A stretch of DNA of 41,124 nt, from positions 1 to 41,124 of IMG/VR virus record IMGVR_UViG_3300042450_000242. One strand, given 5' to 3'. Positions 1 to 41,124 of this stretch are shown one piece after another; within the stretch, counting starts at the first letter, position 1, and every line of letters begins with the position of its first letter. The notes beneath the pieces are model-generated. The model worked only from the letters and a program-made list of their open reading frames with translations. It did no database searches and was not told the DNA's origin. Origin of the DNA: a virus. The translations under genes were made by a program, and so were the position numbers.

Positions 1-143
1 AAGGAAGTCTGATGTTACACTCCCTTCTATAGTTGAGCAGCCACATAACATAACAGATAATAACCAATCTATTAAAAATGGGGCTATCAATGAAGAACCT
101 GCAACTGGTCTGCGAAGCGAAACTAAGCCTAGACGAAAGCGAA
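1..143. repeat. Direct terminal repeat, left copy (circular-map junction)
   Basis: Bases 1-143 recur at 40982-41124 with a single mismatch (G at 127, A at 41108). The simplest reading is an overlap from a circularly assembled genome of 40,981 bp. A true short packaged terminal repeat is possible but less likely, because the repeat lies inside coding sequence and its two copies differ. The mismatch is synonymous (Lys) in the junction gene but changes Ser to Asn in the prohead protease frame. Confidence 0.95.
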
Positions 144-157
144 TCAAGCAGCAATAG
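2..157 (+). CDS. 3' part of the junction-spanning small gene
   Basis: Read from base 2, this frame is open to TAG at 155-157 and is the continuation of the gene starting at 40938. It has no start of its own in this copy. The last residues are strongly basic. It overlaps the protease gene (start at 78 or 90), an unusually long overlap for this compact genome, and may support coupled translation of the protease, which lacks a clear ribosome binding site at its first ATG. Confidence 0.55.
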   Translation, partial: RKSDVTLPSIVEQPHNITDNNQSIKNGAINEEPATGLRSETKPRRKRIKQQ

Positions 158-872
158 AGGCGCAATACAGGCCCGTGCTACCACTTGGGGTGCTAGAGAA
201 GGTTTAGACGGAAGGCGGTTTAACTACCAGCCCGAAGGCTTTACTCAATGGGCAGAAGAATTCTCCAAAGCGGATAAACCGCTACCTATGTTCCTCAACC
301 ATAACGACAGCGGGATGCCTGTCGGTCAGTGGAATGAATTTGAGTTCGACGAGGAAGGTATGACCGCTAAAGGCCAGATCTATATGAATACGGTTGGCGG
401 ATCCGATCTTCATTCTGTATTAAAAGAATCTCCCAATATGTTTGGTGGCGTTAGTGTCGGCGCGTTCGCTGAAGAAGCGTCTATGGTCGATGAAGAAGGC
501 AACCCCACCAAAGAGGCCGACGGATACTTCAGAATAACTAAGGGCGGTCTGCGCGAAGTCTCTGTCGTAATGTATCCAAATAATCCAAGTTCTGAAATCA
601 GTAGACTAGAGGCGTTTGATGCTGAAGGGCATCTATTGATTAGAGTAATCGAAAAGACTCTGCGGGAAGCAGGGTTAACGCGAAAAGATGCGACCACCGC
701 GTCTTTGGTTTTTAAGAGAGTAGTCGAGGCGCGGGAAGCCCTCAACGAAGCTCTTGATCCTCAACCGAATCAGGGGGAGCCTGACGCGGTGGCAACAAAG
801 CAAGCCGACGAAATTCTTAAAGCTCTAAAAGAGCGGGAATTACTGAAGGCATTATCTCAACGTCTTAAATAA
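78..872 (+). CDS. HK97-family prohead maturation protease
   Basis: This serine protease (U35 type) cleaves the capsid N-terminal delta domain during head maturation. The first 180 or so residues match the family layout: a His in FLNHNDS (about residue 75) and a Ser in GGVSVGAF (about residue 126) are the likely catalytic pair, followed by LREVSVVMYPNNPSS, the usual end of the core. The C-terminal part (about 190-264) is charged and helical, as in proteases with a scaffold-like tail. It lies directly before the major capsid gene, 11 bases away. ATG 90 (MKNLQLV) is an alternative start; neither has a strong Shine-Dalgarno, although GGGG precedes ATG 90. Confidence 0.9.
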   Translation: MGLSMKNLQLVCEAKLSLDESESSSNRGAIQARATTWGAREGLDGRRFNYQPEGFTQWAEEFSKADKPLPMFLNHNDSGMPVGQWNEFEFDEEGMTAKGQIYMNTVGGSDLHSVLKESPNMFGGVSVGAFAEEASMVDEEGNPTKEADGYFRITKGGLREVSVVMYPNNPSSEISRLEAFDAEGHLLIRVIEKTLREAGLTRKDATTASLVFKRVVEAREALNEALDPQPNQGEPDAVATKQADEILKALKERELLKALSQRLK

Positions 873-883
873 AGGAAATCAAA

Positions 884-2227
884 ATGTTAGAAGTTATCGA
901 GAAACTAGACAACATCGAAGCAGCAAACACCGCCAAGATCGAAGAAATCAAGGGCGAAGTAAACGTATCTATGGAAGCCATGCGGACTGAGGTTGCCGAG
1001 AAAGTCGCAGCCCTAGAAGCTAAGGTCGCATCTATTCAAGTACCTGCATTACTGATGCCTAAAGCAAAGACAGTCTCACAAGATGTAAATCGTAGAGTTA
1101 AGGAACAACTGAGCGACTTCGTAAAGTCTAGCAGCCGGATGGAAAAAGAGATCAGCCTGTTCGAGAGCGATTCGCAGTATGACGCTTTCTTAAAAGAAGC
1201 CGCTGGTCTACAGGGTTCTGGCGCCGGGGTCGGCGGTCGTACTGCCTATGATCCTGTATTCGTTGCATTGCGTTTGGCTAATCCTATGCGCGGCGTATCA
1301 CGCACCGTTGCAACCGATGGCTCTACCTATCAATTCCGCGCCAAAATTGGCAACACTGGCCCGGCTTGGGGCTATCCTATCCAGAACAACGGATCCGCAA
1401 CCACAGTGGCAACCAACATCTGGCAACTGACTCTGCAAGATATTAATGTTCAGTTCCCATTGCGTACCGCTGCACTGGACGACATTGATGGTCTGGAAAG
1501 CAACGTAGTATCTGATATGTTGGTCGAGTTCAGTGAGCAAGAAGGTATCTCAATGATCCAGAACGACGATCAGAGTTCCGATGCTGGCGTAATCGCTGCT
1601 ACTGGTGGTATTAATGGTCTGCGCGGTTTGAACCAATACGCTGGTGGTAACGGTGCCTACGCTCCGGGTGTAACCACTACGGCTGCATACGGAACAAGCG
1701 GAACAGGCTCTAGCAGTGGCTTGTCTAGCATCGCTACCTACGATCAACTGGTAACGAACGGCAACACCGCTGGCGCAGCAAACATTCAGTACAAGGACGT
1801 TATTAACTTTATCTATGCTTTGCCACAACAATACTGGACAACATCTGCACGTTTCGTTATCAATCCAATTTTGCTTTCACAGATTCGCGGATTGACCGAT
1901 GACAACGGCACGCCAGTATTCGAGCGTATGAGTCCTCTGGAAACAGACGGAATCGTAGGTCGCTTGTGTGGATTTGATGTTGTTGTAAACAAGTATCTGG
2001 ATACCCCTAGCTACGCTGGCGTGGACAAAAATAACCTGTACCCAATGTATTTTGGTGACTGGTCACGCGGGCATACCATTGTTGACCGTCTCAATATGGT
2101 TATGCGTAGGTACGATCAGACACTCCCGGGCTTTATAACCTTCTACGGTGAGAAGCGTCTATGTACCAGCGTTGTTGATCCTTTCAGCATTATCCGTTAC
2201 CGTTCAACCTATACGGCTAACGACTAA
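884..2227 (+). CDS. Major capsid protein, HK97 fold
   Basis: The protein is 447 residues long. Residues 1-60 are predicted coiled coil (repeated E/K/A-rich heptads), typical of the delta domain that acts as internal scaffold and is removed by the neighbouring protease. The core starts near LKEAAGLQGSGAGVGG and holds typical HK97-like stretches (PLRTAALDDIDGLES, GLRGLNQYAGG, YWTTSARFVINP, GFDVVVNKY). A good ribosome binding site (AAAGGAA) precedes the ATG. It sits between the protease and a shorter paralogue of itself at 2277. The identification as capsid is firm; whether hexons and pentons both come from this gene is open because of the paralogue. Confidence 0.92.
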   Translation: MLEVIEKLDNIEAANTAKIEEIKGEVNVSMEAMRTEVAEKVAALEAKVASIQVPALLMPKAKTVSQDVNRRVKEQLSDFVKSSSRMEKEISLFESDSQYDAFLKEAAGLQGSGAGVGGRTAYDPVFVALRLANPMRGVSRTVATDGSTYQFRAKIGNTGPAWGYPIQNNGSATTVATNIWQLTLQDINVQFPLRTAALDDIDGLESNVVSDMLVEFSEQEGISMIQNDDQSSDAGVIAATGGINGLRGLNQYAGGNGAYAPGVTTTAAYGTSGTGSSSGLSSIATYDQLVTNGNTAGAANIQYKDVINFIYALPQQYWTTSARFVINPILLSQIRGLTDDNGTPVFERMSPLETDGIVGRLCGFDVVVNKYLDTPSYAGVDKNNLYPMYFGDWSRGHTIVDRLNMVMRRYDQTLPGFITFYGEKRLCTSVVDPFSIIRYRSTYTAND

Positions 2228-2230
2228 GAA

Positions 2231-2257
2231 AACGCGGGGGAGAAATCCCCCGTCTTT
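2231..2257 (+). terminator. GAAA-tetraloop hairpin between the two capsid genes
   Basis: A stem of about 8 bp (GCGGGGGA / TCCCCCGT, one wobble) closes on a GAAA tetraloop at 2242-2245 and is followed by TCTTTCC. The T-run is short, so it may be a partial terminator or a stabilising 3' end. Either would lower expression of the second capsid gene relative to the first. The function is inferred from shape and place. Confidence 0.55.
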
Positions 2258-2276
2258 CCAATTAAAAGGAACTCAC

Positions 2277-3314
2277 ATGAGCCTAATTCTCGAAGCAGTA
2301 AAAACAGCACTGTCCGGGGGTCGGGCTGTTGTTAGTTTGAAAGAAGCCGCTGGACTAACTGGTTCTGGTACTGGTGTTGGCGGTCGCGTTATTTATGACC
2401 AAGCCTTTGCGCCATTAAGGTATGGCAACCCATTCCGTATGTGTGGCGTTCGAGAAGTAATGACCACAGGATCGGAAGAAGCGTTTGTAGTCAAGACGGG
2501 GAACGCTACAGTAATCCAGACCAGCACTACGAATCCGTGGGGCTACGGAATAAAGAATGATGTGGGAAACTACGCCACTTCTTTTTGGCAAATCTCTCAA
2601 AAATCTATTAATGCAGTCGTTCCTATTCGTACCGCGATCTTGTCCGACATTGACGGACTCGATGAAAGCATCGTATCGGACATAGCTTTAGAATTTGCAC
2701 AACAAGAAGCCCTGTCTATGATGCTGAATAACGACCAAGTAAGCGGAGCATCAACCCCTCAAACAGGGCAGGCTGACGGACTGCGTGGACTGAATCTCTA
2801 TGCCGGGAGTACCTCGGCAGCAGCCTTTGGGACTAATGGATCAGCCGTTACTAATGGTCGGCATACAATTCTACAGACAGCCGCAGCGTCTAAAACTGTT
2901 GTTACCTATGACGATCTAACCGCATTAGCTTCCGCGCTTCCCGCTCAGTATTGGATGAGTCCGTGTACAGCGTGGATGATGCACCCAAACACAATCCAAT
3001 TGTTTAGGCAATTAAAAGACACCGCCGGATTTCCAGTTCTATTCGAATCAGGTGATGATGATGGTGGTTCCGTATGTAGCATCTTTGGTTTCCCCGTCAT
3101 TCCAAATCCTTACATGAGCGAATATGGGGCAAGCACCTACCCTATCTATCTAGCTGCTTGGGATAGCTTCATGACCATCGCCGATAATGAGATGATGAGT
3201 ATTCAACGGTTGGAACAGTATCAGCCCGGATTCATTTCTCTGTACGCTGAGAAGCGGGTATGTTCTACCGTTCGTGATGTATTTGCTGGTGTGCGCGTAG
3301 TCTGTCCAGCATAG
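2277..3314 (+). CDS. Second HK97-fold capsid protein (paralogue without delta domain)
   Basis: This 345-residue protein aligns along its length with the core of the preceding major capsid protein. Shared stretches include LKEAAGL-GSG-GVGGR, PIRTAILSDIDGLDESIVSD against PLRTAALDDIDGLESNVVSD, GLRGLN-YAG, QYWMSPCTAWMMHPN, and a common C-terminal pattern (QPGFISLYAEKR against LPGFITFYGEKR). It lacks the N-terminal coiled coil, so it would not be a cleaved scaffold-bearing subunit. A likely role is a minor capsid or vertex subunit, by analogy with T4 gp24 beside gp23; this is inference. The chosen ATG follows AAAGGAAC; an upstream in-frame extension overlaps the first capsid gene and is less likely. 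Confidence 0.85.
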   Translation: MSLILEAVKTALSGGRAVVSLKEAAGLTGSGTGVGGRVIYDQAFAPLRYGNPFRMCGVREVMTTGSEEAFVVKTGNATVIQTSTTNPWGYGIKNDVGNYATSFWQISQKSINAVVPIRTAILSDIDGLDESIVSDIALEFAQQEALSMMLNNDQVSGASTPQTGQADGLRGLNLYAGSTSAAAFGTNGSAVTNGRHTILQTAAASKTVVTYDDLTALASALPAQYWMSPCTAWMMHPNTIQLFRQLKDTAGFPVLFESGDDDGGSVCSIFGFPVIPNPYMSEYGASTYPIYLAAWDSFMTIADNEMMSIQRLEQYQPGFISLYAEKRVCSTVRDVFAGVRVVCPA

Positions 3315-3324
3315 GGAGTGAACT

Positions 3325-3978
3325 ATGCCAGTCGAAAATATGACGCTATCGGAGTTTTTCGGATCAAACCGAAATCCGTATAACTATGCGAAAGTAGAGC
3401 AGATAGCGAGGGATACCACTACTCAATGGCTAACGACTGAGGAGATCACCCAACAGCTAAACTTGTTCCAAGACGAATCTCAGGACGCTTATCTTGAGAG
3501 CATCGAACTGGCTACTCGTTTTATTATTGAGGACTACTTGGGCATGGCGGTATTCAGCACACAGTATCGCGTGTACTACGGCAATTCTGGCGTGTATGGA
3601 ACAGCTCTATATCTCGACTTGCCGGAAGTATCAATTGGATCGGCAGGGGTAACAGTTAACTCAGTGGTCTATTACGGGGTGGAAAGTAATGCACAAATTA
3701 CTCTGGAAGCAACTGACTATTTTTACGATCAGACGGGGAATAGGGTTGTGGTATCAGCAATACCTGCAACCCTTAATCAGACCTTTGCCAATCCGATCAT
3801 AGTTACTTATACACAGAACTCAAACCCGATTGCCTTTTATCCAGTGATAAAGCAAGCTGGATTACTGATGCTAACCCATCTCTATAATAATCGTTCCAAT
3901 ACATCCGTAGAGATATTGAGAGATTTGCCTTTTGGGGTGTCGCAATTGCTCCGCCCCTACAAACCTCTGGTTATGTGA
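3325..3978 (+). CDS. Head-tail connector protein (gp6-like adaptor)
   Basis: This 217-residue protein lies immediately after the capsid genes, where HK97-type phages encode the adaptor that docks under the portal. The segment LFQDESQDAYLESIELATRFIIEDYLG resembles the helical N-terminal part of phage gp6-like connector proteins. A beta-rich middle part and a helical C-terminus (KQAGLLMLTHLYNNRS) fit the same family. Its stop overlaps the next start, so it is in one operon with the stopper-like gene. Confidence 0.75.
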   Translation: MPVENMTLSEFFGSNRNPYNYAKVEQIARDTTTQWLTTEEITQQLNLFQDESQDAYLESIELATRFIIEDYLGMAVFSTQYRVYYGNSGVYGTALYLDLPEVSIGSAGVTVNSVVYYGVESNAQITLEATDYFYDQTGNRVVVSAIPATLNQTFANPIIVTYTQNSNPIAFYPVIKQAGLLMLTHLYNNRSNTSVEILRDLPFGVSQLLRPYKPLVM

Positions 3979-4322
3979 TGTCTATCAGAAGATATGAAAA
4001 TATCACTATTAATCATGTAACTAATGGGGTCAATACCATTGGGGAATACACCACGACTATTACCCCGTGGTTCGAGACTAGGGGGCTTATCGCTGACGTA
4101 GCCAATTCACTAAGGATCAGTGAGCGATATAGAGTCTATCAAGACTTGGTGAACATAACGGTTAACTACACTCCGAACAACAAAGAGATTGTGGATAACC
4201 AGAACTTATACAGCATTAACTGGCGCGGATTCGATTGGAGAATTACGGATATTAGGGAATCGAATGATCGGATGAAGGTGACTTATATCTGTTACCGCAA
4301 CGACCCGGAGACACCTGTATGA
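3975..4322 (+). CDS. Head-tail stopper / head closure protein
   Basis: This 115-residue beta-rich protein overlaps the preceding gene at its start and the following gene at its stop. Its size, order and pattern (an early WFETRGLIADV strand, a middle RYRVYQDLVNITVNY, a C-terminal NWRGFDWRITDIRESNDRMKVTYICYR) match head closure proteins of the SPP1 gp16 / phage head-tail adaptor type, which seal the portal after packaging. The call rests on order and overall pattern and not on a catalytic signature. Confidence 0.7.
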   Translation: MMSIRRYENITINHVTNGVNTIGEYTTTITPWFETRGLIADVANSLRISERYRVYQDLVNITVNYTPNNKEIVDNQNLYSINWRGFDWRITDIRESNDRMKVTYICYRNDPETPV

Positions 4323-4735
4323 GTCAAAACAATCCGTTTGTATATGCAGAGGCGATCCAGTACCAACTTGCGGCAATCTTTAGCCCAGTACCAGTCTATG
4401 CCAACTTCAATAGGAACTGGGCTACAGAGGAGAAGTTTGTAACGTGGCAACTAAGAAATGTTCACCAACCCGTGTATACTGGTCAAACACAAAGCAACAA
4501 AGGGATTGATACCCCTGTATTCCAGACAACCATATTTTGCAAGGCGATGACTGATGCCTTTAATTTAGGCAATACGTTTTTGCAAGAACTGCACGGTTAC
4601 TCTGGATTATTCGGGAGCGTAACAGATGGATTTTTCATAGCTAAGGCAGATGTTCATTGGCTCTACAACACCTATGACAACGAGCTTGGCATGAATCAAA
4701 TTATACTAGATTGCACAATGGATATTCCTACATAA
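4319..4735 (+). CDS. Tail terminator / tail completion protein (putative)
   Basis: This 138-residue protein is coupled by ATGA overlap to the stopper gene and precedes the major tail protein, the classical place of the tail terminator (lambda U / SPP1 gp17 type). It has alternating helices and strands of the expected length, but no residue signature I can name. It may instead be a minor tail protein. Confidence 0.55.
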   Translation: MSQNNPFVYAEAIQYQLAAIFSPVPVYANFNRNWATEEKFVTWQLRNVHQPVYTGQTQSNKGIDTPVFQTTIFCKAMTDAFNLGNTFLQELHGYSGLFGSVTDGFFIAKADVHWLYNTYDNELGMNQIILDCTMDIPT

Positions 4736-4772
4736 GACAAAATCTTTTTAACTCTTATCAAAGGCGAACATC

Positions 4773-5297
4773 ATGGCACTGATTAATAAAATTTTACCCG
4801 GATACACAGCAACCCTCTGGATGCAAACAGGCTCAACTCCAACAGCTTTGAGCGTAGCGAATCTATCGGTATGGACTGGTCACGTTGCTGCAATTATTGG
4901 AACTTCTGCTGGCGGCACTGGTGGCGATGGAATCCAAATTCCTGTAGAGGCTGTCCCTGCTTTCGGTGCAGATGATGCGGTGGCGGCCTACTCTGTCGCG
5001 GGTGCGCGAACTGGCGCAAAGGTCACAACTCAGAATCAAGTGACCTCCCTAACAACTACCGCAGCTTGGAATCCGGCTGACACAGCACAGTTACTTATCC
5101 GTGCTGATGGTTATGGCGGGACTGTAGTTAGAACCTATGTGGTTGCTGTCTACGATGGCACTGATACGGTTGCATACGCGTTCAATGGTATGGTGGGCGG
5201 TCTGCAATGGGACTTGCAACCTAATGCAGAAAGCAAGTTCATATTCACCATACATCCTATTGGTGGATTGTACTACGGCTGGTCAAACAACGCCTAA
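4773..5297 (+). CDS. Major tail tube protein
   Basis: This 174-residue beta-rich protein begins ALINKILPGYTATLWMQTG and is preceded by AAAGGCG. It is followed by a strong hairpin, as expected for a highly expressed structural gene. Its place, after the terminator-like gene and upstream of the frameshifted chaperone and tape measure, fits the tail tube subunit. The sequence is rich in Thr, Ala, Gly and Val, with no evident extra Ig domain. Confidence 0.75.
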   Translation: MALINKILPGYTATLWMQTGSTPTALSVANLSVWTGHVAAIIGTSAGGTGGDGIQIPVEAVPAFGADDAVAAYSVAGARTGAKVTTQNQVTSLTTTAAWNPADTAQLLIRADGYGGTVVRTYVVAVYDGTDTVAYAFNGMVGGLQWDLQPNAESKFIFTIHPIGGLYYGWSNNA

Positions 5298-5322
5298 GAG
5301 ATAACCCCGCCCTTCGGGGCGG
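5298..5322 (+). terminator. UUCG-loop hairpin after the major tail protein
   Basis: ACCCCGCCC and GGGCGGGT pair around a TTCG tetraloop, with one bulged C, forming a very stable GC-rich stem. No T-tract follows (ATACAATATG), so it is more likely a transcript-stabilising or attenuating hairpin than a full terminator. Confidence 0.5.
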
Positions 5323-5331
5323 GTATACAAT

Positions 5332-5553
5332 ATGACAACAAACAATTCGGCAGCATTATTAGACTACATAATCCATCAGGCGAACTCAGGCCAAAAAAAC
5401 TGGTTCAGCCATCAACAGCAGCGTATCGCCGGGATACACCTAGCATACGAAATAGCACGGAATCACGCCGACACCATGACGCCCGACGAGGTCGCTGATT
5501 ACACCGTCCAACTAAATAACGCGATTTATAAAAAGATAGTATTAGGGGATTAA
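5332..5553 (+). CDS. Small phage protein of unknown function
   Basis: This is a 73-residue, mostly helical protein between the major tail protein and the HK97 gp10-like gene. Its stop codon TAA overlaps the ATG of the next gene (TTAATG), indicating coupling. No motif is recognised. The place suggests a tail assembly accessory protein. Confidence 0.6.
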   Translation: MTTNNSAALLDYIIHQANSGQKNWFSHQQQRIAGIHLAYEIARNHADTMTPDEVADYTVQLNNAIYKKIVLGD

Positions 5554-6062
5554 TGTCTAAGATAGACATTAAATTCGAGGGGTATCTTGAACTGAAAGAA
5601 GTGTTCCAGACTCTCTCGGATAACTTCGGCCCGAAGGACAATATGTCCATTCTCCGAAAGTCTGTCGGTCAATCCATGCGCCCTGTATTAGCAAAGGCCA
5701 GAGGGCTTGTTCCCAAAGATACAGGGGCATTAAGCGCGTCGCTACAGATCGAATCTAGGAAGCCTACGCGCAAGGATCGCGGGTCTAAATATGTAAGCAT
5801 GGGTGACTCAGTGATAGGCGTGGTAACTACTGCGCCCGGATCAAAGTTAGCCAAAACAAAATTCCGTAATCAGAAAACAGGTTCTAAGCAGGTTGGAATA
5901 CCGAGCGATGCTCGAGCTATAGCAGTAGAGTTCGGGACTGTAAAGATGGCTGGAACGCCATTTATGCGCCCCGCGTTAGAGTCCGAGTCTGAAACCGTCC
6001 TCGGTGATTTATCTGAGTTAATAAGACAAAACATTTTGAAGTTCAAATCAAAAAAACTATAA
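5553..6062 (+). CDS. HK97 gp10-like head-tail / tail completion protein
   Basis: This 169-residue protein matches the gp10 family pattern: an N-terminal helix, then RPVLAKARGLVPKDTGALSAS and, later, AVEFGTVKMAGTPFMRPALE. The motif 'PKDTGALSASL ... EFGT...PFMRPA' is characteristic of this group. The protein is involved in joining head and tail. It usually lies before the tail terminator; here it lies after the major tail protein, a modest change of gene order. Confidence 0.85.
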   Translation: MSKIDIKFEGYLELKEVFQTLSDNFGPKDNMSILRKSVGQSMRPVLAKARGLVPKDTGALSASLQIESRKPTRKDRGSKYVSMGDSVIGVVTTAPGSKLAKTKFRNQKTGSKQVGIPSDARAIAVEFGTVKMAGTPFMRPALESESETVLGDLSELIRQNILKFKSKKL

Positions 6063-6071
6063 GGATACGAC

Positions 6072-6539
6072 ATGAATAAGCTAGAGAAGGCTCTGGGATC
6101 ACAATTTGCAAAAAACAAAGAGAATGTACGGACACGATCTTTTGTGCTTGGTGGGCATACCTTCAAGGTAAAGGTTCCACTGACAAAAGAGTTTGAAGAT
6201 ATGCAGGTTCGGATGGAGGCGGTTGATCCAGAAATTTTATTTACATATTATCAAGAGCTTATCGACAACCTAAAAGACAATAAGGATGTTGAGTTAAGTG
6301 AGAATGATGTTCTTATTGGCGGGATGTCAATGAGAGAGGCGGCAAAGAACAAATTGATACTGGAACAGCGGATAACAGAATTGTTCCGGCTACTCGTGCC
6401 AGAAGAACCAGACTTCGACATGGTGAACATTACTTACACCATGATAGATGAGTTATTCCCGCTCCCAATACAGATGCAGATAATCAAGGGCATCAGCGAA
6501 ACTGTATCGCCCGGATACGAGGAAGCTAAGGGAAAATAA
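6072..6539 (+). CDS. Tail assembly chaperone, short form (G-like)
   Basis: This 155-residue protein lies directly upstream of the tape measure protein, the place of lambda gpG. It would coat the tape measure and recruit tail tube subunits. It is charged and mostly helical. It ends at TAA 6537-6539, directly after the slippery heptamer GGGAAAA in the correct register (G GGA AAA). The sequence therefore predicts both this short form and a longer -1 frameshift product. Confidence 0.8.
   Translation: MNKLEKALGSQFAKNKENVRTRSFVLGGHTFKVKVPLTKEFEDMQVRMEAVDPEILFTYYQELIDNLKDNKDVELSENDVLIGGMSMREAAKNKLILEQRITELFRLLVPEEPDFDMVNITYTMIDELFPLPIQMQIIKGISETVSPGYEEAKGK
6530..6536 (+). other. Programmed -1 ribosomal frameshift site (G GGA AAA)
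   Basis: The heptamer GGGAAAA lies with phase X XXY YYZ relative to the upstream gene and is followed at once by a TAA stop. Lambda uses GGGAAAG at the same place between G and T. A -1 slip puts ribosomes into a frame open from 6536 to 6877. I did not find a convincing downstream stem by eye; the adjacent stop codon itself may cause pausing. Confidence 0.85.
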
Positions 6540-6877
6540 CGGGGTCAGTCCGTCGGCAGGTTAAAGCAGTGCTTACGGCAAACGGAACTGATCCTGATAG
6601 CATAGATGAAGAACGGTTCACAGACATTTGTATCATGTATGTCGATGGACTGATAGGCAATCGAGGGATGATGGAAGTGCTAGGCTCATTGACTGGCGCA
6701 ATATATAATTACATGAGGTCAGAGAATCAAGCCGCCTTTAAGCTACAAGACATAATACCAAAGACATATAATTACTTGTATCCTCCCTTGACCGAGCAAC
6801 AGAAGGCAGATCAAGTTAATGAGGCGTTACAGAATTATATGAAAGCGGCTCCAAACGCGCCCAAGAAAATATTTTAG
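6536..6877 (+). CDS. Tail assembly chaperone, frameshifted T extension (GT-like)
   Basis: This is read by a -1 shift from the upstream chaperone, giving a fusion of about 268 residues (155 + 113). The extension starts ITGSVRRQVKAVL and contains a helical, acidic stretch. Independent initiation at GTG 6569 is possible but there is no good ribosome binding site. By analogy with lambda gpGT, the T part would bind the tail tube subunit while G binds the tape measure. It ends 9 bases before the tape measure gene. Confidence 0.8.
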   Translation: MTGSVRRQVKAVLTANGTDPDSIDEERFTDICIMYVDGLIGNRGMMEVLGSLTGAIYNYMRSENQAAFKLQDIIPKTYNYLYPPLTEQQKADQVNEALQNYMKAAPNAPKKIF

Positions 6878-6886
6878 GGGTAGATA

Positions 6887-8842
6887 ATGGCAATGTTAGC
6901 TAGATTAGGGGTGGTACTTGGACTGGACTCGGCAGAGTTCCGGCAGGGTATTGAGGGCGCGGATCGCAGCTTAAATAAGCTAGTAAAGACAGCGCAAACA
7001 GGGGCGACAGCAGCAAGTGCAGCTTTCGTCGCTATGACGTACTCTGCGCTAAATTATGCGGATCAGATCACTGACACCGCACGAGCTAACGAAGTCGCAG
7101 TAGAGACAATCCTAGCACTATCTCAGGGGCTTGTTGAGAACGGGGGCAGTTCGGAAAAGGCTGGCGTCATGCTGGCAACATTCGCCAAGAATGTAAACGC
7201 CACCGCCGAAGAATCCTTAAAAGCACAAACAGCCTTTGCCAAGCTCGGCGTATCGCTGAAAGATTTGGATAGCATGAGCATGGAGAAGTTACTAGACAAG
7301 TCTTTGAAGGGTCTGGAACTAGAAACCGATGCTCTAAAAAGGAACGCTCTACAGAGAGAGATATTCGGCAAAGGCATGATGAATGTGGCTGGCGGCGATT
7401 TATCTCGCGGAATGGCTATGGCTAGAATTGAGATGGTGCAATACGCCCAAGCTGTAGAGGAAGCAGGAAGGATGCACGATCTGATCGTGGGCAAGGCCCA
7501 TAAGATGCTGTTGATGTTTACCAACTCAGTTATCCCAACATTATCAACGATGTACGATCATTGGGGGAAGAATACATCGGCGGCAACATTCTTCTTTGAC
7601 AAGGTGGAATGGTTAGTTAAACACGCCGCTGTTGGAATACAGACTCTAGTATCGGCAGTTACTCAACTTGCTGACACTTTAGTATTTATGGGTGGATCAC
7701 TAGCAAAAGTATTGGCGGGAGATTTTAAGGGTATTGCCGCTGGATACGATGCTCTGAAGGCGAAGAATCTTGAAACGTGGGCGGCTCATCAGAAATTGAT
7801 GCAAGACGTTATCGATCCATTAGGAAAGCAAGGTGGCGGGGTTTCATCAGATACAGTAGCAAGTCGCGGGGTAGAGGCAGCTAAAAATCCTGATGCAGCT
7901 AAAGCGGTACAGATGCAACAGACATTGGATCGGGCGAAATTGCTGTCGGCAGAGTATATTCGTCAGAATGAATTAGCATTAAAACAGGTTACGACTCGCG
8001 CTGAAATAGCGGTCTACGCGCAACGCGAACAGAAAGTAAGGATGGACGTTCTCAATGTTGAGCAACAACTCAGCAACCAGCTTGCTCAGATTACATTAAA
8101 GATTCTTGATGCTCGCATTATGGGCAACGAGAAGTTGGCTGTAGTCCTAGAGCAGCAGCGAGACATTATCCAAGAACAGGGGAAGATGTACATCGAGCTA
8201 ACTGAGTCCACGATCCGCAGTATACAGGATCAACAGTATTCGTTTTCCTTCGGTTGGGAGAAGTCTTTTAATCAGTTCAATGATGACGCTCTGAACTATA
8301 GCAAGATGGGAGAGAGTGCTTTTCTGACGTTCACCGACACTATTGGATCCGCCATAGATGAGTTCGCGGCTAATGGCAGCCTATCATTCGGGAAATTTGC
8401 GCTTAGTGTTATTGGGGACATAGCCAAAATGTTGGCGAAGTTCTACGCCATGCAGCTTGCAATGATGGCGGTCGGGTTTATTACGAGTGCGTTTGGTGGC
8501 ATGGGGAAAACCGGGGCATCGAAAGGAGTTGGCAAGGGTTGGGATGTGGGGGGGTTTGCGGGAACATCAATGCTGGCGGCTGGCGGGGATATTGATGGCC
8601 CATCTATCGTAGGGGAAAATGGCCCGGAGTTATTTGTCCCTAAAGGGAAGGGGTCAATCATTCCTAATCAACGTATGGGTCAAGCTATGCAAGGGCAGCC
8701 TTCCATTGTATATAACGGCCCATACATCGCGCAAATGTCAGCCATAGACACCCAATCAGCACTTCAGTTCCTATCTAAAAACAAGATGGGTGTATGGGCG
8801 GCGAATCAATCCGCGAACAAATCCGTTCCAGTGAACAGGTAA
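6887..8842 (+). CDS. Tail tape measure protein
   Basis: This 651-residue protein starts with MAMLARLGVVLGLDSAEFRQGIEGADRS, the usual tape-measure opening, and has long helical stretches (about 10-45, 330-420), hydrophobic segments (about 235-275 and 505-535) and a C-terminal Gly-rich part with GGDIDGPSIVGENGPELFVP, which is typical of lambda-H/TP901-like tape measures. The length predicts a tail of very roughly 100 nm at 1.5 angstrom per residue. A good ribosome binding site precedes the ATG. Confidence 0.92.
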   Translation: MAMLARLGVVLGLDSAEFRQGIEGADRSLNKLVKTAQTGATAASAAFVAMTYSALNYADQITDTARANEVAVETILALSQGLVENGGSSEKAGVMLATFAKNVNATAEESLKAQTAFAKLGVSLKDLDSMSMEKLLDKSLKGLELETDALKRNALQREIFGKGMMNVAGGDLSRGMAMARIEMVQYAQAVEEAGRMHDLIVGKAHKMLLMFTNSVIPTLSTMYDHWGKNTSAATFFFDKVEWLVKHAAVGIQTLVSAVTQLADTLVFMGGSLAKVLAGDFKGIAAGYDALKAKNLETWAAHQKLMQDVIDPLGKQGGGVSSDTVASRGVEAAKNPDAAKAVQMQQTLDRAKLLSAEYIRQNELALKQVTTRAEIAVYAQREQKVRMDVLNVEQQLSNQLAQITLKILDARIMGNEKLAVVLEQQRDIIQEQGKMYIELTESTIRSIQDQQYSFSFGWEKSFNQFNDDALNYSKMGESAFLTFTDTIGSAIDEFAANGSLSFGKFALSVIGDIAKMLAKFYAMQLAMMAVGFITSAFGGMGKTGASKGVGKGWDVGGFAGTSMLAAGGDIDGPSIVGENGPELFVPKGKGSIIPNQRMGQAMQGQPSIVYNGPYIAQMSAIDTQSALQFLSKNKMGVWAANQSANKSVPVNR

Positions 8843-8845
8843 ACT

Positions 8846-9526
8846 ATGAGCCTTAATACGATCTTAATTAATAGCGAGTCGGTAGGGATCAACGACCACC
8901 GCTTTGTCGGTCAAGTAGTCAGCCGGAATCAGAGAATAGCGACCGCTGAAATTGTAACGGTAGTTCCTTTCGCGTTCGAGATGAAGCCGCATAACTATTT
9001 GAAATACAGTCAAAGCAGAGGGCTTCTTAATTCCCTACGGATTCCTGATAAGTCTTTAGAGCAATACTTGAATTTTGGCGTGACTGGATGGGTTAACTAC
9101 ATAGCATATCAGGGAGACATGAGTTCTGGCGCTATCGAAGTATGCGAGTGGCAGATTACATCGGCAGCAAAGATTCTAGTCCTCGGCTCCCTCCCTAGTA
9201 TTGGAGCCGGACTCTATATAGTTAAAGCCGGAGATTTCTGTCAGGTTGGCAGATATTCTTACATTGCCACAGCAGACGTAGTTAGAGGCTCTGGGTCGAC
9301 CGTTAACATACCAGTCCACCGTAACCTAATCACAGAACTTGTTAGCCCCGTGGCGGCGGTTATAGGGCAATATGGAACAACGGTAGCAATGGGCGGCGAT
9401 TCTTATACAGGCTGCACATTCCCAGTTATCCTTCGGGACTATCCCGCCTACACCTTAATTCCGATGCAGAATGATTCTTTTATAAATTGGCAGGGAACAT
9501 TCAAAGCGTTTGAGGCAGTCCTATGA
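8846..9526 (+). CDS. Minor tail / distal tail protein (putative)
   Basis: This 226-residue protein comes straight after the tape measure, where siphophages encode distal tail components (lambda M/L-like or Dit-like). It is beta-rich, without a catalytic motif. Its stop overlaps the next start by an ATGA, forming a tight block with the next two genes. The assignment is positional. Confidence 0.6.
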   Translation: MSLNTILINSESVGINDHRFVGQVVSRNQRIATAEIVTVVPFAFEMKPHNYLKYSQSRGLLNSLRIPDKSLEQYLNFGVTGWVNYIAYQGDMSSGAIEVCEWQITSAAKILVLGSLPSIGAGLYIVKAGDFCQVGRYSYIATADVVRGSGSTVNIPVHRNLITELVSPVAAVIGQYGTTVAMGGDSYTGCTFPVILRDYPAYTLIPMQNDSFINWQGTFKAFEAVL

Positions 9527-10128
9527 ATGTTATCCCACCCGTTGACGGCACTAATAACATTCGCTATGCGGACTTCCTTCGGATCACTACGCCGGAGGAG
9601 GTTTTTTTAATATCATCAGCCCCGTCGACACTTACCATTCCAGAAGTAGACGCACAACCATTCTCTGGGTTAGGAGTATTAGTAAAAGCGGGAGATGCGA
9701 TCAGAGATATAAAGTCTACAGCCAACGAGACTACGTTTGCTTTTGTGGGAATTGATACGGCGTTTCTAGGCTTTGTATTAAGTAAGAATATAAAAGGATC
9801 GCAGATCGAGGCGTGGAAAGGTTTTTTCGGGACTGATGGGGTGCTACTCACCGATGGCGGTACTGGTGGGCTATATCAATATTTTAACGGATATATAACT
9901 AGCTTTACTATTTCTGAGGAGTGGATAGAAGAAGCCAGATCTTATGTTGGCGTTATAACGGTATCAGCCTCATCAATTCAAATGATTTTGCAGAATAGAA
10001 CGGCTGGAAGATATACCAATGATAATGCGTGGCAATTTTTTGCTCCGGGTGATACGAGCATGAATAGAGTGGCTTTCATAACCACTATTAATTATAACTT
10101 TGGCAAAGATGCTCTAGCCACATCGTGA
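9523..10128 (+). CDS. Minor tail protein / tail tip hub component (putative)
   Basis: This 201-residue protein is beta-rich in its first 150 residues and ends with AGRYTNDNAWQFFAPGDTSM, a Cys-free segment. Similar C-terminal pieces occur in tail proteins encoded just before the J-like tip protein in other siphophages. It overlaps both neighbours (ATGA before, GTGATAA after). A role in assembling the tail tip is inferred from order. Confidence 0.6.
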   Translation: MNVIPPVDGTNNIRYADFLRITTPEEVFLISSAPSTLTIPEVDAQPFSGLGVLVKAGDAIRDIKSTANETTFAFVGIDTAFLGFVLSKNIKGSQIEAWKGFFGTDGVLLTDGGTGGLYQYFNGYITSFTISEEWIEEARSYVGVITVSASSIQMILQNRTAGRYTNDNAWQFFAPGDTSMNRVAFITTINYNFGKDALATS

Positions 10129-10568
10129 TAAGAAAATCTAATAAATTTGACAGAGCCGACGTCATTGAAATGATGAGAATGTTCAAGACGGAAAGCGACA
10201 TTGAATTTCTTAGGGTATTAGAGAACCCCGACTGGTGGGGTCAGTTATTCGACACCATTAATTCTGGACTAGGGGTGGTTTTTATAGAGCCGGGGAAGGG
10301 GCTGATAATGGGGATGATAGTTCCTTCTTTGTGGTGTAATAAGACGTTCGGACTACATGAATTGGCGTGGTATGTGAAGCCGGAATATAGAAAGTCTACG
10401 GTAGGTTATAGGCTCTTTAAGGAATTTGTGAACTACGGAAACCAATTGAAAGACGAAGGTAGGATAACTTTTTTTGTAATGGGGAAGCTGCACAACAGTC
10501 CCAATTTGAATTATGAAAAATATGGCTTTAAGAAAATGGAAGAAACGTGGATAAAAGAACTTTCATAA
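10125..10568 (+). CDS. GNAT-like N-acetyltransferase fold protein in the tail-tip operon
   Basis: This 147-residue protein starts with GTG overlapping the previous stop. Features of the GNAT fold can be seen: an N-terminal strand-helix, central LHELAWYVKPEYRKSTVGYRLFKEF (strand 4, then a degenerate acetyl-CoA loop, then helix 3), and C-terminal NLNYEKYGFKKME, like the usual YEKxGF end. The expected R/Q-x-x-G-x-G/A loop is changed to RKSTVGY. It sits exactly where lambda-like phages have the K gene (NlpC/P60-type), which is absent here. The acyl acceptor is unknown. Confidence 0.7.
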   Translation: MIRKSNKFDRADVIEMMRMFKTESDIEFLRVLENPDWWGQLFDTINSGLGVVFIEPGKGLIMGMIVPSLWCNKTFGLHELAWYVKPEYRKSTVGYRLFKEFVNYGNQLKDEGRITFFVMGKLHNSPNLNYEKYGFKKMEETWIKELS

Positions 10569-13500
10569 ATAAAAGAACGTGGGTACTTTTTGTCGGGCTT
10601 AGTACGCTGACATTCACAAGTCAGGCTTACGCTTTCGTTGCTACGCTTGCGACTTTTCTTGCGCTGACGTTCACAATATCAATGGCTGTAGCCACCACCA
10701 TATCTGTTGCAATCAGTATGGTTGTATCAATGGCTATATCTTTCGCAATCTCAGCGGTTATAGGTGGCCCGAACGCTCCCGGTGGGATGGGGGAGCAGCG
10801 TGATCCGGGAAATAGAACCCAGATACCTCCGGCTACATCTAATAAACTTCCTGTTGTCTATGGCGATTCGTGGATCGGTGGAACCGTAATAGATCTAAGC
10901 ATAACCAATAACAGTCAGCAACTATTTTACGTTATAGCTTTGAGCGAGGTTACGAATACCAACCCCGGTCAGACTGCCGATACAATTACTTTTGGGGATA
11001 TTTATTTCGCTGGAAAGAAATGCGTATTTGATGCGACAAATCAATATCAGGTTAACTCTCTGCTAGATGAGTCCACGGGAGCGTCGGAGACAAATGTTAA
11101 AGGTAAAATTAATATATACCTTTACAGCAACGGTTCCAACAGCCCAACAAATTCAAGCAGTACAGCCATTAGCATTATGCAAAATGCTAACTTAGTTTAT
11201 AAGTGGGACGATACAAAGCTAATGACCAATTGCGCGTTCGCAATTCTTGTCCTTACTTATAGCGTCACAGCGAATATCCGAGGCTTGGCTCCAACTAGGT
11301 TTCAAGTAAAAAATAGTAGATATAAACCGGGGGATTGTTTTTTAGACTTCTTGACCAATACCCGTTATGGCGCGGCAATTCCTTTGGCTCAGATTGACAC
11401 TACAAGCCTTACCGCACTAAACGTCTATTCGGACGAGTCATTCACTTATACAGATTATGAGGGATTTATAACAACACAGACTAGATTTAGGTTTGATGGG
11501 GCAGTGGACACGAAGCGAACTATCATGGCTACGCTACAGGACATGACTTCTAGTTGTGACTGCTTATTAAGATATGATGAGATGACGGCTCAGTGGGGGG
11601 TAATAGTCCAGAGTAATTCTTTTGATATTGCAATGGCTATAAATGATAGCAATATCATTTCTTCGATACAGGTAACGCCTATTGATCTATCTAATTCATT
11701 CAATATTGCCGAGGTCAAGTTCCCCGACAAGTCTAATCAAGATGCTTTTAATACTTCAACTTTTGATCTGGCTCAAATTGATCCTACACTTTTATTCCCG
11801 AATGAGCCTGTCAATAAACAATCAATTACAGTTCCTTTCTGTAACAATGATGTTCGCGCACAGTATCTAGCAAACCGATTCTTAAAAGCGGCGCGAGAAG
11901 ATTTGCAGGTAACTTGTTCTGTTGGATTTGATGGACTCCAACTAGAAGCGGGTGACGTGATGACTTTAACCAATGCTAATTATGGATGGGTAGATAAGTT
12001 ATTCAAAACTAACAAAGTATCGCAGACCTTCAAAGATGACGGGGCGATTGTAGTTAACCTGCTGCTGATGGAATTTAATCCGGCAGTTTATGACGATGTA
12101 AATATTACACAGTTCCAACCGAGTCCGAATACGGGATTAAATGATCCGATGGTATTTGGTTCTCTGGTCAAACCCATCGTACAACAATCATACCCCGGCG
12201 CAGCGGTTCCGATATTCTTTCTGCAAGTCGAAACCCCGGAATTTGGGGTAACGCAATATGCGGAAGTTTATTATTCTGCGTTTGCCGATCCAACAGAGGC
12301 GCAATTAATCTTTGCTGGAACTAGCGAGGTTCAGCCTAACGGTATCCCGTGGACAACGCTAACAGTATTACCTTTAATTGGTCTTGCATCTATTCCAGCA
12401 GGGGATTGGTACTTTTTCTCCCGAATGGTCAATAGCTTGGGAGCGTCTAGCTTTAGTCCTGTCAGTGATTTATTCTCTTGGCGTCCTACTACTTATCAAT
12501 ATGTAGAGCAATATCTCGTTATTGCTTATGCAGACTCGGCAGACGGAACTTCTGGATTCAGTTTAGACCCTAGAAATAAGGATTACTACGGAACGCTGAA
12601 TCAATCGAGTCCAGTGCCAAGTAACAACCCCGCTTTATACACATGGAAACTAGCGCAGCCTAATTTCGAAACATCAAACTATCTTCTATATGTAAATAGG
12701 GTAAATAGATTAATGTCGTTTGCTACAGGCCCCGCAATTTTTGCAAGCGGAACTGGGGCGTTTGTGCCTTTAGAGGCTTCGGTTTATGATCCTTCGATCT
12801 GGGCGGGGCTTCCTGATGGCACTAATACCATTGACCTAGATCATAGGACAGGACAGTTATTGCAGACTGGAACGACTAGCGTAGGCTTTGGAGAGGTCGC
12901 TGTAACAAATAATGATACGGGTATATTGGTTGCTAGACTTGCTCCCTTCTTAAATTTTGGGGAGGGTGTTTATACCTATACCTCATCGCCAGCAACGCTT
13001 ACTATCGACATTTATGGAAGGGTGGTTGGATTTACTACCCCAGACTCTTTCCAGATGACTATATCGACATTCACTGCGACAAGTGGACAGACATTCTTTG
13101 CAGTATCTAGGGATGCGGCATATATAGTGGGCCAATGCCTTGTATTCAATCAAGGGACATTATCCCAGACTTCAGAATATACGGACGCGGCTGGCGGGGT
13201 GACGTTTGGGACAGGAATAATATTAGATAATATCATTACTGTTATATCCTTTAGATCGACCAATACCGCTACAGGTTCTTACGCTTCATTCGCAAGATAT
13301 TCTGCTGCATTAATAGAAACAGGTTCTTATACTGCGGATGGATTTACATTAGTTTCTGGCAACGAACTTTTATTCTTAAATGGGACTGTAGTCAATGAGC
13401 AAGATTACGATGTGGTCGGGCAGACTATTACAAACTTTCCTAACATAACGACAGGTGATCTTGAAATAATACAGTGGACAAATAACAATCTTGGGGTCGC

Positions 13501-13723
13501 CAACGGAACCCCTGTAAACTTAGTGGCAAATACTGTTATTGGTCAGGCTGAGTATCCATTTTCATTTACTGCAAATGCTTTTAATTTATACCAAAACGGG
13601 GTATTATTAAAAGTAGGAACGGATATAACTACTGGCGTTGGCACATATACCTTTGCAGTAACGCCTGATATAACTTCCAATATTTTAGTGCAGCAAACTT
13701 TCGCACGTTCGGGGGCAGCATGA
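10547..13723 (+). CDS. Tail tip attachment protein (J-like, with N-terminal hydrophobic segment)
   Basis: At 1058 residues this is the largest protein in the window. Residues 10-70 form a long hydrophobic stretch (WVLFVGLSTLTFTSQAYAF, then repeated VAxxI segments), like lambda gpI fused to the tip protein. About 85-530 form the hub region (NRTQIPPATSNKLPVVYGDS is a conserved tail-tip opening), followed by beta-rich, fibronectin-like and adhesin-like parts to the C-terminus. It is probably the central hub that carries fibre proteins. GTG 10547 is used and overlaps the GNAT-like gene by 22 bases. Confidence 0.8.
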   Translation: MDKRTFINKRTWVLFVGLSTLTFTSQAYAFVATLATFLALTFTISMAVATTISVAISMVVSMAISFAISAVIGGPNAPGGMGEQRDPGNRTQIPPATSNKLPVVYGDSWIGGTVIDLSITNNSQQLFYVIALSEVTNTNPGQTADTITFGDIYFAGKKCVFDATNQYQVNSLLDESTGASETNVKGKINIYLYSNGSNSPTNSSSTAISIMQNANLVYKWDDTKLMTNCAFAILVLTYSVTANIRGLAPTRFQVKNSRYKPGDCFLDFLTNTRYGAAIPLAQIDTTSLTALNVYSDESFTYTDYEGFITTQTRFRFDGAVDTKRTIMATLQDMTSSCDCLLRYDEMTAQWGVIVQSNSFDIAMAINDSNIISSIQVTPIDLSNSFNIAEVKFPDKSNQDAFNTSTFDLAQIDPTLLFPNEPVNKQSITVPFCNNDVRAQYLANRFLKAAREDLQVTCSVGFDGLQLEAGDVMTLTNANYGWVDKLFKTNKVSQTFKDDGAIVVNLLLMEFNPAVYDDVNITQFQPSPNTGLNDPMVFGSLVKPIVQQSYPGAAVPIFFLQVETPEFGVTQYAEVYYSAFADPTEAQLIFAGTSEVQPNGIPWTTLTVLPLIGLASIPAGDWYFFSRMVNSLGASSFSPVSDLFSWRPTTYQYVEQYLVIAYADSADGTSGFSLDPRNKDYYGTLNQSSPVPSNNPALYTWKLAQPNFETSNYLLYVNRVNRLMSFATGPAIFASGTGAFVPLEASVYDPSIWAGLPDGTNTIDLDHRTGQLLQTGTTSVGFGEVAVTNNDTGILVARLAPFLNFGEGVYTYTSSPATLTIDIYGRVVGFTTPDSFQMTISTFTATSGQTFFAVSRDAAYIVGQCLVFNQGTLSQTSEYTDAAGGVTFGTGIILDNIITVISFRSTNTATGSYASFARYSAALIETGSYTADGFTLVSGNELLFLNGTVVNEQDYDVVGQTITNFPNITTGDLEIIQWTNNNLGVANGTPVNLVANTVIGQAEYPFSFTANAFNLYQNGVLLKVGTDITTGVGTYTFAVTPDITSNILVQQTFARSGAA

Positions 13724-14157
13724 CAAATGCTTTTAATCTTAGTCAACTAGCAAACAATACAAACTCATCTGGACAGGTTGCTGCTGGTGGGCTTGCGGCG
13801 AATCAAACTTTAACGACTCCAACGGTAAGTGGCTACACCGAATCTGTCGTGGCATCCGGCACTGTCGGAGCGGCGGCTACTTTAGCAATAACATCAGGCA
13901 CGGTATTGACTGCAACGCTAACTAGCGCGACTCCATGTACTTTTACAATGCCAACAGTCGGCGCGGGGAAGTCTTTTATCCTGTTGCTAAAAACCCCTGT
14001 ATCTGGAACCGCTACAACAGCAACATTTACTAGCGTCAAATGGGGGACTGCTGGCGCACCAACTATTACAGCAACCGTTGCAAAGATGGATATTTTATCT
14101 TTCGTATCCGACGGCACTAATTGGTATGGCAACTCAACTCTAGGATATACCCCATAA
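13720..14157 (+). CDS. Tail fibre-associated protein (N-terminal half of a split tail-tip protein)
   Basis: This 145-residue Thr/Ala-rich beta protein contains ITSGTVLTATLTSATPCTFT and ends FVSDGTNWYGNSTLGYTP, a pattern seen in phage fibre and tip proteins. Its start overlaps the J-like stop (ATGA) and its stop overlaps the next ATG (TAATG). Together with the following glycine-rich gene it looks like two parts of one receptor-binding module. Enzyme function is not suggested. Confidence 0.65.
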   Translation: MTNAFNLSQLANNTNSSGQVAAGGLAANQTLTTPTVSGYTESVVASGTVGAAATLAITSGTVLTATLTSATPCTFTMPTVGAGKSFILLLKTPVSGTATTATFTSVKWGTAGAPTITATVAKMDILSFVSDGTNWYGNSTLGYTP

Positions 14158-14984
14158 TGTTCGCGGGTAGAAATTTTTATCAGGTTGGCGGGAGTGTGTC
14201 GCCGACTCCATCTGTAAATTACTTGGTTGTCGCTGGTGGAGGCGGGTCTGGGAGGGGTAGCTATGCTTCCCCCGGCAAATCAATTGCTAGTGGTGGTGGC
14301 GGTGGGGCTGGTGGTTACAGGACTGGCTCTATCGCCGTGGCTTCGGGTACTCCAATAACTGTTACTGTTGGGGCTGGCGGCGGGGTACTTGCAAATGGGG
14401 TGGCTTCACTTTTCTCTAGTGTATCGTCTGCTGGTGGTGGCAGAGGTGGAATTGGTCAGGCGGGAGGTGTAGCCGGAGGGAGTGGTGGTGGTTCTGGCGG
14501 GTGGGGGACTGGTGGCGGTGGTGGCAACAGCCCCGCCACATCTCCTTCACAGGGGAATAGTGGCGGTGCTGGCCCCGGAGGCAATTATGTAACGTATGGA
14601 GGGGGCGGTGGTGGTGCTTCGGCAGGTGGTTCACCGGGAACAAGTGGGTTCGGTGCAAAAAATGGTAAGGGTGGAGATGGCGGCACGACTTCTATTTCCG
14701 GCGCATCGACAGTTTATGCCGGGGGTGGGGCTGGCGGCTCTGGCACAGGTGGTGGCACAGGTGGTGGTGGAGCGAGTGGATCAGCGGGAGGAACTAATTT
14801 GGGTGGCGGCGCAGGTGGGGTAAACTACAATACAGGCGGGGCCAGCGGTGGGTCGGGCATAGTTATTGTTAGCTATTCGTCAGCATATCCAGCCGCAACC
14901 TCTACAACAGGCTCCCCGACCATAACTGAAAGTGGTGGCAATAGGATATATAAGTTCACTTCCTCTGGAAGTATAACAATATGA
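14157..14984 (+). CDS. Glycine-rich tail-tip adhesin
   Basis: This 275-residue protein starts at the ATG that overlaps the previous stop (TAATG); an earlier in-frame start at 14121 would overlap by 37 bases and is less likely. From about residue 22 (VNYLVVAGGGGSGRG) to about 240 it is made of glycine runs such as GGGGGAGGYRTG and GGAGGSGTGGG, ending GIVIVSYSSA and YKFTSSGSITI. Polyglycine-rich segments of this kind form receptor-binding tips in T-even gp38-like adhesins. The DNA is strongly G-rich here. Likely host-range determinant. Confidence 0.8.
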   Translation: MFAGRNFYQVGGSVSPTPSVNYLVVAGGGGSGRGSYASPGKSIASGGGGGAGGYRTGSIAVASGTPITVTVGAGGGVLANGVASLFSSVSSAGGGRGGIGQAGGVAGGSGGGSGGWGTGGGGGNSPATSPSQGNSGGAGPGGNYVTYGGGGGGASAGGSPGTSGFGAKNGKGGDGGTTSISGASTVYAGGGAGGSGTGGGTGGGGASGSAGGTNLGGGAGGVNYNTGGASGGSGIVIVSYSSAYPAATSTTGSPTITESGGNRIYKFTSSGSITI

Positions 14985-15229
14985 GCCACTATGCTAAAGT
15001 TGAAAATGGAATCGTTGTCAATGTCATAGTCGCAGAGCAAGACGTTATAGATTCTGGGATGTTTGGAGATGGTTGGGTGCAAACATCTTACAATACACGA
15101 GATGGGATACATTACGGACAAGATGGCTTGCCGGATGATGGTATTCCATTAAGAAAAAACTATGCAGGTATTGGGTATATTTACGACTCAATTCTTGATG
15201 AATTTAATCCGCCAAATATAGTAGAATAG
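14981..15229 (+). CDS. Conserved small tail-associated phage protein
   Basis: This 82-residue protein starts in ATGA overlap with the adhesin gene. It begins MSHYAKVENGIVVNVIVAEQ and contains GWVQTSYNTRDGIHY and LRKNYAGIGYIYD, which I know as a recurrent small protein in tail-fibre regions of aquatic phages. Longer relatives carry a C-terminal Trp-rich part that is absent here. Function unknown; a fibre cap or chaperone role is possible. Confidence 0.65.
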   Translation: MSHYAKVENGIVVNVIVAEQDVIDSGMFGDGWVQTSYNTRDGIHYGQDGLPDDGIPLRKNYAGIGYIYDSILDEFNPPNIVE

Positions 15230-15252
15230 AGATATACGACACAACATGACTG

Positions 15253-15280
15253 CACGGATTCGCTAGTGAGCGAACCGAAT
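15253..15280 (+). other. Small hairpin in the 15230-15299 gap
   Basis: CGGATTCGCT and AGCGAACCG pair around AGTG, with one bulged A. There is no T-tract, so I would not call a terminator. It precedes the GTG-start fibre gene (with AAGGAG about 8 bases upstream of the start) and may mark an operon boundary or a processing site. Confidence 0.35.
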
Positions 15281-15299
15281 TCCTAGTAAGGAGCAGATC

Positions 15300-15788
15300 G
15301 TGGCAGTATTTAATAAGAACTCCCTATCTCAAGTCAGCGGATTTGATAATCCGATCATCGCTGGCGAACTCGTATACCAGCAGTCTACATTCTGGAATCT
15401 CGCTTTAACTGGCGATGATGGAGTAACGCCTGTCAGTCTAGCTGGCGCGACCATAGACGCTCAGATAGTCCGTAGAACCCTATCCAATGTGAAGGACTCC
15501 CGCTACGGGTTGACCTTCGACATAACGAATTACACCCCTACCCCCACCCCGATTCCTTTGACCATCGTTAACCGTGACAATGCTAATGGCTCTTTTACGC
15601 TTATCATAGATGATACCTCGTGGGACTTAGTTGATGATGACGCTCAACTAGCTATAAGTTCAGTCAATGGCGCGGGTTTCTCTGGTCGGATTAAGATAGG
15701 CTTTGTCGCTGCTGGAAGCACTCCGGCAGAAGATAACATCATCTTCCTATTATTTATTGTTCGCAGCGATGGAATCGTAAAGGTTTGA
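15300..15788 (+). CDS. Tail fibre-region protein, unknown
   Basis: This 162-residue protein starts with GTG behind a strong AAGGAG. It appears to be a beta-sandwich: FWNLALTGDDGVTPVSLAGATIDAQIVRR resembles phage baseplate/fibre-domain proteins that start with a polarised 'W-L-D-G-x-P-x-L-x-G' pattern, and it ends with IIFLLFIVRSDGIVKV. It stands first in a run of three fibre genes. A linker to the tail tip is plausible. Confidence 0.55.
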   Translation: MAVFNKNSLSQVSGFDNPIIAGELVYQQSTFWNLALTGDDGVTPVSLAGATIDAQIVRRTLSNVKDSRYGLTFDITNYTPTPTPIPLTIVNRDNANGSFTLIIDDTSWDLVDDDAQLAISSVNGAGFSGRIKIGFVAAGSTPAEDNIIFLLFIVRSDGIVKV

Positions 15789-15789
15789 T

Positions 15790-15990
15790 ATGGCAAACAT
15801 TAATGTAAAAGTAACTGACGGGAACAACATCACAGTACAGTTGAATAGAGGTGGTGGTGGTAATAATAATCTCATCGCAGGTTATCCCGTGGTGATGAGT
15901 AATATTCAATATCGGGATGTAGTAATGTTCGGTTCTAACGAATGGAACAATGTTAATCAAACCGAAATAACCGATGGCGGAAACTTCTAA
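15790..15990 (+). CDS. Small fibre-region protein
   Basis: This 66-residue protein begins MANINVKVTDGNNITVQLNRGGGG and starts two bases after the previous stop. It ends immediately before the AAGGAG of the first long fibre gene. The opening MAN-I-V-V resembles the start of the two fibre proteins downstream. It may be a small attachment or trimerisation subunit; this is inference. Confidence 0.5.
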   Translation: MANINVKVTDGNNITVQLNRGGGGNNNLIAGYPVVMSNIQYRDVVMFGSNEWNNVNQTEITDGGNF

Positions 15991-16002
15991 GGAGTATTAA
16001 AA

Positions 16003-17280
16003 ATGGCAAACAAGATCAGAATTAAACGTAGAGCAAATGGCGGCGGCGCTGGCGCACCCGCTTCACTAGAGAACGCAGAACTGGCCTTTAATGAGCAGAC
16101 TAATATTCTGTACTATGGTACAGGAACGGGCGGTGCTGGTGGCACAGCTACTAGCATTATTACTATCGCTGGTAATGGCGCGTTTGTAGATCTGTCATCA
16201 GCACAAACAGTCGATGGGATAAAAACGTTTACTGATGAAATCGTTGGCGATATTAGCGGCAATGCTGGAACAGTTACCGACGGAGTTTATACAACCGACA
16301 CGGCAACCGTGACCAACACAATGCTGGTGAATGATTCCGTTACAGTAGGAACCACAGAAATTACTTTAGGTTCTTCTGAAACAACTATTGTTGGCCTAGT
16401 CTCTGTTACCTCTACCGACTTCGTTGGTGATCTAACTGGAACAGCCGACACCGCTGTAGCTTTAGAGACTGGTCGCACTATCTCCATCACTGGCGATATT
16501 GCTTACACCTCAGACGCTTTTGACGGCACAGCAGCAGTGACGGGAACAGGTACGCTTGCTACAGTCAATAGCAATGTAGGCACTTTCACCAAATTGACCG
16601 TAAATGGAAAGGGTCTAGTAACGGCTGCGGTCGATGCTTCTATCTCTGATTTGACCGCACCAACAGGCGATGTAGCTTGGGGTACTTACAAGATCACAGG
16701 TCTTGGCGATCCTACGGCTGCACAAGATGCTGCTACCAAAGCCTATGTTGACTCAGTCGCACAAGGTCTTGATCCAAAAGCGTCTTGCGTTGCTGCTACT
16801 GTTTCTAACATCACTTTATCTGGCGCACAAACGATTGACGGAATTTCAATCACTGCTGGTATGCGTGTGCTGGTAAAGAATCAAACGCTAGACGAGAACA
16901 ACGGCATCTATCAATGTAACGCTGGTGCGTGGAATCGGACTACCGATGCAAATACTTGGGATTCTTTAATCGGGGCATTTACTTTTATCGAACAGGGAAC
17001 CACACAAGCAGATAGCGGGTGGGTTTGCTCAGTAAACTCTGGTGGAACGCTCGGAACGACTCCTGTAACTTGGGTTCAGTTCTCTGCCGCTGGATCCTAT
17101 GTTGCTGGCACAGGATTGACGCTGACAGGTAACGAGTTCTCGATTACTAACACCGCAGTAACCGCAGCAGCATACGGAACTAATGATGGATTCTATACAA
17201 CCGCGTTCACAGTTAACGCACAGGGGCAATTGACCGACGCGGCTGATTATGAAATTAATGTGGACGGCGGCACGTTCTAA
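16003..17280 (+). CDS. Tail fibre protein 1
   Basis: This 425-residue protein starts MANKIRIKRRANGG and contains an early ELAFNEQTNILYYG segment, also found in the next fibre, suggesting a shared attachment module. From about 60 it is made of Thr/Asp/Gly-rich beta repeats (SGNAGTVTDGVYTTDTATV). From about 240 it has DAATKAYVDSVAQGLDPKAS and GMRVLVKNQTLDENNGIYQ, a module widespread in phage long fibres. No chaperone or cleavage domain is visible at the C-terminus. Confidence 0.8.
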   Translation: MANKIRIKRRANGGGAGAPASLENAELAFNEQTNILYYGTGTGGAGGTATSIITIAGNGAFVDLSSAQTVDGIKTFTDEIVGDISGNAGTVTDGVYTTDTATVTNTMLVNDSVTVGTTEITLGSSETTIVGLVSVTSTDFVGDLTGTADTAVALETGRTISITGDIAYTSDAFDGTAAVTGTGTLATVNSNVGTFTKLTVNGKGLVTAAVDASISDLTAPTGDVAWGTYKITGLGDPTAAQDAATKAYVDSVAQGLDPKASCVAATVSNITLSGAQTIDGISITAGMRVLVKNQTLDENNGIYQCNAGAWNRTTDANTWDSLIGAFTFIEQGTTQADSGWVCSVNSGGTLGTTPVTWVQFSAAGSYVAGTGLTLTGNEFSITNTAVTAAAYGTNDGFYTTAFTVNAQGQLTDAADYEINVDGGTF

Positions 17281-17287
17281 TTTTTAA

Positions 17288-17305
17288 TCCCGGCTATATA
17301 GCCTA
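17288..17305. other. Palindrome between the fibre genes
   Basis: GGCTATATAGCC, a perfect 12-base palindrome, lies in the 37-base gap between the two fibre genes, followed by AAAGGGGAG as ribosome binding site. It could form a small hairpin before the second fibre or bind a dimeric protein. No T-tract is present. Confidence 0.3.
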
Positions 17306-17317
17306 AAGGGGAGCCTA

Positions 17318-19780
17318 ATGGCTAACAGTATCAAGATTAAACGGTCGGCGGTTGCTGATAAGGTTCCGCTGACTACTGATATAGAGTTGGGTGAACTTGC
17401 TATCAATACATACGATGGCCTTCTTTATTTAAAGAAGGACGATGGAACAGAATCTATCGTCACGGTTAACACTGGCGGGGCTGGATCGGGGGATGTAGTT
17501 GGCCCCGGTTCATCTACCGACAACGCTATAACTCGATTTAATGGTGCGACTGGACTTCTTATTCAGAACTCCACAGCTACGCTGGATGACTCCGGGGTAG
17601 TCTCTGTATCGGGCGCGAATGTATCGGGGCTTACAGCCTCGTCAGCCGTGGCTACAGACGGATCGAAGAATCTTGTAAGCGTAGCGAATACGGGAACGGG
17701 TGATAATGTTCTAGCAACTAGCCCGACTCTCATCACTCCGGCTCTCGGCACTCCGACCGCTTTGGTCGGAACTAATATAAGCGGCACTGCCTCTGGTCTT
17801 TCAATTGGCGGCAATGCTGGAACGGTAACGGATGGTGTCTATACAACGGACACCTCGACCGTAACCAATACAATGCTGGCGGGTTCGATAGCGAACGCCA
17901 AGCTGGTCAATTCAAATATCACAATAAACGGATCAGTTACAGCCCTCGGCGGTTCTGTTAATGTCGGCACGGTCACTTCGGTTACTGGAACAAGCCCTAT
18001 CTCGTCTACTGGTGGCGCGGCTCCTGATATAAGTATCAGTGCAGCGGGGGTTTCTACCTCCGGCTATCTAAGCTCGACTGATTGGAATACCTTTAACGAT
18101 AAAGGTGATGGTGCTGTAGTCTCTATCACGGGAACAGCAAGCGAGATAGACGTTTCCTCTCCGACTGGTGCGGTGACTTTATCCCTACCAGCGACCATTA
18201 ATGCAGATACTACGGGATCGGCTGCGACCCTAACTACCCCGCGTGATATTGCTGGCGTATCGTTTGATGGGTCGGCAAGTATAAATATTCCATTATCCAA
18301 TCTGAATGAAGTAACTATTGGAACACCGCTGGTCAATCAAGTCTTGAGATATAACGGAACGGCTTGGGCGAACGCTAATTCAGATACATCATCAGCAGGT
18401 ACGGGAGTTGTATTTTATAACGCGACCCCTAACATAACTCCTGTCGGGGCGAATAACGCTATCCCTATTTCGACATTCGCAACTATCCCAGTCACTACCG
18501 CAGAGGTAACAATTACTGGAACGGCGGTTAGCAATACGGTCTGCTTCTCGGCTTTTGTTTCCGCACCTTTGGGCAGAACTGTATTCGATGCAGGTATCTG
18601 GGATTTTACTATCTGGGCGGGAGTTGATAGCGTTGCTAGTGGATCAATCACTACGATCACGCGGCAGATTTATACTGCGATTCCACTTGTCACTGGAACG
18701 ATTACGACCACGGGAACAGGAACAAGCAGAACGGCTACGGCATCGGCTGGAACTCCTTTCGCTGCGGCAGTTATTGATGCTTCTGCAAGTGTGCTGGTAT
18801 CTTCCTATCTACAAACCCCGAATGGGATTTATCAGATCACGGGCAGAACTTCAGATACAGAAGTTACTATCGAAACACTAAGCGGATACACAAACGAATC
18901 AGCAGTAGCGGGTACGGTATGGAAGAAACTCTTTGGAGTAACAACTCCGAGCATCACTTCCATATCTCCTGATTATTCACAACTAGATGCGTATATAACT
19001 CAGCCGTCAACAGCGGTCACTATCGCAACTAGGTTAGGAATTTTAGGCTTTGTTACTTCTGACTTTACGCGAACGATCACGCTGACTTATAACGGCACTG
19101 AAAGGAACACTCACGTCAACTCTCCACTGGCGAATCTGCACAATGACCTAGCTGGTCTAAATGGCGGTGCTGCCGAGGAGTATTATCACTCGACCGCTGC
19201 GGAGTATGCTGGAACAGGTACAGGAGTATTTGTCCGGGCAACATCTCCGACACTCGTTACGCCTGATCTTGGCACTCCAACGGCTTTAGTTGGAACAAAT
19301 ATCTCCGGCACAGCAACGGCTTTCACTGCGAGTAATGTAACTACCAACGCTAATTTAACTGGCCCGATAACGTCTGTAGGCAACGCCACAAGCATTGCTT
19401 CTCAGACAGGAACAGGGAGTACGTTCGTAGTAGACACCTCTCCTGTATTGGTAACGCCTAACCTCGGCACACCATCAGCGGCAGTTTTAACTAATGCAAC
19501 AGGTACGGCAACTGGTTTGACTGCCGGAACTGCTACAACTGCGAACGGGGTAGCTGCCGGAGTAGTCGCTGGAAAGATGATCTATGACCAGTTCACTGCT
19601 ACAGCACTTCAGACCACCTTTACCACCAGCGCGACATACATATCTGGTAAGATCGATGTGTATGCAAACGGAGTAAAGATGGTTAACGCTGCTGACGTAA
19701 CGGTAACAGGCGGAACTTCAGTAGTATTCACAACTGGCGTGGCACTTAATACGAGAGTAGACCTAGTCTACCCAACATAA
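17318..19780 (+). CDS. Tail fibre protein 2
   Basis: This 820-residue protein starts MANSIKIKRSAVADK, with ELGELAINTYDGLLYLKKDD, the same N-terminal module as fibre 1. The body is of low-complexity beta repeats. The unit LGTPTALVGTNISGTA occurs twice (near 143 and 650), with a diverged third copy (LGTPSAAVLTNATGTA). A block GNAGTVTDGVYTTDTSTVTN is shared with fibre 1. A non-repeat part (about 380-600) may be the specific binding domain. The C-terminus (GKIDVYANGVKMVNAADVTV) resembles a compact fibre tip. Likely a receptor-binding fibre. Confidence 0.8.
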   Translation: MANSIKIKRSAVADKVPLTTDIELGELAINTYDGLLYLKKDDGTESIVTVNTGGAGSGDVVGPGSSTDNAITRFNGATGLLIQNSTATLDDSGVVSVSGANVSGLTASSAVATDGSKNLVSVANTGTGDNVLATSPTLITPALGTPTALVGTNISGTASGLSIGGNAGTVTDGVYTTDTSTVTNTMLAGSIANAKLVNSNITINGSVTALGGSVNVGTVTSVTGTSPISSTGGAAPDISISAAGVSTSGYLSSTDWNTFNDKGDGAVVSITGTASEIDVSSPTGAVTLSLPATINADTTGSAATLTTPRDIAGVSFDGSASINIPLSNLNEVTIGTPLVNQVLRYNGTAWANANSDTSSAGTGVVFYNATPNITPVGANNAIPISTFATIPVTTAEVTITGTAVSNTVCFSAFVSAPLGRTVFDAGIWDFTIWAGVDSVASGSITTITRQIYTAIPLVTGTITTTGTGTSRTATASAGTPFAAAVIDASASVLVSSYLQTPNGIYQITGRTSDTEVTIETLSGYTNESAVAGTVWKKLFGVTTPSITSISPDYSQLDAYITQPSTAVTIATRLGILGFVTSDFTRTITLTYNGTERNTHVNSPLANLHNDLAGLNGGAAEEYYHSTAAEYAGTGTGVFVRATSPTLVTPDLGTPTALVGTNISGTATAFTASNVTTNANLTGPITSVGNATSIASQTGTGSTFVVDTSPVLVTPNLGTPSAAVLTNATGTATGLTAGTATTANGVAAGVVAGKMIYDQFTATALQTTFTTSATYISGKIDVYANGVKMVNAADVTVTGGTSVVFTTGVALNTRVDLVYPT

Positions 19781-20014
19781 ATGGATGCTCAAATTCTAAT
19801 CAATATCGGGGCTGGTGCTGTACTAGCTACGATAGGTTGGCTCTGTCGTACTCTCTGGGATGCGGTCGAGAGACTGAAGGCAGATATTCAGAGGATCGAG
19901 GTCTGTCTACCGTCTCACTACAGCCGGAAGGATGACATTCAGTGCAGATTCGATAAGATAGATATTACGTTAGAAAAGATATTCTCGAAACTAGAGGGCA
20001 AAGCAGATAAATGA
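19781..20014 (+). CDS. Holin-like protein with one membrane segment and coiled coil
   Basis: This 77-residue protein has one hydrophobic segment (about residues 5-25, ILINIGAGAVLATIGWLC), followed by a charged helical part (VERLKADIQRIEVCL ... IDITLEKIFSKLEGK). This plan resembles XhlA-type hemolysin/holin accessory proteins. It lies at the start of the lysis region and overlaps the next holin-like gene. It may act as holin or antiholin. Confidence 0.6.
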   Translation: MDAQILINIGAGAVLATIGWLCRTLWDAVERLKADIQRIEVCLPSHYSRKDDIQCRFDKIDITLEKIFSKLEGKADK

Positions 20015-20199
20015 AACAAGCCCGTCAGTCAAAGACGCTCTGGTGGAACTCAGTATTAATTCTGTCTCTGGGATTAATAGAATTAGCCGCTACCACATTT
20101 CAATTCTTTATCTCTCCGGCTGTCTACGCTGGAATGGTCTTTGTTAGCAGCGCCGGGAATATGATTTTGAGATTCAAGACTACCGAACCGATTGAATAA
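20011..20199 (+). CDS. Holin (small, two membrane segments)
   Basis: This 62-residue protein overlaps the previous gene by ATGA. It has two hydrophobic segments (about 12-34 and 36-54) split by a short loop and begins with a basic segment (MKQARQSKTLWWNS). This is the usual form of a small phage holin that lets the endolysin or its signals cross the inner membrane. Located with spanins and M15 endolysin, so a holin call is reasonable, though not shown by sequence motif. Confidence 0.65.
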   Translation: MKQARQSKTLWWNSVLILSLGLIELAATTFQFFISPAVYAGMVFVSSAGNMILRFKTTEPIE

Positions 20200-20243
20200 A
20201 GGTCTATAATATATCCCATATATAAAACATTATAGGATACGAT
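20200..20243 (+). promoter_or_regulatory. AT-rich leader with a TATAAT box
   Basis: This short gap holds TATAAT near 20205, followed by several AT steps and AGGATACG as ribosome binding site for the gene at 20244. I do not see a good -35 at the correct distance, so this is a weak promoter candidate only. It sits between the holin and a gene that seems to interrupt the lysis region. Confidence 0.3.
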
Positions 20244-20981
20244 ATGGACTTCTTTTTTAGAAACAAAACAATAGTCGTAGACGCCTTTACTCACGTTACC
20301 GCTGTAGCGGAGTCGGCCCCTTTGCAATTAGCGGCAAACTTTATTCCGGATTGGTGGAAGTCTATAAAGGCATCTGGTGTCAAAGTGAATGACATGGAGA
20401 ATATTTTGCAACCCACTATGAAGGGTTGCACAGGCTTTTTGAATTTGTATAAACGAGGATTCATAGTTCCTTTATGGGCTGATTTGGAGCTTGATATATT
20501 AGAAAATGGAAACTATCGATTTATCAGTCCATTGACAAATTTTAATATGTCATCGCACGGCTCTTATCAATACAATAACTCTTTTCCTAATGAGGCTCAT
20601 CTAAAATTAGAGGCCCCGTGGATAATTAAAGAGAAAAGTGGCGTTGAATTTTATCTTGGTGGAGCGTTTTGGAACCAACAGAGTACAATAAACGGTATGA
20701 ATATATGCCCCGGCATTGCGAGTTTAGATCGGTCTATGCAAGTAAATATAAATTGCTTTTTTAAGAAAGAAGAAAAAAGGTATTCGTTATTAGCGGGCTA
20801 TCCTTTGGCCCATATAATTCCTTTAAGCGAAAAGCCTTTGCAAGTAAGGTCGCATTTAATATCGGAAAGTGAATTCTCCAAAAGGGCAAATACATTTTAT
20901 TATAGGTCTAATTTTATTAATGACGCTATAAAGAGAACGAGAGCCTCATTGCGTAATAAATACAGATGTCCCTTTAGATGA
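20244..20981 (+). CDS. Conserved phage protein of unknown function within the lysis region
   Basis: This 245-residue protein has signatures I know from proteins in aquatic phages: FIPDWWKS (about 33-40), then KGCTGFLNLYKRGFIVPLW (about 61-79), followed by a beta-rich part. It resembles the DUF6065 type in general plan, but I cannot confirm it. No catalytic motif or membrane segment is evident. It separates holins from spanins, so it may be an acquired gene. Its AT-rich codon use differs from the fibre gene upstream. In other phages such proteins lie near 2OG oxygenase genes, and a cassette of these is found 1 kb downstream here. Confidence 0.6.
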   Translation: MDFFFRNKTIVVDAFTHVTAVAESAPLQLAANFIPDWWKSIKASGVKVNDMENILQPTMKGCTGFLNLYKRGFIVPLWADLELDILENGNYRFISPLTNFNMSSHGSYQYNNSFPNEAHLKLEAPWIIKEKSGVEFYLGGAFWNQQSTINGMNICPGIASLDRSMQVNINCFFKKEEKRYSLLAGYPLAHIIPLSEKPLQVRSHLISESEFSKRANTFYYRSNFINDAIKRTRASLRNKYRCPFR

Positions 20982-21460
20982 TTCCGTTTTTATTAGCACT
21001 ACCGCTTGCCACTAAAATTGCTGCCGTTGTAACGCTCTCTGTCGCATTATTTGGCGCGGGGGTTTATCAGGGCATCAGAATTGGCGAAGCATCTTGCAGA
21101 GAGGCTGTAATTGAGTCCCAGAAGCATACGATACAGGCAGTCACAGAGCAGGTGTTGGTTACTGATAAAATCATCACGGATTACTCAGCAACTATCGGAC
21201 AAGTACAGAAACGGTCGAGGGAGATATTGAGAAATGCAAAAGTCGATAACAGTATTGTTTTGCCTTCTAGCTTTCGGGTGTTCCACGACAGTTCCGCCAC
21301 GAACACCGTTCCCGCATCCACCGACTTTATTGATGCTGCCACCGTCTCAATTGCAGACGTTACCGAAACCATCAACGCCAATTACGGTTCGTGCCACGAA
21401 AACATAACGCAACTGAACTCTCTGCAAGAGTGGATTCGTAACCAATCGAAAATAGAATGA
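20978..21460 (+). CDS. i-spanin (Rz-like inner-membrane subunit)
   Basis: This 160-residue protein has an N-terminal membrane segment (about 10-28, TKIAAVVTLSVALFGAGVY) with periplasmic helical remainder (IESQKHTIQAVTEQVLVTD...), the standard Rz plan. A complete Rz1-like lipoprotein gene is embedded in its +1 frame (21234-21407), which makes the spanin call strong. It acts in outer-membrane disruption after cell wall breakdown. Its stop overlaps the endolysin start. Confidence 0.85.
   Translation: MIPFLLALPLATKIAAVVTLSVALFGAGVYQGIRIGEASCREAVIESQKHTIQAVTEQVLVTDKIITDYSATIGQVQKRSREILRNAKVDNSIVLPSSFRVFHDSSATNTVPASTDFIDAATVSIADVTETINANYGSCHENITQLNSLQEWIRNQSKIE
21234..21407 (+). CDS. o-spanin (Rz1-like outer-membrane lipoprotein), embedded in the Rz gene
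   Basis: This 57-residue reading frame lies wholly inside the i-spanin gene. It starts ATGCAAAAG, encodes MQKSITVLFCLLAFGC (signal peptide and lipobox, with Cys16 as the lipidation site), then CSTTVPPRTPFPHPPTLL, a proline-rich mature part. Proline-rich short lipoproteins nested in Rz are the hallmark of Rz1. With the i-spanin it would span the periplasm and fuse the membranes at lysis. The host must therefore have an outer membrane. Confidence 0.88.
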   Translation: MQKSITVLFCLLAFGCSTTVPPRTPFPHPPTLLMLPPSQLQTLPKPSTPITVRATKT

Positions 21461-21891
21461 AGTTATCCGAACACTTTACACTTGACGAAATGACCGCTTC
21501 AGACGCGGCGCAACGACGGGGATGGGATAACACCCCTAATGCCGACCACACAGCTAATTTAATGCGACTGGCGGCGTTCCTAGAGCGAGTTAGAGTGGTA
21601 TTAGGGAATAAGCCTATCTCGATTACGTCAGGCTATCGATGCAAACTGGTTAATGACTCGGTTGGAAGTAAGGACACGAGCCAACACCGCTTTGGCTGCG
21701 CGGCAGATATTCGTGTGGTCGGCATGACACCTCGGCAGGTCTGCGAGGCGATCATTAAATCGAAACTAGAATACGACCAAGTAATTTTGGAGTTCAATAG
21801 CTGGACTCATGTATCTATTCCGCTGCTTGAGTTCAAGCCAAGACGAAGCGGATTGATTATTGATAGTGCTGGAACCCGTCTTTACAGTTAA
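21457..21891 (+). CDS. Endolysin, M15-family zinc D-Ala-D-Ala type peptidase
   Basis: This 144-residue protein matches the small M15A peptidases that cut peptide cross-links in cell walls. The zinc ligands can be read directly: His77 and Asp84 in SQHRFGCAADI, and His118 in WTHVS, with SGYRC near 58-62. The N-terminus (LSEHFTLDEMTAS) is typical of this group. There is no signal peptide, so it relies on the holin. It overlaps the i-spanin stop (ATGA). Length is full for the family. Confidence 0.93.
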   Translation: MKLSEHFTLDEMTASDAAQRRGWDNTPNADHTANLMRLAAFLERVRVVLGNKPISITSGYRCKLVNDSVGSKDTSQHRFGCAADIRVVGMTPRQVCEAIIKSKLEYDQVILEFNSWTHVSIPLLEFKPRRSGLIIDSAGTRLYS

Positions 21892-21900
21892 AAGTATACT

Positions 21901-21938
21901 CATTTATACCTGTTTTGAGATATAGACGGGTATAAGTG
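21901..21938 (+). ncRNA. Long perfect hairpin downstream of the endolysin
   Basis: Bases 21901-21915 pair with 21924-21938 over 15 bp without mismatch, including three G-U pairs, around an 8-base loop. G-U pairs stabilise only the plus-strand transcript, so this is likely formed in RNA read downstream from the endolysin. No T-tract follows, so a simple terminator is unlikely. It may be the 5' domain of a larger structure with the next element. Confidence 0.55.
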
Positions 21939-21943
21939 CCTAT

Positions 21944-22034
21944 TAAGTCGGGCTAGGAGGACATAGCCGAAAATGTCTTGCGTGGTCGCGGTCGGGAAAC
22001 CCGTTTGATCCTCGATAGATAACCGCCTGACTTA
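21944..22034 (+). ncRNA. Candidate structured RNA closed by a 10-bp stem
   Basis: TAAGTCGGGC (21944-21953) pairs with GCCTGACTTA (22025-22034), with one G-U. Inside, AGGACAT/ATGTCTT (21958-21964 / 21973-21979), GCG/CGC around TGGT, and CGGG/CCCG around AAA (21993-22003) can form. In an alternative, GGCTA pairs with TAGCC and its loop (GAGGA) pairs with TCCTC at 22009-22013, giving a pseudoknot. No open reading frame covers it. I cannot match it to a known RNA class. It ends 11 bases before the stop of the convergent oxygenase gene, so a terminator or antisense role is also possible. Confidence 0.5.
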
Positions 22035-22045
22035 TTCTTTAGGAA

Positions 22046-22912
22046 TCAATCAGCATCGCCACCGCAATACGATTTATAGAACTCAAGATCGTCTGTGCTT
22101 AGTGGGTTTCTAGCCGAGAATTCAATTACTTGACGACAGCAATACTTAATTCTTGTTTCAAATGTAGGGATAGAAAGTGGATCGCTTATTTGTGACTGGA
22201 AAAGGTCAACTTTATTTGTTTGGAATTCAAATGCAACAGATATTCTTGGATGCTCGGCTCTTGGATTTGATCTGCCTCCCCAGTGAATTGTAGCAAAGTT
22301 CCAAGCGATAGCACCACCAGCATTGCACGGTAAGCACCGTATATCCTGTAATGCAAATTCCCACGAATCTAAATCTGGCGTATTATATGTTGGGTCAAGA
22401 TTTGCCGGGACTATACTTATACAGCCGTTCAGAGCTGTTGCATCAGTTAACGCAATCCAAAGAGATAATCTAAGCGGGAGTCCGTCGCAATCTAAACCAT
22501 GTTCGTTGCAGTCTCCGTCTCTATGGGGGGAGAATCCCGCGTCGTTATTTAAGGGGTCTATTCTCCAAGCAAGAAATAATGGTCTGCGTGTATATTCGCT
22601 TCCAAGAATCCCGCATAACAATTTATGGTATCTTAAATATAAAATCCAGAACTCATCATAAATAAAAGCAAATGTTATCGGGATGTTTTCTTTATGTAGC
22701 CTTGTGATTACTTCTGCCATTTTATCGAGTGGCAACAAAAGTTGTTGTGGGGGGAGTTGGAAATATCCTTCACTTATTATTCTGTCTTTAAGACCTTCTA
22801 TTGCGTTGTCTGATATATCCAAGACCGACTGCCCATCTAAGAACTTACTATCATCAATATGTAGATCGGGAGAAAATTTGCGCCAGAAGTTTATATCGGT
22901 AATATGCCTCAT
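22046..22912 (-). CDS. PhyH-like 2OG-Fe(II) dioxygenase
   Basis: This 288-residue enzyme has the phytanoyl-CoA dioxygenase type iron site: His130 and Asp132 (SPHRDGD), His210 (ATIHWGGRS), and Arg223 (HPRISVAFEF) for 2-oxoglutarate. The core has the expected strand LSLWIALTDATALNGCISIVP. It would couple decarboxylation of 2-oxoglutarate to hydroxylation of an unknown substrate. It overlaps by one base the next upstream gene, another 2OG oxygenase, and ends the minus-strand operon. Confidence 0.85.
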   Translation of the reverse strand: MRHITDINFWRKFSPDLHIDDSKFLDGQSVLDISDNAIEGLKDRIISEGYFQLPPQQLLLPLDKMAEVITRLHKENIPITFAFIYDEFWILYLRYHKLLCGILGSEYTRRPLFLAWRIDPLNNDAGFSPHRDGDCNEHGLDCDGLPLRLSLWIALTDATALNGCISIVPANLDPTYNTPDLDSWEFALQDIRCLPCNAGGAIAWNFATIHWGGRSNPRAEHPRISVAFEFQTNKVDLFQSQISDPLSIPTFETRIKYCCRQVIEFSARNPLSTDDLEFYKSYCGGDAD

Positions 22913-23511
22913 TATTTCAACTCCAATTCAGTTAACATATCATCTTGTCCGAATATCCCTTTTACAAACGAATTAAATGACAAGCTAACTCTATCGTGGC
23001 GAGATAATTTAACAGGCACTTCATGTACCAAATCAGAAGGAAAGATTAGTAACGACAATTCCTCTACAGGAACGCGCCAAGACCCGGAATTAAAATCGTT
23101 AAACTCTTTTGGATGCAGATAAATCGCAGAGGTATTTGATCTCATAAACCTTATAGAATCTGTATCGTCAACTTTCAAATAAAACACCCCGGAAATAAAA
23201 CTATTTTGATGAGAGTGGCTTGGATGGTACTCGGCTTCTCTAGTTAAATTTACCCAAGATTGGGTTATATATGGCTCGATATCATTAATGGGGTTATATA
23301 TATTTTGCAAGTATCCGTTTAGCGCGGCAATAATAAACTCGCGTATGTCATGCAATTCCTTTATCGCCAATATGTTTGTATTGACGCTCGTAGAGTTCCC
23401 GGTATTTTTACGATACTCTAAACACGAAAAAACTTTACCTTCGGCACGGGTAAGTTTTCGAGGGAATTTTATATGGGCTATGGCTGTTGGAAAAATTGAA
23501 ATAACATTCAT
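22912..23511 (-). CDS. Putative 2OG-Fe(II) oxygenase (TIGR02466-like)
   Basis: I place the start at MNVISIFPTAIAHIKFP (199 residues), which fits the family and leaves 13 bases to the upstream gene; a longer frame would overlap that gene. Family features are NLTREAEYHPSHSHQNS (His96, His99, His101) followed by SGVFYLKVDD, then FPSDLVHEVP (His163) and RVSLSFN (Arg174). These give the metal site and 2-oxoglutarate contact. This family is frequent in aquatic phages and its substrates are unknown. Confidence 0.8.
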   Translation of the reverse strand: MNVISIFPTAIAHIKFPRKLTRAEGKVFSCLEYRKNTGNSTSVNTNILAIKELHDIREFIIAALNGYLQNIYNPINDIEPYITQSWVNLTREAEYHPSHSHQNSFISGVFYLKVDDTDSIRFMRSNTSAIYLHPKEFNDFNSGSWRVPVEELSLLIFPSDLVHEVPVKLSRHDRVSLSFNSFVKGIFGQDDMLTELELK

Positions 23512-23524
23512 TTTGATATTTAAG

Positions 23525-23953
23525 TTATTCACTTGGGGCTTCCGTATAAAGGCTAATGAACTCAGGACTGCCCAATAAATTTCTACCCGTGCGAACATAG
23601 TATTCAAGATTGTAGTGTCCAGATAAGGCCCACCTTAAAAGAAAATTGAGTGCGGCTATATCCATTTCTTTAGAAGTTTCTAGGGCAACAAAATATTTAA
23701 TTCCGTTTCTAATTTCTTCTGTCAAAAGTATTCCTGATTTAGATGGTTGCATCCACAAAGGGAATTCATCTTGCTTTAGCCACACGCATTTATATGCTGA
23801 ACACCCTTCCGGCCTATCTTTATATATGGAGCAGCACTTTTCCCCCAAAAAGTGACATGGACTTCCGGGGTAGTAAGCCCTGCCGTGTGCTATTCCATGT
23901 AACCAGCCCTCACAACAAGCCGTGCAATCACCGCATGATTTATTCGGCTGCAT
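23525..23953 (-). CDS. YkgJ-like cysteine-rich metal-binding protein
   Basis: This 142-residue protein opens with the cluster CGDCTACC (Cys7, 10, 13, 14), then more Cys at 33, 40, 41, 51 and 56 in the pattern CHFLGEKCCSIYKDRPEGCSAY, as in the YkgJ family, thought to bind zinc or an iron-sulfur centre. It lies between two 2OG-Fe(II) oxygenases and overlaps the next upstream gene, so it may supply iron or electrons, or modify the same target. This link is inferred from context only. Confidence 0.75.
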   Translation of the reverse strand: MQPNKSCGDCTACCEGWLHGIAHGRAYYPGSPCHFLGEKCCSIYKDRPEGCSAYKCVWLKQDEFPLWMQPSKSGILLTEEIRNGIKYFVALETSKEMDIAALNFLLRWALSGHYNLEYYVRTGRNLLGSPEFISLYTEAPSE

Positions 23954-24503
23954 ATTGAATTGCCAAAGAGAATCTATAAGATGGGGCTAGGATTGTTGGT
24001 GCTGAAATACAGTGTGGGATTGTCCCGTCCATTATAATCACCCTTCCGGGGACATAAGAAATGGTGCTTTCTATTTCTTTCATATTGTCATTAACTATTA
24101 GCAATCCACCGCCCCATTCTATTTTCCATTCTAAGTTTAAGTAATAAATTAATGTTTTGCACCGCAATGTATTGTCTATATGAATTCTGTTTTTATCATT
24201 CAAAGTTGATAAATTTACCCTCACCTGCACTATTTTATATCCATCAAAATGATTTTTTAATTGATTGGAGGATTCGTTTGATAGAAATTTTAACTCTATT
24301 AAATCCATGTCGGTAAAATGAGAAGCTAGGTTAAAATCACCCTTATTCTCAATGAGGGTGGTGTCGTTGCTAAGTGGGCTGTATTTGGAATGGAGTGCAA
24401 AATTATAAAAATGTAAACGTGCCGTTAAGTCATAAAGATTATCGAAGATAAAAATCTCTTTACCAGACGATGTTATTATTTTTTTGGGAGTAGTTGTGTT
24501 CAT
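23940..24503 (-). CDS. 2OG-Fe(II) oxygenase, prolyl-4-hydroxylase-like
   Basis: The gene starts at MNTTTPKKII, in ATGA overlap with the upstream hydrolase (187 residues). The double-stranded beta-helix motifs are clear: RIHIDN (His108, Asp110), WGGGLLIVND, PGRVIIMDGTIPHCIS (His164) and YRFSLAIQYA (Arg177). This order matches small P4H-type oxygenases that hydroxylate proteins or sugars. It is the first of three oxygenases of distinct families in a row. Confidence 0.85.
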   Translation of the reverse strand: MNTTTPKKIITSSGKEIFIFDNLYDLTARLHFYNFALHSKYSPLSNDTTLIENKGDFNLASHFTDMDLIELKFLSNESSNQLKNHFDGYKIVQVRVNLSTLNDKNRIHIDNTLRCKTLIYYLNLEWKIEWGGGLLIVNDNMKEIESTISYVPGRVIIMDGTIPHCISAPTILAPSYRFSLAIQYAAE

Positions 24504-24865
24504 AGATAGAAATGATGGTTGCCGCAAGTGCGGTAAAAGGGACGGCCCCATTTTGGGTTAACGCTTATAGAATGGAAGTGGGTTGCTTTGAATTCTCTAT
24601 CTGTATAAAGGGCGGTTCTAGCAGACTGCTCGGCTTGCTTCCACGCCACGCTCTCTATGTTTGGTCGATGCTCGGGCTTTAAAACTTCTCCGTTCATCTT
24701 CTCTGGCACCCACGAGAACTGATACGGAGCTAGAATAACTTTCTTTATATCCCCGTCTGTCATCCGATTCAAAACTACTCTAGCTATTTTTTCCTGACAG
24801 ATTACAGGCTCGCCGCGACCTTCAAAATACACCGTCATGGTTAACCACAATAGCATTTCAGCCAT
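24500..24865 (-). CDS. SleB-like cell wall hydrolase
   Basis: This 121-residue protein matches the short Hydrolase_2 (SleB) domain: TVYFEGRGEPVICQEKIA (Glu15 and Glu19 among conserved acids), VVLNRM, PYQFSW and ATHFHS. The enzymes cut peptidoglycan glycan strands. There is no signal peptide. A strong AGGAGG lies before the ATG and overlaps the stop of the small membrane protein gene upstream. It gives the phage a second wall-degrading enzyme away from the lysis cassette and on the opposite strand, perhaps early or accessory. Confidence 0.8.
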   Translation of the reverse strand: MAEMLLWLTMTVYFEGRGEPVICQEKIARVVLNRMTDGDIKKVILAPYQFSWVPEKMNGEVLKPEHRPNIESVAWKQAEQSARTALYTDREFKATHFHSISVNPKWGRPFYRTCGNHHFYL

Positions 24866-24873
24866 TTGACCTC

Positions 24874-24993
24874 CTATAGCATCAGTCCTATGAGATACCC
24901 AATGATTACGAGGATCACTACTATCGGGGCCATTGCGAGAAAGACAATCAAGCCTTCATGAGCCGATAACTTACGCTTAAATTTCGTTGTCAT
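24874..24993 (-). CDS. Small membrane protein, 39 residues
   Basis: The reading frame MTTKFKRKLSAHEGLIVFLA... is short but well supported: its ATG overlaps the Ref-like gene stop (ATGA) and its TAG overlaps the AGGAGG of the SleB-like gene. It has a basic N-terminus and one strong hydrophobic segment (about 14-38). Being coupled to a cell wall hydrolase, it could be a small holin-like or membrane-anchoring partner. This is inference. Confidence 0.7.
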   Translation of the reverse strand: MTTKFKRKLSAHEGLIVFLAMAPIVVILVIIGYLIGLML

Positions 24994-25256
24994 TCTTTCC
25001 CCATCAATATTAATAAAACACTTAGCAGCGTTTCCTCACTGATCCCGTGAACTCTCAGGAAGCCTCGACTACCTAACCCGTGGACTCCTGTTTTTCCTCG
25101 GTGATGTTCTGGGCATAAAGGAATAACAGGTGCGTTCTCACGCTTACCACCATTCCTAATATGGTGAAGTTCTGCGGGGGTATCATACACCCCTTTGTAT
25201 CGACATAGGATGCAGCCAATATCTGCAATAGCCGAGAGGTCTTTCTTCTTGCTCAA
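24990..25256 (-). CDS. Ref-family HNH nuclease
   Basis: This 88-residue protein has the pattern CILCRYKG, AELHHIRNGG, VIPLCPEHHRG and GVHGLGSRGF, which fits the Ref family, first known from phage P1 as a RecA-dependent nuclease. It is shorter than P1 Ref, which has an extra N-terminal basic part. It lies in the replication and recombination operon, with ATGA overlap at both ends. A role in recombination or host DNA cleavage is likely. Confidence 0.82.
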   Translation of the reverse strand: MSKKKDLSAIADIGCILCRYKGVYDTPAELHHIRNGGKRENAPVIPLCPEHHRGKTGVHGLGSRGFLRVHGISEETLLSVLLILMGKE

Positions 25257-25687
25257 ATCTGAACCTTCCAGTAGTTATCCCAATACTTCTTATCCAGAAG
25301 GACATTGTTAACGTCCCCAATAAAGACCTGCCTATCTGAGCGCGTATAAACCACTCCATCCCGGCAATGGATTATGGCTGGAACGCTGACAAGTCCACGC
25401 AAGAATCCTATTCCCTCTGGCGTTATTCTATACTTGCCCGACCTGTGTGGGCCATGCTCCGCCAGACCGAACCATACCAGCCTACTGACATGGGCTTGAA
25501 CTCGATAAGGTGCGCGTAGCATTGCGTTCCCAACTAGCATCCCGCTACCAGCTTGCGCCTGTATCCATTCGTCACCTTGTAGGGCAGCTTTCCCCATCAT
25601 CTCTAAGGTTTCCACCTTATGTTTGTCCATCCGATGAGGGTTAAGTTTCCTTATCTTTTGATTACAGCACTCACAAACTGGTTGCAT
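25253..25687 (-). CDS. Zinc-finger plus winged-helix protein
   Basis: This 144-residue protein has an N-terminal CECCNQKI zinc-binding-like segment, followed by a winged-helix-like region (APYRVQAHVSRLVWFGLAE and GKYRITPEGIGFL). It may be a DNA-binding phage regulator or replication accessory protein. It is coupled to the Ref-like nuclease by ATGA overlap. Not matched to a named family. Confidence 0.65.
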   Translation of the reverse strand: MQPVCECCNQKIRKLNPHRMDKHKVETLEMMGKAALQGDEWIQAQAGSGMLVGNAMLRAPYRVQAHVSRLVWFGLAEHGPHRSGKYRITPEGIGFLRGLVSVPAIIHCRDGVVYTRSDRQVFIGDVNNVLLDKKYWDNYWKVQI

Positions 25688-25695
25688 ATATTCTC

Positions 25696-26037
25696 CTATG
25701 ATGTGGATTTAATCTCGATACGCTTCGATGCTTCATACGACCGCCATACCTCTATCTTCGCTTCTGCCGCTACAAACTGCCACCTCAGTTGCTCCGAGAT
25801 GGCTACTGCCTCCCGTAATGCTTCAAGGTGTTTTATATAATCAACGTGGGCGTATGCGTAACTCTCTTTTGCAGATTCGGTTTTGGCATCCGACTCGATC
25901 ATAAGCAGGGCTTTCTTGGTCTTTCTGAACTCCGAAAGGTAGAGTACGTCTGCCTTAGCGTGGGCGTATTTCTTGGCATGATCCCTTATGAAATCTAGTG
26001 CCTTGAACGGGCTAATATCTTCTGTTGTATCTTTCAT
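25696..26037 (-). CDS. Conserved phage helical protein, unknown function
   Basis: This 113-residue protein is helical and highly charged. The part YAHVDYIKHLEALREAVAIS and EQLRWQFVAAEAKIEVWRS is familiar from small proteins in early regions of many phages of Gram-negative hosts. It lies in the coupled minus-strand operon with DNA metabolism genes and overlaps the preceding gene by ATGA. Function unknown. Confidence 0.7.
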   Translation of the reverse strand: MKDTTEDISPFKALDFIRDHAKKYAHAKADVLYLSEFRKTKKALLMIESDAKTESAKESYAYAHVDYIKHLEALREAVAISEQLRWQFVAAEAKIEVWRSYEASKRIEIKSTS

Positions 26038-26438
26038 TTTATTGCCTCGATGTAAAAGAACTTTCTATTTTGGGTCTGGGCGTTATTGGTTCTGATTATC
26101 TTTCGATCCAAGAGGAGCTTGAGATTTGATCCTATGGAAGAAGGAGAGATCAATCGCCCACCTAGCATCTTGTCGTACAACTCCTTTCGTCTAGTGCCGG
26201 GATTCGCTTTTATGTATTCGACCATGTCGACCATAGCTTCAGTCATTTTCTTTGATGGGCGTATCCGGCGCTCTATTTTGTATTTCAGCATTTCGGTGGC
26301 GCGTATTACATTGCGCCTCTCAGCCGACTCCCGCTTTTCGCGGTTAAGTTTATCTATATCCAGAATCTCATCGGCAATCCCGACCAGTGATCCTTTACCA
26401 GTAACGTCAAAGTATTGCGCCCCTACTGGGTAGGTCAT
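26034..26438 (-). CDS. Winged-helix DNA-binding protein (putative)
   Basis: This 134-residue protein has a C-terminal part (about 65-130: MTEAMVDMVEYIKANPGTRR, then ELYDKMLGGRLISPSSIGSN, then LLLDRKIIRTNN) that looks like a MarR/replication-type winged helix. The N-terminal 60 residues are charged and helical. It is coupled at both ends to neighbours in the replication operon. It could regulate the operon or load replication proteins. Confidence 0.6.
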   Translation of the reverse strand: MTYPVGAQYFDVTGKGSLVGIADEILDIDKLNREKRESAERRNVIRATEMLKYKIERRIRPSKKMTEAMVDMVEYIKANPGTRRKELYDKMLGGRLISPSSIGSNLKLLLDRKIIRTNNAQTQNRKFFYIEAIK

Positions 26439-26671
26439 ATCCTCTTTGCCGATATAACGCCGCGAATTTTGTTTGACATATATTCCTTTCGCTGATCTAC
26501 GGTATCTAATCCATTGGCCTTATTCCAGATCAATGCTTGTGTGTGGAAGTAGTTATCATAATGCTCCCGGCAATAACTGTATCCACCTGCCAATAGTATC
26601 GCCTGAGAATGGCAATACTTATCCTCACACATTATTACGGGTCTATCTGTACTGCGACTGAATACGGTCAT
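26435..26671 (-). CDS. Small Cys/His-containing protein, unknown
   Basis: This 78-residue protein has possible zinc ligands (MCEDKYCHSQ, then YCREHYDNYFH). Its start overlaps the DUF1376 gene by 29 bases and is preceded by AGGA at a workable distance; an alternative start at 26632 would remove the overlap but lacks a ribosome binding site. No family is recognised. Confidence 0.6.
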   Translation of the reverse strand: MTVFSRSTDRPVIMCEDKYCHSQAILLAGGYSYCREHYDNYFHTQALIWNKANGLDTVDQRKEYMSNKIRGVISAKRI

Positions 26672-27467
26672 TTAGATTTATCCTCAATTGTCTAAGATCA
26701 TCAATTATTTCTATCCCTTCCTGCTTACATCTTTCGTGCGTCAACTCTAAACTCTCCATCCAATTGCTCACCTTGCCGACAGGCTGCGATGGCTTATCCT
26801 TTATCGCTTGCCGCATCTCCTCCCGCTGTCTTTTGACTATGGCGACAACGTATGCAAACGGCTTCCCGGAACTCATCGCCATTTTGCCAGCGTCTATGAA
26901 TTCTTGAACCTCCGCGCCTTCCGCAACAAGTCTGACAAAGTGAGGGTGAGTCTGGATTATGTTTCGCACTCCGAGGGATCGAAGTGCCACGGTAATGGCG
27001 GTAATAGTTGAGGGTCTGAAGTCTATAATATCGACCTCCGGCTCCCTCTCGTTCGGAGAGGGTAGTTTATAGTTAGTAGTTCCTAGTTCGTAGTTCTTAG
27101 TTAGGTTTGTGCTTAGGTTATCTGCCGGAACCTGATCGGTTTCTTTTGGGATCTTCGGTCTGCCACCTAACTTCCCTACCTGTCTAGCTCTATCAGCCAT
27201 ACTATGGTAAACCGCCAACTCTTTATCACATCTTTTGTGATGCCACCCGTCCGGCAATAATTCGAAGAACTCGGAAAGAATTACTTTTGCCGTGCTGGAA
27301 TGTTTGGAAAGTCTAAGTTTGCGGAGTGCTGCGGATGGGTCTATCGGGATCGGAAGTTCGGTGTCGTAGTAGAAGTTTATCAGCCTAAAATAGACCGCCT
27401 CCTCTTCCAGACTTAGGTGGGCTGTATGTATTGCCCACGCCGAAATATCAAATTTATAGTAATGCAT
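26643..27467 (-). CDS. DUF1376 replication protein (DnaT/initiator-like)
   Basis: This 274-residue protein starts MHYYKFDISAWAIHTAHLSLEEEAVY, a standard DUF1376 opening, and carries the usual AVYFRLINFYYDTELPIP and RKLRLSK segments in the first 60 residues. A linker (about 105-160) is followed by a C-terminal part (QTHPHFVRLVAEGAEVQEF and KPFAYVVAIVKRQREEM) similar to the DnaT/primosome-type domain. It likely starts replication by recruiting the host helicase, as no phage helicase, primase or polymerase is encoded. Confidence 0.85.
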   Translation of the reverse strand: MHYYKFDISAWAIHTAHLSLEEEAVYFRLINFYYDTELPIPIDPSAALRKLRLSKHSSTAKVILSEFFELLPDGWHHKRCDKELAVYHSMADRARQVGKLGGRPKIPKETDQVPADNLSTNLTKNYELGTTNYKLPSPNEREPEVDIIDFRPSTITAITVALRSLGVRNIIQTHPHFVRLVAEGAEVQEFIDAGKMAMSSGKPFAYVVAIVKRQREEMRQAIKDKPSQPVGKVSNWMESLELTHERCKQEGIEIIDDLRQLRINLNDRIQSQYR

Positions 27468-27595
27468 CTATCCTCCATCAAGGCATCATTAAAGGGGTGG
27501 ACGGATGGTGATGAGCCACTGTTCGGGTGCTACCCTAGTCCACCTAATACATCATCCCATAGACTTATCATATATGCAAGACATTTATTAATATA
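27468..27595 (-). promoter_or_regulatory. Leader of the DUF1376 gene with a copy of the early operator motif
   Basis: This 128-base gap has no gene. On the minus strand it carries ATAAATGTCTTG (27588-27577) and TATGATAAG (27572-27564). The same two elements in the same order occur in the early promoters at 29793-29820. TTGCAT with a 17-base spacer to GATGAT is a possible, weak sigma70 promoter. GGAGG lies 7-11 bases before the ATG. A shared control of minus- and plus-strand early genes is suggested. Confidence 0.55.
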
Positions 27596-27940
27596 TTATT
27601 TTTCCTTTATATCCACAATACAGGCCCCACCCTTTAACACTTCTGACCGAGTGACTACAAGGCGGTCTATTTGGGAGTCGTCGTCGAAGGCTAAACCAGA
27701 AAGAGAGTCGAGTAGACTTTTAATAACATTGTCTATATCCCTTCGACGCTTATCCGGCGGGAAAAGTAGGATGTCTATGTCTAGTCGAGCGATCCCGAAA
27801 CCATCGTGTTTGGAGTCAGCGAACCTCAACAATACCTCCGTCTTAAATGTAACAGCCTTCTTTGTAAGGAACCGACGGGAACCTTGAAAGCCCCAATAGG
27901 TGTTAACGCTTGGTGGATATGGCAGTAATAAACTCAACAT
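27596..27940 (-). CDS. rusA: RusA-type Holliday junction resolvase
   Basis: This 114-residue protein matches RusA: LLLPYPPSVNTYWGF near the N-terminus, then the acidic catalytic region with PPDKRRRDIDNVIKSLLDSL and LAFDDDSQIDRL (catalytic Asp residues in RRDIDN and FDDDSQI). It resolves branched DNA made in phage replication and recombination. Its start faces the divergent promoter region and AGAGGT precedes the ATG at about 10 bases. Full length for the family. Confidence 0.92.
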   Translation of the reverse strand: MLSLLLPYPPSVNTYWGFQGSRRFLTKKAVTFKTEVLLRFADSKHDGFGIARLDIDILLFPPDKRRRDIDNVIKSLLDSLSGLAFDDDSQIDRLVVTRSEVLKGGACIVDIKEK

Positions 27941-28000
27941 ATTTGTAATACCTCTGATATAATACTACTGGCATTTTGCCATGTTTAGAAGGAATATGAT
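27941..28000. promoter_or_regulatory. Divergent intergenic region with extended -10 promoter
   Basis: This 60-base gap separates the rusA operon (minus) from the recombination operon (plus). On the plus strand, TGATATAAT at 27955-27963 is a perfect extended -10 (TGN-TATAAT), 38 bases before the ATG; a -35 is poor, as expected for this class. AAGGA lies before the start. On the minus strand GTATTAT at about 27966-27960 is a possible, weaker -10. I found no TATGATAAG operator here. Confidence 0.6.
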
Positions 28001-28621
28001 ATGACTTTAATTTATAGCGATCTCAGGAAGGTTAACGTAAACGCTCATACTGAGAAGAAGGGAAAGCTAACGTACTTGTCATGGGCGTGGGCTGTTCACT
28101 ACTTGTTGGAAGCGGATCCGTCGGCGAATTGGGAGTATGGAGAACCAAAGATATATGGTGAGACGATGATGGTCTTTTGCTCTGTAATAGCCTTCGGCAA
28201 GACCATGACAGCACAATTACCTGTTCTGGACTACAACAACAAGGCCATTAAAAACCCTAGTGCGATGGAAGTTAATACAGCAATGCAACGCGTCCTAGCC
28301 AAAGCTATCGCGTTACATGGAATCGCTCTATATATATATAGTGGGGAAGATTTGCCGATAACCGATACATTTGAGGGGGGGGAGCCAACTCCGCATGAAA
28401 CGGAACCTGATACCCCTCAATTTACCAGCGCCGAGGAGAGGCTAATAGACAGCAGCACAAAGGCGATAAATCTCTCGTTTGATTTCGAGGCGCTGAAATC
28501 CGTCTATTACGCGGCTATAGCTGAGGCCGACGGGAATCAGGAGATATTAAAGATAATTCTGAGAGCTAAGAATATTCGGTATCGGGAAATATTGGGGGTG
28601 ACAGAAGGGGTGGCTCAATGA
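28001..28621 (+). CDS. Single-strand annealing protein, Sak3 / DUF1071 family
   Basis: This 206-residue protein has the family core: EKKGKLTYLSWAWAVHYL near residue 18-36, followed by a beta part and NTAMQRVLAKAIALHGIALYIYSGEDLP (about 92-120). The C-terminal half is a variable acidic linker and helical tail. It pairs with the YqaJ exonuclease that follows in ATGA overlap, and SSB, as in Red-type recombination operons. It has an extended -10 promoter upstream. Confidence 0.85.
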   Translation: MTLIYSDLRKVNVNAHTEKKGKLTYLSWAWAVHYLLEADPSANWEYGEPKIYGETMMVFCSVIAFGKTMTAQLPVLDYNNKAIKNPSAMEVNTAMQRVLAKAIALHGIALYIYSGEDLPITDTFEGGEPTPHETEPDTPQFTSAEERLIDSSTKAINLSFDFEALKSVYYAAIAEADGNQEILKIILRAKNIRYREILGVTEGVAQ

Positions 28622-29208
28622 TCGCGCAGGGGACGCCTGAGTGGTTAGAGCAAAGGTTGGGCCATGTAACCGCCAGCAAGGTTGCCGTGATAATGGCGAA
28701 AGGCAAGGGCAGGGAGACGTACAAGAAGCAGATTATAAACCAGCGGCTTACTGGGGAGCTAGAGCCTTCAAAGTGTTCGGATGCTATGGCCTTTGGCACA
28801 GAGCAAGAGCCATTCGCCAGAATGATGTATGAGGCCCACAGGAAGGTTTTGGTGGAGGAGGTCGGCTTCTGCACTCATCCAACTATTAAATGGGTTGGGG
28901 TTAGTCCTGACGGGCTGGTGGAGGATGGGTTATTAGAGATAAAGGTTCCCAACTCAGAGACGCACTTGGGATACACCTTACTTGGTGAAGCACCTGCAAA
29001 CTACATTCCTCAGATGCAGATGCAGATGTGGGTTGTCGGTAAAAACTGGAACGACTTTTGTAGCTACCATCCTAAAGTCCCAAAGAACGTGCAGTTGCAC
29101 ATAATACGGGTATATCGGGATGAGGAATATATCGACAGAATGGAAATAGAGGTTGTAAAGTTTTTGGCAGAAGTGGAAGAATCTATTAATCAATTGGAGG
29201 CTAAATAA
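28618..29208 (+). CDS. YqaJ/lambda-type recombination exonuclease
   Basis: This 196-residue protein starts MIAQGTPEWLEQRLGHVTASKVA, the standard opening of YqaJ exonucleases. Active-site elements are FGTEQEP (motif with Glu), SPDGLVEDGLLEIKVP (Asp and Glu-x-Lys of the PD-(D/E)XK site) and YIPQMQMQMWVVG (Gln-rich helix). It digests 5' ends to give 3' overhangs for the annealing protein encoded just before it. Both overlaps with neighbours are four or one bases. Confidence 0.92.
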   Translation: MIAQGTPEWLEQRLGHVTASKVAVIMAKGKGRETYKKQIINQRLTGELEPSKCSDAMAFGTEQEPFARMMYEAHRKVLVEEVGFCTHPTIKWVGVSPDGLVEDGLLEIKVPNSETHLGYTLLGEAPANYIPQMQMQMWVVGKNWNDFCSYHPKVPKNVQLHIIRVYRDEEYIDRMEIEVVKFLAEVEESINQLEAK

Positions 29209-29621
29209 TGAGCGACTTAAACCAATGTTCTTTCATCGGAAGGCTTGGCAAGGATGTTGAAACCAGAATAACCCCTGCCGGGGATACCATAGCGAACTTC
29301 TCCATTGCTTGCGATTGGAAAACCAAAACCAAAGAAGGTGTGGAATGGATCAACATCTCGGCGTTTGGGAAAATAGGGGAGATATGCGCTCAATACCTTG
29401 TTAAAGGGTCACAGGTGTTCGTGCAAGGCCGGATGAAAACGGAAAAGTATGAGGACAAGTCGGGCCAGATTAAATACATTACGCGAATCAATGCAGACAA
29501 TGTTCAATTCTTGAGCCGAAAGGAAAAGACTGAGAATGTTGTGCCGATGGTCAGGACTCAAAAACTAGCTGATCCTTACAAAACTCCTTTTGACGATATG
29601 GACGACGACATTCCGTTTTAG
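29208..29621 (+). CDS. ssb: Single-stranded DNA-binding protein
   Basis: This 137-residue OB-fold protein has typical SSB motifs: CSFIGRLGKDVETR, IANFSIACDWKTK, EWINISAFGKIGEICAQYL and KGSQVFVQGRMKTEKYEDK. It ends in DDDIPF, the acidic tip that recruits partner proteins. It is the third gene of the recombination operon and a terminator follows at once. Confidence 0.95.
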   Translation: MSDLNQCSFIGRLGKDVETRITPAGDTIANFSIACDWKTKTKEGVEWINISAFGKIGEICAQYLVKGSQVFVQGRMKTEKYEDKSGQIKYITRINADNVQFLSRKEKTENVVPMVRTQKLADPYKTPFDDMDDDIPF

Positions 29622-29667
29622 TATACTTGCAGTGTCGTAATCTGGTAGTTGCGACACCTCCAAAGGG

Positions 29668-29701
29668 AAAGGGGGCTACGAGAGATCGTGGCCCTTTTTT
29701 T
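29668..29701 (+). terminator. Rho-independent terminator after ssb
   Basis: A 9-bp core stem, GGGCTACGA with TCGTGGCCC (one G-T), closes on a GAGA loop and is extended by A/T pairs and followed by seven T residues (29695-29701). It ends the recombination operon. A smaller hairpin (TGTCG/CGACA, 29633-29655) lies just before it. Confidence 0.9.
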
Positions 29702-29875
29702 CGTCTGTCATTTGTCACGATAGCCCCGCTACCATGACATATCTATTTGCTTAAATACTTGAAAATAAATGAAAATAAATGAAAATAGTATGATAAATGT
29801 CTTGACAGATGTATGATAAGGTGGTATCATACTTACATCGAGTCAATCACGGCACGATGAAACCGGGAGATGATA
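29702..29875 (+). promoter_or_regulatory. Early promoter/operator module 1
   Basis: No gene lies in this stretch. TTGACA at 29802-29807 and TATCAT at 29825-29830 are 17 bases apart, a near-perfect sigma70 promoter. Upstream are two and a half copies of GAAAATAAAT (29761-29787). TATGATAA occurs at 29789 and TATGATAAG at 29812, on each side of the -35, 23 bases apart, a good operator arrangement. A leader with CAATCACGGCA precedes GGGAGA, the ribosome binding site of the gene at 29876. Confidence 0.85.
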
Positions 29876-30094
29876 ATGAAACTAACATACTGGATAGCAG
29901 AAGATGAATACGAACCAGCATACAGCATCATCGGAAAGACTAAAAAAGAAGTGATGGCAAAATTGCAGAGCAAGGGTGGCGTGCGGGAATACGGCCCCGT
30001 AGAAAAGAAAATAATCATATATAAAGATGCCTTCGATCTTCTCGACATGGTGACAGGTGAGATGCCGGGACGCGGATACTTTAACGCATACTAA
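29876..30094 (+). CDS. Small conserved phage early protein
   Basis: This 72-residue protein starts at the second ATG (MKLTYWIAEDEYE), placed 6 bases after GGGAG; an ATG six bases earlier is too close to the ribosome binding site. It contains IIGKTKKEVMAKLQ and EKKIIIYKDAFDLLDMVTG, which I know as a recurrent small protein in early regions of siphophages. Function unknown. First gene after promoter module 1. Confidence 0.7.
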   Translation: MKLTYWIAEDEYEPAYSIIGKTKKEVMAKLQSKGGVREYGPVEKKIIIYKDAFDLLDMVTGEMPGRGYFNAY

Positions 30095-30104
30095 GGAGAT
30101 GACA

Positions 30105-30314
30105 ATGGAAATCGACGAGACACTTCAAGACCTAGCCGAATATGCCCATGAGAATTATTGCGCTGGTGGACACTGGATATTTGAATGCTACGAGGCTCCC
30201 GAATACCAAGCAGTGCTTGATGCTTGTAGCGGCGATTTGGATAAAGCAAAAGCAGCATTAAAGGCAAGATGGGAATTTAAAAACGAATTATCAACCGAAT
30301 GTGGCGACTTTTGA
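30105..30314 (+). CDS. Small early phage protein, unknown
   Basis: This 69-residue protein is set at MEIDETLQDLAEYA behind AAGGAG; a longer in-frame GTG start is unlikely. It is helical and acidic, with a Cys/His/Trp-rich middle (NYCAGGHWIFECYE). Similar small helical proteins are common in phage early clusters. Promoter module 2 begins right after its stop. Confidence 0.65.
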   Translation: MEIDETLQDLAEYAHENYCAGGHWIFECYEAPEYQAVLDACSGDLDKAKAALKARWEFKNELSTECGDF

Positions 30315-30416
30315 AAATAGATGAAAATAGTATGATAAATATGTTGACAGATGTATGATAAGGAATATAATACTCACATCAGGCCAATCACGGCATGATC
30401 TAAATAGGAGATGACC
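30315..30416 (+). promoter_or_regulatory. Early promoter/operator module 2
   Basis: TTGACA (30344-30349) and TATAAT (30366-30371), 16 bases apart, form a strong promoter. The stretch 30322-30363 is a near copy of 29780-29821 (40 of 42 bases equal), including TATGATAA on both sides of the -35. The leader also keeps CAATCACGGCA(T/C)GAT and a GGAGATGA ribosome binding site. The module looks like a duplicated control unit. Confidence 0.85.
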
Positions 30417-30758
30417 ATGAACCACGGAAACCAAGTCATGATAAACGGATACGCGAACTTAGTTGGATACACCGACGTAACCCCATACGAAGTAATAGGC
30501 AAGATAGGGGAAAAGACCATGATAGTCCTAGAGATGGATGCGGAGCTTGATCCATCATGGAAACCGGAATCGGTAATAGGAGGATTCTTCGCACATACCA
30601 CCAACAATCAATCGCAAGAGTGGATCATAACCAAAAGCGAACAGCGTGAATTGACACGGAAGATAAGACTGCACAAAGACGGATGGTGGCGCGACCCATA
30701 CGGCAACAGATTTAGAATCGCTGACAAGCCCGTCAAATTCCATGACTACAACTTCTAG
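30417..30758 (+). CDS. Conserved phage early protein, unknown
   Basis: This 113-residue protein starts MNHGNQVMINGYANLVGYTDV; an ATG six bases earlier overlaps the ribosome binding site. The pattern AELDPSWKPESVIGGFFAHT and RLHKDGWWRDPYGNRF is one I know from many siphophage early regions. It is beta-rich and has no catalytic motif. First gene after promoter module 2, so likely among the most strongly expressed early genes. Confidence 0.72.
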   Translation: MNHGNQVMINGYANLVGYTDVTPYEVIGKIGEKTMIVLEMDAELDPSWKPESVIGGFFAHTTNNQSQEWIITKSEQRELTRKIRLHKDGWWRDPYGNRFRIADKPVKFHDYNF

Positions 30759-30768
30759 GAGGTTTCAC

Positions 30769-30981
30769 ATGAAACACATCAAACCCGTAATACTTTACTT
30801 CACAAGGGAGTTTGTTGGGGGCGGGATGGCGGGGGTCGCCATGAACGAAACCATGAGATTCGCCACAAAGGAGCTGGCGGAGGGGTGGATACTGGCGATG
30901 CGAGGGATTAAATACTCGTCATTCGGATCAGCATACCAGATAGTAGATGCAAGTTTCTTCGACCACAGGGAGGAGGTATGA
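30769..30981 (+). CDS. Small early protein, unknown
   Basis: This 70-residue protein starts MKHIKPVILYFTREFVGG, behind AGGAGG at 7 bases; a longer in-frame start at 30742 overlaps the previous gene. It has a Gly-rich loop and helix (MRFATKELAEGWILAMRG). It ends in ATGA overlap with the next gene. No family known to me. Confidence 0.6.
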   Translation: MKHIKPVILYFTREFVGGGMAGVAMNETMRFATKELAEGWILAMRGIKYSSFGSAYQIVDASFFDHREEV

Positions 30982-31256
30982 ACAAGCGTTCTGACAAACA
31001 TCCTCTGGGGAAAAGAACTGAAAATGGGTCAAAGATCGAATGGATCGAGCTTCGGAACAATGGGGATGAAACCGCAGATATTCTGGCATATATAGAGATG
31101 CCGAGGGGCAGTGTGCTGGCTGGACAGATCATAAAGGTATGGCAAGATTGCTTGCCGTTAGATGAAGCGGTGGCGGCATACCCTGACGCGCAATTCTACC
31201 ACCCCTACATAAGCATACAGCCCTGCCTAAACCACCTTGAAGGAGAGGAGTTATGA
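30978..31256 (+). CDS. Small early protein, unknown
   Basis: This 92-residue protein overlaps both neighbours by ATGA, indicating coupled translation. It has a charged N-terminus (MNKRSDKHPLGKRTENGSK) and a possible small alpha/beta domain (IEWIELRNNGDETADILAYI). Function unknown. Confidence 0.6.
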   Translation: MNKRSDKHPLGKRTENGSKIEWIELRNNGDETADILAYIEMPRGSVLAGQIIKVWQDCLPLDEAVAAYPDAQFYHPYISIQPCLNHLEGEEL

Positions 31257-31471
31257 GCGATTACAACGGATGGACGAACAGAGCGACTTGGCTAATAAAT
31301 GTCTGGTTTGAACCCAGAACGAGCGAGGACGTCATAATGGCCCGTGAAACATTCGAGGAGGCGGTATCGGAGTTGTCAGAGAAGCATAGCTGGCTGGCTG
31401 ATTTTGTAGATACGGACATAAATTGGGGTGAATTGGAGGAACATTGCGAGGAGGAGGAAGAAAATGAGTAA
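31253..31471 (+). CDS. DUF7249-like small early protein
   Basis: This 72-residue protein begins MSDYNGWTNRATWLINVWFEP, the NGWTN-ATW opening of a small family widespread in phages and plasmids. It ends with a very acidic tail (EEHCEEEEENE), a feature of DNA mimics and of some host-takeover proteins, but it is short and this cannot be decided. Overlaps the next small gene by 8 bases. Confidence 0.6.
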   Translation: MSDYNGWTNRATWLINVWFEPRTSEDVIMARETFEEAVSELSEKHSWLADFVDTDINWGELEEHCEEEEENE

Positions 31472-31589
31472 ATACGACGAGTTCTTTCCACGCCCACCCC
31501 GCCCACCATTCGAACACGCGCCGTGGATAATAGTGGTGCTGATAGTGCTGGCGATTGGACTTTCTTCATACATCTCTCAATCTTGTTAG
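31464..31589 (+). CDS. Small membrane protein, 41 residues
   Basis: This frame reads MSKYDEFFPRPPRPPFE, then HAPWIIVVLIVLAIGLSSYI, and stops. It has a proline-rich N-terminus and one membrane segment. GAGGAGGAAG upstream is a strong ribosome binding site lying within the previous gene's acidic tail codons. Its place among early genes hints at a host membrane interaction, for example superinfection exclusion; this is inference. Confidence 0.65.
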   Translation: MSKYDEFFPRPPRPPFEHAPWIIVVLIVLAIGLSSYISQSC

Positions 31590-31598
31590 GAGCATAAA

Positions 31599-31847
31599 AT
31601 GGACATAATGCAGGAGTTGGACAGAATAAATGACGAATACCAATACATCGTAGCTGTGGCAGTAGTGAACTTTTGCGCGGTTGACGATGACACCCGCGCC
31701 AAGTTACTAGCGTCATACCAGTCTATTTTGCGGGATCGGGAGGATGAGGAATATTACAATCGGGAAAGGGAGCAGAATCAAGGTTTGGACATAGACCAAT
31801 ACTTGGACGATCCTAGACACGGGCAATCGAGCAAAGGAGAGCATTGA
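31599..31847 (+). CDS. Small acidic early protein, unknown
   Basis: This 82-residue protein starts behind TTAGGAGC. It is helical and acidic, with a C-terminal stretch rich in Arg/Glu/Tyr (RDREDEEYYNREREQ). Its stop overlaps the next ATG. No motif recognised. Confidence 0.6.
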   Translation: MDIMQELDRINDEYQYIVAVAVVNFCAVDDDTRAKLLASYQSILRDREDEEYYNREREQNQGLDIDQYLDDPRHGQSSKGEH

Positions 31848-32116
31848 TGAAAAAGATCGAAGAATATAGCGAAACCGTGCAAACATTTGATGCGTTTGAT
31901 GCGGTTATCTCCAATCTCAGGGTAGAGGATATAATACCAGCACTTTGCAAATACCTAGTCGAACAGGTCTACACGCAAGAACAGGACATGGAATTGGTTT
32001 TCGCCCTGCTGACTAGCATGAGCAACCATAGAGGGAAGTGGGAGATTAAGCGGCTGGAAAAGCAAATAGAGATGCTCAAAGCGTTAACTGCTCGATACAA
32101 GGAGAGGGGTATATGA
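31847..32116 (+). CDS. Small helical early protein, unknown
   Basis: This 89-residue protein starts at the ATG overlapping the previous stop (TGATG) after AAAGGAG. Predicted all-helical: YSETVQTFDAFDAVISNL, then PALCKYLVEQVYTQEQDME, then KRLEKQIEMLKALTARYK, the last a likely coiled coil. Function unknown. Overlaps the next gene by ATGA. Confidence 0.6.
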   Translation: MKKIEEYSETVQTFDAFDAVISNLRVEDIIPALCKYLVEQVYTQEQDMELVFALLTSMSNHRGKWEIKRLEKQIEMLKALTARYKERGI

Positions 32117-32346
32117 ACTCTAACTACGATATTAGCCCCAGAACAAGCAGAGAAGGCGCGGAACGCAGCAAAAACCATGATGGGTACTTACCCTACTTGA
32201 ACGCGCCGAGAGGCATAGGGCGCGGATACGTCTCTGGGAGTTGGGATGAGGACGACCGTAGGCTTATAACTCGACTTAAATTAATCTTTATAGGCGCTTG
32301 TATTATAGTAGCATTACAGTTATCATACGTCTTGGGAATAATATAG
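32113..32346 (+). CDS. Small membrane-anchored early protein
   Basis: This 77-residue protein has a soluble, polar N-terminal 50 residues and a C-terminal hydrophobic segment (LIFIGACIIVALQLSYVLGII), suggesting a tail-anchored membrane protein facing the cytoplasm. Coupled to the gene before by ATGA. Function unknown. Confidence 0.6.
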   Translation: MNSNYDISPRTSREGAERSKNHDGYLPYLNAPRGIGRGYVSGSWDEDDRRLITRLKLIFIGACIIVALQLSYVLGII

Positions 32347-32355
32347 GGGTATGAC

Positions 32356-32634
32356 ATGGCAAACGCTTTAGTTAAGGTTCGTAAGTTTCTGGTAGAGAAC
32401 GCAAATAAAGAAATCACCTTTTCCGAGATACGGATCAAGTGCAGCGATCTAATCAACAGTGAAATATCAATGGCACTCTGCCACCTGACCAAGCAACGGT
32501 ATCTGACAAGAAGTAGGGTAGATAGCCGCTTCAATCATGGAAGGCATACCGTCTGGCAATATAGGTATCATGTAAAGAGGTTGCCGGAAGCCGAGTGGCG
32601 CGTAGCTAACTATATAGAAGATGTCCTGTCCTGA
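32356..32634 (+). CDS. Small winged-helix DNA-binding protein (putative)
   Basis: This 92-residue protein looks like a winged helix: KVRKFLVENANKEITFSEI, then NSEISMALCHLTKQRYLTRS as recognition helix region and RHTVWQYRYHV as the wing. It is the best candidate in the window for a regulator of the early promoter modules, though the assignment to those sites is speculative. Overlaps the next gene by 14 bases. Confidence 0.62.
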   Translation: MANALVKVRKFLVENANKEITFSEIRIKCSDLINSEISMALCHLTKQRYLTRSRVDSRFNHGRHTVWQYRYHVKRLPEAEWRVANYIEDVLS

Positions 32635-32851
32635 GTGTGTGGCAGCATTAAAGAATCCCTTGTCAGGGATATACCAGTTCAAGTGTAGGGGATGCAGGGA
32701 AAGGCTGATCTTGAAAGAGACTTGTAAAGAAAGCCGGAGGGATTTAGTCGATAGCTTGCGGAAGTGGGGGGAGACCGCTCCAACAGAAGAAGCGGCTTGC
32801 AAGTGTAAGATGTTCTGTTACCAGAAAAGGGTGGTCGATGGACGAAGCTGA
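32621..32851 (+). CDS. Zinc-ribbon-like small protein
   Basis: This 76-residue protein has two Cys pairs in the N-terminal part (MSCPECVAALKNP and FKCRGCRERL), consistent with a zinc ribbon, and a C-terminal ACKCKMFC cluster. Similar small zinc-binding proteins are frequent in phage early regions. It overlaps the TraR-like gene by 14 bases. Function unknown. Confidence 0.65.
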   Translation: MSCPECVAALKNPLSGIYQFKCRGCRERLILKETCKESRRDLVDSLRKWGETAPTEEAACKCKMFCYQKRVVDGRS

Positions 32852-33017
32852 TCTAGGGAACGATCAGGCGCAACAGAGACTTGATATTCTAATCAAACAG
32901 GCCAGTAAGCCGCTGGCGAAGGGTGAGCCGGGGGAGTGCGAGTTATGTGGCGAATACTCAAGAAGGCTTATTAATTCAGTATGCGCCCCGTGCCGAGATC
33001 GTTATAAATTAAGGTAA
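32838..33017 (+). CDS. TraR/DksA-like zinc-finger protein
   Basis: This 59-residue protein starts MDEADLGNDQAQQRLDILIK and has a four-Cys finger, CELCG with CAPC, preceding RDRYKLR, the plan of small TraR-type proteins. TraR binds RNA polymerase in its secondary channel and changes promoter choice without ppGpp. The N-terminal D-x-A-D-like tip (DEAD) is in the place of the active acidic tip. A role in redirecting host transcription early in infection is likely. Confidence 0.8.
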   Translation: MDEADLGNDQAQQRLDILIKQASKPLAKGEPGECELCGEYSRRLINSVCAPCRDRYKLR

Positions 33018-33019
33018 AC

Positions 33020-33292
33020 ATGACAGAAGAAGATATAAACGAGTTTATAAATGAGAATGGGTGGAGAGTTGCAAGGACGATGCCCAAGATCCCCCACGCC
33101 TACATTGTCAAGGACACCTGCACATCAGAAGAAAAGTTCGTGGACTTTGTAATCTTTATCCGAGCATACGGTGAACAGCGCAGATTTTGGAGTAAGACAT
33201 TCACCTACTGGGATCATGCTGGATACACTTATTGGAGCATGGGATTCCCTGTCAACGAAACAACCATAATCAACAGGGCTGTTCTTAAATGA
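33020..33292 (+). CDS. Small early protein, unknown
   Basis: This 90-residue protein has a compact alpha/beta pattern with many aromatic residues (YGEQRRFWSKTFTYWDHAGYTYWS). It is coupled by ATGA to the glycosyltransferase-like gene and leads into the candidate modification island. No family recognised. It could be a partner of the following gene. Confidence 0.6.
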   Translation: MTEEDINEFINENGWRVARTMPKIPHAYIVKDTCTSEEKFVDFVIFIRAYGEQRRFWSKTFTYWDHAGYTYWSMGFPVNETTIINRAVLK

Positions 33293-33915
33293 TCGCAGGG
33301 ATTATCGGAGTCCCGACCCGTATAGAGATGATAAAAGAATTGCGCGACATTATTTCACCTTCGGTTGATAGTGTAGATATATTTATGGATCATCAGTGGA
33401 AGGGACACTGGTGGAATCTATCGAGAGCGATTTGTGCTTTAACAGCGAAAGCCAAGCAAGGAGAGCCAGTCCTGCTTATGACGGATGACGCTATAACAGT
33501 ACCAGATTGGAGGGAGCGTTGGGAGATAATCCACGCAAAAGCGGGGAACACCATCTACTCTCTATTCTCCCGCCAAAGATTCTTATTCAACGATCAGAAT
33601 CTACTAAGGGGCTATATAACCAAGTGTCAACACCGTGGATTCTACGATCTGGCGTTTATCCTAATTGATAAGCCCAATTTTATACAGGATGTGCAGCACT
33701 GGTTTGATAATGGTGGGAAAGATACTCCTCCGGTTATACGCAGACAATCGCATTTAGATGTGGTGATGCAAGAGTATCTTATTGCACATAATATTCAGTG
33801 GACAATCAGCACCCCGACTATATTTGACCATCGTGACTCAAAAAGCACGATGGGTCATACTATTGGATTTAGTCCTTTTTACGTTGGCAGAAAAATTATC
33901 GGGGAGATTATATGA
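33289..33915 (+). CDS. Glycosyltransferase-like protein (GT-A type, putative)
   Basis: This 208-residue protein starts with a strand, GIIGVPTRIEMIKELRDI, followed by VLLMTDDAITVPDWRERWEII, which resembles the nucleotide-sugar-binding DxD region and neighbouring helix of GT-A glycosyltransferases seen in other phages. Near the C-terminus TPTIFDHRDSKSTMGH matches the HxxxS-like end of those proteins. It overlaps the methyltransferase gene by ATGA. If active, the acceptor could be modified DNA, protein or cell surface; the place beside DNA-modifying enzymes suggests DNA, by inference. Confidence 0.6.
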   Translation: MIAGIIGVPTRIEMIKELRDIISPSVDSVDIFMDHQWKGHWWNLSRAICALTAKAKQGEPVLLMTDDAITVPDWRERWEIIHAKAGNTIYSLFSRQRFLFNDQNLLRGYITKCQHRGFYDLAFILIDKPNFIQDVQHWFDNGGKDTPPVIRRQSHLDVVMQEYLIAHNIQWTISTPTIFDHRDSKSTMGHTIGFSPFYVGRKIIGEII

Positions 33916-34472
33916 AATACCATTCCGCACTTCACAAGCCGAATAACTATCCGTTGGTTGGGGCCATCCAGTTAGGAAACTCATTTGCATTTGCACACGA
34001 TATAATGAGGAGGGACGTTCCATGCGACTACAACGATTGTGATATTTTCTATATGGAACCTCCGTGGATTGATGGTTTCAAGATATTTGAAGATAGGGCT
34101 AATATCCCGCACGAACGCACCTATGAAGATTTAATGTTGGGAGTGTCTAAGTTTATTTTTTTGGGCAAGCCAGCGGTAATTATTACAGGAAAAAAGGGGC
34201 TAAAGTACCTACCCAAGCCGGATGCAGAGGCCGGGACAATATTAAATGGGGCAGCGGCTAGGGTGGTGATGTACGGGACTACAGTGACTAATGTTGGTAA
34301 TTGCATGACTATATTAGATGAGTTGGCTGAAAGGTATTTTAGAGTGGGTGATCCATGCTGCGGATTCGGAAGAACAGCAAAGGCATTTAAGTTGGCTGGC
34401 AAAGACTTTGTGGTCAGCGACTACAATCAGGAATGTATTGGTTATATTGCTCAGGAGTATTACGGCTGGTGA
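33912..34472 (+). CDS. Small permuted DNA methyltransferase-like protein
   Basis: This 186-residue protein has a catalytic-type motif EPPW (residues 49-52, in place of the common D/N-PPW) before the SAM-binding motif GDPCCGFGRT (146-155) and an acidic SAM-ribose residue (VVSDYNQE, Asp170). This order is that of circularly permuted (beta-class) amino methyltransferases. It is unusually short: no clear target recognition domain. The first residue of the D/N-PPW motif is Glu, which could change activity or target. It is coupled by GTGA overlap to the PP-loop enzyme gene. Confidence 0.75.
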   Translation: MKYHSALHKPNNYPLVGAIQLGNSFAFAHDIMRRDVPCDYNDCDIFYMEPPWIDGFKIFEDRANIPHERTYEDLMLGVSKFIFLGKPAVIITGKKGLKYLPKPDAEAGTILNGAAARVVMYGTTVTNVGNCMTILDELAERYFRVGDPCCGFGRTAKAFKLAGKDFVVSDYNQECIGYIAQEYYGW

Positions 34473-35602
34473 AAATATATCTAAAAGACAATGTGTTTGA
34501 CAAGTCGCTGGAACGGATGCGATGGGTATTTGATGAGTTCCCGAATGTTGTGGTCGGCGTATCGGGAGGGAAGGACAGCACAGTAGTATTCAATCTTGCC
34601 ATGATAGTAGCAAGGGAGAAGGGTAGGTTGCCGCTGAAGTGCCTATTTCTGGATCAGGAGGCGGAGTGGGAGGCGACTATTGATACCATTCGGCTGATTA
34701 TGGAACATCCTGACGTTGACCCATATTGGCTACAAATGCCGCTTCAGCTATTTAATGCTACAAGCACAATAGATCACTGGTTGATGTGTTGGGACGAGAA
34801 GGAAGAAGCGAGATGGATGCGTCCGAGGGAGTCTTATAGTATTAAAGAGAACGTCTATGGAACAATGAGGTTTGTGGAGTTATTCACAGCCGTTTTGCAA
34901 AAAGAGTTCCCAGATACAAAGACTTGCTACATTGCTGGTGTCAGGGCGCAAGAGTCACCAACTAGGGCTATGGGGATGACTAACGACCTCACCTATAAAG
35001 ACGCAACGTGGGGGAAGGCGCTGGATAAGTCTCTTGAGCATTACACTCTCTATCCTATCTATGACTGGTCTTATATGGATGTATGGAAGGCGATCCATGA
35101 TAACCAATGGTATTACAACAAGATATATGACGCGCAGTACAGCTACGGGGTTGGGCTGCGAAACATGAGGGTGTCAAACGTCCACCATGAAATTGCTGTT
35201 GGGGCGTTGTTTTATATGCAGGAGCTTGAGCCTGAGACCTATCAGAGATTGACACAGAGGATTGCTGGCATAGATATGGCTGGAAAGATGGGGGATGACG
35301 ATTACTTCCCAAAAGAGTTGCCTTTTATGTTCGCATCATGGAGGGAGTACAGAGATTACTTATTGGATAAGTTAATAGAGAAGCCCGACTGGAACGCTAT
35401 ATTCAAAAAGAGGTTTATCAAGCACGATGAGGTATATGGAGATGAGCTAGGGGATGTATTATTCAAGGTACATATTAAAGCCATTTTGACTAACGATTGG
35501 GAGCTTGTAAGAATCGAGAACTTCGAACGCTACCCCAAACACATAACACTTAAACGACGACGGAAGGCGGAAAAAGATGCTAGAGATACAGCGCAAGTTT
35601 GA
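34469..35602 (+). CDS. DUF3440 / IbrA-like PP-loop (PAPS reductase family) protein
   Basis: I place the start at GTG 34469, overlapping the methyltransferase stop, giving 377 residues. The PP-loop SGGKDST (32-38) is clear and binds ATP phosphates. The downstream FLDQEAEWEATID, then AGVRAQESPTRAMGM and YPIYDWSYMDVWKAI match the DUF3440/IbrA group of the PAPS reductase superfamily, related to DndC. IbrA is encoded with the ParB-like IbrB in bacteria, and the same pair is found here. The chemistry may be adenylation or sulfur transfer; unproven. Confidence 0.85.
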   Translation: MKIYLKDNVFDKSLERMRWVFDEFPNVVVGVSGGKDSTVVFNLAMIVAREKGRLPLKCLFLDQEAEWEATIDTIRLIMEHPDVDPYWLQMPLQLFNATSTIDHWLMCWDEKEEARWMRPRESYSIKENVYGTMRFVELFTAVLQKEFPDTKTCYIAGVRAQESPTRAMGMTNDLTYKDATWGKALDKSLEHYTLYPIYDWSYMDVWKAIHDNQWYYNKIYDAQYSYGVGLRNMRVSNVHHEIAVGALFYMQELEPETYQRLTQRIAGIDMAGKMGDDDYFPKELPFMFASWREYRDYLLDKLIEKPDWNAIFKKRFIKHDEVYGDELGDVLFKVHIKAILTNDWELVRIENFERYPKHITLKRRRKAEKDARDTAQV

Positions 35603-36242
35603 CGAGCTTCCAACAGATTTAGCTAAGATTCTGTATATAGAGGAAATCAAGGCTATGTTGCACCAAATCAGCCCATTGAGGGATCAACCTGTTAACCATG
35701 TTCGGTGGGTTCCTATAGAGCAAGTTGAGGCCAATGGCTACAATCCCAACTCTGTTGCCAAGAATGAAATGCGGTTGCTATATGTGTCCATAAGCCACGA
35801 TGGATATACTCAGCCAATCGTTGTAATACGAGACGAAGGGCGGGATAAGTACGTTATAGTCGATGGATTCCACAGATATTCCATTATGCGTCTGAATAAG
35901 GACATATATGACTTGAATAAGGGATTGATCCCAGTGGTTGTAATAGACAAGTCTATTAATGATCGGATGGCTTCGACGGTCAGGCATAATAGAGCGAGAG
36001 GTAAGCATAGCGTCTCAGGCATGGCGAACATGGTATTTCAGATGTTAGATAATGGTTGGGAGAATGAGGCTATATGCGCGGAACTAGGAATAGAGCCGGA
36101 TGAGTTGATCCGACTGAAGCACGTTACAGGTTTCTCAAAGTTATTTGAGAATGTGGATTATCTCCGTTCGTGGGAGACAAAGAGACAGATCGAATTACGA
36201 ATTGCCTACAATAAAGGACAAAATGGAAACGACCCTATTTAA
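35577..36242 (+). CDS. ParB-like protein 1 (IbrB-like)
   Basis: This 221-residue protein begins with a helical lead-in (about 1-40), then a ParB/sulfiredoxin-fold core: VRWVPIEQVEANGYNPNSV, GYTQPIVVI and YVIVDGFHRYSIMRL (GxHR motif), and a helical DNA-binding-like C-terminus (AICAELGIEPDELIRLKHVTG). It overlaps the DUF3440 gene by 26 bases and forms the known IbrA-IbrB pair with it. ParB-type domains of this kind can bind or hydrolyse CTP or ATP. Substrate unknown. Confidence 0.83.
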   Translation: MLEIQRKFDELPTDLAKILYIEEIKAMLHQISPLRDQPVNHVRWVPIEQVEANGYNPNSVAKNEMRLLYVSISHDGYTQPIVVIRDEGRDKYVIVDGFHRYSIMRLNKDIYDLNKGLIPVVVIDKSINDRMASTVRHNRARGKHSVSGMANMVFQMLDNGWENEAICAELGIEPDELIRLKHVTGFSKLFENVDYLRSWETKRQIELRIAYNKGQNGNDPI

Positions 36243-36798
36243 TATCGCAGAAATCAAGCCTTACTGGCGCAACCCGAGGCATAACGAGGAGGCTGTTGGT
36301 GCTGTCATGCAGTCAATCCGTGATTATGGATTCAATCAGCCATTGATTATTGACGCTGAGAACGTGATTATAGCGGGGCATACTCGATATAGAGCATTGC
36401 AAAGGTTAGGGGTAACAGAGATTCCATGTATTGTTAAGGGCGACCTAACGGCGCAACAGGCAAAGGAGTACAGAATTGCCGACAATAAAACCAGCGAGCT
36501 ATCCTCATGGGATATGGATAGGTTAATACCTGAGCTTCGGGAGATCGAGTCTATAGTGGATATGAGCATTTACTTCCCGACCATTGACCTATCAGAGTTA
36601 CTCCAACAAACAGCGGGGGCATTGAACTTTAAGAACCCTACTGAATTAGCTATCGGCAAGGTCGAGCATAAGCTGGAAGCCCAGATGACAGACAAGAATA
36701 GAGAGCTACATTCTGCTTATGTGGAGGTAGCCTGTCCTCATTGCGGTGAAGCCTTCCATGTAGACCGCAACGATATAGCCAATCAGCACATTAAATAG
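36223..36798 (+). CDS. ParB-like nuclease-domain protein 2 with C-terminal zinc ribbon
   Basis: I set the start at METTLFNIAEIKPYWRNPRH (191 residues), behind AAAGGA and overlapping the previous gene by 20 bases. The ParB core is typical of the DNA-methylase-associated type: GFNQPLIIDAENVIIAGHTRY (longest run cut here), then EIPCIVK and KEYRIADNKTSELSSWD. A C-terminal CPHCGEAFHV suggests a zinc-binding end. Such proteins are normally linked to phage methyltransferases. It may direct the modification enzymes to DNA or to packaging sites. Confidence 0.85.
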   Translation: METTLFNIAEIKPYWRNPRHNEEAVGAVMQSIRDYGFNQPLIIDAENVIIAGHTRYRALQRLGVTEIPCIVKGDLTAQQAKEYRIADNKTSELSSWDMDRLIPELREIESIVDMSIYFPTIDLSELLQQTAGALNFKNPTELAIGKVEHKLEAQMTDKNRELHSAYVEVACPHCGEAFHVDRNDIANQHIK

Positions 36799-36805
36799 AG
36801 AAGCG

Positions 36806-37261
36806 ATGCCTAGCGTACCCACCCAGACCAAGTGCGCTGAGTTAGGCTGCAAGAATGAGAGGGCTAATACATATAGCTATTGCGTGGAGCATGGTGGTGT
36901 AGCTCTCGCACTAACAGATGAGAGAAGGAGCGCCAACGCTAAGTATAATACGTCAGCTTGGAATTCAATACGACGTAGGCAGTTATCTATGCAGCCCCTA
37001 TGCCAAGCCTGTCTACTCTCAGGCCATGTGTGTATGGCTAACCATGTGGATCATGTGTTCTCATGGAGAGGGCTAGACCCAAAGGCTTTCATCTATAATA
37101 TATTCCAAAGCCTATGCCATGAACACCATTCGTTCAAGACAGGGCTTGAGCGCAAGGGGATATATAGGCACTTCACTAAGGACAAGGTAATAGATTATAA
37201 TTTAAGTGAGTGGGCATCCACCCTTTCTATTACAGACCACGCAAGCTCGAACCTGATTTAG
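36806..37261 (+). CDS. HNH endonuclease upstream of the terminase genes
   Basis: This 151-residue protein has two Cys pairs (CAELGCKNE and CQACLLSGHVC), then HVDHVFSWRG and LCHEHHSFKT, the standard zinc-binding HNH fold of phage endonucleases. HNH nucleases next to TerS and TerL stimulate DNA cutting in packaging in HK97-type phages. It is probably part of the packaging machine, with additional nuclease functions possible. Confidence 0.88.
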   Translation: MPSVPTQTKCAELGCKNERANTYSYCVEHGGVALALTDERRSANAKYNTSAWNSIRRRQLSMQPLCQACLLSGHVCMANHVDHVFSWRGLDPKAFIYNIFQSLCHEHHSFKTGLERKGIYRHFTKDKVIDYNLSEWASTLSITDHASSNLI

Positions 37262-37380
37262 AAACTTAATCCCTTTTGGGTTTGCATAAGAGCAGCGCCG
37301 GGGCCAATCTCGCACAGATGGAGTTGACCAAAGGGGGGTGTCAAGATAACAATCTTTACATTAATAAAAAGGTTAAGCAA
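37262..37380 (+). promoter_or_regulatory. Gap before terS with possible promoter or packaging signal
   Basis: This 119-base gap has no gene I would accept. TTGACC (37324-37329) is followed after 17 bases by TAACAA, a weak sigma70 match. A G-rich block (AAAGGGGGGTGTCAAG) and short direct repeats lie between. Packaging sites often lie near terS, so a cos or pac site is possible, but none can be identified by eye. Confidence 0.35.
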
Positions 37381-37845
37381 ATGAACAAGTTACCGCCGGA
37401 ATTACACATAGTGAACGGATCGAAAGGAGTTAATCAAGGGACTTCGCTCCCTGATAGCATAAAGGTTCGCATACCGAAAGCTGACTGGCTGGACAATCCC
37501 GAAGGATGGGATCGAAATGTATTTATAGCCGAAACCAGTGAATTCTTATTTAAGGTATATGGAATCGGCAGCGATCAGGATAAGCATACCTTAGCTTTTT
37601 TGGCCGAGCAGATCGACACCTACATCGAAGCCAAACAGGATTTAGCTAAGTACGGGATCATTGCCAAATTCAATGGCGGCAAAACCATTGGCCCGAATCC
37701 ATTATTGACGATCCGGCAGAATACGCTAAAGACAATAATTCAACTGATGAACGAGATGGGGCTTACCCCAAGAAGCCGATTGAATAGCGGGAAGCCGGAA
37801 CAGGATACAGCGGCATCAAGATTCTTGCGCGGGCCTAAAGGGTGA
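37381..37845 (+). CDS. terS: Terminase small subunit, P27 family
   Basis: I place the start at MNKLPPELHIVNGSKGVNQG (154 residues). The in-frame upstream part is rejected because it lacks family similarity. The pattern VRIPKADWLDNP, then FLAEQIDTYIEAKQDLAKYG and NPLLTIRQNTLKTIIQLMNEMGLTPRSR matches P27-type small terminases that recognise viral DNA. Its stop overlaps the TerL start (GTGA). Confidence 0.88.
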   Translation: MNKLPPELHIVNGSKGVNQGTSLPDSIKVRIPKADWLDNPEGWDRNVFIAETSEFLFKVYGIGSDQDKHTLAFLAEQIDTYIEAKQDLAKYGIIAKFNGGKTIGPNPLLTIRQNTLKTIIQLMNEMGLTPRSRLNSGKPEQDTAASRFLRGPKG

Positions 37846-39506
37846 GTTGGGAGAAAGGAGTTCTATATGCTCACCAAGTAATCAAGGGGGAGATAAACGT
37901 CTGTCGCAACGTCAGGCTTGCTTGTCAGAGATTTATAAACCAGTTAGAAAATAAAGAATGGGAGTGGGCGTTTGATCCCGACTACCCACGCCATGTATTG
38001 TCATTCTCAGAATCCCTACGGCATACCAAAGGGCCGCAAGCGGGGGAGCCTGTAATACTAGAGCCGTTTCAGATTTTGTTTGTATGTGCTGTATATGGCT
38101 TCAGACACAAGAAAGACCCGTCGAGGAGGATGGTTCAAGACGTTATAATATTCATCCCGCGCAAGGCGGGGAAGTCTACGCTATCGGCTGTAATAGCATT
38201 GTATGAATTGGCTTGTGGAGAGGCTGGCGCAGAAGTATTTACATTGGCAACGAGTCGGGAGCAAGCGTCTATAGTATTTGATGCAGCGCGTGGCTTCATA
38301 GAGAATATGCCTTCAGACATAGCCGAGCTATTCAATCTATCAAAATATCAAATCAGCAGGGCCGGAGATAGCCAGTCAATGTTCAAGGCTTTATCCCGCG
38401 ATACCAAAAAGACGGGAGATGGAAAGAATCCATCGTGCGCGATCATTGATGAGGCGGCGCAGATCGTTGATAGAAACAGTATCGAAGTATTACATTCTGG
38501 AATGGTGGCTCGTCAAAACCCATTGAGGATATACATTACTACGGCATCCCATACAAAGGAGACGAAGTTCTACGAGGACTTGTCCATGCTGGAAAGTATC
38601 CTAAATGGAACCGCCCCAGATAACCACAGGTGGTTCGGCTTACTCTATGGGCTTGATCCGCAAGATGACTGGCGCGATCCCACTACATGGGCGAAGGCTA
38701 ACCCCATGCACGGCATAAGCATCTTCGAGGACGCTATCGCAGCACGGGCAGAAGAGGCAAGGCATAAACCAGCGGCACTCAATGAATTCCTCTGCAAAAC
38801 ATTAAATGTCTATGTGAGCGCAAACTCCGCATGGATTGACAGAGCGCATTGGGATGATCCCATTTGTTTGATAAAAGAGGATCGTGAGCCAGAGGCCGTG
38901 TTCATGGGATTCGATCTTGCAGCGACACGAGATTTGAACGCGGTCTGTACGTTAAAGAGATTCGGAGAGGACGATTACGAGGTTGAGTTTAAGTTCTTTT
39001 TGCCGGAAGCCGGATACGATCTGATACCAAAGCATTATCAGGATATATTCGGTCAGGCGCAAAAGTCTGGAATACTGCACCTAACAGAAGGGAATGTAAT
39101 AGATGACCGGGAGATAAGCGACTACATCATAAAGCAAGCGGAAAAGCATAATGTCAAAGAAATAGGATATGATGCTTACAACGCAGCGAGTATTGTGGCT
39201 AGGCTGCACGATGCTGGATTGCCTGTTAAGAAGGTGGGGCAGGGCATGGCGGTATTAAATAACCCATCTAAGTTCTTGGAGAAGCTGATAATCAACAAGA
39301 AGATTAAACATGACGGCAACCCGTTCGTTGGGTGGCAGCTAGGAAACTGCGAAGTCTATATGGACGTAAACGGCAATATAAAGGTGCGGAAGAATGAGTC
39401 TGATAAAGCGGCAAAAGTAGACGGGATCATCGCCATGATTATTGCAACGCACGGCGCACTCGATAACCCGTACACATCCAGCAGCTTCGGTTTCAGAAGT
39501 TTTTAG
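37842..39506 (+). CDS. terL: Terminase large subunit (ATPase and nuclease)
   Basis: This 554-residue protein starts with GTG overlapping the terS stop. Walker A is PRKAGKST (about 106-113), Walker B is AIIDEAAQ (about 200-207, Asp203-Glu204), with ITTASH as coupling motif (about 232). The nuclease half starts at VFMGFDLAATRDLNAV (about 353) with further acidic residues in EIGYDAYNAA and at the C-terminus (AKVDGIIAMIIATHG). This is the Terminase_1 family used with HK97 portals. It drives packaging. Confidence 0.95.
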   Translation: MSWEKGVLYAHQVIKGEINVCRNVRLACQRFINQLENKEWEWAFDPDYPRHVLSFSESLRHTKGPQAGEPVILEPFQILFVCAVYGFRHKKDPSRRMVQDVIIFIPRKAGKSTLSAVIALYELACGEAGAEVFTLATSREQASIVFDAARGFIENMPSDIAELFNLSKYQISRAGDSQSMFKALSRDTKKTGDGKNPSCAIIDEAAQIVDRNSIEVLHSGMVARQNPLRIYITTASHTKETKFYEDLSMLESILNGTAPDNHRWFGLLYGLDPQDDWRDPTTWAKANPMHGISIFEDAIAARAEEARHKPAALNEFLCKTLNVYVSANSAWIDRAHWDDPICLIKEDREPEAVFMGFDLAATRDLNAVCTLKRFGEDDYEVEFKFFLPEAGYDLIPKHYQDIFGQAQKSGILHLTEGNVIDDREISDYIIKQAEKHNVKEIGYDAYNAASIVARLHDAGLPVKKVGQGMAVLNNPSKFLEKLIINKKIKHDGNPFVGWQLGNCEVYMDVNGNIKVRKNESDKAAKVDGIIAMIIATHGALDNPYTSSSFGFRSF

Positions 39507-39537
39507 TATATAATCAGAGAAAATTAGGGGGTAAACG

Positions 39538-40941
39538 ATGGGAATGTTAGACATTTTCAAGCGTAAAGAGATAGTCCAGAAGGAAGCGAATACCGTTCTC
39601 GGTCAGCTTCAGCTAGGCAATCAAGTTGTCTATGCTACGGCAGGGCAGCAACTAACCTCCTCACAGCTTCTCTATGTAACAACATCTAGCACTACCACCG
39701 CTGGCAGAGTAATAGATGTATCTGCACTAACGCGGAACTCGACGGTTATGAGTTGCGTAGGTATTAAAGCTAGATCATTAGCACAATGCTCTATATCCGT
39801 AATGTCAAAGCAAACGGATGGATCATACGTTAACGCCACAACCGAATCTGATGCCAGCAAGGTTCCAGATAGAGAGCAGCGCAAAGCCAAGTCTGTATTG
39901 AGTCTGCTTACGAACCCAAATAACTTCCAAAGCCAATATGAATTTTGGTATCAGTGGTGTATGTGGCAAGACATATCTGGGGAATCATTTACTCTATGGT
40001 GGCGCAAGGATCAGCAAGATTCTTTAGCGACCCCGCTAGAGATGTATATGCTGGATTCGACCCTAATAACGGTTATTCTGAATCCTACGCGCTACCCTTC
40101 ATACCGTCTGTCAACTCCGAGCTACGGCTTCAGCAAGGATCAGCCGTTAGAATCACACCAAGTTATGCACGTTAAAGAGGCTGCATGGCAAGGATCAAGC
40201 GGGTTTAATAAGGGTATTTTGGCTACGGAACTGGTCGCTTTAGATCAGGATATTGACATTTATGCTAACTTTATCATGCAAAATGGGGCGAAACCGAGCG
40301 GAATTTTCACGACCGAGCAAGTTATCCCAGACGCTAAGTATAAAGAGGTGGCTAGTAGACTGAAGGAAACATGGAACGCGATGACCGGGACACGCAATAC
40401 CGATCAGAGCAAGGCTGGACAAGGGATGTTACTCGATCAAGGCATGAAGTATACCCCCGTGGATATGCTAACCCTTCAAGACGCGCAGACAGCGGAATTA
40501 AAGATTCAAACAATGTCGCGGATATGCGGATTGTTTGGAGTTCCTTCAGCGATGCTAGGGATCGGGGAGAGTTCGTTCAACAACACCCAATCTATGCTGG
40601 ACGAGTATTACAAGACCACCATGTATCCAATGATTATTAGTATTGAGCAAAAGCTCAAGCAGCAATTACTGAAGGGCTACCCGAACTTAGTGGTGAGATT
40701 TGATACCAAAGATTTCTTGAAGGGCGCGGCGTTGGATCAAATGAATTTTGCTGTTGCTGGCGTATCTAACGGGATATTAACTCCCAACGAGGCTAGAGAG
40801 TATTTGAATATTGAAAGCATAGAAGGTGCTGATAAATTAACAAGTAGCCCAAGTGGTGATATGATAGGTGGAAGAAGTCCTCAAGATACGGGTGGTGGTG
40901 GCGGCAATCAGACTAGCAAGATGAACATAGGAAAAACATGA
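39538..40941 (+). CDS. Portal protein, HK97 family
   Basis: This 467-residue protein has the HK97 portal pattern: SALTRNSTVMSCVGIKARSLA near 63, then LLTNPNNFQSQYEFWYQWC, then IFTTEQVIPDAKYKEVASRL, and ICGLFGVPSAMLGIGE with a C-terminal FAVAGVSNGILTPNEAREYL. It forms the dodecameric portal at one capsid vertex. AGGGGGT precedes the ATG. Its stop overlaps the start of the small junction gene. Confidence 0.93.
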   Translation: MGMLDIFKRKEIVQKEANTVLGQLQLGNQVVYATAGQQLTSSQLLYVTTSSTTTAGRVIDVSALTRNSTVMSCVGIKARSLAQCSISVMSKQTDGSYVNATTESDASKVPDREQRKAKSVLSLLTNPNNFQSQYEFWYQWCMWQDISGESFTLWWRKDQQDSLATPLEMYMLDSTLITVILNPTRYPSYRLSTPSYGFSKDQPLESHQVMHVKEAAWQGSSGFNKGILATELVALDQDIDIYANFIMQNGAKPSGIFTTEQVIPDAKYKEVASRLKETWNAMTGTRNTDQSKAGQGMLLDQGMKYTPVDMLTLQDAQTAELKIQTMSRICGLFGVPSAMLGIGESSFNNTQSMLDEYYKTTMYPMIISIEQKLKQQLLKGYPNLVVRFDTKDFLKGAALDQMNFAVAGVSNGILTPNEAREYLNIESIEGADKLTSSPSGDMIGGRSPQDTGGGGGNQTSKMNIGKT

Positions 40942-41124
40942 ACATACTAGATAAAATACTCGGCTTATTCGCTTCACAAGTAAGGAAGTCTGATGTTACA
41001 CTCCCTTCTATAGTTGAGCAGCCACATAACATAACAGATAATAACCAATCTATTAAAAATGGGGCTATCAATGAAGAACCTGCAACTGGTCTGCGAAGCG
41101 AAACTAAACCTAGACGAAAGCGAA
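40938..41124 (+). CDS. Small basic protein spanning the circular junction (partial here; continues at 2-157)
   Basis: The start codon overlaps the portal stop in an ATGA arrangement, so it is probably translationally coupled. The frame is open to the window end and, on the circular map, continues from base 2 to a TAG at 155-157, giving 66 residues. It begins MNILDKILGLFASQ, a possible short amphipathic helix, and ends in a Lys/Arg-rich tail (TKPRRKRIKQQ). It overlaps the start of the prohead protease by about 80 bases in another frame. I do not recognise the family. Its position between portal and protease suggests a head-assembly accessory role, which is inference. Confidence 0.6.
   Translation, partial: MNILDKILGLFASQVRKSDVTLPSIVEQPHNITDNNQSIKNGAINEEPATGLRSETKPRRKR
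40982..41124. repeat. Direct terminal repeat, right copy
   Basis: This is the second copy of the first 143 bases, identical at 142 positions. Any feature starting here, such as the small gene after the portal, should be read on into the left end of the window. The one differing base could be strain variation in the sampled population or a sequencing error. Confidence 0.95.

What the first reader, a model, noticed from the sequence alone, without database searches (positions are those of the whole stretch)
33289..36798. Candidate DNA-modification or anti-defence island: GT-like, permuted methyltransferase, IbrA/IbrB pair and second ParB
Five coupled genes, all overlapping, carry a GT-A-like protein with a DxD-like segment, a 186-residue methyltransferase with EPPW before GDPCCGFG, a PP-loop SGGKDST enzyme of the DUF3440/IbrA type, an IbrB-like ParB protein and a second methylase-type ParB protein. 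The overlaps and shared direction are seen in the sequence. That DUF3440 pairs with ParB as IbrA/IbrB, and that PP-loop enzymes related to DndC act in sulfur chemistry on DNA, is known. That the five act as one pathway making a hypermodified or marked base is inference. The set sits between early genes and packaging, where modification could be coupled to host take-over or to packaging.
Basis: partly seen in the sequence, partly recalled or inferred. Interest (0 to 1): 0.85.

Follow-up and report, generated by a model that had tools for sequence, protein, structure and literature searches.

The report
Swappable phage DNA-modification gene cassette
Next to its DNA-packaging genes this freshwater phage carries six linked genes that recur as a unit in well over a hundred virus fragments, with a fixed core and exchangeable sugar-, methyl- or acetyl-adding enzymes; it most likely decorates the phage's own DNA to escape host defences, and one of its small domains is also found fused to host enzymes that cut modified DNA.

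Summary
They are 'up' (33020), a GT-A-fold protein (33289), a permuted SAM-binding protein (33912), a PP-loop/DUF3440 enzyme (34469), ParB1 (35577) and ParB2 (36223). The related cultured phage P19250A lacks them.

Searches seeded from three different genes keep recovering the same module. All 20 other viral loci found from the methyltransferase carry the PP-loop. Of 77 viral loci found from 'up', 75 carry the PP-loop and 70 the PP-loop plus ParB1, often beside terminase. PP-loop and ParB1 diverge together (rho 0.80). Between 'up' and the PP-loop sits an exchangeable slot: glycosyltransferases, GNAT acyltransferases, methyltransferases of several types, or a 2OG-oxygenase-like protein. 47 of 49 loci with 'up' have such an enzyme, against 16 of 48 without it. 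The window's sister phages keep the core but carry other slot enzymes.

In Bacteroidota, 'up' is fused or adjacent to GmrSD_N (type IV, modification-dependent) restriction proteins, or fused to a PD-(D/E)XK nuclease. This points to a DNA modification.

Corrections: the PP-loop lacks conserved cysteines, so sulfur chemistry is not supported; the methyltransferase's clade has a degenerate catalytic tetrad. The modified base and every activity remain unshown.

The parts
33020..33292 (+). 'up': 90-aa alpha+beta protein, partner or reader domain of the cassette; fused to methyltransferases in phages and to GmrSD_N or PD-(D/E)XK nucleases in Bacteroidota
   Evidence: HMM family recurring in the cassettes; AF2 pLDDT 94.7, no PDB match at E<=0.001, one BFVD match TM 0.89; fusions; Pfam Gp45_2 only at E 0.019, below cut-off
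33289..33915 (+). GT-A-fold glycosyltransferase, 208 aa; tailoring enzyme in the variable slot
   Evidence: phrog_854 glucosyltransferase 7.7e-5, matched by 15 of 16 aligned relatives; AF2 pLDDT 87.5 and Foldseek KfiA E 4.7e-7 prob 1.00; D67, G108, P176, H181, S186 invariant
33912..34472 (+). MT-A: permuted (motif IV before motif I) SAM-binding methyltransferase homologue, 186 aa, with EPPW in place of DPPW
   Evidence: Homologous to MT-B, which is DPPW in 24 of 24; tetrad degenerate across the MT-A clade while GD[FP]xCGxG and SDxNxxC are conserved
34469..35602 (+). PP-loop ATP pyrophosphatase-type enzyme, PAPS_reduct + DUF3440 (IbrA type); core. ORF also open from ATG 34433
   Evidence: Pfam, both over cut-off; phrog_2302 2.9e-80; start re-assigned; no conserved Cys; PDB profile hits FAD synthase, PAPS reductase, CysD
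35577..36242 (+). ParB1 (IbrB type), near-constant partner of the PP-loop enzyme; VDGFHR and NDRMASTxRHNRARG conserved
   Evidence: ParB_N 2.2e-6 over cut-off; phrog_2159 1.2e-71; in 93 of 97 PP-loop loci; co-diverges with PP rho 0.80; alignment
36223..36798 (+). ParB2, methylase-type ParB with C-terminal CPHC tail (191 aa from ATG 36223)
   Evidence: ParB_N 1.8e-9; phrog_620 6.2e-47 and ParB-MTase fusion family phrog_498 1.2e-35; PADLOC MTase_II 2.7e-20; in 65 of 97 PP-loop loci; alignment

Best explanation
A modular phage DNA-hypermodification cassette, acting on the phage's own DNA late in infection, just before packaging. Core: the PP-loop enzyme with its near-constant partner ParB1, assisted on DNA by ParB2. 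Proposed mechanism: ParB1 and ParB2 engage DNA in a nucleotide-dependent way. The PP-loop enzyme uses ATP to adenylate a base oxygen (as TilS, CysD and FAD synthase activate their substrates), and displacement of AMP leaves a base with a new acceptor group. 'up' positions or reads that intermediate. Tailoring enzymes then cap it: here a sugar by the GT-A enzyme, plus a SAM-dependent or structural role for MT-A; in other phages methyl, acyl or oxidised groups instead. Phages swap the cap while keeping the core, which would change the epitope seen by modification-dependent restriction enzymes, some of which carry the same 'up' domain. Shown here: gene content, linkage, exchange of slot enzymes, GT-A fold prediction, absence of conserved Cys, up-nuclease fusions. 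Inferred: that DNA is the substrate, the adenylation chemistry, the order of steps, the timing, the anti-restriction benefit.
For: Module linkage from three seeds. Variable slot of GT-A, GT2 (Pfam 1.8e-6), GNAT (4.2e-6), DNA-methylase-type MT-B (N6_N4_Mtase 2.4e-4), class I MTases (3.5e-10) and a 2OG-like protein. 47/49 versus 16/48 association of 'up' with tailoring enzymes, Fisher p 1.7e-11. Sister phages L040 and L041 (TerL 80% and 79%) share PP (70%) and ParB1 (76-77%) but have a GT of another subfamily (17-18%) and no MT-A; the window's GT is 50% identical to that of L065, where no window terminase match was found. GT-A fold. 'up' fused to GmrSD_N (1.6e-29, 1.6e-20) and PDDEXK_4 (1.4e-16); 22 of 57 cellular 'up' loci hold a GmrSD_N-type ORF although such genomes have only 2-6 of these domains per 2.4-4.6 Mb. 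GmrSD enzymes cleave modified cytosine DNA, glucosylated best (PMC12409352). ParB-superfamily partners of DNA-modifying enzymes are known: DndB, and DpdB with DpdA (PMC10853773, PMC12839542).
Against: No modified nucleoside has been shown for any carrier, and no DNA substrate is proven. The only described role of the pair (IbrA/IbrB) is as co-activators of prophage gene expression. MT-A may be inactive. Many PP-loop/ParB1 loci (34 of 97) have no recognised tailoring enzyme, so the core may have a separate function. 'up' next to GmrSD_N could reflect partnership with ParB-fold domains in general rather than recognition of a modified base. No enzyme making a modified nucleotide precursor was identified among the proteins scanned, so the acceptor is unknown.
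Confidence: 0.66

Rival explanations
1. The PP-loop/ParB1 pair is a regulator or host-takeover factor (as IbrA/IbrB is described) that changes host or phage transcription; the transferases modify a host target such as RNA polymerase.
For: Public annotation of relatives as 'co-activator of prophage gene expression' IbrA/IbrB. Position between early genes and packaging. 34 of 97 loci have no recognised tailoring enzyme.
Against: Does not predict glyco-, acetyl-, methyl- and oxidative enzymes interchangeable in one slot, nor 'up' fused to modification-dependent nuclease domains.
Confidence: 0.12
2. The set modifies RNA (tRNA or mRNA), in the manner of TilS or TtcA followed by tailoring, to favour phage translation.
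For: PP-loop enzymes are classic tRNA-modifying enzymes (own knowledge); tailoring transferases would fit hypermodified nucleosides.
Against: Two ParB-family proteins, one of the kind fused to DNA methyltransferases (phrog_498); linkage to terminase; 'up' in DNA-restriction proteins.
Confidence: 0.08
3. The tailoring enzymes glycosylate or acylate virion proteins; the PP-loop/ParB pair is separate and merely neighbouring.
For: Phage GTs that modify capsid and tail proteins are known (own knowledge); the best PDB matches of the GT are sugar-polymer or protein-glycan enzymes.
Against: 'up' loci almost always carry the PP-loop (75 of 77). MT-B is a DNA-methylase-type enzyme. A type IV restriction link is not expected.
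Confidence: 0.07
4. DNA phosphorothioation or another sulfur modification, as the first reader suggested by analogy with DndC.
For: PAPS_reduct superfamily; weak DndC similarity (6.7e-7 NCBIfam, 6.8e-8 PADLOC).
Against: DndC model 28.5 bits against cut-off 290. No cysteine column above 59% in 159 sequences. No DndD/DndE/SspB/SspC partner among the families scanned. Sugar, acetyl and methyl caps do not fit a backbone sulfur.
Confidence: 0.05

Closest known systems
IbrA/IbrB (DUF3440 PP-loop + ParB) pair
   Same: Same two families, adjacent and co-diverging
   Different: Described only as prophage-gene co-activators; here embedded in a cassette with ParB2, 'up' and exchangeable transferases
DndC/DndB and SspD/BrxP phosphorothioation enzymes
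   Same: PAPS-reductase-like PP-loop enzyme with a ParB-superfamily partner (DndB)
   Different: No conserved cysteines, far below DndC cut-off, no DndD/E or SspB/C found, tailoring transferases instead
DpdA/DpdB 7-deazaguanine DNA insertion
   Same: DNA-modifying enzyme assisted by a ParB-like ATPase (PMC12839542)
   Different: PP-loop enzyme instead of a TGT-type transglycosylase; no DpdA-like family among the window proteins scanned
T4-type glucosyl-hmC and other phage hypermodified-base pathways
   Same: Post-replicative GT tailoring of phage DNA that blocks restriction and is countered by GmrSD-type enzymes (PMC12409352, PMC13216743)
   Different: No T4-type GT or hydroxymethylase identified; a small GT of the phrog_854 family, and a PP-loop/ParB core
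GmrSD-family type IV restriction enzymes (BrxU)
   Same: The 'up' domain of the cassette occurs in-frame with GmrSD_N in Bacteroidota
   Different: The phage protein has no nuclease or GmrSD domain; only 'up' is shared
Microbacterium phage Hendrix cassette (genes 153-158 and 1-5)
   Same: GT-like gp154, GT gp155, up+MTase gp156, N-acyltransferase gp157, PP-loop gp158, ParB x3, gp4, terminase
   Different: Actinobacterial phage with other slot enzymes; linear record opened inside the cassette, so the linkage is easy to miss

Membership tests
IbrA / DUF3440 PAPS_reduct enzymes | PAPS_reduct and DUF3440 models over the curated cut-off | tested here: met
   59.8 bits (cut-off 22.5) and 28.6 bits (cut-off 25)
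IbrA / DUF3440 PAPS_reduct enzymes | Paired with an IbrB-type ParB | tested here: met
   Adjacent in window; ParB1 in 93 of 97 loci, rho 0.80
IbrA / DUF3440 PAPS_reduct enzymes | Activates prophage gene expression | not testable with these tools
   No expression data
PAPS reductase (CysH) | Conserved redox-active cysteine | tested here: not met
   No conserved Cys column in 159 relatives; highest 59%; cysH models far below cut-off
DndC / SspD phosphorothioation sulfurtransferase | Model score over cut-off and conserved cysteines | tested here: not met
   28.5 bits against 290.4; no conserved Cys
GT-A glycosyltransferase | GT-A fold | tested here: met
   AF2 pLDDT 87.5; Foldseek prob 1.00 to KfiA and other GT-A enzymes, 73 matches at E<=0.001; the same fold class includes nucleotidyltransferases
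GT-A glycosyltransferase | Metal-binding DxD | tested here: inconclusive
   DD at 66-67, D67 invariant; not the classical DxD spacing
GT-A glycosyltransferase | Sugar transfer to a defined acceptor | not testable with these tools
   Needs biochemistry
Permuted (beta-class) DNA amino-methyltransferase | Motif IV before motif I | tested here: met
   EPPW 49-52 before GDPCCGFG 146-153; homologous to MT-B
Permuted (beta-class) DNA amino-methyltransferase | Catalytic (D/N/S)PP(Y/F/W) | tested here: not met
   EPPW in window; clade holds EIPW, DLPW, EPSW, EIAW, EVPW, APPW and others, intact in only a few members
Chromosome- or plasmid-partition ParB | Gene next to parA and partition function | not tested
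   ParB_N domain met; no ParA family named for the neighbouring genes that were scanned, but not every window gene was scanned
GmrSD type IV restriction | GmrSD_N and nuclease domain | tested here: not met
   Only 'up' is shared; no window cassette protein matches GmrSD_N
Phage DNA hypermodification pathway | Modified nucleosides in virion DNA that depend on the genes | not testable with these tools
   Needs mass spectrometry

The most novel reading that the evidence does not exclude
A new class of phage DNA hypermodification: a PP-loop/ParB core activates a base by adenylation, and an exchangeable set of transferases caps it with sugar, acyl, methyl or oxidised groups. The 'up' domain reads this chemistry, and bacteria have captured it as the recognition module of type IV restriction enzymes, so that one domain marks both sides of the arms race.
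Probability: 0.35. Interest if true: 0.93.

Novelty: new variant of a known kind. Interest (0 to 1): 0.8.

Why it matters
Genes annotated as 'PAPS reductase' and 'ParB' in many phages are often read as sulfur metabolism or partition genes. The linkage here argues instead for one module with exchangeable caps, which would explain them together and predict a family of undiscovered modified bases. The 'up' domain gives a direct handle: it links the phage module to restriction-type proteins in Bacteroidota, so recognition of the mark can be tested biochemically. Sugar- or acyl-capped DNA that resists restriction enzymes also affects sequencing, phage engineering and nuclease discovery.

Tried and rejected
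Single-protein searches with the GT, MTase and 'up' proteins found nothing in 50,697 phage records and only the window's own twin contig in viral contigs for GT and MTase; alignments were needed. The full 'up' alignment A6 was too divergent to scan with; subset A8 worked. Pfam and NCBIfam gave nothing for GT, MT-A and 'up' over cut-off. PADLOC gave only weak DndC and MTase_II hits. 'up' has no PDB relative. No Rfam hit or tRNA in the window. GC content does not mark the cassette as foreign. Literature: no held paper describes this combination; IbrA/IbrB papers found list the genes only; the 2013 paper on predicted complex DNA-base modification systems is not held. Considered and dropped: MT-A as an obligate METTL14-like partner of MT-B, because MT-A occurs without MT-B in the window and elsewhere; PAPS reduction and phosphorothioation (no conserved Cys).
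Full report
Setting. The window is one 41,124-base virus record. Its closest named relative is Methylophilaceae phage P19250A: terminase 70%, portal 61%, with capsid and tail genes collinear. P19250A has no match to 33020-36798, while the HNH gene at 36806 and the terminase genes that follow are conserved. A second contig (IMGVR_UViG_3300042479_000309) repeats the region at 99.99%.

Genes. The five reported ORFs are real and overlapping. The PP-loop gene more likely starts at GTG 34469 (GTGA overlap, AGGAG upstream) and ParB2 at ATG 36223. The 90-residue gene just upstream, 33020-33292, overlaps the GT gene by 4 nt and proved to be a regular member.

Linkage. A locus from an unrelated phage (L005, other terminase) showed the same block: up, MT-A, a second methyltransferase (MT-B), PP-loop, ParB1, ParB2, HNH, terminase. 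Scanning 2.9 million viral contigs with a three-sequence MTase alignment gave 20 further loci; all 20 have the PP-loop next door. Scanning with a five-sequence PP-loop alignment gave 80 loci. After removal of known duplicates, 97 PP-loop loci hold ParB1 in 93, ParB2 in 65 and 'up' in 49. Scanning from 'up' gave 77 further locus records, of which 75 have the PP-loop, 70 PP-loop plus ParB1, 68 ParB2, 46 a terminase large subunit of one tested cluster. Some records in these scans are the same contigs as earlier ones, so the counts are not fully independent.

Exchangeable slot. Between 'up' and the PP-loop lie GT-A proteins, GT2-type glycosyltransferases, GNAT acyltransferases, MT-A, MT-B, class I methyltransferases (some fused to 'up'), or a 2OG-like protein recognised only by its HxD...H pattern. 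47 of 49 loci with 'up' have at least one recognised tailoring enzyme, against 16 of 48 without (Fisher p 1.7e-11). Pairwise identities of PP-loop and ParB1 correlate at rho 0.80; PP-loop against GT, MT-A and GNAT at 0.29, 0.15 and 0.51; pairs are not independent. The window's sister phages L040 and L041 (TerL 80% and 79%) share PP-loop (70%), ParB1 (76-77%) and ParB2 (64-70%). Their GT is another subfamily (17-18% to the window's) and they lack MT-A, while the window's GT is 50% identical to that of L065, whose locus gave no match to the window's terminase. The core stays, the caps move. Outside this set, Flavobacterium, Streptococcus and Lactobacillus phages carry an SNF2-type helicase with PP-loop and ParB1, so the core may have more than one use.

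Individual proteins. GT (33289): AF2 pLDDT 87.5; PDB matches are GT-A-fold enzymes led by KfiA, prob 1.00; phrog_854 glucosyltransferase matches 15 of 16 aligned relatives. MT-A (33912): two clear clades exist; MT-B keeps DPPW in 24 of 24, whereas MT-A has EPPW, EIPW, DLPW, EPSW, EIAW, EVPW, APPW and others, with the SAM-motif regions conserved. It is either an altered enzyme or a structural SAM-binding partner. PP-loop: catalytic SGGKDS and R, D, W positions are near invariant in 159 sequences, but no cysteine is; nearest PDB profile hits are FAD synthase, PAPS reductase and CysD. This favours adenylyl chemistry over sulfur transfer (inference). ParB1 has VDGFHR and NDRMASTxRHNRARG nearly invariant. 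ParB2 belongs to the ParB type found N-terminal to DNA methyltransferases.

The 'up' domain. AF2 pLDDT 94.7, no PDB match, one viral model match. In 58 bacterial loci, mostly Prevotella and relatives plus some Alpha- and Gammaproteobacteria, it is rarely with a PP-loop (5 of 58). Instead it is fused to GmrSD_N (L128, L152; close copies L129, L156, L161), to a PD-(D/E)XK nuclease (L160, L125) or to a class I methyltransferase. 22 of 57 such loci hold a GmrSD_N-type ORF, against 2-6 GmrSD_N domains per whole genome. GmrSD enzymes cut modified cytosine DNA, glucosylated best (PMC12409352). The economical reading is that 'up' deals with modified DNA on both sides. A weaker reading is that it partners ParB-fold domains.

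Mechanism. See Best explanation; activities and substrate are inferred. Known parallels for a ParB-family helper of a DNA-modifying enzyme are DndB and DpdB.

Verdict. A real, widespread module, not described in the held literature. DNA modification is the most likely function (0.66); sulfur chemistry is unlikely. A nucleoside analysis of a cultured carrier such as Microbacterium phage Hendrix, which has the full set around its linear record's ends, would decide.

Noticed in passing
window 22046-24551, minus strand: Three 2OG-Fe(II) oxygenase genes (PhyH 1.3e-6, 2OG-FeII_Oxy_5 9.4e-19, 2OG-FeII_Oxy_3 1.4e-6), about 9 kb from the cassette on the other strand; could act on DNA, virion or host protein.
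   Followed up: no
L009, L010, L013, L018, L092, L095, L098, L100: In Flavobacterium, Streptococcus, Lactobacillus and other phages the PP-loop/ParB1 pair stands with an SNF2-type helicase (SNF2-rel_dom 1.9e-12) instead of tailoring enzymes: possibly a second system built on the same core.
   Followed up: partly
L032 (5980-10872), L089, L090, L091, L093, L094, L099: A ~250-aa family (cluster c5; the one member scanned has no Pfam or PHROG match) sits directly before the PP-loop; some of these loci carry two PP-loop genes.
   Followed up: no
L109-L112, L116, L119: Another unassigned ~260-aa family (cluster c10; weak AraC_binding/cupin-like hit) directly before the PP-loop.
   Followed up: no
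L044, L052, L053, L056, L064, L073 (cluster c8): Slot protein with HTDPRYPRY...DTHSPHQ pattern resembling a 2OG-Fe(II) oxygenase but with no Pfam or PHROG hit in the members scanned.
   Followed up: partly
L122-L161 (Bacteroidota genomes): 'up' often lies near WYL-like regulators, HIRAN-like proteins and paired GmrSD_N proteins: probable uncharacterised defence islands (names of the first two judged by eye from sequence).
   Followed up: partly
L123, L124, L146, L189, L199, L202: Ignavibacteria/Kapaibacteria/Bacteroidetes MAG contigs and viral contigs share a distinct order: class I methyltransferase, PP-loop, up, DPPW methyltransferase, ParB1.
   Followed up: no
L008 and L020 (Microbacterium phage Hendrix): The linearised record is opened between the PP-loop gene (158) and the ParB genes (1-3), hiding the cassette's continuity.
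   Followed up: yes
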